Below the pieces are notes generated by a model that was not told the origin of the DNA, ran no database searches, and was given only the letters and a program-made list of their open reading frames with translations. Made by a program: the position numbers and the translations under genes. 64,000 nucleotides of DNA from contig NZ_JAJNCX010000002.1 of NCBI RefSeq assembly GCF_021026315.1, positions 124,001 through 188,000 on the forward strand, written 5' to 3'. Below, one piece after another: positions 1 to 64,000 of this stretch (positions are counted from its first letter, which is position 1; each line of letters starts with the position of its first letter). Source of the stretch: Rhizobium sp. C4 (GTDB lineage: Bacteria > Pseudomonadota > Alphaproteobacteria > Rhizobiales > Rhizobiaceae).

Positions 1-318
1 GAGATAGCCCTTCATGTCGGTCGTGCCGCGCCCATAAAGCGCGTCGCCTTCACGCCGCAGGCGGAAGGGCGAGGTGGTCCATTCGCTCGCCGCGGCCGGA
101 ACGACATCCATATGTCCGGAGAGGATATAGCCTGGGACCTCCGCGGGCCCGATTGTCGCGAAAAGATTGCTGCGGTCGCCTTCCGGCCCGGCAAGCACCG
201 TCGCCGTGATGCCATGGTCCGCGAGATAGGCGCTGATCCAAGAGACGATCGCGCCGTTCGGCGTGCCGACCACGCTTTCAAAGGAAACCAGCTTTTCCAG
301 AATTTCGGTCGCGTTCAT
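1..318 (-). CDS. M20 family deacetylase, acetylornithine deacetylase-like (partial, 3' end off the window)
   Basis: Only the first 106 residues are present; the gene runs off the left edge. It belongs to the M20 zinc amidohydrolases and most resembles acetylornithine deacetylase (ArgE), which removes an N-acetyl group in the cytoplasm. Visible metal-site motifs are SGHMDVVP (His69, Asp71) and GRGTTDMKG (Asp101). The ATG at 318 follows a GGGGAA ribosome-binding site. Related M20 enzymes share these motifs and no arginine gene is beside it, so a catabolic deacylase is also possible. It diverges from the acetyltransferase gene at 541. Confidence 0.75.
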   Translation of the reverse strand, partial: MNATEILEKLVSFESVVGTPNGAIVSWISAYLADHGITATVLAGPEGDRSNLFATIGPAEVPGYILSGHMDVVPAAASEWTTSPFRLRREGDALYGRGTTDMKGYL

Positions 319-540
319 GAATTCCCCGGTGCGGCCTGCAGCCGTTTGTGACATGGTTCGGCAGGTCTTCAGAATGGCCGTTTTCAGCGGGATTCCATGC
401 CGAACCTGTGCTCGTTTCGGTCGAATGTTGTGTGGGATGTGAATTTTCAAGCAAATTCTGCGGTAGCGCGGATTTATGATGGTTGTGCAGGCTTGCATGG
501 TTGCATGCCGCGTTGTCTGAAATATTTCGAGGATTGATCG

Positions 541-1443
541 GTGGCCGAGACATTGATGCCGAGCGACAAACTCCAGATTGACGCCTTCGCGATGCAGATC
601 GGCGATGTCGCGGAGGCGGATCTTGAGCAGCTTCACGCGTTGTCGATTTCAGTCGGCTGGCCGCATCGCGGCGCGGACTGGCAGTTCCTCCGTGAAGTCG
701 GCAAGGGAGTCGTCGCCACTGACGAAATCGGCCGGATCATGAGCTCGGCCATGTGGTTTCGCCAGGCGCCGGAACTGGCGACGATCGGCATGGTCATCAC
801 CTCGCCGCGCCTGCAGACGCAGGGCACCGGTCTCTGGCTGATGGAATATGCGCTGAAGGATCTTGAAGGCGTCAATCTGCGCCTGAATGCCACGCGTGCC
901 GCCCAGCGGCTTTATCTCTCGCTCGGTTTCAAACCGGAAAAGACGGTCTATCAATGTCAGGGCGTCGTCACAGATGCTCCTGCGGTGCAGACAGTTGCTG
1001 GCGAGTTGCGGGCCCTGACAGATGGTGATCTCGCGGCGGCGATCGCTCTGGACGCGGCCGCCTTTGGTGTGGCGCGAGCCTCTCTCTTGGAAAAACTATT
1101 CCAGCATTCGCGTGGCTACGGTCTTTTCCGCGACGGCGCGTTGAAGGCCTTCGCACTCTGCCGCCGCTTCGGCCGGGGCCATGTCGTCGGCCCGATCGTA
1201 GCCTCCGGCGACGAGGACGCCATCGCCGTCGTATCTTCGCATATTCGCGATCATGAGGGACGGTTCCTGCGTCTCGACACGCATTTCGAAACGGGTGATT
1301 TCGCACTCCTCGTCGTGCGGAGCGGCCTTGCGGTCTTCGATACGGTGCTGACCATGTCGCTTGGCAAGTCACTGAATGACTTTGCCGCCGAAGGAAGCGA
1401 GCCGCCCGTGACCTATGGGCTCGTCAGCCAGACGCTGGGATAA
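541..1443 (+). CDS. GNAT family N-acetyltransferase (two-domain)
   Basis: A 300-residue protein. Residues about 15-140 form a GNAT domain with a Q-T-Q-G-T-G acetyl-CoA loop followed by a helix and a late SLGF segment. Residues about 155-290 look like the second lobe seen in YitH-type acetyltransferases (DUF1248/Acetyltransf_18). The substrate cannot be read from sequence; a small amine or amino-acid derivative is usual for the family. I take the GTG at 541, which has GAGG about nine bases upstream; an in-frame ATG at 556 is the alternative. It diverges from the argE-like gene, so the two may act on related N-acyl compounds. Confidence 0.8.
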   Translation: MAETLMPSDKLQIDAFAMQIGDVAEADLEQLHALSISVGWPHRGADWQFLREVGKGVVATDEIGRIMSSAMWFRQAPELATIGMVITSPRLQTQGTGLWLMEYALKDLEGVNLRLNATRAAQRLYLSLGFKPEKTVYQCQGVVTDAPAVQTVAGELRALTDGDLAAAIALDAAAFGVARASLLEKLFQHSRGYGLFRDGALKAFALCRRFGRGHVVGPIVASGDEDAIAVVSSHIRDHEGRFLRLDTHFETGDFALLVVRSGLAVFDTVLTMSLGKSLNDFAAEGSEPPVTYGLVSQTLG

Positions 1444-1534
1444 GCCTGTCGACATCCCTCGCTGAGCTGGTGAGGCATCATCGCGTAGTTCGTGAGCCCG
1501 GCTGTCCAAGCCGGACCCCATTTCATCGAGCATC

Positions 1535-3868
1535 TCACGGGAGGCGATAGGCGATGACGTAGTCGCCTGCCTTGGTCCCGATCGAACCGTGGCCGCCGGC
1601 CACCAGCACGACATACTGATTGTTGTCGCTTCCCGTATAGGTCATTGGAGTTGCCTGCCCGCCGGCGGGAAGGCGGGCTTCCCACAGCTGCTTGCCTGTC
1701 GTCAGGTCGTAGGCGCGGAAATAATTGTCCACCGCTGCCGCCAGGAAGGCAACGCCGCCCTTGGTGATGATCGGTCCGCCGATGCCCGGAACGCCGAGCT
1801 TGAAGGGGAGGGGCAGAGGCGTCATGTCGTAGACCGTGCCGTTCTTGTGCTTGTAGGCAATCTGGCCGGTGCGCAGGTCCGCGCCAGCCACATAGCCCCA
1901 TGGCGGAGCCTGGCATGGGATCTGCAGAGGTCCGAGGAAGGGCTTCAGGATTACCGCGTAAGGCGCGCCTTCATTGCGGTTCAGGCCCTGCTCGCTTCCC
2001 TTGACCTGCCCCTTCGGCGGGACTTCGGCGCGGGGAACAAGCTTGGAAATGAAGGCGAGATAGGTTGGCATGCCGAACATCACCTGACGGGTCGGATCGA
2101 CGGCGATGCTGCCCCAGTTGAAGGTTCCGAAGTTTCCGGGATAGACGATGGTGCCGGTGAGGGATGGCGGCGTGTAGCGCCCCTCATAGCGGTACTGATG
2201 GAACTCGATCCGGCAGGCAAGCTGGTCGAACAGGGTCAGCCCCCACATGTCGCGTTCCTGAAGCGGAGGCGGGTTGAACCTGAGCGTGGACACCGGCTGG
2301 GTGGGCGCAGCGTGGTCCTCAGGGATGGTGCCTCCGGGGGCCGGCACTTCCTTGACGGGCAGGATCGGCTCACCGTTGCGGCGATCAAGAACATAGATAT
2401 CGCCCTGTTTCGTCGGCGCCACAAGCGCCGGAACGGTGGTTCCGTTCTTGGCCGTCAGGTCGATCAGGGATGGCTGTGCGGGGACGTCCATGTCCCACAG
2501 ATCGTGATGCACCGTCTGGCGAACCCAGCGCGCCGCACCGGTGTTGATGTCGAGTGCGACAACCGAGGAGGCGTATTTCTCCACGCTTTCGCTCCGGCCC
2601 ATTCCAAGCTGATCGGGAACCTTGTTGCCGAGCGGAATATAGACGAGACCGAGTGCTGGATCGGCACTGAAAACCGACCAGCTGTTCGGCGAATTTGTGG
2701 TGTAGGTCTGGCCCTGCGGCAGCGGGGCCGTCTGGTCGGGATTGCCGGAATCCCAGTTCCAGAGCAGGGCGCCGGTTGTCACGTCGAAGGCGCGGATCAC
2801 GCCCGACTGCTCGGTCGTCGAATAGTTGTCGTTGACCGCACCGCCGATGATGATCTTGTTGTTGACGATGAGCGGCGGCGAGGTGGAATAATAGTAACCT
2901 GCAGGATCATATTTCATGCCCTGCTCAAGGTGCAGTTCACCGTTGGTGCCGAATGACCTGCAGACCTGCCCGTTGGTGGCATCCAGCGCGATCAGGCGCG
3001 CGTCCGAGGTTGGCAGATAGACACGTTGGGAGCAGGGCGCATCGGTAGCCGCTGCGGCATCGCGATAGTAGCTGACGCCGCGGCACGTCTGATGCTGACG
3101 GTTGCCATTCAGGCCAACCTTGGGATCGAAGCGCCATCTTTCCTTGCCGGTCGTGGCCTCAAGCGCAATTGCCTGATTATGCGGTGTGCAGAGGTAGAGC
3201 GTGTCGTCGATCTTGAGAGGCGTCACCTCATAGGTCGTCTCGCCGACGTCGTCCGGTCCCTTCATGTCGCCGGTCTGGACACGCCACGCCTCCTTGAGCG
3301 TGGCGACATTCGTGGCGTTGATCTGGTCGAGCGGCGAATAACGTTGTCCGAATTCGGTGCGCCCATAGGCTGGCCAGTTGCCGGTCTTCGTTTCCTCGCC
3401 GAGGTTCGGGTTCTGCGCGACGACATCGGTCGGCAGGATGCCGTCAATGGTGTGCGGGTCGTTGAACATCGCAACGACGGCAGCGACGATGGCAATCGCG
3501 ACGCTGGCAACGAGAGGGACTGCGGATGCACTACGACGGGTGTGCTCGGGCTCGGTGCGCAGCGCGCGGGTAATCCACGGCATGGAAAGCCAGATGCCGA
3601 GAAGGATGATGATGCCGCCGCGCGGCAGCAAGGCCCACCAGTCGAGGCCCACTTCCCAGATCGCCCAGAGAAGGGCGAGGAGCACGAATACCGCGTAAAT
3701 CCGCAGCGCCGCTGCGCTGCGACGCCACAGAAAAATGGCTGTCAGCAGGAAGAAGATGCCGGCAACGGCATAGAACCAGCTTCCTCCCAACAGAAGAAGC
3801 CAAACACCGCCGCCGCCGATCACGAGGCCCAACGCTGCGAGAACAAGGGATGTGACTGCAATGATCAT
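1535..3868 (-). CDS. gcd: membrane-bound PQQ-dependent glucose dehydrogenase (mGDH-type)
   Basis: A 777-residue quinoprotein, close to the usual 790-800 of membrane glucose dehydrogenase. It oxidises glucose and other aldoses to lactones in the periplasm and passes electrons to ubiquinone. The first about 130 residues are hydrophobic with roughly five membrane segments; the rest is the periplasmic beta-propeller with repeated W-rich strands and GRTEFGQRYSPL, NSPNSW and LGNKVPDQ blocks. The ATG at 3868 begins the first membrane helix; a longer in-frame start at 3994 would add 42 polar residues that overlap the upstream small gene, so I reject it. No PQQ synthesis gene is in the window. Confidence 0.88.
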   Translation of the reverse strand: MIIAVTSLVLAALGLVIGGGGVWLLLLGGSWFYAVAGIFFLLTAIFLWRRSAAALRIYAVFVLLALLWAIWEVGLDWWALLPRGGIIILLGIWLSMPWITRALRTEPEHTRRSASAVPLVASVAIAIVAAVVAMFNDPHTIDGILPTDVVAQNPNLGEETKTGNWPAYGRTEFGQRYSPLDQINATNVATLKEAWRVQTGDMKGPDDVGETTYEVTPLKIDDTLYLCTPHNQAIALEATTGKERWRFDPKVGLNGNRQHQTCRGVSYYRDAAAATDAPCSQRVYLPTSDARLIALDATNGQVCRSFGTNGELHLEQGMKYDPAGYYYSTSPPLIVNNKIIIGGAVNDNYSTTEQSGVIRAFDVTTGALLWNWDSGNPDQTAPLPQGQTYTTNSPNSWSVFSADPALGLVYIPLGNKVPDQLGMGRSESVEKYASSVVALDINTGAARWVRQTVHHDLWDMDVPAQPSLIDLTAKNGTTVPALVAPTKQGDIYVLDRRNGEPILPVKEVPAPGGTIPEDHAAPTQPVSTLRFNPPPLQERDMWGLTLFDQLACRIEFHQYRYEGRYTPPSLTGTIVYPGNFGTFNWGSIAVDPTRQVMFGMPTYLAFISKLVPRAEVPPKGQVKGSEQGLNRNEGAPYAVILKPFLGPLQIPCQAPPWGYVAGADLRTGQIAYKHKNGTVYDMTPLPLPFKLGVPGIGGPIITKGGVAFLAAAVDNYFRAYDLTTGKQLWEARLPAGGQATPMTYTGSDNNQYVVLVAGGHGSIGTKAGDYVIAYRLP

Positions 3869-3876
3869 GATCTGCC

Positions 3877-4011
3877 TCAGCCCTGATTGATCGCGTGGGG
3901 CGTCGGCCGCTGGTTTGCAGGCTGGTCGATGGTGGCGCTGGTGGGGAAATAGAAGATGGCGGCGACGATCAGAACCAAGGCGATCGCGGCCCATAGAAGC
4001 CTGTTGTCCAT
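3877..4011 (-). CDS. small single-span membrane peptide upstream of gcd
   Basis: A 44-residue frame: a short polar start (MDNRLLW), a hydrophobic stretch of about 15 residues (AAIALVLIVAAIFYF), and a polar proline-rich tail. It has a good ribosome-binding site (GGGAG, six bases before the ATG at 4011) and ends eight bases before the gcd start, so the two genes are probably cotranslated. I do not recognise a family. It may be an accessory subunit or stabiliser of the dehydrogenase membrane domain, or a coupling peptide; both are inference. Confidence 0.6.
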   Translation of the reverse strand: MDNRLLWAAIALVLIVAAIFYFPTSATIDQPANQRPTPHAINQG

Positions 4012-4211
4012 GAGGTGCTCCCGATTGGTTATCGGTAAAACACTCCCCAGGGGCAAATGTTCCTGAAACGGCAGCCGAGTTTAATTTAATATGGCATCAG
4101 GCATTTGAGGCACCCGTACGCTGCCTCGATATCAGGAATGAGAGGTAGGTCGGAGACCGGTTCGTCGCACCGGAGCCCCCTGCCGAACAAGCGCCGGCGC
4201 ATGCCCGGATG

Positions 4212-4652
4212 CTAGATCACACCCATCCGCAGGATAAAGCAGCCATAGGGTCCCGGATCGGATGTCCGGACGATGGCGTAAGCCTTCTTCGCCGCCTCAT
4301 AGAAATCGAAGCGCTCCAACGCGCCCATCCCGACGGATCGGCCTTCGACGCGATCAACAACCTGCTGGATGCTGGTGTGGATCGGCATGATCCGTTCCGG
4401 ATCGTTCACGACCTTCATGCGCAGGACCGGGGTCTCTACAAACGTGTCCAGAGGCATCAGGGACAGGATGACTTCGGCGGCGCGGGGCAGATCGCACCCG
4501 GCCAGGTCAACCACCTTCCCATGGGTCGTTTCCCTGGCGATCGTTGCGGCGGGATGGTTGATGTCGCAGATGACGATATCGTCGCCATGGCCCATCGACA
4601 TGAGCACCGTCATCAATTCGGCCGTCACCGCAGGATTGATGCCCTTGAGCAT
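4212..4652 (-). CDS. RbsD/FucU family sugar mutarotase (FucU-like)
   Basis: A 146-residue protein of the RbsD/FucU family, which interconverts sugar anomers. It matches the FucU branch: the opening MLKGINP, His22 in MGHGDDI and Asp30 are at the positions used for catalysis in L-fucose mutarotase. The start at 4652 has GGGGGAG eight bases upstream. It follows the DapA-family gene by 87 bases on the same strand, so the two may form an operon acting on a deoxy sugar acid route (mutarotase plus pyruvate aldolase), but no fucose gene is present to settle the substrate. Confidence 0.82.
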   Translation of the reverse strand: MLKGINPAVTAELMTVLMSMGHGDDIVICDINHPAATIARETTHGKVVDLAGCDLPRAAEVILSLMPLDTFVETPVLRMKVVNDPERIMPIHTSIQQVVDRVEGRSVGMGALERFDFYEAAKKAYAIVRTSDPGPYGCFILRMGVI

Positions 4653-4739
4653 AAAGTCACTCCCCCCTTTTCGGCCTCAGGCGGTCGGGCCGGCTGACGC
4701 AGGCCCAACCTAGATCCGGTTGCCCGGCAGACGCAACCG

Positions 4740-5675
4740 TCAGGCGCCGTAGCGGTTCTTGTACCAGGCCTTGAACAGCTTGTACTGGTTCTCGATCTGG
4801 CGCTGCTGCGACGGGCTGAGCTTGTCGGTCTCGTTGAAGTGCAGTTCGTATTCGCGCTCGCCGTTCAGTACCATCAGGTACTTGTAGTGGAGCACGAGAT
4901 CGGCGCCCTCGTCATAGGAAGAAAGCACCATCAGGGCTTCTTCCAGTTCGCGGGCTTCGGCACGCGCGGTCGCATCGCCCTTCGCCGCCTTTTCGCAGAG
5001 CGCGATCAGGTGGAGGACTTCCTTCGGGAGCGCGTTGCCCACGCCCGTGATCGCGCCGCCGGCGCCGCAATTGACGAAGCCGTGATAGACGCCGGTGTCG
5101 ACGCCCACCATGAGCGTCAGGCTGTCATCGCCCGAGGTGATGTGCTCGGCGGCATAGGTCATGTCGGCCTTTCCGCCGAATTCCTTGAAACCGATGAGGT
5201 TCGAATACTTGGCGCGCAGCTCGAAGAAGAGATCGGCGCGAGTGGCAAAGCCATAGTAGGGGCTGTTGTAGATGACGCAAGGCAGGCCCTTCGCGGCTTC
5301 GAGAATGGCCGAGAAGTGGTGCTTCTGTGCGCTCACAGACGTGCCGCGCGACAGAACCCGCGGGATGACCATGAGACCGACCGCGCCAACCGCAGCGGCA
5401 TGGGCTGCGTGGGCGGCTGCGGTCTTGGTGTTGACGGCACCTGTGCCGACAACCACCGGGACGCCGGCTTCCGCCAGACGTCGCACGCCTTCCTGACGAT
5501 CGGCATCGGTGAGCAACGGCCAGTCACCCATGGAGCCGCAATAGACGACAGCGGACATGCCGAGATCGATCAGCTCGCGCCCCTTGCGGACCAGCGCATC
5601 GAAATTCGGCGTGCGATCAGGATTGCAGGGCGTCATCAGTGCCGGGATGCAGCCCTTGAAAACGGATTCGGTCAT
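4740..5675 (-). CDS. DapA/N-acetylneuraminate lyase family protein (class I pyruvate-type aldolase or deaminase)
   Basis: A 311-residue TIM-barrel enzyme of the dihydrodipicolinate synthase family. The Schiff-base lysine is Lys164 (IGFKEFGG) and the catalytic tyrosine is Tyr136 (IYNSP), 28 residues apart as in DapA. The usual lysine-biosynthesis context is absent. Relatives with a neighbouring GntR regulator include hydroxyproline-pathway deaminases (HypD/LhpC) and sugar-acid aldolases; the adjoining FucU-like gene favours a sugar acid. The ATG at 5675 has AGAGGAAG upstream. A TGTCGACA palindrome 75 bases upstream probably binds the GntR product. Confidence 0.75.
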   Translation of the reverse strand: MTESVFKGCIPALMTPCNPDRTPNFDALVRKGRELIDLGMSAVVYCGSMGDWPLLTDADRQEGVRRLAEAGVPVVVGTGAVNTKTAAAHAAHAAAVGAVGLMVIPRVLSRGTSVSAQKHHFSAILEAAKGLPCVIYNSPYYGFATRADLFFELRAKYSNLIGFKEFGGKADMTYAAEHITSGDDSLTLMVGVDTGVYHGFVNCGAGGAITGVGNALPKEVLHLIALCEKAAKGDATARAEARELEEALMVLSSYDEGADLVLHYKYLMVLNGEREYELHFNETDKLSPSQQRQIENQYKLFKAWYKNRYGA

Positions 5676-5749
5676 GTCGGCTTCCTCTGGATTGTGCAGG
5701 CCGGGACGGATGGCCTGTCGGATTTTGGTTCTATAGCAAGTCGGCTCGG

Positions 5750-5763
5750 ATTTGTCGACAAAT
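5750..5763. promoter_or_regulatory. palindromic operator candidate (TGTCGACA core) of the DapA-family gene
   Basis: A perfect 14-base palindrome, ATTTGTCGACAAAT, about 75 bases upstream of the DapA-family start and in an AT-rich stretch. A near copy (TTGTCGACAG) lies upstream of the adjacent GntR gene. GntR/FCD repressors bind short palindromes of this kind, so the neighbouring regulator is the natural partner. The assignment is inference. Confidence 0.5.
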
Positions 5764-5849
5764 AAAATACAAAAAGGGATGGTCGTGAAAAACCGTCCTG
5801 AAAACGGGCATTCGGCCAGGAGGCGCAGAATCAGGAAGGCGGTTTCGGA

Positions 5850-6551
5850 TCAGATCTTGAGGTCGGCGCTCTGGCGACCGTCGCTTGCGATGTAGGATCG
5901 GATTTGCCGCACGATCTGGTCGGCATGCGCCTTCGCCAGACGATCCGCCGCTTCGGCGTCGCGGTTGATGATCGCCTGGATCATGTCCTCATGCTCGCTC
6001 ACATACTGGCGGGGCAGAACATCGTTGAACGATGAATAATAGAGCCGGAGAATGCGGCGCCCCTCATCGAGAAGGCGCGTGAAGAGATCGACATAATAGC
6101 GGTTCTTGCCGGCGCAGGCGATGGCGACATGGAAGTCGCGGTTGGTCGAAATCATGCCCAGCACGTCCCGCTCAGCGACCGCAAGCGCAAAGTCCTTTTG
6201 AAGCTCGCGGATCTTGGCGATATCGTCAGCCGTCCGGTTCAATGCGCCCAGACGTGTGGTCACGCGATACATCAAGGTAATGGCATCGAAAAACTCGGAA
6301 AGGCCCAGGAAGTCGATGTTCGAGACGATCGTCGCGCGATTGGTCAGCGTCGTGATCAGTCCCTCGGCGGAGAGGCGAACAAGGGCTTCGCGGATTGGCG
6401 TGCGGGAAAGCGAAAAGCGGTCCGACAGCTGCTGCTCGTCGATCGGGCTGCCCGGTGCGAGTTTCAGTTCGATGATCTCGTTGCGCAGCGTTTCATAAAC
6501 CGTCGATACGCCATAGCCACGCCGGTGGGTCACTTTGTCAGTCTCTTCCAC
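5850..6551 (-). CDS. GntR family regulator, FCD (FadR) subfamily
   Basis: A 233-residue regulator. Residues about 15-77 are a GntR winged helix (LAPGSPIDEQQLSDRF, SRTPIREALVRL) and the rest is an all-helical FCD ligand domain. The start is a GTG at 6551, because a stop codon separates it from upstream ATGs. It lies directly upstream of the DapA-family and FucU-like genes on the same strand and probably controls them through the TGTCGACA palindromes at 5750-5763 and 6640-6649. The inducer is unknown. Confidence 0.85.
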   Translation of the reverse strand: MEETDKVTHRRGYGVSTVYETLRNEIIELKLAPGSPIDEQQLSDRFSLSRTPIREALVRLSAEGLITTLTNRATIVSNIDFLGLSEFFDAITLMYRVTTRLGALNRTADDIAKIRELQKDFALAVAERDVLGMISTNRDFHVAIACAGKNRYYVDLFTRLLDEGRRILRLYYSSFNDVLPRQYVSEHEDMIQAIINRDAEAADRLAKAHADQIVRQIRSYIASDGRQSADLKI

Positions 6552-6639
6552 GCCTTAGCCCTTATCGCGACGGTTGTTTTTATGCATTTCTAATGCAATG
6601 AGTAGCGAAAGATGGGCACTACTGCAAACAGTATATTTC

Positions 6640-6649
6640 TTGTCGACAG
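6640..6649. promoter_or_regulatory. second TGTCGACA-type operator candidate, upstream of the GntR gene
   Basis: TTGTCGACAG sits about 90 bases upstream of the GntR start and repeats the core of the palindrome at 5750-5763. It fits autoregulation by the GntR protein. Two copies only, so moderate support. Confidence 0.4.
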
Positions 6650-6662
6650 AGAGAATTGAGGC

Positions 6663-7823
6663 CTAGACCAGGCTCTGGATGGTGTCGATCAGTTGCTGTT
6701 GGGCCGGCGTCGGCATCCAGCCGACGCGGGTGGTGATGCCGATCGGGCGCCGCGTCGTGCTGAGGTCAAAGCCGATCTCCCTCACGAGACCACGGGCCAC
6801 CTCCGCGCGTGCCTGCCCGCCGGACGTAAAGCCGAGATAGTCGGTCTGGCTCAGGATCTCGCGCATGAGGATCAGCGAGCCGGTTTCCACCAGTTGCCTT
6901 GGGGCAAGGCCATTATCTGCAAACAGCCGGTCGAAATGGTCGCGGATCGGGGTCGACGGGGCGCTGACGATCCAGGGGTAGTGTGCAAGTTGGGTAAGAG
7001 TGGGCGAGGCGCTCTGAAAGATCGGATGGTTGACGCGCGCAATCATCATGGCCGTATCCTGGAACAGCTCGACTTGCTCGATGTCATCGACCGGCGCGGG
7101 GTGGCGCAATGCGCCGATCAGAAAATCGATCTCGCCGTGCCTCAAGCCCGAAAGAAGCTCCGCATAGGCACCTTCCGTGACCTGGATCGTCTGCAATGGC
7201 CGCTCCTGCTGGAACCGGACGATCGCGGTCGGCAGAATGTGTGAGCGGGAGAGCGGCATGGCTCCGATGACGATCTTGCCGGTGGCCTCCGCGCGCAGCT
7301 CGGCAAGTTCGGCTTGCGCCTGCGACAGTTCGCTTAAGGCAAGGCGGGCGGCCTGGGCGAGGCTGTGGCCGAGCCGCGTTGCCAGAGTGCCACGCGCCGT
7401 GCGCTCGAAAAGTGCTCGCCCCGCCTCTTCTTCCAACTGGGCGACGGCGCGGTGGACTGTGGGCTGCGCCAGACCCAGTTGTCGGGCGGCCAGCGAGATG
7501 TTTTCGGTGTCGCGGACGGCGATCAGGGCTTCGATCTGCGCGGCGGTCACGGTGAGGCGAAGGCGCGGCGCGATAGCGTTGAGCACCGGATCGAGAATGG
7601 CAAAGACGCGCGCCGCGCGGCGACGAAATACCTCGCCTGCCGGGTTGAGGAAAAGGCCATGCGGCGTGCGGGTGAAAAGCGCCGCGCCCAGCATCGCCTC
7701 CAGCCGGGAAAGCGCCTGCGTGACCGCCGGTTGCGAGACCCGCACAGCCTCCGCAGCGCGGGTGACCGAAGCGGTTTCCGCCACCGCGAGGAAGACGCGG
7801 AGATGCCTCAGATTATGGCGCAT
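6663..7823 (-). CDS. LysR-family regulator with two tandem N-terminal HTH domains
   Basis: A 386-residue protein, about 80 longer than a normal LysR regulator. Residues about 5-63 are a LysR helix-turn-helix (SVTRAAEAVRVSQPAVTQAL) and residues about 94-152 are a second one (SLAARQLGLAQPTVHRAVAQL), followed by one substrate-binding domain. The ATG at 7823 overlaps the end of the upstream dehydrogenase gene by 11 bases, so the two are translationally coupled. It sits beside the galBCD-type operon and is the likely activator of it (a GalR analogue), by position only. Confidence 0.85.
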   Translation of the reverse strand: MRHNLRHLRVFLAVAETASVTRAAEAVRVSQPAVTQALSRLEAMLGAALFTRTPHGLFLNPAGEVFRRRAARVFAILDPVLNAIAPRLRLTVTAAQIEALIAVRDTENISLAARQLGLAQPTVHRAVAQLEEEAGRALFERTARGTLATRLGHSLAQAARLALSELSQAQAELAELRAEATGKIVIGAMPLSRSHILPTAIVRFQQERPLQTIQVTEGAYAELLSGLRHGEIDFLIGALRHPAPVDDIEQVELFQDTAMMIARVNHPIFQSASPTLTQLAHYPWIVSAPSTPIRDHFDRLFADNGLAPRQLVETGSLILMREILSQTDYLGFTSGGQARAEVARGLVREIGFDLSTTRRPIGITTRVGWMPTPAQQQLIDTIQSLV

Positions 7824-8712
7824 CGGATTGCATAGCCAGCGCGGCAAGGATGCGGTCGGCCCGCCCGGCAAGCGAGCTCTCGCCGCCCTCCAACTGCAGC
7901 GCGGCAATCTCTGCCTGCCAGTCGACAATCGCGCTGGACATCCGGTCGGGCAGGCCAAGTTCGCGCAGCGTCACGACCACCTCGCGCATTTCGGCGGCGC
8001 GGCGTTCGCCATGCACCATCATGCGCTCAAGATTGTAAGCGCTGCGCTTTTCCCAGTCGATGCCGGGGTCGGAGGCTTGCAGCGAGGCAATCACGGCGGC
8101 TTCGACGCCGGCCTTGCGCGCTGCGAGCATTGCTTCGGCGGTCAGCGCCTCCAGCCCCTTGATCATCACCGAGCGCAGCATCTTGATCGAGGAGGCCTCG
8201 CCGATGCGGGCACCCGCCACGCGCGGCTGCATTCCGAGGTCGGAAAGAACAGTGACGGCAGCTTCCGCGTCCGGGCCGCTCAACAGGAGCGGTGTTTCGT
8301 GCCGCTTCGGATGGACAGGTGCCATGACGGCGACATCGACATAGCGCCCGCCGGCCTTGCCGATGACCTCTGCCGACGCAAGTTTGGTGGCGGGGGAGCA
8401 GGAGTTGCAGTCGAAAAAGTAGGCGCCGGGGGCGATGGAGCGCGCAGTTTCGCGCGCGGCGTCATGCGCGCGGTCCGCAGTGACAAGGCTGAAGACCGCA
8501 CGGGCGCTCGCCACGGCCTCCGTGTTGGAAGCAGCCAGTGTGACCTGCGCCGCCCCGGCGGCAGCCTCGAAGGCGGAGCGTGTCTCGGCCGCTTCTGCCT
8601 TCGGATCGAAGGCGGCGATTTCCATGCCGTCAAGCCGCCGCCAACCGGAGGCGAAGGCACGGCCGGCCTCGCCAAAGCCGATGACGGCGAGCTTCAAATG
8701 GTTGGTTTGCAT
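7813..8712 (-). CDS. 6-phosphogluconate-dehydrogenase-like NAD(P) oxidoreductase (DUF1932 type)
   Basis: A 299-residue dehydrogenase. The N-terminus is a Rossmann fold (VIGFGEAGRAF) and residues about 190-260 look like the DUF1932 C-terminal domain of the beta-hydroxyacid dehydrogenase superfamily. The ATG at 8712 has a perfect GGAGGAG site; a longer start at 8760 is not supported. It diverges from the gallate-type operon across 160 bases and is cotranscribed with the tandem-HTH LysR gene. It could act on a ring-cleavage semialdehyde or on a hydroxy acid; the substrate is unknown. Confidence 0.75.
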   Translation of the reverse strand: MQTNHLKLAVIGFGEAGRAFASGWRRLDGMEIAAFDPKAEAAETRSAFEAAAGAAQVTLAASNTEAVASARAVFSLVTADRAHDAARETARSIAPGAYFFDCNSCSPATKLASAEVIGKAGGRYVDVAVMAPVHPKRHETPLLLSGPDAEAAVTVLSDLGMQPRVAGARIGEASSIKMLRSVMIKGLEALTAEAMLAARKAGVEAAVIASLQASDPGIDWEKRSAYNLERMMVHGERRAAEMREVVVTLRELGLPDRMSSAIVDWQAEIAALQLEGGESSLAGRADRILAALAMQSDAP

Positions 8713-8872
8713 GTCTCCTCCGGCCTCTCCCGATTTGCGGGAGGATGCGCCGGAAGGCACCGTAAATCCAGTGCCTATAGCAAAAACTTATGAGTCTTCA
8801 CGCGCTTTGAAATTGGCAAAGGCGGCTTCAGGGTCGAGATTGATAGTGAGGATTTAGTCCCGGGAGGACACG

Positions 8873-9607
8873 ATGGGAGAGAAGAAGACCGCGCTGGTCA
8901 TCAGCGCACATGCCGCCGATTTCGTCTGGCGCTGTGGCGGTGCGATCGCGCTTCATGCGGCTCAGGGCTATGAGGTGACCGTTGTCTGCCTCTCCTTCGG
9001 CGAGCGCGGCGAATCCGCCAAGCTATGGAAGCAGAAGGACATGACGCTGGAGCGCGTCAAGGTGGCGCGTCGGGCCGAGGCGAAAAAGGCGGCGGAAGCG
9101 CTGGGCGTTCACGATCTCGTCTGCTTCGATCTGGGTGACTATCCGCTGCGGCTGACGGAGGAGGACAAGTTACGCCTCGTCGATGTCATCCGCGCCGTGC
9201 AGCCGGCCTTCATGATGAGCCATTCGCACTATGACCCCTATAATACCGACCACATGTATGCGACGCAGGTGACTCTGGAAGCGCGGATGATCGCGCAGGC
9301 CTGGGGCCACAAGCCGGGGGAGAAGGTGCTGGGCGCACCGCAGCTCTATCTCTTCGAGCCGCACCAGACGGAGCAGATGGGCTGGAAGCCGGATGTCTTC
9401 CTCGACATCACGCCTGTATGGGACAGGAAGCGCGCGGCGATCGAGTGCATGGAAGGCCAGGAACATCTCTGGGACTTCTACACCCGCGTTGCGCAGAACC
9501 GCGCCAACCATTTCCAGCGCAATTCCGGCGGCCAGTCCAGCGGGCGCGCCGCCCAATATGCCGAAGGCTTTCAATCCGTTTTCCCGCGCACGGTGGACAC
9601 GCTATGA
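8873..9607 (+). CDS. galB: 4-oxalomesaconate hydratase, GalB-like (PIG-L/LmbE family)
   Basis: A 244-residue zinc hydrolase-fold protein of the PIG-L family. It carries SAHAADFVWRCGG in place of the usual AHPDDE loop, the form I associate with GalB, and a HSHYDPYNTDH metal motif. GalB hydrates 4-oxalomesaconate to 4-carboxy-4-hydroxy-2-oxoadipate in gallate catabolism. The start has GGGAGG upstream and the TGA overlaps the next ATG (ATGA). The following dioxygenase, aldolase and tautomerase genes support the assignment strongly. Confidence 0.85.
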   Translation: MGEKKTALVISAHAADFVWRCGGAIALHAAQGYEVTVVCLSFGERGESAKLWKQKDMTLERVKVARRAEAKKAAEALGVHDLVCFDLGDYPLRLTEEDKLRLVDVIRAVQPAFMMSHSHYDPYNTDHMYATQVTLEARMIAQAWGHKPGEKVLGAPQLYLFEPHQTEQMGWKPDVFLDITPVWDRKRAAIECMEGQEHLWDFYTRVAQNRANHFQRNSGGQSSGRAAQYAEGFQSVFPRTVDTL

Positions 9608-10569
9608 CCGAACCCTGCTTTGACATCGCCCATCTCGCCCATGTCGAGATGTATACGGACCGGTTCGAGGAAAGCCTCGCCTTCTTTGTCAATGTCTACG
9701 GCCTCACCGTCTCCGGCCAGGATGAGACCTCCGCCTATCTCCGGGCCTATGACGACTATGAATTCCACACGCTGAAGCTCACCCGGCATCACACGACCGG
9801 CGTCGGCCATATCGCCTATCGCACCTCGTCGCCGGAAGCGCTGGAACGGCGCGTGAAGGCCATCGAGGCAAGCGGCTACAAGGTGCTCGGCTGGGTAGAC
9901 GGCGATCTGGGCCACGGCCGCGCCTTCCGCTTCGAAGATCCCTTCGGCCATGTCTTCGAGATCTATTGGGATACGGTGCGTTATGAGGCGCCTGAGGGCG
10001 AGCGCCCGGCGCTGAAGAACATCGCCCAGCGCTATCATGGCCGCGGCGCAAACCCGCGTCGGCTCGATCATCTGAACCTTTTGGCCGCAGACGTCAGCAA
10101 ATTCCGCGATTTCATGATCACCTGCCTCGGCTCGCGGGTGACGGAATATATCCAGCTCGACAATGGCCGGATCGGCGGCTGCTGGTTCACCATCAACAAC
10201 AAGACCTACGATCTGGCCTGCACGGAAGAACATGGCGGGGCCTCCGGGCGGCTGCATCATGTGACCTATGCCACCGATACGCGGGAAGACATTCTGCGTG
10301 CCGCCGATATCTTCCTCGAAAACGGCGTTCATATCGAAACCGGGCCGCATAAGCATGCCATTCAGGGCACGTTCTTCCTCTATGTCTGGGAGCCTGCAGG
10401 TAATCGTGTGGAGCTCGCTAATTCCGGTGCACGGCTGATCCTCGCACCCGACTGGAAGCCAGTCTGCTGGACCGAGACCGAGCGGAAGAAGGGCCAGGCC
10501 TGGGGCCTGAAAACGATCGAGACCTTCCACACCCACGGCACGCCGCCGGTCGCGAAAAAGGATCACTGA
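9604..10569 (+). CDS. VOC-superfamily type I extradiol ring-cleavage dioxygenase
   Basis: A 321-residue two-module VOC protein. The C-terminal module keeps the iron ligands His156 (LDHLNLL), His219 (LHHVTYA) and Glu270 (RVELANSG), plus His251 and Tyr260 at the spacing of catalytic residues in BphC-type enzymes, so it should be active. Known gallate and protocatechuate 4,5-dioxygenases (GalA, DesB, LigAB) belong to the unrelated LigB family. Here the gene lies between galB and galC with ATGA overlap on one side and a two-base gap on the other. Gallate or a close triol carboxylate is the inferred substrate because galBCD need 4-oxalomesaconate. Confidence 0.85.
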
Positions 10570-10571
10570 AC

Positions 10572-11243
10572 ATGGGCGTCGTGGTGCAGAACATCCCACG
10601 CGCCACGCGTGAGGTCATCGACGGTCTTGCCCGTGCTGGTGTTGCGACCGTTCATGAGGCGCAGGGCCGGAAGGGCATGCTGGCGAGCTATATGCGGCCG
10701 ATCTATCTGGGTGCGTCCGTCGCGGGCTCGGCCGTGACGATCTCCGCCCCGCCCGGCGACAACTGGATGCTGCATGTGGCCATCGAGCAGGTGCGCGAGG
10801 GCGATCTGCTCGTGCTGGCCCCGACCTCGCCCTGCGACAATGGCTATTTCGGCGATCTGCTTGCGACATCCGCCAAGGCGCGGGGCTGCCGAGGTCTGAT
10901 CATCGATGCAGGCGTGCGTGATATCCGCGACCTGACGGCGATGGGCTTTCCGGTCTGGTCGAAGGCAATCTCGGCGCAAGGCACGGTCAAGGAGACGCTG
11001 GGCTCGGTCAATGTGCCGATCGTTTGCGCTGGCGCGCTGATCGAGGCTGGCGATGTGGTCGTTGCCGATGACGATGGGGTCTGCGTCGTCAAATCTGCCG
11101 AGGCGGCGGACGTGCTGAAGGCGGCGGAGAAGCGGCTTGCCAATGAGGAAATGAAGCGCAAGCGTCTTGCCTCCGGCGAACTGGGCCTCGACATGTACGA
11201 CATGCGCGGCGCGCTCGCTGCCAAGGGGCTGACATATGTATGA
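10572..11243 (+). CDS. galC: 4-carboxy-4-hydroxy-2-oxoadipate aldolase (GalC/LigK type, RraA fold)
   Basis: A 223-residue RraA-like class II aldolase. It splits 4-carboxy-4-hydroxy-2-oxoadipate into pyruvate and oxaloacetate. The nucleotide-free RraA core is visible, with [11 protein letters not shown] and the [12 protein letters not shown] segment that holds the Arg-Asp pair used with the divalent metal. It starts two bases after the dioxygenase stop codon and overlaps the next gene by eight bases, so it is in the same transcript. Confidence 0.9.
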
Positions 11244-12294
11244 GGATGGAATCCCCTGCCTCTGGATGCGGGGCGGCACCTCGAAGGGCGCCTATTTCCT
11301 CGGCGAAGACCTGCCAGCTGATGTAAGCGAGCGCGATCGGCTTCTCCTCTCCATCATGGGCTCGCCCGATCCGCGCCAGATCGATGGCATTGGCGGGGCG
11401 GACCCACTGACCTCGAAGGTGGCGATCCTGTCGCAATCGAGCCGGCCGGATGCCGATGTGGACTATCTCTTCCTGCAAGTCTTTGTCGATCAGGCGCTGG
11501 TCAGCGGTGCGCAGGGCTGCGGCAATATTCTGGCCGGCGTCGGGCCGGCGGCGATCGAGCGCGGGCTGATGAAGGCCGAGGATGGGGAGACCGAGGTTCG
11601 CATCCATATGGTCAATACGGGTGAGGTCGCCGTGGCGCGGGTGGCGACGCCGGGCGGCCGTGTGACCTACAGCGGCGAAACGGAGATCGCCGGCGTGCCG
11701 GGCAGACATGCAGCCGTGCCGCTTCTTTTTACCAATATCGCAGGCTCGATGTGCGGCGCGCTGTTGCCGACGGGGCAGGCAGTGGATGTCATCGACGGCA
11801 TCGAGGCGACGCTGATCGATAACGGAATGCCTTGCGTCATCCTCCGCGCGTCCGATGTCGGCCTGTCGGGCGCGGAAAGTCGTGACGAACTGGAGGCGAA
11901 TGCGGCGGTCAAGGCGCGTATCGAAGCCATCCGCCTTCAGGCAGGACCGTTGATGAAACTGGGCGATGTCACGACGGCGTCCGTGCCGAAGATGGTTCTG
12001 GTTGCCCCGCCGAGCGCTGGCGGTGCGATTTCGACGCGAAGCTTCATTCCGCACCGTGTCCACGCCACGATAGGCGTCTTTGCCGCGATTACGGTGGCGA
12101 CTGCGACACGACTGAAGGACGGTCCTGCCGCGGCGCTGTCTGTTCAACCCGACGGCGGGCGCTATCTCATCGAACATCCGACCGGATTGACGGAGGTGTT
12201 TCTCGATCTCGACGCTGCGGGCAATGTCAAAGGCGCCGGCTCGATCCGCACGGCCCGCAAGCTTTTCGACGGGCGGGTTTTCCCGGTGGTGTGA
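11236..12294 (+). CDS. galD: 4-oxalomesaconate tautomerase (GalD/LigU type, PrpF family)
   Basis: A 352-residue PrpF-family isomerase of diaminopimelate-epimerase fold. It opens with the family block [14 protein letters not shown] and has QGCGN and the late [15 protein letters not shown] segment. GalD and LigU convert keto and enol or double-bond isomers of 4-oxalomesaconate so that the hydratase can act. The start overlaps galC by eight bases. With galB and galC this completes the lower gallate pathway; no LigI-type lactonase is present in the window. Confidence 0.88.
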
Positions 12295-12464
12295 TCCCGT
12301 CTGCTGCCTGCGTCTCGCGCCACGGGGTGGCGTCGCCCCGCATTGTCGGAGGGGGCGGTTTCGGTGGCTGGATTTTCAGGCACCCATTGATTTGGTGGGC
12401 TGCCGTCATTCCCTCACAGCATGGGACACGATGTGCCGACGATCTGCTGCGGCCCGCCTTTTGA

Positions 12465-12836
12465 TCAAGCCACCTTTCTTGGGGATGCCATCACCATATC
12501 AACGTGGATGTTTTCAAACGGGCAATTCAGCTGACCGCGCTCATTCTTCTCGATCAGCCCCAGTTCGATCAGCGCCGCTGCATCTTCATGGACACGCTTG
12601 ACGTCCCGGCCCAATCGCCGCGCAAGTTCCCGTACGCCGACCGTACCGCTTCCCAAAAGCGCGTCCAGCATTTGCCAACGGCGTTCGGTCAGCCGCGAGA
12701 AAAATGCGCCCGGCGTCTCGAAATTGAGCGTTTCGCCCTGATACTCCCCGGTCTTGACACCGGTTTCAGCGCGTTTTCCGGCTGCACGCAATGCCGATTT
12801 CCAGTCTGGTTCCGTGGTGATCGTCAATGCTCTCAT
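12465..12836 (-). CDS. HVO_A0114-type HTH antitoxin/transcriptional regulator
   Basis: A 123-residue winged-helix protein. Residues about 50-105 hold the HTH (VGVRELARRLGRDVKRVHEDAA), and the protein is typical of the antitoxin partner of TumE/DUF6516 toxins. Its ATG overlaps the stop of the upstream toxin gene by four bases (ATGA), the usual order for this pair. It is intact although the toxin is frameshifted. It probably binds and represses its own promoter. The pair interrupts the aromatic module between galD and metF. Confidence 0.75.
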   Translation of the reverse strand: MRALTITTEPDWKSALRAAGKRAETGVKTGEYQGETLNFETPGAFFSRLTERRWQMLDALLGSGTVGVRELARRLGRDVKRVHEDAAALIELGLIEKNERGQLNCPFENIHVDMVMASPRKVA

Positions 12837-13118
12837 GACTGCCTCCGCTTTTCGACTTCGGATAGAAAGTCTTCGATAAGTTGTTCCAGCGTCGTGAACC
12901 GATAGGGAAATTCCTCACCGTCCAGATGCATATGATCGCCTTTTCCCCGCTCGTTGTCGAAGCGACGACACGAACACCGTTGCGAATGTAGGCCAATCGA
13001 TATTTGAAGCCATACTCCGTCGGCGGAACGGGTGTTGGCACTTTCCAAACGACGAATTGGACAATGCTTCCGTCTGCCTGGACGCTCTTTTGTGTTCCGT
13101 GATCTTCTCCGCCTTCAT
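12833..13118 (-). pseudogene. TumE/DUF6516-type toxin, two frameshifts
   Basis: Reading from the ATG at 13118, the product needs three frames. It opens MKAEKITEHK, then continues one frame over as QADGSIVQFVVWKVPTPVPP and YGFKYRLAYIRNGVRVV, then shifts again to DNERGKGDH and a normal C-terminus ending EKRRQS at 12833. Both shifts fit a one-base loss, near 13087 and near 12962. The pieces match the TumE toxin order and length (about 95 residues). I call it a broken toxin; two sequencing errors in one short gene are less likely but possible. Confidence 0.7.
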
Positions 13119-13227
13119 GTTGTCTAAAATGCCAACAGGAACTGCCGTTGTCACGTTCGCCAACACCTGTTTCCCAAAAGTTAGCGTGGCAGATCGATGG
13201 TCTACGGCCTTCGCCGTCGCGCTGCCT

Positions 13228-14160
13228 TTACCCGATCGCCGCCTGGGGCTCGGCCGGCGTCTGCCGGTTCATCCAGTCGGTCGCATTGCGGATGCCGCCG
13301 AGCGGGAAGACATGGACCTGTGAAATCAGGCTTTCCGGATTGCGGGCCTTGTATTGCGCCAGACCGGTCACAACCTCCGTCGGCTCGTAGGGTGTGAGCA
13401 GGCGGGTGACATCCATGGCGCGCTTCTGCAAGACTTTCAGCGACGGACCGACGCCGCAGGACAGTGCAAACTGGATCAGCGTCTGCAGCTTCGCCGGCCC
13501 GGCAATGCCGACATGGATCGGCAGGCGGACGCCGAGATCGGCGATGCGTTCGGCCCATGTCGTGACGGCAGTAGCGTCGAAAGCAAATTGCGTCACGATG
13601 GCCATGTCGGCATCGGTGCGTGCGGAGAAATCCTGCTTCCATAGCAGGCTCGCATCGACCTGCGCGGTGGAACCATCCGCATCGATATCCCGATTGCCTT
13701 CCGGGTGGCCGGCAACATGCAGGTGCGTGAACCCGTAATGATCGAACAGGCCGGTCTCGATGAGCTGGATGGCGCTTCCCAGTGCGCCTTCCGGCTTGGC
13801 GATGCCGCCGCCCAACAGCAGCGCCTGCGTCACGCCGGCCTCTTCGCGATAGCGGCGGATCCAGGTTTCCAGCGTCGCGGTATCGGGAATGATGCGGGCG
13901 GGGATATGCGGCATGACCGGAAAACCTTCTTCGGTCAGTCGCCGGGCGGTGGCCAGCATGTCATCGAACGGCGTTCCGACGATATGGGCGACATAGACCC
14001 TTGTTTCGGGTGGCAGCAGGGCCTTGAAGCTCTCGATCTTGGCGGCCGTGCGCGGCATGACTTCGATCGACCAGTTGTCGAGAAAGCTGGCTGCCTCCGG
14101 CGTCACGCCGCCCGGCATGGCTCTGGAGTCCACGCGACTTCCGAAATTCAACAAAGCCAT
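13228..14160 (-). CDS. metF: methylenetetrahydrofolate reductase (MetF-like)
   Basis: A 310-residue MTHFR-family flavoprotein. It has the HIVGTPFDD, MPHIPAR and LLLGGGIAKPEG segments of the TIM barrel and the late GVHxF-like IHVGIAGPA and QVHVFPLGG strands. In this context it would run as a methyl-THF oxidase, returning methyl groups from aryl O-demethylation to 5,10-methylene-THF, as the MetF partner of LigM does in Sphingobium. The start has a GGAGGAG-like site, and an ATGTATACAT palindrome lies 26 bases upstream, shared with the demethylase promoter. Confidence 0.82.
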   Translation of the reverse strand: MALLNFGSRVDSRAMPGGVTPEAASFLDNWSIEVMPRTAAKIESFKALLPPETRVYVAHIVGTPFDDMLATARRLTEEGFPVMPHIPARIIPDTATLETWIRRYREEAGVTQALLLGGGIAKPEGALGSAIQLIETGLFDHYGFTHLHVAGHPEGNRDIDADGSTAQVDASLLWKQDFSARTDADMAIVTQFAFDATAVTTWAERIADLGVRLPIHVGIAGPAKLQTLIQFALSCGVGPSLKVLQKRAMDVTRLLTPYEPTEVVTGLAQYKARNPESLISQVHVFPLGGIRNATDWMNRQTPAEPQAAIG

Positions 14161-14186
14161 CTTGCTCCTCCTCGATGCCCTTCAAA

Positions 14187-14196
14187 ATGTATACAT
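14187..14196. promoter_or_regulatory. ATGTATACAT operator, metF-like promoter
   Basis: A perfect 10-base palindrome, 26 bases upstream of the metF-like start. The same ten bases recur at 15283-15292 and 21504-21513, always in a promoter region of the module. The GntR gene at 14432 is the likely ligand-responsive repressor. A weaker relative, ATGTGTACGT, is at 14273-14282 nearer the GntR gene. Confidence 0.65.
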
Positions 14197-14431
14197 CGCA
14201 ATGCCATCGGCAATCAAGATACCAATGAATTTCGCGCAAAATGCAGCATATCCGGCAAGATTGCACAGTGAAATGTGTACGTTGGGTGGTCCGTGGACGT
14301 GTGATGTGTCAGCTTGGTGGCTTGAGGAAGGAGGGTGGTGGCTGATCAGCCTTTGTTGTCCAGCGCCGCGCGGCAGCCGCTTCGCAGTCGCGTTTTTGAA
14401 TGCTATAGCGAGGGCGTGAAGGGGATTTGCC

Positions 14432-15163
14432 ATGAAAGTCAGCGAAGCAGCCACGCATGGCCGCAGGGCCGTTATCGAACTGCGCGAAAAGATCGTCAGC
14501 GGCGAATTGCCGGGCGGCATGCGCCTGTTCGAGGTGTCGCTGGCTGAAACGCTGGAAATTTCGCGCACGCCGGTGCGTGAGGCACTATCCCGACTGGCCG
14601 AAGAGGGGTTGCTGGACCGGTTGCCGAATGGCGGCTTCGTCGTACGCCGTTTCGGCTATGCCGACGTGATCGATTTCATCGAGCTGCGCGGGGTCATGGA
14701 GGGCACGGCGGCGCGGCTTGCGGCCGAGCGCGGGGCCTCGACGGAGGGGCTGGCCCGGCTGCATGACATCGTCGCCCGCATCGATGCCTGTTTCGGCGAG
14801 GGTGACGACGTCGATTTCGACGCCTATTCGGACCTCAACGAGGACTTCCATCGCGAGCTCGCCGGACTGTCCGGCAGCGAGGTGATCCGCCGCGAGGTCG
14901 AGCGCGCCTCGGCGCTGCCATTCGCCTCGCCCTCGGCGTTTCTGCCCAACAGGCTGGAAATCGTCGCCTTCCGGCGCTCGCTCCGCTCGGCGCAGGAGCA
15001 GCACAAGGCGATCGTCCAGGCGATTGTGTGCCGGGAGGGCGCGCGGGCGGAATTCGTTGCACGCGAGCACGCGCGCACAGCCCGGCATAACATTGAATAC
15101 ATTTTCAACAAGGACCCGGATCTTCTGGCCAAGATCCCCGGTCTTGCGCTGATCCATCGCTAA
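14432..15163 (+). CDS. GntR family regulator, FCD subfamily, of the O-demethylation module
   Basis: A 243-residue regulator with a GntR winged helix at about residues 10-72 (GGMRLFEVSLAETLEISRTPVREAL) and an FCD domain behind it. The start at 14432 follows AAGGGGA. It lies between the divergent metF-like gene and the LigM-like gene, both of which carry ATGTATACAT near their start, so it most likely represses them in the absence of a methoxylated aromatic or its demethylated product. It resembles VanR-type control by position and family only. Confidence 0.85.
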   Translation: MKVSEAATHGRRAVIELREKIVSGELPGGMRLFEVSLAETLEISRTPVREALSRLAEEGLLDRLPNGGFVVRRFGYADVIDFIELRGVMEGTAARLAAERGASTEGLARLHDIVARIDACFGEGDDVDFDAYSDLNEDFHRELAGLSGSEVIRREVERASALPFASPSAFLPNRLEIVAFRRSLRSAQEQHKAIVQAIVCREGARAEFVAREHARTARHNIEYIFNKDPDLLAKIPGLALIHR

Positions 15164-15282
15164 GAGTCCGAAAACTCCGCGCCTTGCGCGGCGGTGGCTC
15201 CTGTCTCCACCCCATATTCGCCGTCTGGACCCTACGAGGCTCGTGAAGAACAGACTTGCATTCCGCGCGGCAATGCGCATGA

Positions 15283-15292
15283 ATGTATACAT
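15283..15292. promoter_or_regulatory. ATGTATACAT operator, O-demethylase promoter
   Basis: Perfect copy of the palindrome, ending 29 bases before the demethylase ATG at 15322. This position would overlap the transcription start or early leader, as expected for a repressor site. See also 14187 and 21504. Confidence 0.65.
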
Positions 15293-15321
15293 AAGCGATA
15301 TTGCCAATGGGAGGAACCACT

Positions 15322-16734
15322 ATGGCTGCATCCAGTCTGTCCGACATCATGAAAGAAAACCCCGACATTGTCGGGCGGCTCCGCAATTCGAAGATCGGGA
15401 TGTATGTATACCCGGTCGTCGCGCCGGAATTTGCCAACTGGCGCGATGAGCAGGCGGCTTGGCGCCATTCGGCCGTTCTGTTCGATCAGTCGCATCACAT
15501 GGACGAACTGATCGTGGAAGGGCCGGATGCCGAGGCATTTCTCGCCTATCACGGCATCAATTCCTTCTCGAATTTCGATCTCAACCGCGCCAAGCATTTC
15601 GTGCCGGTGACCCCGAACGGCCATGTCATCGGCGACCACATCATCTTCCGCGAGCGCAAGGACAAGTTCATCCTCGTCGGCCGCGCTCCGACCTCGAACT
15701 GGCTGATGTTCTGCGCCGCCTACGGCAAGTGGAATGTCCGCATCAAGCACGATCCGCGCTCGCCGTCGCGGCCCGAGGGCGAGCGCGTGTTCCGCACGCA
15801 TTACCGCTACCAGATCCAGGGGCCTGAGGCCTACAAGATCTTCGAAAAGCTGAACCGCGGCCCGATCCCGGAAATCAAATTCTTCCATGTTGATCAGATC
15901 AATGTCGGCTCCAAGAAGGTGCAGGCGCTGCGCCACGGCATGTCCGGCGCGCCGGGCCTGGAAATCTGGGGTCCCTATGACGACAAGAACTACATCCTGA
16001 GCTGCATTCTCGAAGCCGCAAAGGAAGCCAATGTCGATCTCGTTCGCTGCGGCAGCCGCGCCTATTCGACCAACACGCTGGAATCCGGCTGGATCCCGTC
16101 CCCGCTGCCAGGCATCTATACCGGCGACGGTATGCTGCAGGCCTATCGCGAATGGCTGGGTGCGGATTCCTACGAAGCCACGGGCGCCATCGGCGGCAGC
16201 TATGTCTCGAACAATATCGAGGACTATTACGTTAACCCGTTCGAACTCGGCTATGACTTCTATATCGGCTGGAAGAAGGACGACTTCATCGGCAAGCAGG
16301 CACTCCTAAAACAGAAGGAGCAGAAGAACCGCAAGAAGGTGACCTTCGAGTGGAACGCCGAAGACGTCGTCGAAGTCATCGCCTCGGCCTTCCGTCCGGG
16401 TGAGGATCACTACAAGTGGATCGACTTCCCGCAGCCGAACTATGCTTCCACCAGCGCTGACCTGATCCTCGACCAGAGCGGCAAGCGCGTCGGCATGTCG
16501 ATGTTCAACGGCTATTCCTATAACGAACGCTGCCTGCTTTCGCTCGGCATCGTCGATCCGGATATCAACGAAGGCGACGTGCTGACGCTGGTCTGGGGCG
16601 AGCCCGATGGCGGTTCGGGCAAGACGTCGACCGAGCGCCACAAGCAGGCCAAGATCCGCGTCCGCGTTTCGCCGACGCCTTATGCCCGCGAAGCCCGCGA
16701 GAACTATGCCGATAGCTGGCGCACCAAGCGCTGA
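15322..16734 (+). CDS. tetrahydrofolate-dependent aryl O-demethylase (LigM/DesA type, GcvT family)
   Basis: A 470-residue GcvT-fold protein, the length of LigM (about 470) and longer than glycine-cleavage T protein (about 370). It transfers the aryl methyl group of vanillate, 3-O-methylgallate or syringate to tetrahydrofolate. It starts MAASSLSDIM and shows SHHMDELIVEGPDAEAFL, the ALRHGMSGAPGLE block and the ELGYDFYIGWKKDDFIGK block of this family. I use the ATG at 15322, with GGGAGG eight bases upstream, not the in-frame 15301. The metF-like gene and gallate genes nearby suggest 3-O-methylgallate or syringate as substrate; vanillate remains possible. Confidence 0.85.
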   Translation: MAASSLSDIMKENPDIVGRLRNSKIGMYVYPVVAPEFANWRDEQAAWRHSAVLFDQSHHMDELIVEGPDAEAFLAYHGINSFSNFDLNRAKHFVPVTPNGHVIGDHIIFRERKDKFILVGRAPTSNWLMFCAAYGKWNVRIKHDPRSPSRPEGERVFRTHYRYQIQGPEAYKIFEKLNRGPIPEIKFFHVDQINVGSKKVQALRHGMSGAPGLEIWGPYDDKNYILSCILEAAKEANVDLVRCGSRAYSTNTLESGWIPSPLPGIYTGDGMLQAYREWLGADSYEATGAIGGSYVSNNIEDYYVNPFELGYDFYIGWKKDDFIGKQALLKQKEQKNRKKVTFEWNAEDVVEVIASAFRPGEDHYKWIDFPQPNYASTSADLILDQSGKRVGMSMFNGYSYNERCLLSLGIVDPDINEGDVLTLVWGEPDGGSGKTSTERHKQAKIRVRVSPTPYAREARENYADSWRTKR

Positions 16735-16800
16735 TGCCTGAGACCGGCGCGCCGCGGGAGCGTTGCGCCGGGTCTTCTCATCGGGAAAAGACTGATAAAA

Positions 16801-16839
16801 CGAAAACGCCGAAGGCAAGCGTTGCCTTCGGCGTTTTCG
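16801..16839. terminator. bidirectional intrinsic terminator
   Basis: A perfect 18-base stem (16801-16818 with 16822-16839) around a three-base GCG loop. The stem ends in four A on one side and four T on the other. It lies between the convergent demethylase and livF genes and should stop both. Confidence 0.85.
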
Positions 16840-16852
16840 TTTCTGGCTGATC

Positions 16853-17554
16853 TCACGAAACGCTCAGCAGCGAATCCAGCCTCTCCGGATCGTCCAGCAG
16901 TGCCTGCGAGGTCCCGCGATAGGTGACTGCCCCGCGATCGAGCACGACGGCCTCATCGGTCAGCGGCAGGATCTTACGGGCCTTCTGCTCGATGATGATC
17001 GCCGACATGCCTTCGTCTCTCACGATGCGACGGAGTGCTGCCAGCAATTCGTCGACGATGATCGGCGCGAGGCCTTCCAACGGTTCGTCCAGCAGAAGCA
17101 GCTTGGGGTTCAGCATCAGGGCACGGGCGACGGCGAGCATTTGCTGTTCGCCGCCGGAAAGCTGGTTGCCCATATTGCGTCGCCGTTCTTTCAGGCGCGG
17201 AAACATCTGGTAGGCGCGCTCAAGTGACCAGGGGCCGGGCCGGGCGGTGGCGGTCAGGTTTTCCTCGACGGTGAGCGATGGGAAGATGTTACGCTCCTGC
17301 GGCACCCAGCCGATGCCGAGAGGAGCGCGCTGCTCGGGCCGCAGGCGTGCGATGTCGCGGCCTTCAAAATGGATTGCGCCGGCGTGGTGGGTCGTGACGC
17401 CGGCAATCGTGTCCACCAGTGTCGTCTTGCCGGCACCGTTGCGCCCAAGAAGGGCGAGCGACCGGCCGGCCTCCACGGTCAGATCGACATGCGACAACAC
17501 GCGCGCCTCGCCATAGCCGGCAACCAGTTTCTCGATGCGAAGCAGGGCCGCCAT
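16853..17554 (-). CDS. branched-chain-type ABC transporter ATP-binding protein (LivF-like)
   Basis: A 233-residue ABC ATPase with Walker A GRNGAGKTT, signature LSGGEQQ and Walker B LLLLDEP. It is the second ATPase of a Liv/HAAT importer. The ATG at 17554 overlaps the LivG-like stop (TGATG); a GTG one codon upstream is possible. Last gene of a five-gene importer operon (21389 to 16853). The neighbouring demethylase and the shared operator suggest an aromatic acid as cargo rather than an amino acid. Confidence 0.87.
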   Translation of the reverse strand: MAALLRIEKLVAGYGEARVLSHVDLTVEAGRSLALLGRNGAGKTTLVDTIAGVTTHHAGAIHFEGRDIARLRPEQRAPLGIGWVPQERNIFPSLTVEENLTATARPGPWSLERAYQMFPRLKERRRNMGNQLSGGEQQMLAVARALMLNPKLLLLDEPLEGLAPIIVDELLAALRRIVRDEGMSAIIIEQKARKILPLTDEAVVLDRGAVTYRGTSQALLDDPERLDSLLSVS

Positions 17555-18297
17555 CACGCGTCCTCCCCGAGATAGATGGCTTTGACCTGCGGGTCGCGCG
17601 CGATTTCCTCGACCGTGCCTTCGGCGAAGAGCGCACCGGCCGCCAGAACCGAAATGCGGTCGGCAAAGGAGAAGACGAGGTCCATGTCATGTTCGATCAG
17701 CACCACGGTCACGTCCTCAGGCAGAGACCGCACGATGGCGAGAACTTCCTCGCGCTCCTCTTCCGGCACGCCGGCAGCGGGTTCATCGAGCAGCAGCACC
17801 TTGGGCTTTGCGGCGATGGCAAGGGCGATTTCAAGCAATCTTTGCTTGCCATATGGCAGCAAATTTGTCGATACTGCCATAACGTGCGCGAGACGGAAGC
17901 GTTCCAGCGTCGCGAGGGCCTCTTCGGCAACATCGCGATCGGCAGCAAGCGTTCGCCAGAAGCGACGGCCATGCCCCTTGCGCTCGCCGATGGCCAGCAT
18001 CATCGACTCAAGCGGCGTCAAGTCTCCGAAGAGCTGGTTGATCTGAAATGTCCGTGACAGGCCGCGCGCGACACGGGCGTGCGCGGGCAGCGTCGTGATA
18101 TCCTCGCCGCCGAGCAGGATCTGTCCGCTGGTCGGTGCGAAGACCCCGGTGAAGAGATTGATCAGCGTCGTCTTGCCGGCGCCGTTCGGGCCGATGAGGG
18201 CGTGGCGCGCACCCTTCCGGATCGAAAGCGAGACGTCATGCGTCGCAGTAAAGCCGCCGAAACGCTTGACGAGGTTGCGGGTCTCCAGCGCCATCAT
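17554..18297 (-). CDS. branched-chain-type ABC transporter ATP-binding protein (LivG-like)
   Basis: A 247-residue ABC ATPase with Walker A GPNGAGKTT, a LivG-type degenerate signature (LPYGKQRLLEIALA) and Walker B VLLLDEP. It pairs with LivF to power the importer. Its ATG overlaps the LivM-like stop by four bases. Confidence 0.87.
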   Translation of the reverse strand: MMALETRNLVKRFGGFTATHDVSLSIRKGARHALIGPNGAGKTTLINLFTGVFAPTSGQILLGGEDITTLPAHARVARGLSRTFQINQLFGDLTPLESMMLAIGERKGHGRRFWRTLAADRDVAEEALATLERFRLAHVMAVSTNLLPYGKQRLLEIALAIAAKPKVLLLDEPAAGVPEEEREEVLAIVRSLPEDVTVVLIEHDMDLVFSFADRISVLAAGALFAEGTVEEIARDPQVKAIYLGEDA

Positions 18298-19292
18298 CGC
18301 GCATCCTCCGCCGGTTTGCCCCGCAGGCGCGCGGCAAGGAGAAGAGGCCAGCCAGTCAGCCGTTCGCGGCCGATCATGACGATCGCAACGAGGATCAGGC
18401 CGATCCAGAACATCCAGTATTGCGGTGTGGCGACCGACAGCCAGTCGCGCAGCAGCGTGAAGATGATCGCTCCGAATATGCCGCCATAGAGATAGCCCGC
18501 CCCGCCAATGACGAGGACGAGGAGAACATCGGCGGAGCGGTGAAAGGCCAGCACGTCGGGCGAGACGAAATTGGTCGTCTGTGCGAGCAGCGCGCCAGCC
18601 ATTCCCGCATAGGCCGCCGAGACCGAATAGATGGCGACGATCCGTCGCTTCGGCGAGATGCCCAGCATGGCGGCACGACGCGGGTTGCGCTTGATCGCCA
18701 TCAGCGAGAGGCCGAAGGGCGAGTTGACGATGCGTCGCGCGACGAAAGTCAGGACGATCAGCACGGCGAGGCAGTAGATGTAGCCGTTACGTCCGTAGAG
18801 ATCGAACTCGAAGAGGCCGAGAATGGGGCTCATCGAGATGCCCGAAAGCCCGTCCGCCCCGCCGGTCAGCCAGGTGGCCTGGTTGCCAAGCTCGGCCAGC
18901 AGCATGGCCACCCCGAAAGTCGTCATCAGCCGTGTGAGGTCCGAGCCGCGCAGCACGAGGAAGCTTGTGGCAAGGCCGAAGAGGCCGCTGATGAGACCGG
19001 CGAAGACAAGGCCGGTGACGGGTTCGCTGACATAATCGCGCGCCAGAATTCCAGCCGCATAGGCCCCGAGCCCGAAGAAGGCGGTATGGCCGAGTGAGAC
19101 GATGCCCGCATAGCCGAGGATGAGGTCGAGCGACACGGCGAAGAGCGCCAGGATCGCAATCTCGGTCAGGATCAGCAATTGTGAGGGCAGGATGAAGATC
19201 GCGGCGACGGCCAGAAGCCAGAGTGCGATTTCCCAGAGGCGCCACCGGTGCCTGGCATTCAGGAATTCGGAGGCCTGTGTGTGGTGGGTCAT
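18294..19292 (-). CDS. branched-chain-type ABC transporter permease (LivM-like)
   Basis: A 332-residue membrane protein with about ten hydrophobic segments and the family block GYAGIVSLGHTAFFGLGAY near residue 65. An EAA-like loop (AIKRNPRRAAMLGI) contacts the ATPases. It overlaps the LivH-like gene by four bases (ATGA). Confidence 0.87.
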   Translation of the reverse strand: MTHHTQASEFLNARHRWRLWEIALWLLAVAAIFILPSQLLILTEIAILALFAVSLDLILGYAGIVSLGHTAFFGLGAYAAGILARDYVSEPVTGLVFAGLISGLFGLATSFLVLRGSDLTRLMTTFGVAMLLAELGNQATWLTGGADGLSGISMSPILGLFEFDLYGRNGYIYCLAVLIVLTFVARRIVNSPFGLSLMAIKRNPRRAAMLGISPKRRIVAIYSVSAAYAGMAGALLAQTTNFVSPDVLAFHRSADVLLVLVIGGAGYLYGGIFGAIIFTLLRDWLSVATPQYWMFWIGLILVAIVMIGRERLTGWPLLLAARLRGKPAEDAR

Positions 19293-20149
19293 CGACGGCC
19301 CTCCCGGCTGAAGAGGCCGTTGGGCCTCAGGATCAGCACGAGGATCATCACCGCATAGATGATGAAGGCGCCGGCCTGCGGCAGATAATATTTGCCGGCG
19401 ACATCGGCGATGCCGAGAAGGAGCGCGGCGATGAAGGGGCCGGTGATGGAGGACGTTCCGCCGACCGTGACGACGATCATGAAATAGATGAGGAATTTCA
19501 GCGGGAAATTCGGATCGAGCCCCAGCATGTCGGCGCCCAGCGCGCCGCCGAGGCCGGCAAGGCCGGAGCCGAGCGCGAAGGTGAGCACGAAAATCGTCGA
19601 GACATTGATGCCGAGCCCGCGCGCCACGCGCCCGTCATCGACGGCGGCGCGGAGCTGGCTGCCGAAGCGCGTTCTGGTCAGCGCAAGCTGGAGCGCGACG
19701 ACAAGAACGGCGCAGATGAGGATGACGAAAAGCCGGCTGCGGCCGATGCCGATGCCAAAAAGATCGAGCCGGCCGCGCAGTTCGGCGGGCAGGTTGATCA
19801 GCTGCTGCTGGCCGCCCATGAAGTAATCCGCCGCCGCAATCGCCATGAAGACGAGGCCGATGGAAAACAGCACCTGGTCGAGATGCGAGGCCCGGTAAAG
19901 CCGTCGATAGAGTGTGACTTCGAGGATGGCGCCGACGAGCGCGGTCACCAGAAAGGCCGCCGGCAGGCACCAGTAGAAGGAGATGCCATAGCGGTTCATC
20001 AGGATCACGGTGACATAGCCACCCGCCATGGCGAAGGCGCCGTGGGCGAGATTGACGAAATTCATCAGCCCCAGCGTGATCGACAGGCCGCAGGCCAGGA
20101 TGAAAAGCAGCATTCCATAGGCGACGCCGTCGAACAGGATCGTCAGCAT
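19289..20149 (-). CDS. branched-chain-type ABC transporter permease (LivH-like)
   Basis: A 286-residue membrane protein with about eight hydrophobic segments. It has the LivH opening (LFDGVAYGMLLFILACGLSI) and the NFVNLAHGAFAM block. It forms the translocation channel with the LivM-like protein and follows the binding-protein gene by 70 bases. Confidence 0.87.
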   Translation of the reverse strand: MLTILFDGVAYGMLLFILACGLSITLGLMNFVNLAHGAFAMAGGYVTVILMNRYGISFYWCLPAAFLVTALVGAILEVTLYRRLYRASHLDQVLFSIGLVFMAIAAADYFMGGQQQLINLPAELRGRLDLFGIGIGRSRLFVILICAVLVVALQLALTRTRFGSQLRAAVDDGRVARGLGINVSTIFVLTFALGSGLAGLGGALGADMLGLDPNFPLKFLIYFMIVVTVGGTSSITGPFIAALLLGIADVAGKYYLPQAGAFIIYAVMILVLILRPNGLFSREGRR

Positions 20150-20219
20150 GGTCTCTCCCGGTTACACGGCGGGAGCTTCACTCCCGCCGCCGGTTTCGGA
20201 AAGATCAGTGACCTTCAGA

Positions 20220-21389
20220 TCACTTGGCGACGAAGGGGTCGTGGATCTTCTTGAAGGTGTCGAACTCGATGTTGTAGAGCTCGCCGTCCTTCTTCTCGAC
20301 CTTGCGGATATAGATATCCTGCACGATGTCGCGGGTGGCGGGATCGATGGAGATCGGCCCGCGCGGGCTTGTCCATTCCGCGCCCTTCATGGCCGTGATC
20401 AGCTTCGTTCCATCCGTGTCGCCATTGGTCTTGGCAAGCGCGGCATAGGCCAGATGCATGGCATCAAAGCCACCAACGGCCATGAAATTCGGCCTTATCT
20501 TGGCGGTGTCCTTCACCTGCTTCACGAAGGCCTTGTTTTCCGGGCTGTCATGGGCGGCCGAATAGAAATGGCCGGTGATGACCCCGAGCGCCGGATCGCC
20601 GATGGCGCCGAGCAGATCGTCGTCCGTCACGTCGCCCGTGGCGATCAGCTTGATGCCTGCATCCGCCAGACCGCGATCGACGAACTGCTTCATGAACAGC
20701 GAGCCGACGCCTGCCGGCACGAAGACGAAAACGGCATCCGGCTTGGCGTCGCGCACACGCTGCAGGAAGGGCGCGAAATCAGGGTTCTGCAGCGGCACAC
20801 GCACCGCCTCGACAATCTCGCCGCCATCCTTCTTGAACTCGTCGGTGAAGCCCTTTTCGATATCATGACCCGGACCATAATCCGTGACGAGGGTGACGAC
20901 CCGTTTCAGGCCATTCTTCGCCGCCCAGGTGGCGACGGGAACGGCCGATTGCGGCCCGGCCATGGAGGTGCGGGCGAAGTAATCCGACTTCGACATGATG
21001 GCCGATGTCGTGGCAGAGGTGATGATCGCCGGGACCTTCGCCTGGCTGATGACCGGGGCGACCGCCATGGCGAGCGGCGTGAGGCCGAAGCCCATCAGCA
21101 TCGATACCTTGTCGTTGACAATCAGCTCCTGCGCGATGCGGCGTGTCTGGTCCGCCGTGCCGGCATCGTCGCGCAGCACGATCTCGACCTTCTTGCCGCC
21201 GGCCGTGTCGCCATTGAGTGCCATGTATGCACGAACGCCGGCTTCAACCTGCCGGCCTGTCGAGGCGAATGGTCCGGTCATTGGCAGGATCAGGCCGATT
21301 TTGACCGTATCGGCCGCCATTGACGGTGCTGCCGCCGACAGCATGGCAATTGCCGCTGCGCTTGCGATGAGATGACGTCTGGTGATCAT
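20220..21389 (-). CDS. ABC transporter substrate-binding protein (Liv/HAAT type)
   Basis: A 389-residue periplasmic binding protein. Residues 1-26 are a signal peptide (MITRRHLIAS..., hydrophobic core, ASMA-like cleavage), with a twin-arginine pair. The mature part starts DTVKIGLILPMTGPFASTG, typical of type 1 periplasmic-binding folds. I choose the ATG at 21389 because GGGAGG is eight bases upstream; the ATG at 21395 is too close to it. An ATGTATACAT operator lies about 115 bases upstream. The regulon suggests a methoxylated or hydroxylated benzoate as ligand. Confidence 0.85.
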   Translation of the reverse strand: MITRRHLIASAAAIAMLSAAAPSMAADTVKIGLILPMTGPFASTGRQVEAGVRAYMALNGDTAGGKKVEIVLRDDAGTADQTRRIAQELIVNDKVSMLMGFGLTPLAMAVAPVISQAKVPAIITSATTSAIMSKSDYFARTSMAGPQSAVPVATWAAKNGLKRVVTLVTDYGPGHDIEKGFTDEFKKDGGEIVEAVRVPLQNPDFAPFLQRVRDAKPDAVFVFVPAGVGSLFMKQFVDRGLADAGIKLIATGDVTDDDLLGAIGDPALGVITGHFYSAAHDSPENKAFVKQVKDTAKIRPNFMAVGGFDAMHLAYAALAKTNGDTDGTKLITAMKGAEWTSPRGPISIDPATRDIVQDIYIRKVEKKDGELYNIEFDTFKKIHDPFVAK

Positions 21390-21813
21390 GTGCATTTCCT
21401 CCCGTTTGTCGTTTCGACAAGCTGATCGCCAGCGGCAAATCCGGAACGGAAAGAGCGCTCCTCCAAGCACTTTCCCTGAGCGATCGCTCCATGATGGTTG
21501 TCAATGTATACATACATATCAGGGGTGCACAAGATACGTTCTTGAGCCACGGGCCGGTTGTGGGCGCCCCGCTGACCGGGCAACCTGCGAAGAATTTGCC
21601 GTCCGGCCGCCGTGTTCCACATTCAGGCCGCCCCTGCCGGCGGTCCGCAAGGCATGTGCTGGCAACATCGAGAAATCGGTGCCATTCCGGGGCGAGGGCC
21701 GGGGCGTTGTGTTGTGCTGGCAGGCAATTTGCCCGGATTGCATTGGATGCTGGCAGATGAGACTGTCAGGTCCGGAACACGCAACTCTGTTTGATGGAAG
21801 GTTGGCAGGCGCA
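21390..21813. other. 424-base divergent intergenic region with a regulatory palindrome
   Basis: The stretch separates the importer operon (minus) from the SDR gene (plus). It holds one ATGTATACAT site at 21504-21513 followed by a partial repeat ACATATC. I see no convincing coding frame; the open frames here lack a ribosome-binding site and family features. Confidence 0.6.
21504..21513. promoter_or_regulatory. ATGTATACAT operator, importer/SDR promoter region
   Basis: Third perfect copy of the palindrome. It lies about 115 bases upstream of the substrate-binding protein start and 300 bases upstream of the divergent SDR gene. It links the importer to the demethylase and metF-like genes. Confidence 0.65.
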
Positions 21814-22590
21814 ATGGACCTCGGCTTGGATCGCAAAATCGTTCTGGTCACCGGCGGATCGAAAGGCATAGGACTGGCGACTGCGTCGCTGTTCTCCAGC
21901 GAAGGGGCTGCCGTTGCCATCTGCTCACGCAATGAGGCCAATATACATGCGGCACTGACCCGTCTTCCGGGCGCCCGTGGCTACGCCGCCGATCTCTCCC
22001 GCGACGAGGATGCCCGCCGCATGGTGGAAGCGGTCGAGGCCGAGATGGGACCGATCGATATCCTCGTCAACTGTGCCGGTGCGGCAAAGCGCACGCCCGT
22101 TGACGACCTGACGCCTGCCGCGTGGCGGGCGGCCATGGATGCGAAATACTTCACCTATATCAATGTCATCGACCCTGTCGTGAAGCGCATGGGAGCACGA
22201 GGGACCGGTGTGATCATCAACGTGATCGGCAATGGCGGCAAGACGGCCTCGCCCACACATCTCGCCGGTGGTGCGGCCAATGCGGCGCTGATGCTTGCGA
22301 CCGTCGGGTTGGCAACGGCCTATGCCAGCAAGGGCGTGCGCGTCATCGGGCTCAACCCCGGCCTCACCGAGACGGATCGCGTGGCCGAGGGGCTGAAGGC
22401 CGAGGCACGACAGGGAAATGTCAGCGAGAAGGAGGCGCGCGAGGCAGCACTCAAGCGCATTCCCATGGGCCGTCTGGCTTCACCGGAAGAGATTGCGCAG
22501 ATGGCTGTCTTCCTGGCCTCGGGGCAGGCGAGCTACGTGACGGGCGCCATCATCGGCATGGACGGTGCCCAGACTGCGACAGTCATCTGA
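21814..22590 (+). CDS. SDR-family protein lacking the canonical Tyr-x3-Lys pair
   Basis: A 258-residue Rossmann protein with the SDR cofactor motif TGGSKGIG and NCAG. Where classical SDRs have Tyr-x-x-x-Lys, this protein reads THLAGGAANAALML, with His in place and no lysine, so the usual proton relay is missing. The C-terminus (SYVTGAIIGMDGAQ) is normal. The ATG at 21814 is the first that keeps the Rossmann start. It may use another acid/base group or be a non-redox isomerase or hydratase. It diverges from the importer operon. Confidence 0.8.
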   Translation: MDLGLDRKIVLVTGGSKGIGLATASLFSSEGAAVAICSRNEANIHAALTRLPGARGYAADLSRDEDARRMVEAVEAEMGPIDILVNCAGAAKRTPVDDLTPAAWRAAMDAKYFTYINVIDPVVKRMGARGTGVIINVIGNGGKTASPTHLAGGAANAALMLATVGLATAYASKGVRVIGLNPGLTETDRVAEGLKAEARQGNVSEKEAREAALKRIPMGRLASPEEIAQMAVFLASGQASYVTGAIIGMDGAQTATVI

Positions 22591-22626
22591 GCGTCTGCGA
22601 GGCCATCGCGGATCTGGTCCGGACCG

Positions 22627-23394
22627 TCAGTCCGCCGTCCAACCCCCGTCGACGACGAGTGACGTGCCGGTCATGAGCGACGAGGCGTCGGACGCCAGGA
22701 AAACGACGGCGCCCATGATGTCCTCGACCTGGCCGAGCCTGCTGAGCTTGATCTTTTCGAGCACGCTTTGCAGGAAGGCCCTGTTCTCGAAGAAGGGTTT
22801 GGTCAGCGGCGTTTCGATGAAGGTCGGCGCGATCGTGTTGGAGCGGATCCCATACTGTGCGAGGTCCAGCGCCATGGCCTTGTTCAGGCCTTCGATCGCC
22901 CATTTGGACGCGCAATAGAGCGTCCGGTCTGGTCCGCCCACATGGCCCATCTGTGAACCCATGTGGATGATCGAGCCTCTGATGCCAGCCGTGACCATGC
23001 CTTTGGCGACGGCCTGGGCAACGAAATAGGCGGCCTTAAGGTTGAGATCGAGAACGGCATCGAAGTCGTCCTCGCTCGTCTCGGTCATCGGCTTGGGCCT
23101 GTTGGTTCCCGCGTTGTTGACGAGAATATCAAAGGGCCCGCAGGTTTCGATCCGCGCCGAGGTTTCCCGGATGTCCATGACATCGAGGGGCAGATGCTCG
23201 GCACTACCATTCGCCTCCCGAATGGCGTTGGCGGCTGCGGCAATCTCGCTCTCCGACCGTGCCGCAAGCACGACATGGGCGCCGGCTTCAGCCAGCGCTG
23301 CGGCCGCCGCAAGGCCGATGCCGCGGCCCGCCCCGGTCACCAGCGCCCGGCGGCCATCGAGCCGGAAGGACGGCGTTTTCGGCAGCGCGATCAC
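22627..23394 (-). CDS. SDR family NAD(P)-dependent oxidoreductase
   Basis: A 255-residue classical [11 protein letters not shown] cofactor loop, NNAG, a Ser in GSQMGHVGG and the catalytic YCASK. The start is a GTG at 23394 that overlaps the stop of the HisD-like gene (GTGA), so it is the last gene of the operon beginning at leuC-like 29263. It oxidises or reduces a hydroxyl or keto group; substrate unknown. Confidence 0.85.
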
Positions 23395-24710
23395 GCTGCC
23401 CCCTTTTCTTCGGCGCGGCCAGCGTAGGGAACGTTGTCACCACCGTAGCGACGGACGCGGACGTTCGCCTGTTCGGCATGACCCTTGAAGCCTTCGAGAT
23501 CGCAAAGCCGCGAGCAGTAGCGGCCGATCATCGCCGAGGCCTCGTCAGTCAGCACCTTCTGGTAGGTGCAGGTCTTGAGGAACTTTCCGACCCAAAGCCC
23601 ACCTGTATAGCGCGCAGCCTTCTTCGTCGGCAGCGTGTGGTTCGTGCCGATCACCTTGTCCCCATAGGCGACGTTGGTGCGCGGACCGAGGAAGAGCGCG
23701 CCGTAGTTCTTCATGTTGGTGAGGAAATAGTCCGGATCCCGGGTCATGACCTGAACGTGTTCCGAGGCGATTTCGTCGGCGATCTTCACCATCTCCTCGT
23801 CGCTGTCGGCCACGATGACCTGGCCGAAGGCGGCCCAGGACTTCGATGCAATATCAGCCGTCGGCAGGATCTTCAGGAGCCGATCGATCTCTGCCATGGT
23901 TTCGCGGGCTAGCTTCTCCGAAGTCGTCAGAAGGATGGCCGGGCTGTCCGGGCCGTGCTCCGCCTGACCGAGAAGATCGGTGGCGCACATTTCGCCATCG
24001 ACAGTTTCATCGGCAATCACCAGCGTTTCCGTCGGACCGGCAAAGAGATCGATGCCGACGCGGCCGAAGAGCTGGCGCTTGGCTTCCGCCACGAAGGCAT
24101 TTCCGGGGCCCACCAGCATGTCGACGGGCGCGATCGACTTCGTGCCGAGCGCCATCGCGCCGACCGCCTGGATGCCGCCAAGCGCATAGATTTCATCCGC
24201 GCCGCCGAGATGCTGGGCCGCAACGATGGCAGGCGCGAGTGCGCCCTTGTAGGGCGGCGCGCAGGTGACCACGCGCGGCACCCCGGCGACCTTGGCGGTG
24301 ATGACGGACATGTGCGCGGAGGCGAGGAGCGGGTACTTGCCGCCCGGCACATAGCAGCCGGCAGCCTGTATCGGGATGTTCTTGTGGCCCAGAATGATGC
24401 CCGGCAGCGCCTCGACCTCGACGTCCTGAAGTGCTGCGCGCTGGATCTGCGCAAAATTGCGCACCTGCGCCTGGGCGAACTCGATGTCTTCGATATCGCG
24501 CTTCGACAGCGAATTCAGACAGCCGTCGATCTCCGCCTTGGTCAGCCGGTAGTCGTCGCGGTCCCATCCGTCGAACTTGATGGACAGCTCGCGCACAGCC
24601 TCGTCGCCGCGCTTTTCGATGTCGGCCAGCGTCGCTTCGACGACCTCGCGAACCTTGCGATCGTTTTCGGCGACGCTGCTCGCCTCCATGCCGCGCTTCA
24701 AATATTTCAT
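23391..24710 (-). CDS. histidinol dehydrogenase family protein (HisD-like, catabolic)
   Basis: A 439-residue HisD-family enzyme. Zinc ligands and catalytic residues of HisD are all kept: Gln249, His252 (QAEHGP), Glu317-His318, Asp351 and His411. Such enzymes oxidise a primary alcohol by two NAD steps to a carboxylate. Outside histidine operons the family includes sulfopropanediol dehydrogenase (HpsN). No his gene is near, and the gene sits in a catabolic operon, so a hydroxymethyl-to-carboxylate step on the pathway substrate is likely. The ATG at 24710 has GAGGAGG upstream. Confidence 0.8.
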
Positions 24711-24749
24711 CGTCTTCCTCCTCAATGTGGTGGCACAGGCAGGCTGGTG

Positions 24750-25694
24750 TCAGTTGATGGGGTCCGGAACGTCGCGCTTCATGCGGCGCAGCGCCAGGAT
24801 GCGTCCGTCGCGCCAGGCCTGACGGGCTGAAATGGCGTCGAGTGGTATCCGTTCGCAGAGGCTTGCATGGGCGCTTGCGATCTGTTTGTCGGTCCATTCA
24901 TAATTTGTGCGGGCCGATTGTCCGAGATGGCGCATCATGGGACCCAGGCGATCCACAAATCCCTGCATCCCGTCCGGTGCATTGAGATGCGCGACCTCGA
25001 ACGGACCGATCGAGGCCCAGCGCAGGGCCAGTCCGTCGGTGAGGACCGCATCGATATCTTCCGGATCGCAATAGCCCTCGCCGACAAGATGAAGCGCCTC
25101 TGCAACAAGGGTGAATTGCAGGCGATTGAGGATGAAGCCGTCGATTTCCTTCTTGAGCACGATCGGTTTCATGCCGATCTTGCTCATGAACGCCCTTGCC
25201 TTCGCAATGGTCTCGGCCGAGGTCCATGTCGTGCCGCAGAGCTCGACGAGCGGGATCAGCGAGGGCGGGTTCACCGGATGGACGACCAGCGCGCGTTCCG
25301 GATGCGCAATTGCGCCCATGAAATCCGAGCCGGGCAGGGCCGATGTGGAGGAAGCCAGAATGCACGCGCTGTCGGCAAGGGCGGCAATTTCGGCAAAGAC
25401 TTGCCGCTTGACGTCGAGATCCTCGCGGACGCTTTCCTGAACGTAGGTCGCGCCGGAGACGGCCGCACCGATGGACGCGACCGGTTCAATGCGTGCCATC
25501 ACGGTCTCCACGGGGTCGTCGAGAAGACCGTTTTCGGCAAAAAGTTCGAGGGTGCGCCGCGCGCCGGCAAGAGCCCGCCCGGCGGCTTCGCCGGGCAGAC
25601 TGTCATAGAGGCGAACATCATGGCCGGCGCGGGCAAAGACGACGGCCCAGGCGCGCCCGACCGTGCCGGCCCCGATGCAGGCGACGGTCGTCAT
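24750..25694 (-). CDS. 3-hydroxyacyl-CoA dehydrogenase family protein (lambda-crystallin/L-gulonate dehydrogenase-like)
   Basis: A 314-residue two-domain dehydrogenase with a Rossmann start (CIGAGTVGRAWAVVFARAGH), the ASSTSALP and HPVNPP segments with the catalytic histidine, and a helical C-terminal domain. The length and lack of a CoA-binding region fit the lambda-crystallin branch, which oxidises free hydroxy acids such as L-gulonate or carnitine. The ATG at 25694 overlaps the lyase stop (ATGA). Confidence 0.82.
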   Translation of the reverse strand: MTTVACIGAGTVGRAWAVVFARAGHDVRLYDSLPGEAAGRALAGARRTLELFAENGLLDDPVETVMARIEPVASIGAAVSGATYVQESVREDLDVKRQVFAEIAALADSACILASSTSALPGSDFMGAIAHPERALVVHPVNPPSLIPLVELCGTTWTSAETIAKARAFMSKIGMKPIVLKKEIDGFILNRLQFTLVAEALHLVGEGYCDPEDIDAVLTDGLALRWASIGPFEVAHLNAPDGMQGFVDRLGPMMRHLGQSARTNYEWTDKQIASAHASLCERIPLDAISARQAWRDGRILALRRMKRDVPDPIN

Positions 25695-26569
25695 TTTGCC
25701 ACCACGGCGTCGCGCGCCCAGCGACGTTCGAAGCTCCAGACATCCTCGAAGCCGATCAGCGAATTGAATTCGGAGAAGTTGAACAGGGGGGATTTCGGCG
25801 AGTCCGACGTGCCTTCGGTCTTCAGGATGCTCAATGCGTTCTCTGCAGCGGCAGCTGCGGCAAGGCCAGTGGCCGAAGGGTAGATCGCGAGCTTGTAGCC
25901 GATGTCTGCAAGTTCCTTTGCCGACCTGATCGGCGTGCGTCCGCCATCGGCCATGTTTGCCATCATCGGCTGCGGCACCCGGCGGCAGGCGTCGCGCATT
26001 TCCTCTTCGCTTTCCAGCGCTTCCAGGAAGACGATGTCCGCGCCCGCCTCGCCATAGGCGAGCCCGCGCTTCAATGCGCCCTCGAAGCCCTCGGGCTGAC
26101 GCGCGTCGGTGCGGGCGATGATGAGCATGTCGGGGTTCTTGCGCGCCTCGACCGCAACCTTGATCTTTTCGACCATGTCGATGGTCGGCACGACACGCTT
26201 GAACGGCGTGTGCCCGCATTTCTTCGGGAATTCCTGATCCTCGATCTGGATCGCCGCGACGCCAGCCTCTTCGTAGCCGCGCACCGTGTGGTGAACATTG
26301 AGAAGTCCGCCATATCCGGTGTCGGCATCGGCGATGACGGCTGCATTCGTTGTCCGGCACAGGGTGGCGACGCGATCGAGCATCTGCGTATAGCTCGCAA
26401 TGCCGGCGTCCGGCAGGCCGTAGGCCGAAGCGGTCATCCAGTAGCCTGACGCATAGACGAAGTCGAAGCCGACCTTGTTGGAGACCACCGCCGTGATCAT
26501 GTCATGGATGCCCGGTGCGACCACGAACTGGCCGGATGCGAGGGCTGCTTTCAGATTGGGCTTGCTCAT
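25691..26569 (-). CDS. isocitrate lyase/PEP mutase family C-C lyase
   Basis: A 292-residue member of the ICL/PEP-mutase superfamily. The lyase signature KKCGH is at residues 116-120, with metal residues in ADADTGYGG (Asp81, Asp83) and IEDQ (Glu110, Asp111). The KxCGH form marks a true lyase rather than a phosphonomutase. Relatives split 2-methylisocitrate, 2,3-dimethylmalate or oxaloacetate. Next to a LeuCD-type hydratase, a dimethylmalate- or citramalate-like hydroxydicarboxylate is a reasonable substrate. Overlaps both neighbours by four bases. Confidence 0.85.
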   Translation of the reverse strand: MSKPNLKAALASGQFVVAPGIHDMITAVVSNKVGFDFVYASGYWMTASAYGLPDAGIASYTQMLDRVATLCRTTNAAVIADADTGYGGLLNVHHTVRGYEEAGVAAIQIEDQEFPKKCGHTPFKRVVPTIDMVEKIKVAVEARKNPDMLIIARTDARQPEGFEGALKRGLAYGEAGADIVFLEALESEEEMRDACRRVPQPMMANMADGGRTPIRSAKELADIGYKLAIYPSATGLAAAAAAENALSILKTEGTSDSPKSPLFNFSEFNSLIGFEDVWSFERRWARDAVVAK

Positions 26570-27204
26570 GCTGTCTTTCCTAGATTTGCAAGATAGGTGA
26601 GCACTTCGGCCTCCCGCACGACGTCGCCATACTTGGCATCCATATCGAACAGGTTGGCTTCGTGCGGCGCGGGGTGGCGATCACCGACCGCGTCGCGGAC
26701 GATGATCGGGATGAAGCCGTGGGAGCAGCAATCGACGCAGGTGGCGCGGACGCAGCCGGAGGTCGAAACGCCGGTGTGAATGACCGTGTCGACGCCGAGC
26801 GTCGTCAGCGTGGACGCGAGCGATGTGCCGAAGAAGGCGGAAGGGTACTGCTTGGAGATGACGAGTTCGTCTTCCCGCGGAACCAGGCCCTTGGGCCAGG
26901 CGCCCATGGGGCTGCCCTCGACGAAGTTATGCAACGTCATCGATTTTTGATAAAAGCGACCGCCATTGAGCACGCTCTTGTTGTAGACGACATTGGTATA
27001 GATGACCGGCACGCCTGCATCGCGTGCGGCGGCCTGGAGCCTGAGCGCGGAGGCGAGTGCGTCCTCGACATCGGCAAAAAGCGCGCAGCCACGGTCGAAA
27101 TAGGCCTCTACAAAGTCGATCATCAGGAGAACGGGCCGCTTTCCGAAGCCGATCCGCTTGCCGAAAGCGCCCTGATAATTGGATGAAAGGTCCTGGTCGG
27201 TCAT
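26566..27204 (-). CDS. isochorismatase-like amidase (N-carbamoylsarcosine/maleamate amidohydrolase type)
   Basis: A 212-residue cysteine hydrolase. The triad is Asp30 (LLMIDF), Lys118 (VISKQYPSAFFGT) and Cys151 (TGVSTSGCVRAT); the late DRHPAPHEANLFDMDAKYGDV block is typical of N-carbamoylsarcosine amidase and maleamate amidohydrolase. It removes ammonia (or carbamate) from an open-chain amide. With a HyuAB-type ring opener across the promoter it forms the two-step opening of a cyclic amide, imide or hydantoin. Confidence 0.85.
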   Translation of the reverse strand: MTDQDLSSNYQGAFGKRIGFGKRPVLLMIDFVEAYFDRGCALFADVEDALASALRLQAAARDAGVPVIYTNVVYNKSVLNGGRFYQKSMTLHNFVEGSPMGAWPKGLVPREDELVISKQYPSAFFGTSLASTLTTLGVDTVIHTGVSTSGCVRATCVDCCSHGFIPIIVRDAVGDRHPAPHEANLFDMDAKYGDVVREAEVLTYLANLGKTA

Positions 27205-27851
27205 TTGCCATCTCCCTGGCTCAAAAGCTGTTCCATCCGTCCGTCATCAAGGAAGAGCCACGGATTGTCGACGCGGTGGCGGGCCTCGAAGGCGGATATG
27301 TCTTCTGCATCATCGGCGAGAATGCCCCCGATCTCGTCCAGCCCGAGAAGAAGGGCCCGCTTGCGCCACGGATCGATGTCAAAGGAGAGTGCCGGGCCGT
27401 TTGGCAGCAAGACCGTCTGCGCTTCGAGGTCGACGGTGAACGGCTGGCCGGTGCGCGCCGCCGCCATGACATTGGCGTGGGCCTCTCCGGTGATGACGAT
27501 GGGCAGAACGCCGTTCTTGAAGCAGTTGGAGAAGAAGATTTCGCCGAAGCTCGGTGCGATCACGCAGCGTATGCCAAAATCTGCAAGCGCCCAGACGGCC
27601 TGTTCGCGGCTCGATCCGGATCCGAAATTGGCGTCGGCGACGAGGATGCGGGCTTCGTTGAACGGGGGCGTGTTGAGAACGAAATCCGTCATGCCGCCAT
27701 CGCGGCGATGACGCCGTTCATGAAACAGATGCTTGCCGAGACCTGCCTTGTCGAGCAGCAGAAGGAAACGGGCGGGAAAAATGATGTCCGTATCGACATC
27801 GGCCTCCGCAAGCGGCGCGGCGACGGATGTCAGTCGAGTGAACTTTTCCAT
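27201..27851 (-). CDS. aconitase-family hydratase small subunit (LeuD-like)
   Basis: A 216-residue swivel-domain protein with the LeuD blocks DVDTDIIFPARFL, FGSGSSREQAVWAL and APSFGEIFFSNCFKNGVLPI. It pairs with the LeuC-like protein. It overlaps LeuC by TGATG and the amidase gene by ATGA. Leucine synthesis is unlikely because leuA and leuB are absent and the neighbours are catabolic; maleate, citraconate or dimethylmaleate hydration are alternatives known for LeuCD relatives. Confidence 0.85.
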   Translation of the reverse strand: MEKFTRLTSVAAPLAEADVDTDIIFPARFLLLLDKAGLGKHLFHERRHRRDGGMTDFVLNTPPFNEARILVADANFGSGSSREQAVWALADFGIRCVIAPSFGEIFFSNCFKNGVLPIVITGEAHANVMAAARTGQPFTVDLEAQTVLLPNGPALSFDIDPWRKRALLLGLDEIGGILADDAEDISAFEARHRVDNPWLFLDDGRMEQLLSQGDGK

Positions 27852-29263
27852 CAGTGCATGGTCTCCAGTTTGCGGATGTCGATCAGGTGGCCCGCGATCG
27901 CGGCGGCTGCCGCCATGGCGGGGCTCATCAGATGCGTTCGCCCGCCGAGACCCTGACGGCCCTCGAAATTGCGGTTGGAGGTGGAGGCGCAGCGTTCTCC
28001 CGGTTTCAGCCTGTCGTCATTCATGGCAACGCACATCGAACAGCCCGAGTCGCGCCATTCAAAGCCGGCGTCCCGGAACACCCTGTCGAGACCTTCCGCT
28101 TCAGCCTGCAGCCTGACAGTGGCTGAACCCGGGACGACAATGGCGGCTACGTTGTCGGCGACCTTGCGCCCCGAAACCACGGACGCTGCAATGCGAAGAT
28201 CTTCAAGTCGGCCGTTTGTGCACGACCCGATGAACACCCGGTCGATCGCGATTTCTTCCAGCGGCGTGCCGGGCTTCAGATTCATATAGGCGAGGCTGCG
28301 CTCCATCTTCTGCCGCTTCACCGGGTCGGTTTCCACGGTCGGATCCGGCACGAGGCCGGTCACGGAGGCTGTCTCGCCGGGATTGGTGCCCCAGGAGACC
28401 TGTGGTGCAAGGGCGGATACATCGAGATCGACCTCCCGGTCGAAGACGGCGCCCGTGTCGCTCGGAAGGCCCTTCCAGTACGTGATTGCCCGGTCGAGCA
28501 GCGCGCCGGCGGGCGCGAGCGGGCGGCCGGACACCCAGGCGATCGTGGTTTCGTCAGGGGCGACCATGCCCACCCGGCTGCCCGCCTCGATCGACATGTT
28601 GCAAAGCGTCATGCGCGCTTCCATCGACAATTGGCCAATCACGGGGCCCGCATATTCAATCGCATAGCCGACGCCGCCGTTCGTTCCGATGCGGGCAATC
28701 AGCGCCAGGATGATGTCCTTCACCGTCACGCCGTCACCGAGCCGCCCGACGAGATTGACGCGCATGGTCTTCTGTTTCCGCTGACGCAGAGACTGAGTTG
28801 CGAATACGCATTCACATTCGCTGGCGCCGATGCCGAATGCAATCGCCCCGAAGGCGCCATGCGTCGATGTGTGGCTGTCGCCGCAGACGAGCGTCGCGCC
28901 CGGCAGCGTGAACCCGAGTTCGGGACCCATGACATGCACGATGCCGTGCCGCGCGTCATTCATTCCAATATAGCCGATGCCGAAGCGTGCGCAGTTGTCC
29001 TTCAGGCGCGCGACCTGCCTGGCTGCAAGGCCTTCGGGCAGCGGCAGATGCCTGTCCGTGGTCGGGACGGCGTGATCCGCAACGGCAATGTGTGCGTCGG
29101 GGCGCCTGAATTTCCGGCCTTCTGCTGCCAGTCCTGCAAAGGCTTGCGGGCTGGAAACCTCCTGGACGAGATGGCGGTCGATATAGAGAAGCGACGTGCC
29201 ATCCTCGTAGTTCTTGATGACGTGGCTATCCCATACTTTCTCGTAAAGCGTTCTTGCAGTCAT
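27851..29263 (-). CDS. aconitase-family hydratase large subunit (LeuC-like)
   Basis: A 470-residue iron-sulfur dehydratase subunit, the normal LeuC length. The three cluster cysteines are Cys348 (GSCTNG), Cys408 and Cys411 (SGCSMC), and [13 protein letters not shown] is kept. It would hydrate or isomerise an unsaturated dicarboxylate with the LeuD-like subunit. The start at 29263 opens the six-gene minus-strand operon that diverges from hyuA; a LacI-type operator lies at 29393-29406. A much longer antisense frame through 30826 is a shadow of hyuA. Confidence 0.87.
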
Positions 29264-29392
29264 TTCCGATGTGATGTCCGATGAGGCTTGTAAAGCAGGC
29301 GAATGAGCTGGCGCTTTGGCTGCTGTCAGAAAAACTGGCGAGACCCGAATGTTTCCTCTTGCAGAAGAGCCGGGAGCCAATTTATGCTGAAA

Positions 29393-29406
29393 TGAATACG
29401 CATGCA
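29393..29406. promoter_or_regulatory. LacI-type operator between leuC-like and hyuA
   Basis: TGAATACGCATGCA, an interrupted palindrome with a central CG, typical of LacI-family sites. Close copies sit at the lacI promoter (34435-34448) and at the CUT2 importer promoter (34617-34630). It would control both divergent operons. Confidence 0.65.
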
Positions 29407-29441
29407 ATACGCTGTTGTGTGCGGATTGAAAAAAGGAGACA

Positions 29442-29468
29442 ATGATGCGCGTAGGGGAACTGAAATGA
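29442..29468 (+). CDS. eight-codon leader ORF overlapping the hyuA start
   Basis: ATG at 29442 with a strong AAAGGAG site seven bases upstream encodes MMRVGELK and stops with a TGA that overlaps the hyuA ATG at 29465 (ATGA). The hyuA start itself has only a weak site (GGGGAA, inside this frame). The layout suggests ribosomes load on the leader and restart at hyuA. It may have no other function. Confidence 0.4.
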
Positions 29469-31522
29469 GACTGGGCGTCGATGTAGGTGGCACGTTCACC
29501 GATCTCTTGCTTCATGACGAAAAGACCAATCGAACCTTCCAGGCCAAGACACCGTCGACGCCGGAAGATCAGTCGATCGGTGTTGCTGCGGGCGTGAAGC
29601 TGATTTGCGAGAAGGCCGGGATCTCTCCGTCGGATATCGATCTGATCCTTCACGGCACCACGGTGGCGACCAATGCAGTGCTGGAGGGCAAGGGATCTCG
29701 CGTTGGCCTGCTCGTCACCGAAGGGTTCGAATACACCCTGCATCTGGCGAAGGCCTGGACGCCGGGTCCGCTTTTCGGCTGGATCAACATGGAAAAGCCG
29801 GATCCGCTGGCATCTCTGGCCGATACCCGCGGCATTCCCGAGCGCATGAATGCGCGCGGCGAAGTGGTGCGCGAACTCGATCTCGATGTGGCGACCAGGA
29901 TGATCGACGATCTCTGCTCGTCGGGCATCGAGGCGCTGACGATCTCTCTCATGCATTCCTACGCCAATCCGGCGCATGAACGGGCACTTCGCGAGATTGT
30001 CGCTGCCCGCTTCCCGAATATTCCCGTATCGCTCTCTTCCGAGATCCTGCCGGAATTCCGCGAATATGACCGTGCAATCACGACGGTGATGAACGACTAT
30101 GTCCGCCCGATCATGAAGCGCTATCTGTCGCGCATCGAGGATCGGCTGAAGTCGGATGGCGTGCGCGCACGTCTCCATATCGTTCGCTCCGACGGCGGTC
30201 TCATGAGCGCCTCTGCTGCTTCCGAGCGGCCGGTGCACACGGTTCTGTCCGGTCCTGCCGGTGGCGTGACCTCGACCATGATGCTGTCGCGTCGGTCGGG
30301 CTTCTCCAAGCTGCTGGCCTTCGACATGGGCGGCACGTCGACCGACGTTGCGGTCATCATCGATGGTGAAGCGACGATTTCGCGCTCGACGGAAGTCGGC
30401 ATGTTTCCGGCCAAGGTGCCGACGCTCGACGTCCGCTCCGTGGGTGCCGGCGGCGGCTCCATCGCCGACGTTTCGGAACTGACCGGTTCGCTGCGCGTCG
30501 GCCCGCGTTCGGCAGGTGCCCGGCCGGGTCCTGTCTCCTATGGTCGCGGCGGCACGGAACCTGCCGTTTCGGATGCCAACGTTGTTCTCGGCTATCTTCC
30601 GCCGGTCCTGCTCGGCGGCGACATGACTCTCGATGTCGAGGGCGCACGCGCGGCCGTCGCACGGGTCGGTGCGCAACTCGGCTTGTCGCCCGAAGACGCG
30701 GCCAAGGGCATCATCGACATCGCCAACGAGGTGATGCTCGGTGCCCTTCGCGTCATCACCGTGCAGCGCGGGCTTGACCCCCGCGAATTCGGCATCGTTG
30801 CATTCGGTGGAGCAGGTCCGCTCCATGCCAATGCCATGGCCGAACTGCTCGGCTGCTATCCGGTTCTGGTGCCGACCAATCCGGGCGTGCTTTGCGCACT
30901 TGGCTTCCTCGAAGCCGATTTCCGCAACGAATTCGTCCAGACCTATATCCGCTCGACCGTCGGGCTGGCCCCCGCGGAAGTCTGGTCGCGCTTCGATGAA
31001 CTCGAAGCCAAGGCCCAGGAATGGCTGATCGAACAGGAAGTCTCAAAGGCCGATGCCTCGATCACCTTTGCTCTCGACCTTCGCTATGAGCAGCAGGGCT
31101 TCGAAGTGTCGGTGCCGGTGAGTGCGGATGACGTGCGCAAGCGCGGCGATCTTGCCCGCACGCTCGCCGACTTCCACGACATCCATGAGCGGCTCTACGG
31201 GGTTCGCTTCCATGTGCCGGTCGAACTCGTCGCCCTGCGTGTTGTGGCTCGTGGCGCCACGCCGCCGGTCGAAGAGGCAAAGCTCGCCTCTGCAGGCGGT
31301 GACGTCAAGAACGCCATTCTCGAGACCCGTCCGGCCTATTTCAACGGCGCCTGGGTTGATACGCCGCATTATGATCGCGCCAAGCTCGGTGCGGGCGCTC
31401 GCGTCGAGGGCCCGGCCATCATTCGCCAGTACGATACGACGACGGTGCTCCTGCCGGCGCACTACGCCGAAATCGACCCGCACGGCAATATCCTGATCTG
31501 GCCTGTTTCGAAGGGGGCATGA
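29465..31522 (+). CDS. hyuA: hydantoinase/oxoprolinase family subunit A (HyuA-like)
   Basis: A 685-residue subunit of the ATP-dependent hydantoinase/5-oxoprolinase family. The N-terminal DVGGTFTDL and central [10 protein letters not shown] are the actin-fold phosphate loops, and GAGGGSIA and [14 protein letters not shown] are conserved. Family members hydrolyse N-methylhydantoin, 5-oxoproline or caprolactam, or carboxylate acetone and acetophenone. No third carboxylase subunit is present, so a lactam, imide or hydantoin hydrolase is favoured. The start at 29465 overlaps a short leader frame. Confidence 0.87.
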
Positions 31523-33306
31523 GCACCATGGCTGTCAAAGTAGATCCCATTACACTCGACATCATCGAGAACGCCCTGAAGAACGCCCGTTTCGAGATGG
31601 ACGGCGTCGTGGTCCGCATCTCGCTGTCGCCCGTCATTCGCGAGCAGCATGATGAATTCCCGATGATCTGCAACGAGCGCGGCCAGATGATCGTCGGCCA
31701 GTTCGGCTCCTACATCCCGTCCGTCGTGGAGAAGTTCCAGGGCGACATCAACGAGGGCGACATCTTCGTCTGGAACGATCCCTATGCCTGCAAGGGCTCC
31801 ATCTCGCACAACAACGACTGGTGCGTGATGATGCCGATCTTCCATGAGGGCGTTCACGTCGGCTTCTCGTCGATCTTCGGCCACATGGTCGATGTCGGCG
31901 GCTCGGTTCCGGGCTCGATGCCGGCAAATGCCCGCACAATATGGGAAGAAGGCCTGCGCATTCCGCCGGTCCGCATCTATTCCAAGGGCGTGCTGAACGA
32001 GGGCGTGCTCGACATCATGCTCAACAACACCCGCACCCCGGACATGAACCGCGCCGACCTCATGGCCCTGATTGCGGGCTGCCGCACCGCGTCGACCCGC
32101 GTGAAGGAACTCTGCGACCGTTTCGGCCGCGAGACCTACATGTCGGCCTGCGACATGCTGCTCGACCGGACGCGCGAAGCCATGCGCGTCGTCATCCGCA
32201 AGTACATTCCCGAGGAGCCGGTCAGCTTCACGGACTATGTGGATGATGATGGTCTCGGAAATGGCCCGTTCCGCATGACGCTGACCATTTCCCGGCGTGG
32301 CGATATTGCGGTGTTCGACTTCACGGGAACCGATGGGCAGGCAGAAGGCCCGATCAACTTCCACATCCATGAAGGTCTGTGCAAGCTGTTCTTCGGCGTC
32401 TACATGATCATGTCCTTCGATCCGTCGGTGCTTTTCAACGAAGGGTTCTACGACCTTTTCGAGATCGTGCTGCCGGAGGGAAGCCTGCTCAACCCGCGGT
32501 TCCCCGCCGCGCTGTCGAACCGGCTGAACACGCATACGCGCTTCTTCGACTGCCAGGCCGGCGCGCTCGGCAAGTTCGTGCCGCAGCTGTCCATGGCAGC
32601 CGGTTACGGCACCAGCCCGCACTTCATCTTCTCGGGTCACGACAAGGACAACAAGTATTTCCAGCTGATGGAGCTTCTGTTCGGCGGCGTGCCGGGTCGC
32701 CCGAAGGGTGACGGGTTCGACGGTCATGCGTGGTGGCCGCTTTTTTCCGCCACGCCGATCGAATACATCGAAAACTACTATCCGGTGCTGGTCGAGCGTT
32801 ACCAGCCGATCCAGGACTCCGGCGGGCCGGGGCTCCATCGCGGTGGTGCGGGCATCGAGAAGGTCTATCGTGTCCTCGAACCGGGTCAGGTATCGATCCA
32901 CGATGACCGCGAAGTGGTTCCGCCGTGGGGCATCAACGGTGGCCTTCATGGTGGCACGTCGAGCAAGTGGGTTATCCGTGCGGGCTCGGACGAGCCTACC
33001 CGGATCCCGTCCAAGATCGACAATCTCAAGGTAAAGCCCGGCGATCGCGTCGTCTTCAAGACGGCAGGGTCGGGCGGCTGGGGTGATCCTCTCGACCGTC
33101 CCGCAGCCACCGTTGCGCGCGACGTCCGCTATGGCCTGGTCTCGGCCAGGCAGGCTGAAGAGGGTTACGGCGTACTCCTGACCGTGGAAAACCTGGCCGA
33201 CGAAAAGGCCACGGAGGCTCTGAGAGCGAAGTTGAAGGAGGAGCGCGGCGCACCGCCGCCATTCGATTTCGGTTTCACGCCGCCGGAGCGTCAGGCTGCG
33301 GAATGA
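31519..33306 (+). CDS. hyuB: hydantoinase/oxoprolinase family subunit B (HyuB-like)
   Basis: A 595-residue HyuB subunit. It opens KVDPITLDIIENALKN, then SPVIREQHDEFP, NDPYACKGSISHNND and the late GGPGLHRGGAGIEKVYRV block. It holds the catalytic part for C-N bond opening or carboxylation with HyuA. The ATG at 31519 overlaps the hyuA stop (ATGA); an ATG at 31528 is an alternative. The operon ends at a clear terminator at 33313. Confidence 0.87.
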   Translation: MSTMAVKVDPITLDIIENALKNARFEMDGVVVRISLSPVIREQHDEFPMICNERGQMIVGQFGSYIPSVVEKFQGDINEGDIFVWNDPYACKGSISHNNDWCVMMPIFHEGVHVGFSSIFGHMVDVGGSVPGSMPANARTIWEEGLRIPPVRIYSKGVLNEGVLDIMLNNTRTPDMNRADLMALIAGCRTASTRVKELCDRFGRETYMSACDMLLDRTREAMRVVIRKYIPEEPVSFTDYVDDDGLGNGPFRMTLTISRRGDIAVFDFTGTDGQAEGPINFHIHEGLCKLFFGVYMIMSFDPSVLFNEGFYDLFEIVLPEGSLLNPRFPAALSNRLNTHTRFFDCQAGALGKFVPQLSMAAGYGTSPHFIFSGHDKDNKYFQLMELLFGGVPGRPKGDGFDGHAWWPLFSATPIEYIENYYPVLVERYQPIQDSGGPGLHRGGAGIEKVYRVLEPGQVSIHDDREVVPPWGINGGLHGGTSSKWVIRAGSDEPTRIPSKIDNLKVKPGDRVVFKTAGSGGWGDPLDRPAATVARDVRYGLVSARQAEEGYGVLLTVENLADEKATEALRAKLKEERGAPPPFDFGFTPPERQAAE

Positions 33307-33312
33307 CGAAAC

Positions 33313-33340
33313 GAAAATGGGGCCGAAAGGCCCCATTTTC
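33313..33340. terminator. bidirectional intrinsic terminator
   Basis: A 12-base perfect stem (33313-33324 with 33329-33340) with a GAAA tetraloop; the arms begin GAAAA and end TTTTC. It separates the convergent hyuB and lacI-family genes. Confidence 0.85.
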
Positions 33341-33368
33341 ATATGCTCGTTTCACGATAACGCGGCGG

Positions 33369-34415
33369 CTATTCACTATCCCGAGGCGCCGGGACGGTAC
33401 TGCGCCAGATCAGGCGTCCGGGAATGCGCTTGTCGATGCCGCGCTCGATGGGGCGGGTCGGTTCATCCAGATGCAGGATCGCCAGAGTTTCGTCCACCAT
33501 CTGATCGATCGGCTGTCGGACTGTGGTCAGATGATAGGGCGCGCGCCGTGCTTCCGGAATGTCATCGAATCCCCCGAGCATCAGATCCTCGGGGACCTTC
33601 ATGCCCAGCCGCAACTGAAGGGCATCCATGACGCCCATCGCCATGATGTCGTTCACGCCAAAGATCGCGTCGGGACGCTTCACGTCGGGCGAGGAGAAGT
33701 ACCGGATGGTGGCACTGAAAGCGCCCTCGTAGGACGAGTTGCCCTCGATCTGGCTGATGTCGCTGCGCTTGATGCCGCCCTCGATCAGCCGGTCCATGAA
33801 GCCGTGCATGCGGTCGCCGCTTGTCGTTGCCGTCGGATCGCCCGTGACGATCAGATAGCTCTTTGCGCCTGCAGCCAGGAAGGCTTCCGCGATCAGGCGT
33901 CCACCGCCGTTGTTGTCGCAGCGCACACCGGAGGCATCCGAGCCCGGAATGTAGCGGTTGAAGAGAACGATCGGGATGCCGCGGTCGTGGCACATGCTGG
34001 TCATGCGCGTCGACAGCTGCGCGGATGTGAGGATGACGCCGTCGACCTGATATTTCAGCACCTGCAGGATCGCGTCATCGCTTTCGGCGCCGGCATCCAC
34101 CGTGAAAATCAGAACCTGCCGTCCGTGCTCCTGCAGTTTCCTGCTGAAGGCGTGCATGACATGAACGTAGAAGGGATTGGCAAGATTGCCGAGGATCAGC
34201 GCCACGATGTTGGACCGCTTGGTCGTCAGGCTGCTTGCGATCGAGTTTGGTACGTAGTTCAGCTTTCGCGCCGCCTCCAGAACCTTCTGGCGGGTTTCTT
34301 CGGCGATGCTGGAGCCAGGCGTGAAGGCGCGGGAGACTGCCGACTGGGAAACGCCCGCCAATGCAGCCACTTCAAACGATGTCGTCCTGTTTGAGCTGCG
34401 CGTCATTCCTGTCAA
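33369..34415 (-). CDS. LacI family transcriptional regulator
   Basis: A 348-residue LacI regulator. Residues about 12-68 are the HTH and hinge (SFEVAALAGVSQSAVSRAFTPG, YVPNSIASSL); the rest is a periplasmic-binding-like effector domain ending in VRQPIDQM. The start at 34415 is 20 bases from a palindrome (34435-34448) that is repeated at the hyuA/leuC and importer promoters, so it probably represses all three and itself. The effector should be the compound carried by the CUT2 importer or a product of it. Confidence 0.9.
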   Translation of the reverse strand: MTGMTRSSNRTTSFEVAALAGVSQSAVSRAFTPGSSIAEETRQKVLEAARKLNYVPNSIASSLTTKRSNIVALILGNLANPFYVHVMHAFSRKLQEHGRQVLIFTVDAGAESDDAILQVLKYQVDGVILTSAQLSTRMTSMCHDRGIPIVLFNRYIPGSDASGVRCDNNGGGRLIAEAFLAAGAKSYLIVTGDPTATTSGDRMHGFMDRLIEGGIKRSDISQIEGNSSYEGAFSATIRYFSSPDVKRPDAIFGVNDIMAMGVMDALQLRLGMKVPEDLMLGGFDDIPEARRAPYHLTTVRQPIDQMVDETLAILHLDEPTRPIERGIDKRIPGRLIWRSTVPAPRDSE

Positions 34416-34434
34416 GACTCCTTCGGGTTGCTTC

Positions 34435-34448
34435 AGAATGCGTATTCA
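34435..34448. promoter_or_regulatory. LacI-type operator at the lacI promoter
   Basis: AGAATGCGTATTCA; its reverse complement TGAATACGCATTCT matches the sites at 29393 and 34617 at 11 or more of 14 positions. Position fits autoregulation. Confidence 0.65.
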
Positions 34449-34616
34449 AAGCCTCGCTGCATTCCATGCAACGTAACCTTCCTGCCGGTCTCTTTCAATA
34501 GCAAAGCTCCGTGCATCCCCAGCGCCCGTGGTAACCGGCATATGGCGGGTCAATCTCGAAATCCGACAAAAAGGATGAGAGGCGCAATTGACTTATGGGC
34601 GACTTTGCGCAAACAA

Positions 34617-34630
34617 TGCATACGCATTCA
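34617..34630. promoter_or_regulatory. LacI-type operator at the CUT2 importer promoter
   Basis: TGCATACGCATTCA, 54 bases upstream of the binding-protein start and downstream of a possible -35 box (TTGACT, 34588-34593). Third copy of the LacI site. Confidence 0.65.
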
Positions 34631-34683
34631 AGAATAATCCCTGCCGAGGGGGTAGGGCTTCACTAAAGTCTGGGAGACTACCG

Positions 34684-35802
34684 ATGAAGAAAAGCGTTCT
34701 GCTGGCATCACTCACCTCCGCTGCCGCCCTGTTGTGTCTGGCGGCTCCTTCCTTTGCCGATGATGCCGCCGACGGCCTTGCCCGTGCGAAGGCCAACATT
34801 GCCAAGTATCAGTCCAAGCCGCAGTTCACGGCGCCGGGCGAGCCTTTCGATGCGAAATCCTGCGCGAAGGGCAAGAAGATGCTCTCGATCCCGAACAACA
34901 GCGGCAATCCCTTCCTCAAGGGCATCATCGACCGCATGAAGACGGCCGGTGCCGAGGTCGGGCTTGAGGTTCGCGAATGGGAAAACCAGGGCCAGCCGAG
35001 CCAGTGGGTCCAGGGCGTTGAGATGGCGACGCGCGAGAAGTACAACATCATCGACCTGATTTCAGGCATCGACCCGGGCACGATCGAGCCGCAGCTGAAG
35101 GCGGCGAAGGAAGCGGGTGTGAAGGTCATGACCTCGCACTTCTACGATCCGAGCTTCAAGCAGAACCCCGTCGTATCCTCCTCGCTGACGATCGGCTTTG
35201 GCGAGATAGGCACGATCCTTGCCGACTGGTCTGCCGTCGCGACCGAAGGCAAGGCCAACATCGCGCTGGTCATCTCCAAGGAAGTGCCGCCGACCATCCC
35301 GCTCGTCGAAAACTTCAAGAAGCAGCTCGCCGCCAATTGCCCGACCTGCAAGATCGTCCAGGAAATCAACGTGGGCGTGACGGAGTGGGGCACCAAGATC
35401 CAGCCGGCAGTCCAGTCGGCCGTTCAGGCCCATCCGGAAATCAACGTCGTCATCCCGATCTACGATTCGATGTCGCAGTTCGTCATTCCGGCGCTCCGTC
35501 TTGCCGGCAAGACCGGTCAGGTGAAGGTCGCGACGTTCAACGGAACGCCTTTCGTGCTGGATTATATCCAGCAGGGTCTCGCCGACATGGATATCGGCGA
35601 AAGCCTCGACTGGATCGCCTATGCGACGGTTGACGGCCATCTGCGCGATGCCTGCGGCCTCAAGACGCCGACGGCGCTGAATGTGCCCTTCTACATCTTC
35701 GACAAGAGCAATGCTGCCGAAGCCGGTACGCCTGCGAAGTTCGACACCGGCTACGGCGATGCCTACAAGGCCGGCTTCCGCAAGCTCTGGGGCATTCAAT
35801 AA
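34684..35802 (+). CDS. CUT2-type ABC transporter substrate-binding protein (RbsB-like)
   Basis: A 372-residue periplasmic binding protein. Residues 1-25 are a Sec signal peptide (MKKSVLLAS..., cleavage after PSFA). The mature domain has IPNNSGNPFLKGIIDRMKTAG, the ribose-binding type opening. The ATG at 34684 has GGGAG upstream. It is the first gene of a three-component importer under the LacI-type operator. Ligand unknown; family members bind sugars, polyols and some other small solutes. Confidence 0.87.
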   Translation: MKKSVLLASLTSAAALLCLAAPSFADDAADGLARAKANIAKYQSKPQFTAPGEPFDAKSCAKGKKMLSIPNNSGNPFLKGIIDRMKTAGAEVGLEVREWENQGQPSQWVQGVEMATREKYNIIDLISGIDPGTIEPQLKAAKEAGVKVMTSHFYDPSFKQNPVVSSSLTIGFGEIGTILADWSAVATEGKANIALVISKEVPPTIPLVENFKKQLAANCPTCKIVQEINVGVTEWGTKIQPAVQSAVQAHPEINVVIPIYDSMSQFVIPALRLAGKTGQVKVATFNGTPFVLDYIQQGLADMDIGESLDWIAYATVDGHLRDACGLKTPTALNVPFYIFDKSNAAEAGTPAKFDTGYGDAYKAGFRKLWGIQ

Positions 35803-37433
35803 TGACGTTGTCGTCTGGTCAGGCCGGACACGATCCGTCAACCGATCCGGGAGCGCCGCGCGCGCTCCCGGTCCTCTCCGTGAAGAACTTCTCCAAGACA
35901 TTCGGCGGTGCCAGGGCGCTGCAGAATGTATCCTTTGATGTGATGCCCGGTGAAGTACACGGACTGCTCGGCAAGAACGGCTCCGGCAAATCGACGCTGG
36001 TGAAGATCCTCGCGGGGTTCCACACCCCGGACGAAGGCGGCAGCCTGTTCTTCAACGGCGAAAAGGTGAGCCTGCCGGTCCGGGGCGGCGATGCGCGTCG
36101 GCTGGGCATGGCCTTCGTTCACCAGAATCTCGGCCTCGTGCCGTCGCTGACGGTGCTCGAGAACCTGCGCGTCGTCCAGCTCACGGGCGGCGGCCGATCG
36201 TTCATCAACTGGGCCGCGGAAGAGGCGGCCGCCGTCGGCGCGCTGAAACGCTTCGGGCTCGACCTTGATCCGCACGAGCGTGTCGATCGATTGAGCCCGG
36301 TCCAGCGTGCGCTGCTGGCCATCGTCCGCGCCTTCGAGGAAATCGAGGCGGCACGCGCGATCACCGGCAAGCCGGGCCTCGTCCTGCTGGACGAGCCGAC
36401 ACCCTTCCTGCCGGCAAGCGGCGTGCAGCAGCTCTTTTCTCTCGTGAGATCGATTACGGCAGCCGGCTGCAGCGTCATCTTCATCTCCCACGATATCGAC
36501 GAGGTGATGGAAATCACCGATCGCATCACCGTCCTGCGGGACGGCAGACAATCCGGTGAACTGGATCGCAAGGACGCCACCCACGAAAAGATCGTGGAGA
36601 TGATTGTGGGCCAGAGCATGAGCCGGGCGGGCCACATCAAGCGGGATCCAGCGAGCCTGCCGGTCTATGCCCGTTTCCGCGACCTTGCCGGGCAGATGCT
36701 CCAGCCGTCGAACTTCCATGTCGGAAAGGGAGAAATCCTGGGCCTGACAGGGCTGATCGGTTCGGGCTATGAGGAGGTTCCCTATCTTGCCTTCGGTGCG
36801 CGGCCGGCTTCCGGCGGAACCATCCAGATTGCCGGCGAGCAGGCCTTCGATCAGGTCACGCTCACGCCGAAGGCTGCCATCGACCGTGGTTTTGCACTGC
36901 TTCCGGGAGACCGTCAGGGCGCCAGCGGCGTCGACAGCCTGTCGATCGTCGACAACATGTTCCTGCCCGATGTCGGACGCTTCTTCCGCGGCGGCTGGCT
37001 GAGAAACCGGGCGATGATCGACGAGGCCCATATCCTCGGAACGCAATACGAGGTCCGGCCGAACGATCCCTATCTCAAGTTGTCGGCGCTTTCGGGCGGC
37101 AACGCCCAGAAGGTGCTGATCGCCCGCTGGATGAACCGCTCGCCGCATCTGCTTATGCTTGATGAGCCCACGCAGGGCGTCGACGTCGGAACGCGCCAGC
37201 AGATCTTTTCAGCACTGCGCAAGGCTGCGGCGGAAGGCATGTCGATTATCTGTGCGAGCTCCGAGGCCGAACAGCTTGCCGACATCTGCGACCGTGTGCT
37301 TGTTTTTGCCAAGGGCCGGATTTGCCACGAACTCAGTGGCGACGCACTCACGAAGGAAGGCATCTCCGAGGCGTGCTACGCCTCTGCAGCGCTTCCCCAT
37401 TCCAATCACATTTCGCAGCGAGCCGCTCCATGA
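35802..37433 (+). CDS. CUT2-type ABC transporter ATP-binding protein (RbsA-like, two ABC domains)
   Basis: A 543-residue fused double ATPase. The first half has Walker A GKNGSGKST and Walker B LVLLDEP but a degenerate signature (LSPVQRA); the second has a degenerate P-loop (GLIGSGYEE) and a good LSGGNAQKV signature with LLMLDEP, the pattern of RbsA/MglA. Its ATG overlaps the previous TAA (TAATG) and its TGA overlaps the permease start. Confidence 0.87.
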   Translation: MTLSSGQAGHDPSTDPGAPRALPVLSVKNFSKTFGGARALQNVSFDVMPGEVHGLLGKNGSGKSTLVKILAGFHTPDEGGSLFFNGEKVSLPVRGGDARRLGMAFVHQNLGLVPSLTVLENLRVVQLTGGGRSFINWAAEEAAAVGALKRFGLDLDPHERVDRLSPVQRALLAIVRAFEEIEAARAITGKPGLVLLDEPTPFLPASGVQQLFSLVRSITAAGCSVIFISHDIDEVMEITDRITVLRDGRQSGELDRKDATHEKIVEMIVGQSMSRAGHIKRDPASLPVYARFRDLAGQMLQPSNFHVGKGEILGLTGLIGSGYEEVPYLAFGARPASGGTIQIAGEQAFDQVTLTPKAAIDRGFALLPGDRQGASGVDSLSIVDNMFLPDVGRFFRGGWLRNRAMIDEAHILGTQYEVRPNDPYLKLSALSGGNAQKVLIARWMNRSPHLLMLDEPTQGVDVGTRQQIFSALRKAAAEGMSIICASSEAEQLADICDRVLVFAKGRICHELSGDALTKEGISEACYASAALPHSNHISQRAAP

Positions 37434-38428
37434 ACGACACTGCCAAGACCGGGCCGAGTGCCTCCTCCCGCCGTCATCTCCTGCGCCTGTTCGAGCGCTA
37501 CGCGCTGTTGCTCGTCTGGGTGATCATCATTGCGCTGTTCAGCGCCGCCATGCCCAGTTCTTTCTTCAGCTGGGGCAATTTCTCGATCATGTTCGCCTCC
37601 TATGCGCCTGCAGCGCTGCTGGCGCTGGCGATCATCGTTCCGCTGACGGCAGGCGATTATGATCTTTCTGTCGGGGCGACACTGACGCTGTCCGCGTCCA
37701 CCATCGGCGTTCTGAACGTCTGGCACCAGATGCCGATCCTGCTCGTGCTCCTGATCGTCATCCTGATGGGTGTGGTGGTCGGCTTGGTGCATGCGCTCTT
37801 CATCATCTATTTCCGCGTTCCCTCGCTGGTGGTTACGCTGGGTTCGACTTCGGTGATGAGCGGTCTGGTCCAGTGGATGACCAATTCGTCTACGATCGGA
37901 GGCATCGACAACAGCCTGATCATGGCTGCCGTCGGCTACAGGCTTTTCGGCATCCCTTATGCCTTCTACTACGCCATCCTGGCAGCTCTGATCATGTGGT
38001 ACATTTTCGACTACATGCCTCTCGGACGCCGCCTCCTCTTCGTCGGGCGTGGACGGGAAGTCGCACGGCTCAACGGCATTTCCGTCGACAAGGTGCGGCT
38101 TGGTGCTCTGATCATGTCTGCGGTTCTCTCGTCGGCTGCCGGAATTCTCTATGCGGGCGTGCTCGGTTCGGCCGATCCGTATTCCGGTCTGAACTTCCTC
38201 CTGCCTGCCTTCGCGGCCGCGTTTCTCGGTGCGACCACGATCCAGCCGGGGCGCTTCAATCCCTGGGGGGCGATCGTCGCAGTCTATTTCCTGGCGACCG
38301 GCATCACCGGGCTTTCGATGCTCGGCATTCCTCTCTGGGTCACCAACGTGTTCAATGGCGGTGCGCTGATCCTGGCGGTGACGATTTCGCAGATCACGCG
38401 CGGTCGCGAGGCTTCGGACATCGGCTAA
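37430..38428 (+). CDS. CUT2-type ABC transporter permease (RbsC-like)
   Basis: A 332-residue permease with about eight to ten membrane segments. It has LTAGDYDLSVGATLTL and VPSLVVTLGS, the RbsC family blocks. It overlaps the ATPase gene by four bases (ATGA). Confidence 0.87.
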   Translation: MNDTAKTGPSASSRRHLLRLFERYALLLVWVIIIALFSAAMPSSFFSWGNFSIMFASYAPAALLALAIIVPLTAGDYDLSVGATLTLSASTIGVLNVWHQMPILLVLLIVILMGVVVGLVHALFIIYFRVPSLVVTLGSTSVMSGLVQWMTNSSTIGGIDNSLIMAAVGYRLFGIPYAFYYAILAALIMWYIFDYMPLGRRLLFVGRGREVARLNGISVDKVRLGALIMSAVLSSAAGILYAGVLGSADPYSGLNFLLPAFAAAFLGATTIQPGRFNPWGAIVAVYFLATGITGLSMLGIPLWVTNVFNGGALILAVTISQITRGREASDIG

Positions 38429-38442
38429 GAAGAGACCTCAGA

Positions 38443-38468
38443 CCCCGGGGCCGTTCGTGGCCCTGGGG
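38443..38468. terminator. GC-rich hairpin between importer and iron alcohol dehydrogenase
   Basis: A near-perfect 10-base stem (38443-38452 with 38459-38468, one mismatch) and a six-base loop, without a T run. It may reduce read-through into, or protect, the downstream transcript rather than end it. Confidence 0.35.
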
Positions 38469-38495
38469 ACTGCTCGATTGATGGAATTCAGGATC

Positions 38496-39653
38496 ATGAA
38501 CCAGTTTACGTTCAGCACGACGAAAAGTGTTGTCTTCGGCGCGGGCTCTCTCGGGCGTCTCGGGGAGGCGGTTGCCGCGACCATGGGGCAGCGTGTGATC
38601 GTCGTCACCGATCCGGGCATGATGACAACCGGGATCGTCGACCGCGCCCTGGCCGCGCTTGCCGGAGCCGGCGTCGAGGCGACCGTGTTTGCCGATGTTG
38701 AGGCGGACCCACCGGAAAGCGTCGTGATCGCGGCTGCGGAACTGGCCAGAGCAAACGGGGCAAAGGGTGTCATCGGCATCGGCGGCGGCTCGTCCCTGGA
38801 TGTCGCGAAGCTCGTTGCTCTTCTTGCTATCGGGCAGGAGCGGCTGGCGGAGGTCTACGGCGTCGGAAAGGCGAAGGGCCCCAGGCTGCCGCTGGTCCTC
38901 GTGCCGACCACCTCCGGCACCGGATCGGAAGTGACGCCCATCGCCATCGTGACGACGGGGGCGTCGGAGAAGATGGGTGTCGTGTCGCCTGTCCTGCTCC
39001 CGGACATTGCCCTGCTCGATCCCGAACTGACTTACGGTCTTCCGCCCCATGTGACGGCTGCCACAGGTATCGACGCGATGGTTCATGCCATCGAGGCTTA
39101 CACCTCGAGCAGCCCGAACAATAATCCGCTGTCGCGAACGCTTGCGGTGCAGGCGCTTGAGTTGATGGCGCCGGCCATTCTGTCGGCCGTTCGCGACGGG
39201 CGGAACGAGAAAGCAAGAGCCGACATGCTGCTCGGCTCGATGCTCGCAGGCCAGGCGTTTGCAAACTCGCCTGTGGCTGCCGTGCATGCGCTCGCCTATC
39301 CGCTCGGCGGGCATTTCCATATACCGCATGGACTTTCCAATGCGCTCGTCCTGCCGCATGTCCTGCGCTTCAATGCGGTGACGGCGCATCACGCCTATGT
39401 CGAGCTTGCGCCGCATGTCTTTCCAGACCTTGCCGCGCTTACGGGTCAGGAACGCGTTGCGGCCTTTTGCGACAGGCTCGCCCAGCTTTCGACCGATTGC
39501 GGTCTGCCGCAAACCCTGCGTCAAATGCAGATTACCGAGGACTGGCTGCCGAGGCTTGCGGCCGACGCCATGCGCCAGACCCGCCTGCTCGTCAACAATC
39601 CGCGCCCGCTGACGGAAGCCGACGCGTTGTCGATCTACAGGGCGGCCTATTGA
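38496..39653 (+). CDS. iron-containing alcohol dehydrogenase (class III)
   Basis: A 385-residue Fe-ADH family enzyme with the GGGSSLDVAK cofactor loop, GTGSEVTP, and iron-site histidines in GIDAMVHAIEAY, HALAYPLGGHFHIPHG. Such enzymes reduce aldehydes or oxidise alcohols, and one branch is maleylacetate reductase. It lies 28 to 67 bases after the importer genes and is probably cotranscribed. Starts at 38457 (GTG), 38481 and 38496 are in frame; I take 38496 because it begins the family N-terminus, but 38481 has the better-placed GGGGA. Confidence 0.8.
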   Translation: MNQFTFSTTKSVVFGAGSLGRLGEAVAATMGQRVIVVTDPGMMTTGIVDRALAALAGAGVEATVFADVEADPPESVVIAAAELARANGAKGVIGIGGGSSLDVAKLVALLAIGQERLAEVYGVGKAKGPRLPLVLVPTTSGTGSEVTPIAIVTTGASEKMGVVSPVLLPDIALLDPELTYGLPPHVTAATGIDAMVHAIEAYTSSSPNNNPLSRTLAVQALELMAPAILSAVRDGRNEKARADMLLGSMLAGQAFANSPVAAVHALAYPLGGHFHIPHGLSNALVLPHVLRFNAVTAHHAYVELAPHVFPDLAALTGQERVAAFCDRLAQLSTDCGLPQTLRQMQITEDWLPRLAADAMRQTRLLVNNPRPLTEADALSIYRAAY

Positions 39654-40111
39654 GGCCGGATGCGGCCCTAGTCATGTGATCGTAGTTTAATCCATGCGAG
39701 TCCGGCAGCGTTTGCCGGGCTGGCGCCGGTGCGCGCCAATGCCATAATGACGGCTTCACCTACCTTGAAGATCCGCCCTTCCGACTTTCCCGCGTCGGTC
39801 CAGATTTTCGCCCGGCCGGTCTTGGATGATCCAACGGGTCGTCGAAGGCGTAAGCGTCAATAGTAGACGATCATTACAAGATGTGCATCTCGTCCGGGTC
39901 AGTGCGAGGGCAAGGCGGGCTCTTGCGCGAACCGGTGGATGAGTGCTTTGTTTGGGGGCATTCGGATTGTCGGCCGCTGGCACCGGGGCTCCGGATACGC
40001 TTCACGCCTCATGGTTCCCTCAGGATGGGGGGCGCGAACCACCAGATTGTCGAGACGCGCATCAACCGGATATCCGGTATTATTTTTAGCCCCCTCCCGT
40101 GAAAGCAAAGC
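39654..40111. other. 458-base intergenic region with a degenerate minus-strand coding remnant
   Basis: On the minus strand a frame ends at 39672 and reads KIWTDAGKSEGRIF then KVGEAVIMALARTG and AGLAWIKLRSHD. A second frame upstream reads DRLLLTLTPSTTRWII. Joined by a frameshift near 39820 they would make a protein of about 80-100 residues. I do not recognise the family. No full-length start with a good ribosome-binding site exists, so it is probably a decayed gene. Confidence 0.3.
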
Positions 40112-41227
40112 ATGTTCAGCTTCATATTTGGATTGCCCTGGGCGATTGTCGCCGTTCGTTTCATTCAGCCGCTTCCCTGGCACTGGTCGTTGAAGATCGC
40201 ACTTGCCGTCCTGCTGCTGATTGCCTCGCAGTATCACCTGTTCAGCCGTCTCTCCTCCGGTTCCGTCTTCTCGCCGGAATTTCCCCGCCCGCTGGTCATC
40301 GCGTTCAACGTCGTCTTCGCGGCAATCATCTTCCTTGCGGTGTTTCAGATCGTGCTGGACATCGCCCTGCTTGTCCTTGCCCTCGTCAAAACCCAGTTTG
40401 TCTACCCTCCCGCAGCCCTGCGCTATTCGATGGGCGCGCTGGCACTGCTCCTTTCCGCCTATGGCGTCAGCCAGGCGATCAGGGTTCCGGCATTGAAGGA
40501 CGTCGAGTTTTCCATAGCGGGCCTGCCGGCCGAATTCGACGGCTACCGTCTCGTGCAACTGACCGATCTTCACATCAGCCGTTTGTTTCCGGCTTCCTGG
40601 GCAGGCGAAGTCGTCGCGCGGACCAATGCGCTTGGCGCCGACCTGATTGTCGTTTCCGGCGACTTCATCGACGGCAGCCTGGAAAGCCGAACGGCTGACG
40701 TCGCGCCCCTCGCGAAGCTGCGCGCGCCGGACGGCGTCTTTGCCATCCCGGGTAACCACGAATATTTCTTCAGCTATGCGCAATGGATGAGCCACTTGAA
40801 CTCTCTCGGCATGCAGATGCTGCCAAATGCCCATGTGGTTCTGACAAGAGGCGGGAGCCGGATCGTTCTTGCTGGTGTGACCGACCTTTCGGCCGCGCGC
40901 TATGGGCTGCCGGCACCCGATTTTGCGACCGCTCTTGCCGGCGCCCCGGCCGATGCGCCGGTCATCCTGCTTGACCACCAGCCCATGCGGGCGAAAGAAG
41001 CCGCCGCCGCGGGGATCGCCCTGCAGCTCTCGGGACATACGCATGGCGGAATGGTGGCTGGCCTGGACCGGCTGGTCGCGCGCGCAAACAATGGGTTCGT
41101 TTCCGGCGTCTATCAGGTCGGAAACATGTCGCTCTATGTCAATAACGGCACCGGCCTCTGGCCCGGCTTTGCGGTGAGACTGGGCGTGCCATCCGAACTG
41201 ACCCGGATCACCCTGCGGCGCGTCTAA
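40112..41227 (+). CDS. membrane-anchored metallophosphoesterase
   Basis: A 371-residue protein. The first about 125 residues contain four hydrophobic segments; the rest is a calcineurin-type phosphoesterase with all motifs: TDLHIS, SGDFIDG, GNHEYF and SGHTHGG. Family members cleave phosphodiesters or UDP-diacylglucosamine-like lipids (LpxG/YaeI-like). The active domain probably faces the cytoplasm or periplasm near the membrane. It has no evident link to the catabolic neighbours. The ATG at 40112 follows a short AAAGCA tract; the site is weak. Confidence 0.85.
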   Translation: MFSFIFGLPWAIVAVRFIQPLPWHWSLKIALAVLLLIASQYHLFSRLSSGSVFSPEFPRPLVIAFNVVFAAIIFLAVFQIVLDIALLVLALVKTQFVYPPAALRYSMGALALLLSAYGVSQAIRVPALKDVEFSIAGLPAEFDGYRLVQLTDLHISRLFPASWAGEVVARTNALGADLIVVSGDFIDGSLESRTADVAPLAKLRAPDGVFAIPGNHEYFFSYAQWMSHLNSLGMQMLPNAHVVLTRGGSRIVLAGVTDLSAARYGLPAPDFATALAGAPADAPVILLDHQPMRAKEAAAAGIALQLSGHTHGGMVAGLDRLVARANNGFVSGVYQVGNMSLYVNNGTGLWPGFAVRLGVPSELTRITLRRV

Positions 41228-41289
41228 GCCCTTTTGACAGCGGGGTGGGCCTTACCGGGAACCACCTCCCGGCGCTTGGGCACGTCCGC

Positions 41290-41802
41290 TCAATGCGGTT
41301 CCAGCGGGTGGAAGGCCCGGTCGAACCAGACAAGGCCATTGGCCTCGCCCTCGGCGACTTCGGTCGTGTTCACCTCGCAGAAGAAGACGCTATGGGTTCC
41401 GCGTGACTGCTGATCGATGATGCGGCAGTCGAAGGCGACGGCAGCGTCGGCCAGAACCGGCGCGCCGGTTGCCCGCGTGTGCCAGTCCGTCGTGGCGAAG
41501 CGGTCCTCGCCGGTCCAGCGGGCAAAAGCGCGGGAGAGATCCTGATGCGCGGGGCTCAGGACATTGACGCAGATCGTGCCGTTCTGAACGAAGGCGTCAT
41601 GCGAAAAGGCCTTGCGGTTGATGCAGACGAGCAGCGTCGGCGGCTGGTCGGTGACGGAGCAGACGGCCGAGACGGTCAGCCCGTGGCGACCCGCCGGGCC
41701 GTCCGTGGTGACGATGTTCACTGCAGCGCCCAGACGGCTCATGCCGTTGCGAAAGGCGAGCGCTTCAGGCGAAGGGGTGGCAGGCATGGCTTCTTGGGTC
41801 AT
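41290..41802 (-). CDS. iacG: flavin reductase of the indole-3-acetate pathway (IacG-like)
   Basis: A 170-residue flavin:NAD(P)H reductase of the HpaC/RutF family, with TVSAVCSVTDQPPTLLVCIN and a late SVFFCEV strand. It supplies reduced flavin to the IacA monooxygenase. The ATG at 41802 lies three bases beyond the overlap with iacF's stop; a TTG at 41808 is unlikely. Last gene of the minus-strand operon iacHABCDEFG. Confidence 0.87.
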   Translation of the reverse strand: MTQEAMPATPSPEALAFRNGMSRLGAAVNIVTTDGPAGRHGLTVSAVCSVTDQPPTLLVCINRKAFSHDAFVQNGTICVNVLSPAHQDLSRAFARWTGEDRFATTDWHTRATGAPVLADAAVAFDCRIIDQQSRGTHSVFFCEVNTTEVAEGEANGLVWFDRAFHPLEPH

Positions 41803-41804
41803 GA

Positions 41805-42773
41805 TCAAACATCCAATACCAGGGTGGGGGTGGCAGCACGCGAGCAGCAGGCACAGATCATCGTGCAGTCCTCGCGTTCTTCATCGGTCAGGAACTTGTC
41901 GCGGTGGTCGGGTATGCCTTCGAGCACGTCGGTGACGCAGGTGCCGCAGACACCTTCCTCGCATTTGACCTCGATCTTCACCCCGGCAGCGGCCAGCGCC
42001 TTGGCAATCGTGTTGCCGGCCTCGACGCGGACCGTCACGCCCGAACGCTTGGCGACAACTTCGAACCCGCCGCCGGACTGGTCGACCTCGGCGGAGAAAT
42101 ATTCGCGATGAACATTCGCCTTGGCATGGCCTGCAGCTTCTGCGGTATTGATCACCCAGTCCATAAAGCCCTGCGGGCCGCAGACATAGAGATGCGTGTC
42201 CGCTGAGGGGGCGGGCAGGTCCCGCGCAAGATCCAGCCGCTGGTCTGCCGCCTGATCGTCAAAGTGGAAGACCACCTTGTCCGCCCAGGGCGCTTTTTCG
42301 ATCAGCGACCTGAACGCGGTGACACTTTCCGAGCGCGTGCAGTAATGCAGCACGAAATCCTGGTTCAGCGCGTGAAGGCGCTGGGCCATGGCGAGCATCG
42401 GCGTGATGCCGATACCGCCGCCGAGAAGCACGGTGGTGCCGGCCGTTTCCTCCAGCGGGAAATGGTTGCGCGGGCCTTCGACCTCGAACACGCCGCCCAC
42501 CTGCGCAAGCTTGTGAACCGCCACCGAACCGCCGCGCGATTTCGGATCGCGCAGAACGCCGATCTCGTAGGCGCCGCGTTCTGCCGGATCGGAGCAGAGC
42601 GAATATTGCCGCCACAGATCCGTGGAACCATCGACGAGGCGCAGATCGAGATGCGCGCCGGCCTCGAAGGCCGGAAGGGCCGCCCCCGATGCCTCGACAA
42701 GCCGCAGGCGCAGGATATTGCCGGGCTCTTCGATGCGTTCGGCGACTTTCAGTTTCAGCGTGTTCGTGCCCAT
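41805..42773 (-). CDS. iacF: ferredoxin/FAD reductase of the Rieske oxygenase (IacF-like)
   Basis: A 322-residue phthalate-dioxygenase-reductase type protein. In order: FMN/FAD-binding barrel (RQYSLCSDP), NAD domain (LLGGGIGITPMLAMA, VCGPQGFMD) and a C-terminal plant-type [2Fe-2S] domain (CEEGVCGTC). It passes electrons to IacCD. The ATG at 42773 follows GGGGAG; an in-frame start at 42827 is rejected because it lies inside iacE. Confidence 0.88.
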   Translation of the reverse strand: MGTNTLKLKVAERIEEPGNILRLRLVEASGAALPAFEAGAHLDLRLVDGSTDLWRQYSLCSDPAERGAYEIGVLRDPKSRGGSVAVHKLAQVGGVFEVEGPRNHFPLEETAGTTVLLGGGIGITPMLAMAQRLHALNQDFVLHYCTRSESVTAFRSLIEKAPWADKVVFHFDDQAADQRLDLARDLPAPSADTHLYVCGPQGFMDWVINTAEAAGHAKANVHREYFSAEVDQSGGGFEVVAKRSGVTVRVEAGNTIAKALAAAGVKIEVKCEEGVCGTCVTDVLEGIPDHRDKFLTDEEREDCTMICACCSRAATPTLVLDV

Positions 42774-42783
42774 CGTTCTCCCC

Positions 42784-43545
42784 TCATCGCATGTAGATGC
42801 CGCCATTGACGTCCCAGCAGGCGCCATTGACGAAAGACGCTTTCGGCCCGGCCAGCAGCGCCACCAGTTCGGCGACGAAGACCGGATCGCCGAGTTCGCC
42901 GACCGGGATATTGGCGAGCGCCGCCGCCATCTTGTCCGGCGTGATCACCGAGCGGACCATGGGCGTATCCATGGGGCCGGGGGCAATCGCATTGCAGGTC
43001 ACGCCGAAGGGGGCGAGATCGCGGGCAAACACCTTGGTCAGCGTCAGGATCGCGCCCTTGGAGGCGGCGTAATGCGCGCCCGTCGCCGTGCCGCCGTTCT
43101 GCCCCGCAAGCGAGGCGAGATTGACGATGCGGCCATAGCCGCGTTCCTTGAAATGCCGGCCAAAGATCTGGCTGCCGGCAAAGGTGCCACCGGCATTGGT
43201 GGCCAGGATCGCGTTGAAGTCGGCTGGATCAATTTCGAGCACCGGCTTGACGGCGGTGCGCGCCGCATTGTTGACCAGCACTTCCACCGAGCCCCAGCGC
43301 TCGACGCTTTTGTCGAGAACATCCTGGAAATCGCCCGGCTTGTTGACGTCGAGCGTCGCCGTCACGGCCGTCTCGCCGGCGAGATCGAGTTCGGAGGCGA
43401 GGTCAGCCCCCGCATCCGCCTCGATATCGGTAATCACGACCCGGAAGCCTGCGCGGTGGAGCGCGCGCACGATCTCGGCGCCAACGCCGCGTGCGCCGCC
43501 CGTCACCACGGCGGTCTGGATCTTTTCAGGCAGAGGGGCCACCAT
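42784..43545 (-). CDS. iacE: SDR dehydrogenase of the indole-3-acetate pathway (IacE-like)
   Basis: A 253-residue SDR with TGGARGVG, NNAA and the catalytic YAASK. Work on iac clusters places IacE early, acting after IacA on the oxidised indole acetate. The start overlaps the iacD stop by TGATG. Confidence 0.87.
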   Translation of the reverse strand: MVAPLPEKIQTAVVTGGARGVGAEIVRALHRAGFRVVITDIEADAGADLASELDLAGETAVTATLDVNKPGDFQDVLDKSVERWGSVEVLVNNAARTAVKPVLEIDPADFNAILATNAGGTFAGSQIFGRHFKERGYGRIVNLASLAGQNGGTATGAHYAASKGAILTLTKVFARDLAPFGVTCNAIAPGPMDTPMVRSVITPDKMAAALANIPVGELGDPVFVAELVALLAGPKASFVNGACWDVNGGIYMR

Positions 43546-44039
43546 CAGAACAAATAGCTGAACGAATTCAGCATCCCATCCGAGTTAAGCAGCCGCACGA
43601 CCTTGGCGCGGATCTTGAAGCCGTCGCCGGAGGCAACGAGCGTGTGGCGCATATTGCCGGCCCAGACGCGCTGGCGGCCGAACTTGTCCTCGATCACATG
43701 CTCGGCGCTCGAAACCGTCACCGTATCGCCCTCGACGCTTTCGATGACGAAGCGGGAGACGGTGCGCACGGTGCGGGCCGGGGGGGCCGACGAGATCGAG
43801 AAGCCCTGCTGGAAACGCTGGATGCGGTCGCGCCGCATCCGGTCATTGTCGTGGCAGAGGTTCAGCTGGTTGTCGAAGTCGTCGCCCTCGCCGATCGGCA
43901 GCGTGTAGAAGCCTTCCGTCAGCCAGAGCGCCAGCCACGTGTCGTAATCCTTGGCGTCGAGCAGGTCGGCCTCGGTCCAGAGGAAGGCGCTGACCTTCTG
44001 GAGAAGCGCCAGATCGTTGGTTTTTGTCATCATATTCAT
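43545..44039 (-). CDS. iacD: Rieske dioxygenase small subunit (IacD-like)
   Basis: A 164-residue beta subunit of an aromatic-ring hydroxylating oxygenase (NTF2-like fold), with ADLLDAKDYDTWLALW near the start and NMRHTLV late. It has no cofactor and supports the alpha subunit. The ATG at 44039 overlaps the iacC stop (ATGA). Confidence 0.88.
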   Translation of the reverse strand: MNMMTKTNDLALLQKVSAFLWTEADLLDAKDYDTWLALWLTEGFYTLPIGEGDDFDNQLNLCHDNDRMRRDRIQRFQQGFSISSAPPARTVRTVSRFVIESVEGDTVTVSSAEHVIEDKFGRQRVWAGNMRHTLVASGDGFKIRAKVVRLLNSDGMLNSFSYLF

Positions 44040-45310
44040 AGCGACATCATCCTCTTCCACATCTTGTAGGCAGCGCGCATGCCGGTTTCGGCGCTGATAT
44101 GGCCGCGGGGGCCGAGTGCGCCGGGCTGTTCATCGATCAGGCCGCGATTGACGAGGATCGGCAGGTCCTCACCGCCCTTGGTGCCGCGCTGTACGCGCTC
44201 CCACACTTCCGCATCATCCGGCGAGCCGAAGCCCATCGGGCCCTGGAAATGCTCATGCAGACGCATGCGCATCCGGTTGGCCGCAGCCGGGCCGCCCTCC
44301 ATGCCGAGGGCGATGTGACGGATATCGGTCCGCTCGACATTGACCGGGGTCAGCACGCGGAAGAAGGCAAGCGAGAAGGAGACATTGGGGAAGAGGTTGA
44401 GGTTGAAGCCCGCGCCGCCGACGGCGCGCACGATCTTCTTGACCTGATCTTCCGGATAGCCCTCGTCGCGCAGCTCCTTGGCGAGCGGCAGGAAGCGCTC
44501 TTCCATCGGGTCGTCCAGATGTTCGTCCAGATCGATGCGCTCGGGGATCATCACCATGACGGAATGGCCATTGCCGAGATCCTCGACATAGCCCTTGCCG
44601 GTCTCGAGGAACTTGAAGGCCTCTTCGGCATCGCCGTCGAGCGATTGCATGAAGCTCTTGTGGACGACCGGGAAGTGATAGGCGTCGGTCGTGTTTTCGA
44701 GCTGCACCTTCCAGTTCATCGGCACGGTGAACTGATGTTCGCCGAGAACCTTGACCGGGAAGCCGCCGCCCTGCTTCATGAACAGGTCGATATACCGGCA
44801 GACTTCGGTCCCGAGGAAATCGACAAGCGGCTCGACCTCGTCGTTGAAGGTCGCGAAGATCATGCCGTTATAGCTTTCGGTGCGCAGCCGCTTCAGGCCA
44901 TGCGCGCCCTTGTCGAAATCATCGCCATACTGTTCCGGATAGGGCAGGCCGCGCAGCGACCCGTCCAGACCATAGCCCCAGCCGTGATAGGGGCACTGGA
45001 AGGACGAGGTCTTGCCCTTCTTCACCTCGCAGACGGTGGCGGCGCGGTGGCGACAGCGGTTGACGAGGACGTTCACATCGCCCTTGCGGTCGCGCACCAC
45101 GATGACGGGTTCCAGCCCGACATTCGACAGTTTGAACGCGCCCTTGTCGGCGAGTTCGCTGTCATGGGCGACCCAGACCCAGGTACGCTTGAAGATGCGC
45201 TCCATCTCTTCGTTGAAGAGATCGGCATTCTCGTACATCGAGGTTGCGACCTTTGACTCCGGCGAATAGAGCGCGTCGAGATCGCTGAATTTCTCTGCGG
45301 TATGCAACAT
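44036..45310 (-). CDS. iacC: Rieske dioxygenase large subunit (IacC-like)
   Basis: A 424-residue alpha subunit. Rieske ligands are Cys86, His88, Cys106 and His109 (CRH, CPYHGW). The mononuclear iron site is His212 and His217 with bridging Asp209 (TTDAYHFPVVH). With IacD and IacF it is thought to convert the oxidised indole acetate to catechol. The ATG at 45310 follows GAGAGGAG. Confidence 0.9.
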   Translation of the reverse strand: MLHTAEKFSDLDALYSPESKVATSMYENADLFNEEMERIFKRTWVWVAHDSELADKGAFKLSNVGLEPVIVVRDRKGDVNVLVNRCRHRAATVCEVKKGKTSSFQCPYHGWGYGLDGSLRGLPYPEQYGDDFDKGAHGLKRLRTESYNGMIFATFNDEVEPLVDFLGTEVCRYIDLFMKQGGGFPVKVLGEHQFTVPMNWKVQLENTTDAYHFPVVHKSFMQSLDGDAEEAFKFLETGKGYVEDLGNGHSVMVMIPERIDLDEHLDDPMEERFLPLAKELRDEGYPEDQVKKIVRAVGGAGFNLNLFPNVSFSLAFFRVLTPVNVERTDIRHIALGMEGGPAAANRMRMRLHEHFQGPMGFGSPDDAEVWERVQRGTKGGEDLPILVNRGLIDEQPGALGPRGHISAETGMRAAYKMWKRMMSL

Positions 45311-45328
45311 GGTTGCTCCTCTCAAGTC

Positions 45329-45691
45329 TCAAACTTCGGGAATGGTGAGCGCCCGGCCCATGCGGGCCTCGACGCGCATGTATTTCCACAGGCGGTGATC
45401 CTCGTCGTCGACGACGATCGTGCGCAGCAGGTTGCAGGCGGCAATCACCGACTGGCGGCTCGGGAAATCGCACAGCATGTACCAGGTCCAGGGGAAGGAC
45501 GGCGAGGTGCCGACCTGCGTCTGGTCGTCGTCGAGCGTCCCGAGAACGGTCACGCCTTCGAGTTTCGCAACGCCGGACATGAAGGCCTCGGTTGCTTTCC
45601 AGACGCCGCCGATCTTGTTGAAGGGCAGGTCGAAAAAGGAAGGCTGAACGGCGAGGCAAAGAAGCGTGCGGATGGGTGTCGGTTCTGACAT
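45329..45691 (-). CDS. iacB: small protein of the indole-3-acetate operon (IacB-like)
   Basis: A 120-residue dimeric alpha/beta-barrel-like protein with no visible cofactor motif. Its size and its place between iacA and iacC match IacB. Its chemical role is not firmly known. The ATG at 45691 has AAAGGAAC upstream. Confidence 0.75.
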   Translation of the reverse strand: MSEPTPIRTLLCLAVQPSFFDLPFNKIGGVWKATEAFMSGVAKLEGVTVLGTLDDDQTQVGTSPSFPWTWYMLCDFPSRQSVIAACNLLRTIVVDDEDHRLWKYMRVEARMGRALTIPEV

Positions 45692-45716
45692 CAGTTTGTT
45701 CCTTTTCGAAAATTGT

Positions 45717-46856
45717 TCACGGATAGCCGGGTGGGGTCTGCTGGCCGAAGAGGGCGGCACCTGCCGCCTGCCAGCTGCCGGAATTGATGAAGGCATGCTG
45801 GGCGACGCAGGCGGCGTCGATCATCTTGCGGCCGAGCGGATGGCCGGTTGCCATGGCCTCCGAGCCGCCCATGACGAAGGCGAGGCGGGCGGCCTCTGCT
45901 CCATCCTGTGCTGCCTTGGAGGCGGTATGGCGCAGCCGCACCAGCGTCGGCCGATCGACCTCGCCATTCACCTGCATCTGCCGCCAGCCTTCCTCGATCG
46001 CATCGTAGAAGGCAGATCGTGCGCCCATCAGCAGGCCTTCGGCCTTGGCAAAATCGATCTGGATATAGGCACGGGCCGCAGGGCTCGGCGCGCCGGTGAC
46101 GGAGGCGCGGGCAAGCGCGTTGGTGTGAACCCAGTCGAGCGCCGAGCGGGCGGTGCCAAGCGCCACGACAGCGAGCACCTGGGCGGCGAGCGCCATGGCG
46201 GGGTAGCGGAAGATCAGGTCGTCCTGCTGCGGCGTGCCGCCGCGAATGAAGGTCCATTCCTCCGGCACGATCGCCTTGTCGACGACGATGTCATGACTTC
46301 CGGTGGCGCGGAGCCCCACCGTGTCCCAGGTCTCGGCAACTGTTGCCTTGGCACGCGGCAGAACGGCGGTGCGGGGGAGCGGGCTGTTCTCGCCCTCGAT
46401 CTTGATGCCCGCGCCGACGATATCGGCGCCCATGACGCCCGAGCCCCAGGGCCAGCGGCCCGAGACTTCCAGGCCGCCTTCCACGCGCCGCGCCGGCTGC
46501 GGCGGGAACATGGCACCGGCAAAGACCGTGTTCGGATCAGCGCCGTAGATCGCCGCATAGGTTTCCTTCGGAAGGGCTGCGAGATAGGTCGCCGAGACGC
46601 CGAAGCTTGCCACCCAGCCGGCGGATGCGTCGGCGGTGGAGATCTCCTCGATGAGGCGACAGAAATCCTGCGGAGCCAGTTCATCGCCGCCGAAACGCTT
46701 CGGCACGAAGGCGCGGTAGACGCCGATGGTCTGGAACTGCCGCACAATGTCCTTCGGAATGTGGCGCAGCGCCTGGAATTCCTCGGACCGCGCACGGATC
46801 TCGCCTTTCAGCGCGTCAAGCGCTGCGGCCGGGGCCGGAGGGGCATGATAATTCAT
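45717..46856 (-). CDS. iacA: acyl-CoA dehydrogenase-fold flavin monooxygenase (IacA-like)
   Basis: A 379-residue protein of the acyl-CoA dehydrogenase fold, group D monooxygenase type (IPKDIVRQF near the start, GWVASFG, GRWPWGSGV, GSHDIVVDKAIVPEEW, late MGGSEAMATGHPLGRKMIDA). IacA performs the first oxygenation of indole-3-acetate with reduced flavin from IacG. Its ribosome-binding site GAGGAATAA overlaps the iacH stop codon. Confidence 0.87.
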   Translation of the reverse strand: MNYHAPPAPAAALDALKGEIRARSEEFQALRHIPKDIVRQFQTIGVYRAFVPKRFGGDELAPQDFCRLIEEISTADASAGWVASFGVSATYLAALPKETYAAIYGADPNTVFAGAMFPPQPARRVEGGLEVSGRWPWGSGVMGADIVGAGIKIEGENSPLPRTAVLPRAKATVAETWDTVGLRATGSHDIVVDKAIVPEEWTFIRGGTPQQDDLIFRYPAMALAAQVLAVVALGTARSALDWVHTNALARASVTGAPSPAARAYIQIDFAKAEGLLMGARSAFYDAIEEGWRQMQVNGEVDRPTLVRLRHTASKAAQDGAEAARLAFVMGGSEAMATGHPLGRKMIDAACVAQHAFINSGSWQAAGAALFGQQTPPGYP

Positions 46857-46860
46857 CGTC

Positions 46861-48030
46861 TTATTCCTCCATCTGGAAAATCGGATTTGTGCTGGCGAGC
46901 CGGTGCGCCATGGCGATCAGCCGCGCATCAGCGCCTTTCGGCCCCACAAGCTGGATGCCGGAGGGCAGGCCGTCCGACGTTGCCGCCGGCAGCACGAGGG
47001 CCGGGTGGCCCGAGAGATTGAACGGGCGCAAATATTGCGTCAGCGTCAGCACTTTCGCCGGCTCGCCCGCTTCCGCCAGCAAAGGCGGCGCCAGCGGCAG
47101 GGCGGGCGTCAGCAGCAGGTCGAAACGCTCGAAAAGCGCATCGACATCCGCCGTGAAACGGGTCCGGATATCTTCCGCCTTTGCCATGTCGGCATCGGTG
47201 ACGTTCCGCGCGCCCTCAAGGCGCTTGCGCACATCGTCGCCGAGCAGGTCGGGACGCTCCATCAGCGCCGCATTGGCGACAAGCGTTTCGCGGGCAATGA
47301 TCGTCATGCCGGCCTTGAAGGCCTCAGCCAGCAGCGGCAGGTCGATATCCTCGATCACACCGTCTTCTCCGACCTCGACGGACAACATCGCCTCGGCCAT
47401 GCGTGGCTCAATGCTTCCATCCAGCCGCAGGCGGGCGATGCGGAGCGGGCCGTTACATGTCTCTGCCTGAAAACTTGGATCGATGGCGCGCATGGCGCGC
47501 TCGATCATGGAAAGCGTGCGGGCGAAGGGGCCGATGCAATCGAGTGTCGATTGCGCCGGCAGCGCGCCCTTGCGGCTGACACGGCCAAATGCCGGCTTGA
47601 AGCCGATTACGCCGCAGCAAATGGCCGGCTGGCGCACCGAGCCGCCCGTATCCGTGCCGATGGCGAAATCGACGAGGCCGGCGGCAGTCGCGGCAGCGGA
47701 CCCCGAGGACGAACCACCGGGAATGCGGTCGGGAAAGCGCGGATTGACCGGTGTTCCCTCGAAACCGTTAATGCCGGTCATGCCATAGGCCAGCTCATGC
47801 ATCTTCGTTTTGCCGATGATGTGGCAGCCAGAGGCGATGAGGTTCGTGACGACATCGGCATTTGCGTTTGCGGGTGCGGCATCAGCCAGCGCTTGCGAGC
47901 CGCAGCGCGTCACCATGCCCTCGATATCGAGGCAATCCTTTATGGCGACCGCAGCGCCGTCCTTTGCGCCGATCGCAAAACGGGACACGAATGCGCCATG
48001 GGCGTCTTGATGGCTGGTTTCTTCTGACAT
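46861..48030 (-). CDS. iacH: amidase-signature hydrolase (IacH-like)
   Basis: A 389-residue amidase-signature protein. The Ser-Ser-Lys triad is Lys31, Ser107 (GGSSSGSA) and Ser131 (DTGGSVRQPA), with the spacing of the family. IacH is conserved in indole-acetate clusters and may hydrolyse a ring-opened amide or indole-acetyl conjugate. It is the first gene of the operon; two TTACG...CG elements lie between it and iacI. The start has a weak ribosome-binding site. Confidence 0.85.
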   Translation of the reverse strand: MSEETSHQDAHGAFVSRFAIGAKDGAAVAIKDCLDIEGMVTRCGSQALADAAPANANADVVTNLIASGCHIIGKTKMHELAYGMTGINGFEGTPVNPRFPDRIPGGSSSGSAAATAAGLVDFAIGTDTGGSVRQPAICCGVIGFKPAFGRVSRKGALPAQSTLDCIGPFARTLSMIERAMRAIDPSFQAETCNGPLRIARLRLDGSIEPRMAEAMLSVEVGEDGVIEDIDLPLLAEAFKAGMTIIARETLVANAALMERPDLLGDDVRKRLEGARNVTDADMAKAEDIRTRFTADVDALFERFDLLLTPALPLAPPLLAEAGEPAKVLTLTQYLRPFNLSGHPALVLPAATSDGLPSGIQLVGPKGADARLIAMAHRLASTNPIFQMEE

Positions 48031-48064
48031 TGCACAGTCGGACGTTTTGCCCGTTCCCCATTTA

Positions 48065-48084
48065 TTACGTGAAGATTACCGTAA
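48065..48084. promoter_or_regulatory. TTACG...CGTAA element, iacH promoter
   Basis: The 20 bases begin TTACGTGAA and end ATTACCGTAA, with inverted TTACG/CGTAA arms. It lies 35 bases upstream of the iacH start. Related copies: 48325-48344, 52427-52446, 54884-54903 and a half site at 52345-52352. The LysR regulator at 52469 is the likely ligand. Confidence 0.6.
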
Positions 48085-48324
48085 CTTTGAGGACTGTCAA
48101 TTGACGAAGTTGAGAAATTTAAAAATTATTATTCTAAATCAATTACTTGAAACACAGAAAGCGGCACCGCCTTTTTGGCGGAACCGTTCATGGAGTGCCT
48201 GATCATGCTCAAATTTCCTGCGCCACCGCTTCAAAAAGAGTAGCGCGCAGATAAATCTATAACACGCTTGCTGCGCGATCATTCTTGCAGAATCCGGAAA
48301 AGTGTTTTCCATCCGCCCGGCAAA

Positions 48325-48344
48325 TTACGTGAATATTACCGCTT
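48325..48344. promoter_or_regulatory. TTACG...CG element, iacI promoter
   Basis: Matches the 48065 element at 16 of the first 17 bases (TTACGTGAA, then ATTACCG); the last three bases differ. About 84 bases upstream of iacI. Confidence 0.6.
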
Positions 48345-48427
48345 GACGCTTGTCATGCCGGGGCTAGGATTTTCGCGGAAGGCGCGCCCGCTGACGGGCC
48401 GAAGCGTCCGTGAACGGGATAACCATC

Positions 48428-48994
48428 ATGACTCTTGAGACAGATATCGCGGCACTCGTGCGCCGCATCGAAACGCTGGAAGCCGAGGCTGATATCCGCC
48501 GCATTCAGGCGCGCTACATGTTCCTCTGCGATACGCCCAACCCGGAATTCGGCGTGGCGGACGATGCCGAACGCATCGAACTGATCATGCAGCTCTACAC
48601 CGAAGACGCGGTATGGGAAGGTGTCGGCGAATATTACGACAACCAGTTCGGCCGCGCCGTGGGCGCTGCCGCCATCCGCAAGCATTTCCAGGGCTTCTGG
48701 GGCGGCAAGACCGATCCGGCCCTGATCCTGAACTGCCATTATCTGACCTCGGAACAGATCCACGTCCACGCAAACGGCACGACGGCGGACGGCCAGTGGG
48801 TGCATATGCAGCCCTGGCTCTTTTCCGACGGCAAGGCGCTGCTGCGCTCCTCGCGTCTGAACAACACGTTCCGCAAGGAGCCGGATGGCGTGTGGAAGAT
48901 CACCCGCACCCGCACCGAAAACGTCTTCGTCGCGCCGCTGCCCGCCACCTGGGCCTCGGACTATCCGTCGAAATCGATGCTCATGAAGCCTTGA
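48428..48994 (+). CDS. iacI: SnoaL-like small protein (IacI-like)
   Basis: A 188-residue NTF2/SnoaL-fold protein (ADIRRIQARYMFLCD, YTEDAVWEG, late VWKITRTRTENVF). Proteins of this type occur as IacI in indole-acetate clusters; the role is not settled. I use the ATG at 48428 with GGGA upstream over a GTG at 48410. It is divergent from iacH. Confidence 0.75.
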   Translation: MTLETDIAALVRRIETLEAEADIRRIQARYMFLCDTPNPEFGVADDAERIELIMQLYTEDAVWEGVGEYYDNQFGRAVGAAAIRKHFQGFWGGKTDPALILNCHYLTSEQIHVHANGTTADGQWVHMQPWLFSDGKALLRSSRLNNTFRKEPDGVWKITRTRTENVFVAPLPATWASDYPSKSMLMKP

Positions 48995-49000
48995 TGAGGC

Positions 49001-49037
49001 AAGGGCCGCGCCCCGGAACGAACCGGGCGCGACCCTT
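49001..49037. terminator. terminator-like hairpin between iacI and the GMC gene
   Basis: An imperfect stem of about 14 bases (49001-49016 with 49023-49037) in the gap between convergent genes. It starts AAGGG and ends CCCTT with a weak T tract. Confidence 0.55.
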
Positions 49038-49048
49038 CATCCCTGTAT

Positions 49049-50623
49049 TCAGTGCGTTCCGTGACGTGCGGCCTTGATCATGTCTGCGGCCTTTTCCGCA
49101 ATCATGATTGTGGGCGCGTTTGTGTTGCCCGATGGGACCGACGGGATGATGGAGGCATCGACCACCCTGAGACCCTTGACGCCACGGACCCGCAATTGCG
49201 GATCCACCACCGAATTGGCGCTGACGCCCATGGCGCAGGTGCCGACCTGATGGTGATAGCTGCCGACGGCCGAGCGGGCGTAATCGGCGAGGCTGGCATC
49301 GTCGTCACGCATTGGACCCGGATAGACCTCCTGTTTGACCCAGCTCTTCAGCGCTGGCTGGGCGACGATCTCCCGGATCTGGCGCATTGAGGTGATCAGC
49401 GTGCGCACGTCATAGTCGGTCGCCAGCAGATTGGGGTCGAGATGCAAGGGATCGTTGACATCGGCACCCGTCAGTCGCAATTCACCGCGCGATGTCGGCC
49501 GTATACCGGCGGCATGCAGGGTGAATGCGTTCATCGGCCCCTCCTGACCCGGCGCATAGGCGGGCACGGAGAAGAACAGCGGCTGAATGTCCGGGACCAC
49601 CACGGACGGATGGGACTTCAGGAAGGCGTGAACCTGCATCGGAGGCACAGACGGATCCGTCGGGAAAGGATAATCCTCGCGCGATTCAAAGATCATCGGC
49701 AGGAAGGTGTGGTCGTGCAGGTTTTGACCCACGCCCGGCAAATCGACGATGGTTTCGATATCGAATTCGGCCAGATGCGCGGCCGGGCCGATGCCGGACA
49801 GCATGAGGATACGCGGGCTCTCCATCGTTCCGGACGAAAGCACCGCCTCGTGGTTGACGCCAACCTCGAAACTTTCATGGCCACGGCGGCATTTTACACC
49901 CGTCACCTGACCATTCTTGATCAGCAGCTTTTCGACCCGCGTCCCGGATGCGACGGTGAGGTTCGGTCGATCCCGGACCGGGTTGATGAAGGCTGCTGCA
50001 GTGGAGGCGCGCTCGCCATTGCGCGTGTTGAACTGGATCCGGCTGATGCCGTCCAAGGCAGCGCCGTTATAGTCCGGATTGTAAGGAACGCCCGCCTGTT
50101 GCGCCGCTTCGACCAGCGCATCCATGACGGGATGCGCGGCATAGTCGGTGGTGACGTGCAACGGACCACCGGCACCGTGCCATTCATCCGCACCACGATC
50201 AAAATCTTCCGACTTGCGGAAATAGGGTAGAACGTTGGCCCAGTCCCAGCCATGGCAGCCGGCATGCGCCCAGGCATTGTAGTCTGCCGCGTGGCCACGG
50301 ACGTAAATCATGCCGTTCATTGCCGAGGAACCGCCGATGACCTTGCCGCGCGGCCAGTAGATCTGGCGGCCGTGACAATGCTTTTGCGGCGTCGTGGAGT
50401 AGCCCCAGTCATAATCCGAAAACCAGATTTCGATAACCCGCAGCGGTGTCGAGACCATGCCGGGCGTGTCGCCATGGCCCCCTTCCAGCAGGAGAACGCT
50501 GACATTCTCGTCCTCGCTGAGCCGTGCGGCCAGTGTGCAACCCGCAGAACCACCACCGCAGATCACGTAGTCGAATGCCTGCCCCGCGATAGGGGCCGGT
50601 GTAAAGTTGGCATTGTTTGTCAT
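49049..50623 (-). CDS. GMC family FAD oxidoreductase (choline/alcohol dehydrogenase-like)
   Basis: A 524-residue GMC flavoprotein. The FAD loop is [21 protein letters not shown] signature blocks [17 protein letters not shown] and [17 protein letters not shown] follow; the catalytic His is in [12 protein letters not shown]. It oxidises a primary alcohol. Beside an aldehyde dehydrogenase and the iac operon, an aromatic alcohol such as tryptophol or phenylethanol is a likely substrate; choline is an alternative. The ATG at 50623 follows GGGGA. Confidence 0.83.
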
Positions 50624-50687
50624 GATCGAGTTCCCCATTATGAACATGTTTCATCGAGCGCCTGGACGAACCAGCCGCTTGGAAATA

Positions 50688-50710
50688 CCCGACCGGACTT
50701 GCCGGTCGGG
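50688..50710. terminator. hairpin between the aldehyde dehydrogenase and GMC genes
   Basis: A perfect nine-base stem (50688-50696 with 50702-50710), five-base loop, followed on the minus strand by TATTT. It may attenuate read-through from the dehydrogenase gene. Confidence 0.4.
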
Positions 50711-50725
50711 CCAATGTTTCGGGTG

Positions 50726-52234
50726 TCAGCGGTAGGCGATGCAGACCGACTTGGTTTCCAGATAGTTCTCCAGCGCGCGGCTGCCGTGTTCGCGGCCGAT
50801 GCCGGATTGCTTGAAGCCGCCGAAGGGCATGTTCTGGTCAGGGATATTGTGGCTGTTGACCCAGACCGTGCCGGCCTGGATCTTCGGCACATAGCGCATG
50901 ACCTTGTTGAGATCGTTCGTCCAGATCGAGGCGCCGAGACCGTAGCGGGTATCGTTGGCAAGGCGGACCGCCTCATCGGGATCCTCGAAGGGCGAGATCG
51001 TGACGACCGGGCCGAAGACCTCGTCCTGCATGAGCGCCATGTCCTGCCGCACATCGGTGAAGAGTTCGGGCGCGACGAAGAAGCCCTTGTCAGGTGCGCT
51101 TGCGCCGAGCAGCGGCGTCGCGCCTTCATCGATGCCGCGGGCGATGCAGGCCTTCACATGGGCCTGATGCTTGGCGGAGACGACCGGGTTGATGTGGTTG
51201 CGCGGGTCGAGGCCGGAGCCGATGGAAAGGCTGCGCGTGACATTCGTAATGACGTCGAGCGCCTTTTCGTAAATGCCCTTCTGGATGTAGATGCGCGTGC
51301 CGGCACAGCAGGTCTGTCCGGTGTTGAAGAAGACGCCGATGCCGGCGGCAGCGCCCAGAAGCTCGAGATCCATGTCGTCGAACATGATCATCGGCGCCTT
51401 GCCGCCGAGTTCGAGCGTCACGCGCTTCATATCCTTCATGGCCTGCACGCCGATCAGCTTGCCGGTCTCGGTCGAGCCGGTAAAGGTGATCTTGGCGACG
51501 CCGGGATGGGCGACCAGAGCCGCGCCCGCCGTCTCGCCCATGCCGGTGACGACATTGACGACACCTTCGGGGAAACCGGCCTCGCGGCACAGTTCGACAA
51601 GGCGGATCGAGGTCAGCGGCGTTTCCTCGGCCGGCTTCAGCACGACCGTGCAGCCGGCAGCCAGCGCCGGCGCGATCTTCCAGCTCGCCATGTTGAGCGG
51701 GAAGTTCCACGGTGTGATGGCCGCGACGACGCCGACGGGCTCCTTGCGCGTCTGCGCCTGATAGCGCATGCCCGGCGGAATGGCGATCGAGACGTCGAGC
51801 GTCGTGCCTTCGATCTTCGTGGCGGCGCCCGCCATGTAGCGGAAATATTCGGCCGAAGACTGCACTTCGATCAGGCGCGACAGCATGATCGACTTGCCCT
51901 GGTTCAGCGTTTCAAGCTGCGCCAGTTCTTCGCCATTGGCCTCGATGAGATCGGCCAGCTTGAGCATGAGAGCCTGGCGCTGGACCGGCAGCATTCTGGA
52001 CCACGGGCCTTCAAAGGCTGCGGCGGCTGCCTTCACTGCGCGGTCGACATCGGCGGCGTCGCAGGACGGTACATGGGCCAGAACCTCGCCCGTTGCCGGG
52101 TTGGAAACCGGATAGGTGGCACCGGACACTGCACCGGAAGACTGGCCTCCAATGAGGACCTGCGGCGATTTCAGAAAGTCGCCGACGGTTGCGGACACCG
52201 TTTCGACGACGCTGTCGGGTTGGGAAATATGCAT
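50726..52234 (-). CDS. aldehyde dehydrogenase (phenylacetaldehyde/indole-acetaldehyde type)
   Basis: A 502-residue NAD aldehyde dehydrogenase with the LELGGKAP glutamate and the nucleophile in GQTCCAGTR. The overall form is like phenylacetaldehyde dehydrogenase. In context it would oxidise indole-3-acetaldehyde (from tryptamine or tryptophol) to indole-3-acetate for the iac operon. The start has GAGGG upstream, and the divergent LysR gene may control it through TTACGTGA-type sites in the gap. Confidence 0.85.
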   Translation of the reverse strand: MHISQPDSVVETVSATVGDFLKSPQVLIGGQSSGAVSGATYPVSNPATGEVLAHVPSCDAADVDRAVKAAAAAFEGPWSRMLPVQRQALMLKLADLIEANGEELAQLETLNQGKSIMLSRLIEVQSSAEYFRYMAGAATKIEGTTLDVSIAIPPGMRYQAQTRKEPVGVVAAITPWNFPLNMASWKIAPALAAGCTVVLKPAEETPLTSIRLVELCREAGFPEGVVNVVTGMGETAGAALVAHPGVAKITFTGSTETGKLIGVQAMKDMKRVTLELGGKAPMIMFDDMDLELLGAAAGIGVFFNTGQTCCAGTRIYIQKGIYEKALDVITNVTRSLSIGSGLDPRNHINPVVSAKHQAHVKACIARGIDEGATPLLGASAPDKGFFVAPELFTDVRQDMALMQDEVFGPVVTISPFEDPDEAVRLANDTRYGLGASIWTNDLNKVMRYVPKIQAGTVWVNSHNIPDQNMPFGGFKQSGIGREHGSRALENYLETKSVCIAYR

Positions 52235-52344
52235 GTTGGTCCCTCTGTAAGTTCTTGTTGTTTGATGTTTTCTTTGTTTTCAGGAAAGGCTTGAGCCCTT
52301 TCATGCTCGGGCTTTAGCCTCTCATTGTCTTGATGAGTGATAAA

Positions 52345-52352
52345 TCACGTAA
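52345..52352. promoter_or_regulatory. half site of the TTACGTGA element, ALDH/LysR promoter
   Basis: TCACGTAA, the reverse complement of TTACGTGA, lies about 110 bases upstream of the aldehyde dehydrogenase start. Weak alone, but it repeats the first eight bases of the iac element. Confidence 0.35.
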
Positions 52353-52426
52353 GTTGGAAAACTCTGTTGCGGCGTTCGCAAAAATTCCGCTGCTCTTCTC
52401 AGACAGCTCTTGCGCTTCATCAAAAT

Positions 52427-52446
52427 TTAGATGAACATTACCGTAA
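52427..52446. promoter_or_regulatory. TTAGA...CGTAA element, LysR promoter
   Basis: Ends ATTACCGTAA exactly as the iacH element does and differs in two bases of the left arm (TTAGATGAAC). It lies 22 bases upstream of the LysR start, fitting autoregulation. Confidence 0.6.
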
Positions 52447-52468
52447 TAAAAGGGGAGCTAAGAATGCC

Positions 52469-53413
52469 ATGGATCGCTTTACCGAACTGGAAGTGTTCAC
52501 CCGGATTGCGGACGAGGCCAGCCTGACGCGGGCGGCCGATCTGCTCGGGCTCTCGGTTTCCGGCGTCAGCCGCTGTCTGACGAGCCTCGAAAACCGGCTG
52601 GGTGTGCGCCTCGTCCAGCGCACGACGCGGCAATTGTCGCTGACGCTGGAGGGCGAACGCTTTGCCTCAAAGGCGCGCGAAATCCTCGGAACTCTCAATG
52701 CCGCGGAAGAAAGCATCAGCGTCGTCAAGGCCGAACCGCTCGGCACGCTGAAGGTCGGCGCGTCGCTGGCCTTTTCACTCCTTCATCTTCTGCCTGTCAT
52801 CCGGCAGTTCAAGATCGATCACCCGGCGGTGCAGGTCGATCTGCAGATCTCGAACCGCTATTGTGATCTCATCGAAAGCGGGCTCGATCTGGCGATCCGG
52901 ACACGGCGTGTCGAGGCGGACAGTTCGGTCACCATGCGAAAGCTCGCCGAGGTGCCGCGGATCCTGGCTGCATCGCCGGCCTATCTTGAGGCCCATGGTG
53001 TGCCGGGCGATCCGGACGAGCTGGAGCATCATGCCATGCTACTCTACACGCTGTCCGACGACTGGGAGAATCTGACCTTTCAGCGCAACGGCGTGACCAG
53101 ACGCGTGGCTGTGTGTGGCGAGATGACCTGCAATGATGGAGTGGCGCTGAAACATGCGGCCTTGGACGGCATGGGCATCATGGTCCAGCCTGCCTATGTC
53201 GTTCAGGCCGAACTGGAGGCCGGGCGGCTTGTCGAAGTCCTGCCGGGCTGGCGGCTGCAGCCGCTGACCATGAATGTAGCCTTCCCGACGCGCGCGCATC
53301 TGCCGGCGCGCACCCGGCTTTTCATCGACGCGCTGGTGCGCTACGTCCGCGAAAACGATCTCGAACAGGCTTGGAGCAGCGAACCTGACCTTCCGGCCCG
53401 CGCCTCCGCCTGA
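52469..53413 (+). CDS. LysR family regulator (likely of the iac/ALDH genes)
   Basis: A 314-residue LysR regulator: HTH at about residues 3-62 (SLTRAADLLGLSVSGVSRCLTSLE) and a substrate-binding domain ending about 290. Known iac clusters are often controlled by a MarR protein (IacR), which is not present here. A CGTAA element overlaps its promoter and recurs at iacH, iacI and the AraC/permease gap. The ATG at 52469 is 12 bases after GGGGAG. Confidence 0.87.
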   Translation: MDRFTELEVFTRIADEASLTRAADLLGLSVSGVSRCLTSLENRLGVRLVQRTTRQLSLTLEGERFASKAREILGTLNAAEESISVVKAEPLGTLKVGASLAFSLLHLLPVIRQFKIDHPAVQVDLQISNRYCDLIESGLDLAIRTRRVEADSSVTMRKLAEVPRILAASPAYLEAHGVPGDPDELEHHAMLLYTLSDDWENLTFQRNGVTRRVAVCGEMTCNDGVALKHAALDGMGIMVQPAYVVQAELEAGRLVEVLPGWRLQPLTMNVAFPTRAHLPARTRLFIDALVRYVRENDLEQAWSSEPDLPARASA

Positions 53414-53445
53414 CCTTGCATTCACAACCATTCAAAGGCCTGCCC

Positions 53446-53829
53446 ATGTCTGCCACCACCGCCTATGTCGAACACACGGCTTTCTTTGTTCGCGATATCG
53501 TGCCTCTCATCGACTTCTTCGCCGAGGTGCTGGGCATGGGTGTCACCAAGCTTGATGGCGATCCGAGCGCCCCGAGCCAGGTCTGGCTGCAGGGCGGCAT
53601 CCAATTGATCGCGGCCCCGGATTTCGCCGGCCCCGAAGGCCGCTTCGGCCATCTCGGCATTGTCTGCAAGGATGTCCCGGCGGCCATCGCAGCGGCGCGT
53701 GCGCGGGGAGCGGTCTCGACCGCCAAGGGCGATCACTGGCTGCTTCTGGAAAACGGCATCCTGCTGGAACTCCTGCCGGAGAAGAACAACGCGGTCGAGA
53801 TCATCCGCAGCCTCGATCCGCGGATCTAG
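53446..53829 (+). CDS. VOC family small protein (glyoxalase-like)
   Basis: A 127-residue single-module VOC protein (EHTAFFVRDIVPLIDFFAEVLGM, FGHLGIVCKDV, ILLELLPE). It keeps His and Glu at the usual metal positions but too little is visible to name a reaction. It follows the LysR gene by 32 bases on the same strand and may be cotranscribed. Confidence 0.7.
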   Translation: MSATTAYVEHTAFFVRDIVPLIDFFAEVLGMGVTKLDGDPSAPSQVWLQGGIQLIAAPDFAGPEGRFGHLGIVCKDVPAAIAAARARGAVSTAKGDHWLLLENGILLELLPEKNNAVEIIRSLDPRI

Positions 53830-53831
53830 AT

Positions 53832-54857
53832 CTATTTTCCTGTCCGTGACGGAGCATGGCCGGTCCAGGTCTTGAAGGCCCGGCCGAAGACGGCGCTGTC
53901 GGCATAGCCGAGCGTCTGGGCGACTTCGGCAATTGATGTCTTCTTGCCAGCCGAAAGCAGATGGTCGGCGAGATCGCGCCGATGCGCCTCTGTCAGGCTG
54001 CGCACGCTTGTGCCCTCGCGCTCAAGCTGCCGCTGCAGCGTGCGCGCATTCATCCCCAGTTCCTCCGCCAGAAAGCCGACCGTCACAGGGCGACGACCGA
54101 CATAATGTTCGATCAGCGCGGTTACCTTCGACGTCAGGCTCTGCCCGACTTCCGTTTCCCCGATCAGATCCTCGACATGGCGCTCAAGGATGGCGGCCAG
54201 TTCTCTGTTGTCGCTGCGATAGACGCGGGTTATGTCTTCCTTGCGCATGATGATGCGGTTGCTCGACTGCCGGAACAGGACGGGCGCGCGGAAAATCCGG
54301 CGCAGGATATCGGCGTCCGCCGGCGCATCATGCTCGAAATGCACCTCTTCCGGCTTCCAGCCTGAGGAGAAGTTGGAGCGCACGAGCTGACAACTCGCGG
54401 CCAGCGAATATTCCGCATCCTGCCGACGTGGCCAGATCGACTGGTCGGCAATCCGGTAGGTCCAGACATAGCTCTCGCCGTCCTCGACGAAATTGGAGCT
54501 CGTGGAATTCTGCAATGAGTTGACGAATTTCGAGATCCGCTCGAAGCCATCCTTGATGGTCGGCGACAGCGAGAACAGCATGCCAAGCGGGCCGATGTCT
54601 GCCGGCTTGAAGGCCGAACCGAGCTTGGCACCGAAGAAGGGATCGTCCAGCGCCTCTGCCGCATCCTCGAAAAAGGCAATGAAGCGCTGCAGCGGGATCA
54701 CGGCGTAAGGGTCTTCGAGCAGAGATTGCGAGAGCCTGTGGCGCGCCAGAAGCACGCGCGCCTTCTCCTGCCGCTTGTCAAACTGGTGGATCAGCGGCGT
54801 GATCGCGGCCACGCGAATGAAGGCGACATTTCCGGTCCGGCGGTGCGCTTCCTTCAT
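53832..54857 (-). CDS. AraC family regulator
   Basis: A 341-residue regulator with an N-terminal arabinose-binding-like domain of the OruR type and a C-terminal double HTH (FLAEELGMNARTLQRQLEREG, EVAQTLGYADSAVFGRAFKTWTG). The ATG at 54857 has GGAG upstream; the longer frame to 54944 crosses the promoter. It diverges from the permease/amine-oxidase operon and probably activates it. Confidence 0.85.
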   Translation of the reverse strand: MKEAHRRTGNVAFIRVAAITPLIHQFDKRQEKARVLLARHRLSQSLLEDPYAVIPLQRFIAFFEDAAEALDDPFFGAKLGSAFKPADIGPLGMLFSLSPTIKDGFERISKFVNSLQNSTSSNFVEDGESYVWTYRIADQSIWPRRQDAEYSLAASCQLVRSNFSSGWKPEEVHFEHDAPADADILRRIFRAPVLFRQSSNRIIMRKEDITRVYRSDNRELAAILERHVEDLIGETEVGQSLTSKVTALIEHYVGRRPVTVGFLAEELGMNARTLQRQLEREGTSVRSLTEAHRRDLADHLLSAGKKTSIAEVAQTLGYADSAVFGRAFKTWTGHAPSRTGK

Positions 54858-54883
54858 GCCACGGCTCCAAGCCTGTATGAATA

Positions 54884-54903
54884 ATACGTGAATGGTGACG
54901 TAA
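54884..54903. promoter_or_regulatory. ATACG...CGTAA element, AraC/permease promoter
   Basis: Inverted arms ATACG and CGTAA, matching 15 of 20 positions of the iacH element. It lies between the divergent araC and permease genes. Confidence 0.5.
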
Positions 54904-54997
54904 ATTATCAAATTCACGGCATAGATTGCAATATTGCACCGCAAAAATCTTCCCTAGATTTCTCAAATAACAAATAAACACATAAAAGGGGTTCAAC

Positions 54998-56443
54998 ATG
55001 CAAACTGGTGAGAGTCCAACTGCGTCCAGCGGTAAGCTGGCGAGCAATTCCGTCGGCATTGCCCACATCGTCTTCTTCGTCGTGGCAGCTGCAGCACCTT
55101 TGACGGCCGTCGTCGGCGCCACACCGCCGGCCTTCGCCTTCGGCAACGGGGCCGGTGTTCCCGGTGCCTTCGTGCTGGCCGGCATTCTCTATCTGATCTT
55201 TTCCGTCGGCTACACGGCCATGAGCCGCCATATCACTGGCGCCGGCGCATTCTACACCTACATCGCCAACGGCATCGGCAAGCCGGCCGGCGTTGCCGGG
55301 GCCTTCATTGCCCTTCTGACCTACAGCGCCGTCCAGATCGCCGTCTACGGCCTGATTGGCGTCTTCACCAATGGCGCGATGGCAGCCCTTGGCCTTGATC
55401 TGCCCTGGTGGGTCTGGTCCTTCGTCGTGCTGGTCATCGTCCATCTGGCAGGCCAGCGCAACATCGCCTTCTCCGGTGCGATCCTCGGCGTCTGCATGCT
55501 TGCCGAAATGCTGATCCTGCTGTTGCTCGACATCGGCATCATCCTGCATGGCGGCGGGCCGGAAGGCATGACGGCCTCGGCTTTCATGCCCTCGACCGTG
55601 TTCACCCCCGGTCTCGGTGTCTCGCTCGTCTTCGTTGTCGGCTCCTTCATCGGTTTTGAAGCAACCGCCATCTTCGGCGAGGAAGCCCATCGCCCGGAAA
55701 TCACCATTCCGCGCGCCACCTATGTCTCGGTTCTGCTGATTGCGGTCTTCTATGCCTTCTCGACCTGGGCGATCGTGCAATATTACGGCCCGTCCAAGAT
55801 CCAGGAGACGGCAAATGGCGCGCTGAACACGCTCTATTTCGATGCCGCCTCGACCGTCATCGGCCCCTGGGCAGCGCATGCGATGAACATCCTGCTGATC
55901 ACCAGCCTGTTTGCCTGCATCCTGTCCTTCCACAACACGCTGAACCGCTATTTCTTCGCGCTCGGCCGGGAAGGGCTTGCCTTCAAGGTTCTCGGTAAGG
56001 TGCATGAGATCCACGGTTCGCCGCACGTCGCCGGCATGCTGCAGTCGGGTATCGCTGCCTTCTTCCTCGCCGCTTTCGCGATCACCGGACAGGATCCCTT
56101 CGCGGTCGTCTTCTCCTACATGTCGGCGTTGGCCGTGCTCGGTATCCTTTCGGTGCAGGCGCTGGTGTCGATTGCCATCATCATGTTCTTCCGCAAGGAC
56201 AACAAGGGCTACGGCCCGTGGCGGACCACGATTGCTCCGCTGCTGGCGCTGGTCGGTCTGGCTGGTGCCATCGTCCTCGTCATCTCGAACCTCGGCCTTC
56301 TGGCCGGTGCGTCGAACATCGTTGTCGACTCCTTCCCCGTGCTCGTGGTCGTGGTCGGCGTGATCGGTGCCTTCTTCGCCCTGTCGATCAAGAAGGCGAG
56401 CCCCGAGCGCTATGCGGCGCTCGGCCGGGTCTTCGCGGACTGA
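54998..56443 (+). CDS. APC family amino acid/amine permease
   Basis: A 481-residue membrane transporter with about twelve hydrophobic segments and the APC opening (GIAHIVFFVVAAAAPLTAV; FIGFEATAIFGEEAH). First gene of an operon with an ornithine-cyclodeaminase-like gene, a RidA-like gene and a DadA-like oxidase, so an aromatic amine (tryptamine, tyramine, phenethylamine) is the likely cargo. Confidence 0.85.
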   Translation: MQTGESPTASSGKLASNSVGIAHIVFFVVAAAAPLTAVVGATPPAFAFGNGAGVPGAFVLAGILYLIFSVGYTAMSRHITGAGAFYTYIANGIGKPAGVAGAFIALLTYSAVQIAVYGLIGVFTNGAMAALGLDLPWWVWSFVVLVIVHLAGQRNIAFSGAILGVCMLAEMLILLLLDIGIILHGGGPEGMTASAFMPSTVFTPGLGVSLVFVVGSFIGFEATAIFGEEAHRPEITIPRATYVSVLLIAVFYAFSTWAIVQYYGPSKIQETANGALNTLYFDAASTVIGPWAAHAMNILLITSLFACILSFHNTLNRYFFALGREGLAFKVLGKVHEIHGSPHVAGMLQSGIAAFFLAAFAITGQDPFAVVFSYMSALAVLGILSVQALVSIAIIMFFRKDNKGYGPWRTTIAPLLALVGLAGAIVLVISNLGLLAGASNIVVDSFPVLVVVVGVIGAFFALSIKKASPERYAALGRVFAD

Positions 56444-56578
56444 AACAGATCGGGCATGGCGAAAGCCATGCCCGCCACCCCTCCGGAACAAAGCCATCAA
56501 CACGACCAGACTGACCCGCGGCGCATGCGCCGGACACGGGCAGACCGGCGAAGCCTTATCCAAGCGAGAGCAAGAACC

Positions 56579-57718
56579 ATGACCGAGAACACCAAGATCG
56601 ATTTCATCTATCTCTCCGAGCAGGACATGATCCGCGCCGGCGTCACCGAAATGCCGGCCTGCGTCGATGCCATGGAGGAAATGTTCGGCCTGCTCTATCA
56701 CGGCGACTACCGCATGGCCGGCCCGAACAGCGACAGCCACGGTGCTGCGATCAGCTTCCCGGAAAATTCGCCCTTCCCGGACATGCCGAAGCCGACGGCC
56801 GACCGTCGCTTCATGGCCATGCCCGCCTATCTCGGCGGCCGGTTCCGCACCGCCGGCATGAAATGGTATGGCTCCAATATCGAGAACCGCGAAAAGGGCC
56901 TGCCGCGCTCGATCCTGATGTTCTGCCTCAATGACGCCGATACCGGCGCGCCGCTGGCCTTCATGTCGGCAAACCTCCTGTCAGCCTATCGCACGGGTGC
57001 GATCCCGGGCGTCGGCGCACGCCATCTGGCGCGCAAGGATTCCCGCGTCGTCGGCGTGCTCGGACCGGGCGTCATGGCCAAGACCACGCTTGCCGCCTTC
57101 ATCGCGGCCTGCCCGAATATTGATACGGTGAAGGTCAAGGGTCGCGGCCAGAAGAGCCTCGACAGTTTCCTCTCCTGGCTCAAGGAAACCTATCCGCAGG
57201 TCACGAAGGTCGAACTCGTCGATACGATCGAGGACGTGGTGCGCAATTCGGATCTCGTCACCTATTGCAATTCCGGCGCGGTCGGCGATCCGTCCACCTA
57301 TCCGATGGTGAAGCGCGAATGGGTCAGCCCCGGCACGTTCCTCGCCATGCCGGCGCTGTGTAATATCGATGAGGGCATGGAAAGCCCGGATGTCCGCAAG
57401 GTCGTCGACAATACAGGCCTCTACGACGCCTGGTTTCATGAACTGCCGAAGCCCGCGCATGTGCATGTTCCGATCATTGGCGTGAAATTCATGGACATGA
57501 TCGAAGAAGGCAGGATGAGCCGCGATCAGCTCGAGGATATCGGCAAGATCGTTGCCGGCGATGCGCCCGGCCGCAAGAACGATGACGAGATCATCATCAT
57601 GTCGGTCGGCGGCATGCCGGTGGAAGACGTTGCCTGGGGCACGATCGTCTACCGCAACGCCATCGAGCGCGGCATCGGCGTCAAGCTCAACCTCTGGGAC
57701 GTTCCCGTTCTGCGCTGA
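56579..57718 (+). CDS. ornithine cyclodeaminase/mu-crystallin family protein (tyramine oxidase subunit B-like)
   Basis: A 379-residue mu-crystallin fold protein with an NAD-binding core (VVGVLGPGVMAKTTLAAF) and the SAYRTGAIPGVGARHLA block. Proteins of this type next to a DadA-like oxidase are often named tyramine oxidase subunit B. It may reduce or hydrolyse the imine or help the oxidase. The ATG at 56579 is chosen over an upstream frame at 56456. Confidence 0.8.
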   Translation: MTENTKIDFIYLSEQDMIRAGVTEMPACVDAMEEMFGLLYHGDYRMAGPNSDSHGAAISFPENSPFPDMPKPTADRRFMAMPAYLGGRFRTAGMKWYGSNIENREKGLPRSILMFCLNDADTGAPLAFMSANLLSAYRTGAIPGVGARHLARKDSRVVGVLGPGVMAKTTLAAFIAACPNIDTVKVKGRGQKSLDSFLSWLKETYPQVTKVELVDTIEDVVRNSDLVTYCNSGAVGDPSTYPMVKREWVSPGTFLAMPALCNIDEGMESPDVRKVVDNTGLYDAWFHELPKPAHVHVPIIGVKFMDMIEEGRMSRDQLEDIGKIVAGDAPGRKNDDEIIIMSVGGMPVEDVAWGTIVYRNAIERGIGVKLNLWDVPVLR

Positions 57719-57794
57719 CCTCCAGCGCCAACTTGGCCGGGTGGCCTCGTGCTGCCCGGCCTCTCTTTCTTTCCGCATCAAGCAAGGAGTGATC

Positions 57795-58217
57795 ATGACC
57801 AAGGTCGTGAAGATCAAGACCGGTTCGAAATTCGAGGACCATGGCAGCTATTCCCGCCTTGTCTCCGTCGACAACTGGATTTTCGTGTCGAACACCGCAG
57901 GGCGTAACCCCGACACGAAAGAAATCCCCGAGGATGTCGGTGCGCAGACGCGGCAGGTCTTTGCCAATATCGAACGGGCGCTTGCCGCCGTCGGGTCGAG
58001 CCTTGCCGATGTCGTCATGTCCCGCGTCTTCATTCAGGAGCCGAAGGACACCGAGACCGTCATGACCATTGTCGGCGAGACGTTCCGGGGTGTCGATCCG
58101 GCCTCGACCGTCACCTGCCCGCCGCTCGGCTCGACCGTCTACAAGGTCGAGATCGAAGTGACCGCCTATCGCGGTGCGGCAACCGCAGACATCGAAAAGC
58201 GCACCATTTCCCTCTGA
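57795..58217 (+). CDS. RidA/YjgF family protein with Ser in place of the substrate-binding Arg
   Basis: A 140-residue RidA-fold protein. RidA enzymes speed hydrolysis of imine or enamine intermediates. The arginine that holds the substrate carboxylate (Arg105 of E. coli RidA) aligns with Ser104 here: counting back 15 residues from the conserved VEIE glutamate falls on the S of DPASTV. Loss of that Arg would suit an imine without a carboxylate, as an amine oxidase makes. The start has GGAG six bases upstream. Confidence 0.85.
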   Translation: MTKVVKIKTGSKFEDHGSYSRLVSVDNWIFVSNTAGRNPDTKEIPEDVGAQTRQVFANIERALAAVGSSLADVVMSRVFIQEPKDTETVMTIVGETFRGVDPASTVTCPPLGSTVYKVEIEVTAYRGAATADIEKRTISL

Positions 58218-58262
58218 CGACGGGCCTTGCCCGTTTCTCAACCCTTACCCAAGGACACTGCC

Positions 58263-59558
58263 ATGGCTCCCGCAACTTCACCCGTTCAGACCTCCACCGA
58301 ACTTCCCAAGGAGACGACCGTCGTCGTCATCGGCGCGGGGATCGTCGGATTGACGGCGGCGCTGACGCTGGCGGAGCGTGGCATTCCGGTCGTCGTTCTG
58401 GAAAAGGGCAGGGTGGCGGCCGAGCAGTCGTCGCGCAATCTCGGCTGGTGCCGCAAGATGGGCCGCTCCGCCCCCGATGTGCCGATGGCGGTCGCCGCCG
58501 ACCAGCTTTGGGCGGAGATGCCGCAGCGCGTCGGCGTCGATGTCGGCTATCGTCAGGCCGGCATCATGTATCTCGCCCGCACCGAAGCCGAGATGGAAAT
58601 GCATCGTGGCTGGATGAAATCGGTGAGCGACCTTTCGCTGGATTCGAAGCTGCTCAGCGCCGGCGAAATCGACGGACTTGTGCCGGACGGCAAGGGCCAA
58701 TGGGCCGGCGGCATTTTCACCGCCTCGGATGGCCGTGCCGAGCCGACGCTGGCGCCGAGCGCCATTGCCAATGCCGCTGCCCGTCTCGGCGTGCCGATCA
58801 TCGAGAACTGCGCGGTCCGCACCCTGTCGCGCTCCGGCGGCCGGGTGACGGGCGTCGTCACCGAGCGTGGCGAGATTCGCTGCAGCGAAGTTCTGCTCGC
58901 TGCCGGCCTCTGGTCGCGCAAGTTCCTCGCCAATCTCGGCATATCGCTGCCGACGCTGCCTTTGGTCTCCTCCGTCATGCGCACCGCGCCGATGGATGGC
59001 CCGACGGAGATTGCCGTCGGCGGCCCGGATTTCTCCTTCCGCAAGCGACAGGATGGCGGCTACACGGTCACGCAGCGCGGGGCGCTCGGCGCGCCGCTGA
59101 TGCTCGACCATCTGCTGATCGGCATGCGTTATCTGCATATGCTGCGCCAACAGCGCAGCCTTCTGCGCATCAGCCTTGGCAAGGACTTCCTCGACGATAT
59201 CAAGATGCCGCGTCGCTGGGGCCCGAAGAGTGTTTCCCCCTTCGAGCGCATCCGCACCATGGACCCGCCGGCCGACGAAGGGATCAATGCGGAAGCGATC
59301 CGCAATCTCGTCGCCGCCTGGCCGGCCTTCAAGGACATGGTGGTGCAGGAAGTCTGGGCCGGCATGATGGATATCACGCCGGATTCGCTGCCCGCGATCG
59401 GCCGCATCGACAGCATTCCGGGCTTCACCATCGCCACCGGCTTTTCGGGCCACGGCTTCGGCACCGGCCCTGCCGCCGGTCAGCTTGCCGCTGATCTGGT
59501 GACGAACGCGCCGCCGATTGTCGATCCGAGGCCTTACAAGCTGGAACGTTTCGGTTGA
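58263..59558 (+). CDS. FAD-dependent amine oxidoreductase (DadA-like, tyramine oxidase subunit A-like)
   Basis: A 431-residue DAO-family flavoprotein with the FAD loop VVVIGAGIVGLTAALTLAERG, SSRNLGWCRKMGR and the late GFSGHGFGTGPAAG. It would oxidise an aromatic amine (tryptamine or tyramine) to the imine, which the RidA-like protein hydrolyses to the aldehyde. Fourth gene of the permease operon; the ATG at 58263 is 45 bases after the RidA stop. Confidence 0.82.
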   Translation: MAPATSPVQTSTELPKETTVVVIGAGIVGLTAALTLAERGIPVVVLEKGRVAAEQSSRNLGWCRKMGRSAPDVPMAVAADQLWAEMPQRVGVDVGYRQAGIMYLARTEAEMEMHRGWMKSVSDLSLDSKLLSAGEIDGLVPDGKGQWAGGIFTASDGRAEPTLAPSAIANAAARLGVPIIENCAVRTLSRSGGRVTGVVTERGEIRCSEVLLAAGLWSRKFLANLGISLPTLPLVSSVMRTAPMDGPTEIAVGGPDFSFRKRQDGGYTVTQRGALGAPLMLDHLLIGMRYLHMLRQQRSLLRISLGKDFLDDIKMPRRWGPKSVSPFERIRTMDPPADEGINAEAIRNLVAAWPAFKDMVVQEVWAGMMDITPDSLPAIGRIDSIPGFTIATGFSGHGFGTGPAAGQLAADLVTNAPPIVDPRPYKLERFG

Positions 59559-59597
59559 CGGATAGGGAGGTCCCGCCAATACCAGCGGGTCATCCCG

Positions 59598-60491
59598 TCA
59601 GAGCGGGTCCTCGCCATCCATGTCCGCGATCAATTGCTTGATGAGGTCGATATGTGGGGAGCGATCGCTCATCCGATGGCTGAGGATAACGGGCGACGTG
59701 GCGCGCTCCTCCGCGATGAGACGACAATGGACGTCGGCACGCATCTGTCTGGCAGAAGCCGGGATGATGCAGATGCCGGCATCGGCGGCCACGAGCCCCA
59801 GCGCGGTCTGGATTTCGCGCACTTCCTGCACCTCCGACAGGCGCACATCTTCGCTTTGCAGGAGGTTGAGAACCTGGTCAGCGTAGCTCGGGCGCGGTTC
59901 CTTGGGGTAGACGATGAGCCTTTGCCCCGCCAGCTCCTTCATCGAAATCGGACCTGTCTCCTGCGCAAGCGGCGTTCCCTTTGGAGTCGCGACGACAAGG
60001 CGTTCCTCGCGCACGACCGTCGAGGCAATGTTCGGATCATTGTGGCGAAGACGGCCAAAGCCGATATCGATGCGACCTTCCTTCAGCGCCGGGATCTGTT
60101 GAACGGAAATCATGTCCAGAAGCTGGATGTCGAGTTCCGGCGCATGCTGGCGCAACCGTCTCAGCAGCGAAGGCAATCCGCCATAGAGTGTCGATCCGAC
60201 AAAGCCGATGGAAAAGACGCTGTTCTGGTTGAGGCCGACGCGCCGCGTCGCCGCTCGCACCTGGTCGACGCGGCCGAGAATCTGCAGGGCCTGCTCGTAG
60301 AAGAGGCGACCCGCCTCGGTGAGCTTCACGGGACGGCTCTTGCGGATGATGAGCTCGACGCCGAGATCTTCCTCCAGAAGCTGGATCTGCCTGCTGAGCG
60401 GCGGCTGCGCCATGTTGAGCACTTCCGCCGCGCGGGTGAAGTTCCGCTCGCGTGCGACCGCGACGAAATAGCGAAACTGGCGAAGATCCAT
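59598..60491 (-). CDS. catR: LysR family regulator of the catechol genes (CatR-like)
   Basis: A 297-residue LysR regulator with the CatR/BenM-type opening MDLRQFRYFVAVARERNFTRAAEVLNMAQPP and a substrate-binding domain. It diverges from catB across 168 bases, the classical arrangement in which muconate activates catBC. The ATG at 60491 follows GAGGAGG. Confidence 0.87.
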   Translation of the reverse strand: MDLRQFRYFVAVARERNFTRAAEVLNMAQPPLSRQIQLLEEDLGVELIIRKSRPVKLTEAGRLFYEQALQILGRVDQVRAATRRVGLNQNSVFSIGFVGSTLYGGLPSLLRRLRQHAPELDIQLLDMISVQQIPALKEGRIDIGFGRLRHNDPNIASTVVREERLVVATPKGTPLAQETGPISMKELAGQRLIVYPKEPRPSYADQVLNLLQSEDVRLSEVQEVREIQTALGLVAADAGICIIPASARQMRADVHCRLIAEERATSPVILSHRMSDRSPHIDLIKQLIADMDGEDPL

Positions 60492-60574
60492 CGTGTTTAC
60501 GCCTCCTCTGAAACTCGCCCCAAGCCAACTCCCGCGATATGCTGTGGCGCAACGCCCCGGAATTTTTGTCAATT

Positions 60575-60603
60575 CGTACCAACACTATATCATTTCGGTA
60601 TGG
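60575..60603. promoter_or_regulatory. probable CatR-type binding region upstream of catB
   Basis: An AT-rich interrupted repeat: GTACCAAC at 60578-60585 and the facing CGGTA at 60597-60601. It lies in the catR-catB gap, where CatR proteins bind. The exact box is uncertain. Confidence 0.35.
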
Positions 60604-60659
60604 TTGTAGACGCAAATAATCTTGGACGAAGGTGGCGTCTGCAGCGCAATCTTCCGCAC

Positions 60660-61841
60660 ATGAACACAGCCGTTGCATCACCCGTTGCCGCATTGAGCGC
60701 CGCGCCCCTCGTGGAGCGGATCGAGACCATGCTTGTCGATCTGCCGACCATTCGCCCGCACAGGCTGTCGGTGGCGACGATGAACGGCCAGACGCTCATG
60801 CTGGTCCGCATTATCTGCAACGACGGTATTGTCGGCATCGGCGAGGGCACGACCATCGGGGGGCTCGCCTATGGCGGCGAGAGCCCGGAAAGCATGAAGG
60901 TTGCCATCGATACGCATTTTGCTCCGACGATGATCGGGCAGGATGCGACGCGCATTCAGGCGCTGATGGCGCGGGTCGGCAAGATGGTCAAGGAAAACCG
61001 TTTCGCCAAGAGCGCCATCGAAACCGCACTTCTCGACGCCCATGGCAAACGCGTGGGCCTGCCTGTCAGCGAATTGCTCGGCGGGCGCCGTCGCGACCGG
61101 CTGCCGGTCGCCTGGACGCTGGCCTCGGGCGATACGGCGCGCGACATCGATGAGGCCGAAAACATGCTCGATCTGCGTCGCCACAATATCTTCAAGCTGA
61201 AGATTGGCGCCAAGAGCCAGAAGGAAGACATCGCCCATGTCGCCGCCATCAAGCGGGAGCTGGGCGAGCGGGCGGCAGTCCGCGTCGACGTCAACATGGC
61301 CTGGAGCGAGACGCAGGCCGTCTATGGCATGGCGGCGCTGGCCGATGCGGGTTGCGAACTGGTCGAACAGCCGGTTGCCTCGGCCGCAGCCCTTGCCCGG
61401 CTGATGCGTCGTTTCCCCGTGGCGCTGATGGCGGACGAGTCCCTGAGCGGACCGCAATCGGCTTTCGAACTGGCGCGCGTGCATGGAGCGGATGTCTTCG
61501 CCGTGAAGATCGAGCAGAGCGGCGGCCTCTACAATGCCCAGCGCGTGGCGGCGATTGCGGATGCGGCGGGCATCGAACTCTATGGCGGCACGATGCTCGA
61601 AGCGGCGGTGAGCACGGTCGCCTCGGCACAGGTGTTTTCCACCTTCGCCAATCTGCAATGGGGCACGGAACTCTTCGGTCCGCTGCTTCTCACCGAAGAA
61701 ATTCTGGCGACGCCGCTGGATTACAGCGATTTCGGCCTGACGGTTCCGACCGGTCCGGGGCTCGGGATCACACTGGATGAGGATCGCGTCGCCTTCTTCG
61801 CCCGCAACGCATCGCGCAAGTCCATTCACGTCGCGCTTTAG
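60660..61841 (+). CDS. catB: muconate cycloisomerase
   Basis: A 393-residue enolase-superfamily enzyme. Lactonises cis,cis-muconate to muconolactone. The catalytic lysine pair is in FKLKIGAK and metal acids follow in RVDVNMAW, ELVEQPV and LMADESLS. I use the ATG at 60660, which starts the family N-terminus; an in-frame ATG at 60600 adds 20 residues. The gene heads catBCA. Confidence 0.9.
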   Translation: MNTAVASPVAALSAAPLVERIETMLVDLPTIRPHRLSVATMNGQTLMLVRIICNDGIVGIGEGTTIGGLAYGGESPESMKVAIDTHFAPTMIGQDATRIQALMARVGKMVKENRFAKSAIETALLDAHGKRVGLPVSELLGGRRRDRLPVAWTLASGDTARDIDEAENMLDLRRHNIFKLKIGAKSQKEDIAHVAAIKRELGERAAVRVDVNMAWSETQAVYGMAALADAGCELVEQPVASAAALARLMRRFPVALMADESLSGPQSAFELARVHGADVFAVKIEQSGGLYNAQRVAAIADAAGIELYGGTMLEAAVSTVASAQVFSTFANLQWGTELFGPLLLTEEILATPLDYSDFGLTVPTGPGLGITLDEDRVAFFARNASRKSIHVAL

Positions 61842-61852
61842 GGAGAGCCGAA

Positions 61853-62143
61853 ATGCTGTTTCATGTCCGCATGGACGTCAACATTCCGCATGATCTGCCG
61901 AAGGCGGACGCCGCGGAGATCATTGCCAGGGAGAAGGCCTATTCGCAGGCGCTCCAGCAGAGTGGCAAGTGGCGCCATATCTGGCGCATCGCCGGCGAAT
62001 ACGCGAATTACAGCATTTTCGACGTGAGGGACAATGCGGAGTTGCACGAGGTGCTTTCGGGCCTGCCGCTGTTTCCGTTCATGAAAATCGAGGTGAAGCC
62101 GCTGCTGCGGCACCCTTCCTCGATCCGCGAGGACGATGCCTGA
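61853..62143 (+). CDS. catC: muconolactone delta-isomerase
   Basis: A 96-residue protein, the usual size of CatC, with LFHVRMDVNIPHDLP, the EKAYSQALQQSGKWRHIWRI core and the SIFDV strand. It moves the double bond of muconolactone to give the enol-lactone. It starts 11 bases after catB. Confidence 0.92.
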   Translation: MLFHVRMDVNIPHDLPKADAAEIIAREKAYSQALQQSGKWRHIWRIAGEYANYSIFDVRDNAELHEVLSGLPLFPFMKIEVKPLLRHPSSIREDDA

Positions 62144-62205
62144 CATCAGCGCCGCCGGGAGGCAGCGCATCCAAGTTTCAAGATAACCCATGTGGAGGAA
62201 GCACA

Positions 62206-63144
62206 ATGACCGTAAAAATCTTCAACCGGCCCGATATCCAGGACTTCCTGAAGACGCTGAGCGGCTTCGACCAGAGCGGCGGCAATCCGCGCGTCAAGGA
62301 AATCACCCACCGCATCGTCTCCGACCTTTTCAAGGCCATCGACGACCTGAACATCACGCCGGACGAATACTGGGCCGGCATTGCCTGGCTCAACGAAATC
62401 GGCGCGGCCGGGCAGGCGGGCCTCATCTCGCCCGGCCTTGGCATCGACCATTTCCTCGACGAGCGGCTTGACGCGATCGACGCCGAACTCGGCATCGAGA
62501 ACCCGACGCCGCGCACCATCGAAGGTCCGCTTTATGTCGCCGGCGCTCCCGTTTCGACCGGGTTTGCCCGTCTCGATGACGGCGCTGACGAAAACGGCCA
62601 CACGCTGATCATGCATGGCACGGTCTATGGTGCCGATGGCAAGCCGATGCCGGGTGCGAAGGTCGAGGTCTGGCACTGTGACACGCGCGGCTTCTATTCG
62701 CATTTCGACCCGACCGGCAAACAGGCGCCGTTCAACATGCGCCGCACGATCATTGCCGACGACAAGGGTGGCTACAAGTTCCAGAGCATCCTGCCGAGCG
62801 GCTACGGCGTGCCCCCGGGCAGCCCGACCGAACAGCTGCTGTCGGCGCTTGGCCGCCACGGCCAGCGCCCGGCGCATATCCACTTCTTCATCAGCGCAGA
62901 CGGTCACCGCAAGCTGACGACGCAGATCAACATCGAAGGCGATCCGCTCATCAATGACGACTTCGCCTATGCGACCCGCGATGGTCTGGTGCCTTCGGTG
63001 ATCGAACGGACGGATGAAGCCAGCATCCATGCCAACAACCTGAACGGCCCGTTTGCCGAGATCGTCTTCGACATCCGCCTGACGGCGCTGATCGACGGCG
63101 TCGACAATCAGGTCAACGAGCTGCGCAAGCGCGCCGCCGCCTGA
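62206..63144 (+). CDS. catA: catechol 1,2-dioxygenase
   Basis: A 312-residue intradiol dioxygenase. The iron ligands are Tyr164 (GFYSHFD), Tyr200 (SGYGVPP), His224 and His226 (PAHIHFF), matching the numbering of Acinetobacter CatA. It opens catechol to cis,cis-muconate. The start has TGGAGGA upstream. It receives catechol from the iac Rieske step. Confidence 0.93.
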   Translation: MTVKIFNRPDIQDFLKTLSGFDQSGGNPRVKEITHRIVSDLFKAIDDLNITPDEYWAGIAWLNEIGAAGQAGLISPGLGIDHFLDERLDAIDAELGIENPTPRTIEGPLYVAGAPVSTGFARLDDGADENGHTLIMHGTVYGADGKPMPGAKVEVWHCDTRGFYSHFDPTGKQAPFNMRRTIIADDKGGYKFQSILPSGYGVPPGSPTEQLLSALGRHGQRPAHIHFFISADGHRKLTTQINIEGDPLINDDFAYATRDGLVPSVIERTDEASIHANNLNGPFAEIVFDIRLTALIDGVDNQVNELRKRAAA

Positions 63145-63575
63145 CACCGCTGCGTTCCCTTCATGCCTCGGCGTGAAGGGTGCCCGATCAACAAGAAGCG
63201 CAACCGGGGACCCTGCAAGGCGTTGGGTCTTCGGTTGCGCAAATTGACTCCAGGACACCGGGTCAAGGCCCAGCTCCCGAGGAGTGACCTGCTGCGATCC
63301 GAACGAAATAGGTCGTAGAAACGGACTTCGGTCCCGACTGGCTAGTCACAGGTGGGGACTGCGGCTCTGCCGCTTTGACCTGACATTGCCGCATGCCTGC
63401 CGCCATGCCGGAAGGCGTCAGAAAACACGTCCTCGTTTTTTGCCGGCCGCCTGTCTCCATCCTTTTTTCTTCCTGTTAGGACCTGTCACAGTCGAGTGAA
63501 GGCGGGGCGACCTTATCGGTGCGCTGGCTGCAGCAGTTGGCTGCACAGATCAAAACAAGGAATTCAGGAGTTCAC
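63145..63575. other. 431-base intergenic region, catA to thiolase
   Basis: An inverted repeat at 63198-63206 and 63232-63240 (GCGCAACCG/CGGTTGCGC, 25-base loop) may end catA transcription. From 63263 to 63460 a minus-strand frame of 65 codons is open but has no family features. I see no intact gene. Confidence 0.5.
63198..63240 (+). terminator. possible catA terminator/inverted repeat
   Basis: Nine-base perfect arms (GCGCAACCG and CGGTTGCGC) with a 25-base loop and AAATT after it. Weak as an intrinsic terminator; the repeat itself is clear. Confidence 0.35.
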
Positions 63576-64000
63576 ATGCGTCGAGCCGCGATCGTTTCTC
63601 CCAAGCGCACCCCAGTGGGAGCATTCGGTGGTGCAATGCGTTCTCTCAGTGTCGAGGCCATGGGTGCGGCCGTGGCAAAGGCTGTTGTCGCCGAGGCCGG
63701 CATTGATCCCGGTCTCATCGATGACGTGGTCTTTGCCCAGTCTTACGCCAATGGCGAGACACCGTGCGTTGGCCGGTGGATTGCGCTGGAGGCCGGATTT
63801 CCCATCGAGGTGCCGGGCATGCAGCTTGATCGCCGCTGTGGCGGTGGTCTGCAAGCTGTCATCACCGCGGCCATGATGGTGGAGACGGGTGCCGCGGACG
63901 TCGTGCTGGCAGGCGGCGTCGAGTCGATGAGCAACGTGGAATATTACACGACCGCCATGCGCTGGGGTGCGCGGGCCGGCACACAGGCTCTGCATGACCG
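63576..64000 (+). CDS. thiolase, beta-ketoadipyl-CoA thiolase-like (partial, 3' end off the window)
   Basis: The first 141 residues of a thiolase: SPKRTPVGAFGGAMRSL, a FAQSYANGETP loop and the acyl-carrier cysteine in LDRRCGGGLQAV, then AGGVESMSN. The ATG at 63576 follows CAGGAG. After catBCA a beta-ketoadipyl-CoA thiolase (PcaF) is expected, but an acetyl-CoA acetyltransferase is possible. Confidence 0.82.
   Translation, partial: MRRAAIVSPKRTPVGAFGGAMRSLSVEAMGAAVAKAVVAEAGIDPGLIDDVVFAQSYANGETPCVGRWIALEAGFPIEVPGMQLDRRCGGGLQAVITAAMMVETGAADVVLAGGVESMSNVEYYTTAMRWGARAGTQALHD

Follow-up and report, generated by a model that had tools for sequence, protein, structure and literature searches.

A VOC-fold extradiol dioxygenase within a gal operon of Rhizobium sp. 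C4 is a candidate gallate dioxygenase

Within the window, the whole 64-kb stretch of Rhizobium sp. C4 DNA that was analyzed, a gene for a two-module VOC-fold extradiol dioxygenase forms a tight operon with galB, galC/ligK and galD (positions 8873-12294; Table 1). Genomic evidence makes it probable that this enzyme opens gallate directly to 4-oxalomesaconate, replacing the LigB-fold enzymes GalA and DesB. Gallate, the acid component of hydrolysable tannins, also arises as an intermediate when syringyl lignin is broken down, and many plant-associated bacteria probably open gallic acid with an enzyme from outside the textbook protein family. If this is true, the use of gallate by rhizobia, agrobacteria, roseobacters and Pantoea/Erwinia has gone unnoticed or been annotated as catechol degradation, and it is undercounted by surveys keyed on galA, desB or ligAB. 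The excerpted text of PMC12314914 describes a genome survey that looks for just these genes. No recognizable VOC-fold gallate dioxygenase was found in the gallate literature as covered by titles and the opening parts of abstracts, a scope that lay outside most subscription journals.

Table 1. Features of the operon and its surroundings (positions within the window)
Feature	Position	Strand	Supporting matches
LysR-type regulator	6663..7958	-	PF00126 and PF03466; true start uncertain
DUF1932/NAD-binding oxidoreductase, divergent from the operon	7813..8760	-	PF09130, 61.8 bits
galB-like PIG-L family 4-oxalomesaconate hydratase	8873..9607	+	PF02585, 83.7 bits; 322.8 bits to GalB structure 5cgz
Two-module VOC-fold extradiol dioxygenase, proposed gallate dioxygenase	9604..10569	+	PF00903, 80.5 bits
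galC/ligK, 4-carboxy-4-hydroxy-2-oxoadipate aldolase	10572..11243	+	TIGR02798, 379 bits (cut-off 304.5)
galD/ligU, 4-oxalomesaconate tautomerase	11236..12294	+	NF033377, 500.7 bits (cut-off 440)
Methylenetetrahydrofolate reductase-like gene	13228..14160	-	TIGR00676, 31.1 bits, far below cut-off; zero Pfam matches
GntR/FCD regulator, adjoining the demethylase	14432..15163	+	PF00392, PF07729
LigM-type vanillate/3-O-methylgallate O-demethylase	15316..16734	+	NF047885, 648.1 bits (cut-off 580)
Branched-chain-type ABC transporter (two ATPases, two permeases, binding protein)	16853..21470	-	PF00005, PF02653, PF13458

The sequence-only reading had described galB-, galC- and galD-like genes overlapping or abutting the VOC gene, and both the reading frames and the family scores agree. 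The overlap between galB and the VOC gene is 4 bases, a gap of 2 bases separates the VOC gene from galC, and galC and galD overlap by 8 bases. The structure matched by the galB-like protein, 5cgz, is a solved 4-oxalmesaconate hydratase, and the galD product scores 487.2 bits against 6p3j, a (4E)-oxalomesaconate delta-isomerase. A scan of positions 8600-12700 gave one promoter-like site (1.0 expected) and four terminator-like sites (2.3 expected), with no usable signal among them.

In the proposed pathway, the VOC-fold (type I, catechol 2,3-dioxygenase) enzyme would break the ring bond joining two hydroxylated carbons of gallate, yielding 4-oxalomesaconate, which GalD would tautomerize before hydration by GalB; GalC would then split the GalB product into pyruvate and oxaloacetate. 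The gallate could be supplied from outside; in this strain, demethylation of 3-O-methylgallate by the LigM-type enzyme is another possible source. GalB, GalC and GalD, all encoded in the window, are common to this route and to the gal pathway of Pseudomonas putida KT2440, described in excerpts of PMC12314914 and PMC9942251, whereas the ring-opening step there belongs to the LigB-fold GalA. In excerpts of PMC4250580 (AromaDeg) and PMC3962378 (DesB), the dioxygenases named for gallate, methylgallate and protocatechuate 4,5-cleavage are likewise of the LigB fold. The VOC enzyme would thus share its reaction with the type II gallate enzymes of the DesB/GalA/LigAB/DesZ group while having an unrelated fold.

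Two modules and a 2-His-1-Glu metal site place the VOC protein among the type I extradiol dioxygenases. The metal residues H156, H219 and E270 are identical in all 109 relatives, counted here and below as distinct sequences, and H251 and Y260 are just as invariant. The latter pair corresponds to the second-sphere His and Tyr of catechol 2,3-dioxygenase and homoprotocatechuate 2,3-dioxygenase (HPCD), yet the protein falls short of the models for both families. Its best NCBIfam model, TIGR03211 for catechol 2,3-dioxygenase, gives 298.2 bits, below the equivalog cut-off of 320.2, and the HPCD model TIGR02295 gives 202 bits against a cut-off of 321.4. The protein also lacks HPCD Arg243 and Arg293, the arginines for the carboxylate, and has Thr246 and Gly297 in their places. 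Thr246 and His249 are candidate residues for binding the carboxylate of gallate. Some of its relatives carry the name catechol 2,3-dioxygenase in public records. The closest solved relative by sequence is PDB 9wgj (364.8 bits), deposited as 'Catechol 1,2-dioxygenase', and a literature search under that code found no paper. An AlphaFold2 model of the VOC protein, built from a 21-row alignment, had a mean pLDDT of 63.7, with much of the C-terminal half below 50, and was not used for pocket analysis.

The catalytic site had been described from sequence as complete. That description holds for the iron ligands and for His251 and Tyr260; it fails at the second-sphere catalytic His of HPCD (His200), a residue reported to be critical in that enzyme. 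With Tyr202 in the place of His200, the site departs from the full residue set of a standard extradiol enzyme. The equivalent residue in BphC is His194, according to excerpts of PMC3962378. Tyr is found at position 202 in all 94 distinct relatives with at least 70% identity and in 12 of 15 below that level, and 9wgj shares it, although 9wgj differs in having Leu and Ser at the places of Thr246 and His249 and Cys at that of Ala272. The replacement maps as one change on a tree rebuilt without the HPCD and 3hpv outgroups, the end branches of which had both reached length 10; an earlier tree that used them was discarded because its root was not credible. Loss of the His200 equivalent counts against gallate as the substrate. 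It also lends itself to a more tentative proposal, which may well prove wrong: the family could be a clade of VOC-fold gallate dioxygenases that dispense with the presumed proton-shuttle His, proton transfer falling instead to Tyr202 or to gallate's own third hydroxyl. Such enzymes would be triol specific through substrate-assisted catalysis and would mean that gallate ring opening arose a second time, independently, and spread horizontally among plant-associated bacteria. The Tyr-for-His change offers a natural test of proton movement in extradiol enzymes.

The company kept by the VOC gene favors gallate. The full set of four genes is present at 57 of the 80 best VOC loci, so the grouping is more than chance; at least one gal gene is present in 64, and several gene orders occur among the loci, which range from Rhizobium to Pantoea and roseobacters. 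At 19 loci galD is not nearby, and 18 of these 19 genomes encode it at another position, also in favor of gallate. A survey of 150 genomes of the order found galD (E<=1e-60) in 17 of 18 genomes with the VOC gene vs 37 of 132 without it. Further support comes from single loci, including a tannase gene directly 3' of galD on one Agrobacterium pAt plasmid and an aromatic acid/H+ symporter gene adjoining the VOC gene in Pantoea piersonii. On the other side, the fetched flanks of the remaining 16 of the 80 best loci lack any gal gene, and contig ends cut some of them short; no tannase was found in any of the 80; and in Pantoea sp. At-9b and Chimaeribacter arupi the VOC gene is plasmid-borne and sits amid other genes. 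The galD model also weakens the case for gallate by exceeding its cut-off in 18 of 44 genomes with neither dioxygenase and by matching in E. coli.

No GalA/LigAB-type enzyme is recognizable in the strain. In keeping with the sequence-only reading, PF02900 finds no LigAB-type gene in the window, and a LigI search of the whole genome gave no match there or elsewhere; this search had no positive control of its own, and the same query matched 22 of 50 VOC genomes. Nor does the genome hold a recognizable LigAB or GalA gene that could be the sole one needed for gallate. The GalA model has zero matches at E<=1e-40, and the better of two PF02900 proteins scores 67.4 bits on it against a cut-off of 412, a score on which the divergent LigB-fold protein in L002 was rejected as a hidden gallate dioxygenase. 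Searches with GalA and LigI covered 50 of the 80 VOC genomes, and 46 of these have no GalA/LigAB-type match at the same threshold. The link between VOC and galBCD thus recurs without LigB-type matches, which upholds, at the level of genomic evidence, the earlier suggestion of a non-orthologous gallate (or methoxygallate) dioxygenase from the catechol 2,3-dioxygenase superfamily. Half of the 50 genomes have neither a GalA-model nor a LigI match, again as expected for gallate. Counting against it, Rouxiella badensis carries the VOC gene on one contig and a true GalA gene on another, and within the order LigB-type matches are somewhat commoner in genomes with VOC (5 of 18) than in those without VOC (12 of 132). 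In three of those five genomes the LigB-type genes lie inside the VOC locus.

It is possible that 3-O-methylgallate is the main or a second substrate of the VOC enzyme. As the main substrate it is unlikely; methanol would then be lost from the cleavage product through an esterase or by closure to 2-pyrone-4,6-dicarboxylate (PDC), with GalD, GalB and GalC acting afterwards. A LigM-type demethylase gene adjoins the operon and ligM is found in 9 of the 80 loci, facts that suit this route and gallate cleavage alike, as LigM at the same locus would convert 3-O-methylgallate to gallate. Carboxylesterase genes adjoin galD in Agrobacterium vitis, and LigI relatives with at least 46% identity to a Roseomonas LigI orthologue lie near the VOC gene in 7 of the 80 loci, which favors 3-O-methylgallate over gallate. 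Against this, LigI is unmatched in the strain and in 28 of the 50 VOC genomes, and it was set aside as a generally required partner. Solved LigI is not matched by the strain's amidohydrolase L162, the gene of which neighbors a folD-like gene; the other three PF04909 proteins were checked through the LigI search alone.

The same gaps in LigI bear on protocatechuate. Protocatechuate 4,5-cleavage by the VOC enzyme is highly improbable; a dehydrogenase, perhaps the DUF1932 protein, and a PDC hydrolase would then have to carry the product on to 4-oxalomesaconate. DUF1932 relatives are frequent partners (42 of 80 loci), LigM is able to yield protocatechuate, and distant relatives in Thermus oshimai occur with genes for 4-hydroxybenzoate 3-monooxygenase, a PIG-L protein, ligK and a DUF1932 protein. 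However, the strain has no match for the LigAB and LigI of the 4,5-cleavage pathway and instead carries pcaGH (protocatechuate 3,4-dioxygenase), with both subunits above cut-off, and the LigAB-type genes inside the VOC locus of three genomes of the order would be redundant. An ordinary catechol 2,3-dioxygenase lying near gal genes by chance, with 4-oxalomesaconate supplied by an unrecognized LigB-fold enzyme, has equally little likelihood: the best NCBIfam model, the public names and the divergent LigB-fold gene on the same contig (C12:28865) fit it, but the subthreshold TIGR03211 and GalA-model scores do not, the VOC-gal association recurs across orders and in rearranged gene orders, and the His-bearing Thermus thermophilus outgroup sits among catechol meta-pathway genes, unlike the VOC gene of the window.

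The LysR-type gene, with relatives of more than 35% identity in 39 of the 80 VOC loci, likely regulates the gal operon. The methylenetetrahydrofolate reductase-like gene, found in 5 of the 80 loci, possibly serves the demethylase, the start of which was set at 15316, with an upstream TTG at 15301 also open. The ABC transporter may import aromatic acids, and on two Agrobacterium plasmids a similar transporter is located between the DUF1932 gene and galB.

A closely packed plus-strand foursome in Rhizobium sp. C4 (genome 5.2 Mb; window at C12:124001-188000) joins galB-like, galC/ligK and galD genes to the gene for a two-module VOC-fold extradiol dioxygenase (VOC). Overlap or abutment of these genes, noticed in the sequence-only reading, is confirmed by ORF coordinates and family scores, and judged by those scores the galB, galC and galD assignments are strong. 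The VOC enzyme probably replaces GalA, the LigB-fold gallate dioxygenase, as gene content suggests. Both the pathway and the superfamily are known; the pairing is new and a catalytic residue unexpected. The closest named kin of the protein, from Rhizobium sp. C1 and a Rhizobiales isolate, are 97% identical. Downstream lie an MTHFR-like gene, a GntR regulator, a LigM-type O-demethylase (648.1 bits; cut-off 580) and a branched-chain-type ABC transporter. The upstream LysR regulator contains two HTH_1 stretches, as though its DNA-binding part were doubled.

Features of the VOC operon and its upstream neighbors (window positions)
Feature	Position	Strand or orientation	Score
LysR regulator	6663-7958	upstream, divergent from operon	
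DUF1932/NAD-binding oxidoreductase	7813-8760	upstream, divergent from operon	
galB-like gene	8873-9607	+	322.8 bits to solved GalB structure 5cgz
VOC dioxygenase gene	9604-10569	+	298.2 bits, catechol 2,3-dioxygenase model
galC/ligK	10572-11243	+	379 bits, cut-off 304.5
galD	11236-12294	+	500.7 bits, cut-off 440; 487.2 bits to 4-oxalomesaconate isomerase structure 6p3j

The association between VOC and gal genes is real. A contig scan gave 564 stretches encoding a VOC relative, and the best 80 were analyzed; all are at least 81% identical, so the counts apply to the closest kin only. All four genes are present in 57 of these 80 loci and at least one gal gene in 64, leaving 16 with none in the fetched flank, some flanks being shortened by contig ends. 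The order galB-VOC-galC-galD is found in 35 of the 80, VOC-galB-galC-galD in 4, and sets divergent from VOC as galC-galB-galD in 6 and as galD-galC-galB in another 6, every one of the latter enterobacterial; further orders exist. In nine enterobacterial loci the gal products are 56-64% identical to those of the window while VOC is 83-86% identical, and VOC thus seems to have been combined with another set of gal genes there. Among 19 genomes with no galD near VOC, 18 have it elsewhere at E<=1e-60 (17 over the cut-off); the sole exception (L078) has galB in its locus. DUF1932 oxidoreductase relatives are frequent partners (42/80), and the gene is likewise present in the loci of Roseomonas, Methylobacterium and Thermus oshimai described below.

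Sixteen annotated plasmid records, one lacking a gene table, were inspected. All three gal genes (galB, galC, galD) accompany VOC in Agrobacterium tumefaciens, A. vitis, Thioclava, Roseibium, Rhizobium sp. Q54, a Paracoccaceae strain and Pantoea piersonii; another A. tumefaciens record shows it with galC and galD. It lies without gal genes amid ABC transporters in Pantoea sp. At-9b and near LysR regulators and a pirin-family gene on a Chimaeribacter arupi plasmid (L170, 10085-12969), the genome of which does contain galD.

The window had been noted to lack a LigAB-type gene, and this extends to the genome, where both LigB-type (PF02900) proteins score below cut-offs: one resembles 4,5-DOPA dioxygenase (168.6 bits against 233), and the other is divergent (67.4 against 412 on the GalA model). 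The gene of the divergent one, a LigB-fold extradiol dioxygenase, at G000:C12:28865-29557 (L002), adjoins a small SnoaL/NTF2-looking gene and a regulator. The GalA model was searched in 50 of the 80 VOC genomes; 46 lack a match at E<=1e-40, three match but score below the cut-off, and in Rouxiella badensis a true GalA (826.3 bits) shares a contig with galD, with VOC on another.

Across 150 genomes of the order Rhizobiales, VOC occurs at E<=1e-60 in 18. At the same threshold galD is found in 17 of these 18 versus 37 of the 132 others (Fisher p ~6e-8, only a guide because the genomes are related), including 12 of the 13 VOC genomes without a GalA-model match. GalA-model matches (E<=1e-40) show a weak positive link with VOC (5/18 versus 12/132, p 0.035), which counts against simple mutual exclusion. 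In three of those five genomes (G070, G082, G106) the LigB-type gene, VOC and gal genes share one locus, and the same holds for two of the best 80 VOC loci (L045, from G082, and L074). Such sharing would be expected with LigAB acting on protocatechuate and VOC on gallate. The 44 genomes over the galD cut-off include 16 with VOC, 15 with a LigB-type match, 5 with both and 18 with neither, so the galD model, which also matches in E. coli, picks up proteins of other roles as well.

The PDC hydrolase LigI is an established requirement of the protocatechuate route and, in methylgallate breakdown, of the pyrone branch. PMC12314914 and PMC9942251 describe the same requirement and make 4-oxalomesaconate both the starting point of GalB, GalC and GalD and the direct product of gallate cleavage. 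The absence of LigI from the window holds for the whole genome, where a query that matched in 22 of 50 VOC genomes gave no match; 28 of the 50 lack LigI at E<=1e-45, and 25 have neither a LigI nor a GalA-model match. With this and the recurrence, the reading of VOC as a non-orthologous gallate dioxygenase stands on firmer ground than one window gave it. 3-O-Methylgallate is an unlikely main substrate. The ligM gene shares the VOC locus in 9 of the best 80, for example in L041 and L077 in one run with VOC and the gal genes. Protocatechuate, whose route needs LigI, is highly improbable, having another way through a 3,4-dioxygenase whose subunits score 361.1 and 233.7 bits in this genome, both above cut-off. 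Plain catechol is equally doubtful; the catechol 2,3-dioxygenase cut-off is passed by Roseomonas (354.9 bits) and T. oshimai (332.2 bits) relatives, unlike the window protein. In favor of gallate, one pAt plasmid of an Agrobacterium from walnut carries a tannase gene (437.9 bits) after galD, but the best 80 VOC loci contain none. An aromatic acid/H+ symporter adjoins VOC in P. piersonii, with relatives in 10 of the 80 (8 at 81% or more).

The proposed His156-His219-Glu270 site, with His251 and Tyr260, is invariant in all 109 distinct relatives aligned to homoprotocatechuate 2,3-dioxygenase (HPCD; 114 rows, five pairs identical). The position of HPCD His200 is Tyr202 in the window protein. Tyrosine is found there in 94/94 distinct relatives at least 70% identical, which also share His249 and Ala272, and in 12 of 15 below 70%, those 12 being at least 59% identical; the three most distant (L144, L154, L167) have histidine, like 3lm4, 3hpv and HPCD. 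HPCD Arg243 and Arg293 are replaced by Thr246 and Gly297. In a 41-row tree the tyrosine state is one change (support 100/98) and the window's clade holds 27 rows (100/99); the exact position of 9wgj, the closest solved relative, is unsure as long branches meet near it. 9wgj, a VOC-fold protein also with tyrosine, was deposited under the intradiol name 'Catechol 1,2-dioxygenase', which may be a slip or may record intradiol cleavage. A change of His200 in HPCD can switch extradiol to intradiol cleavage. According to PMC10760822, His200 acts as base then acid, shuttling the catechol proton to dioxygen, and the rate without it is vanishingly small; PMC3962378 has the catalytic histidine of BphC occupying the place of that of DesB. 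Since Tyr202 replaces His200, proton transfer may go through Tyr202 or through the third hydroxyl of the substrate itself.

Relatives at about 62% identity have other gene sets nearby: a class III dioxygenase, a LigI orthologue (262.4 bits to 4d8l), an alpha/beta hydrolase and ligK in Roseomonas; ligK and an amidohydrolase in Methylobacterium; and PIG-L, ligK, DUF1932 and 4-hydroxybenzoate 3-monooxygenase genes in T. oshimai. A His-bearing T. thermophilus relative is surrounded by catechol meta-pathway genes. From gene context, the whole tyrosine clade may handle carboxylated catechols. The T. oshimai plasmid locus (L150, 9965-14631) encodes VOC (62%), PIG-L, ligK, DUF1932 and DUF6282 proteins, and galD is absent from its listed genes; it may specify a pathway of the protocatechuate 4,5-type that uses a VOC dioxygenase together with a new PDC hydrolase.

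Two intradiol dioxygenase genes (PF00775) lie on the window's contig, at window 62518-63084 (G000:C12:186518-187084) and G000:C12:97308-97874, with equal scores (232.9 bits), perhaps a recent duplication of a hydroxyquinol- or catechol 1,2-dioxygenase. At G000:C45:170-172 kb (L162) a folD-like gene is followed directly by an amidohydrolase, and the locus may serve one-carbon or hydroxycinnamate metabolism.
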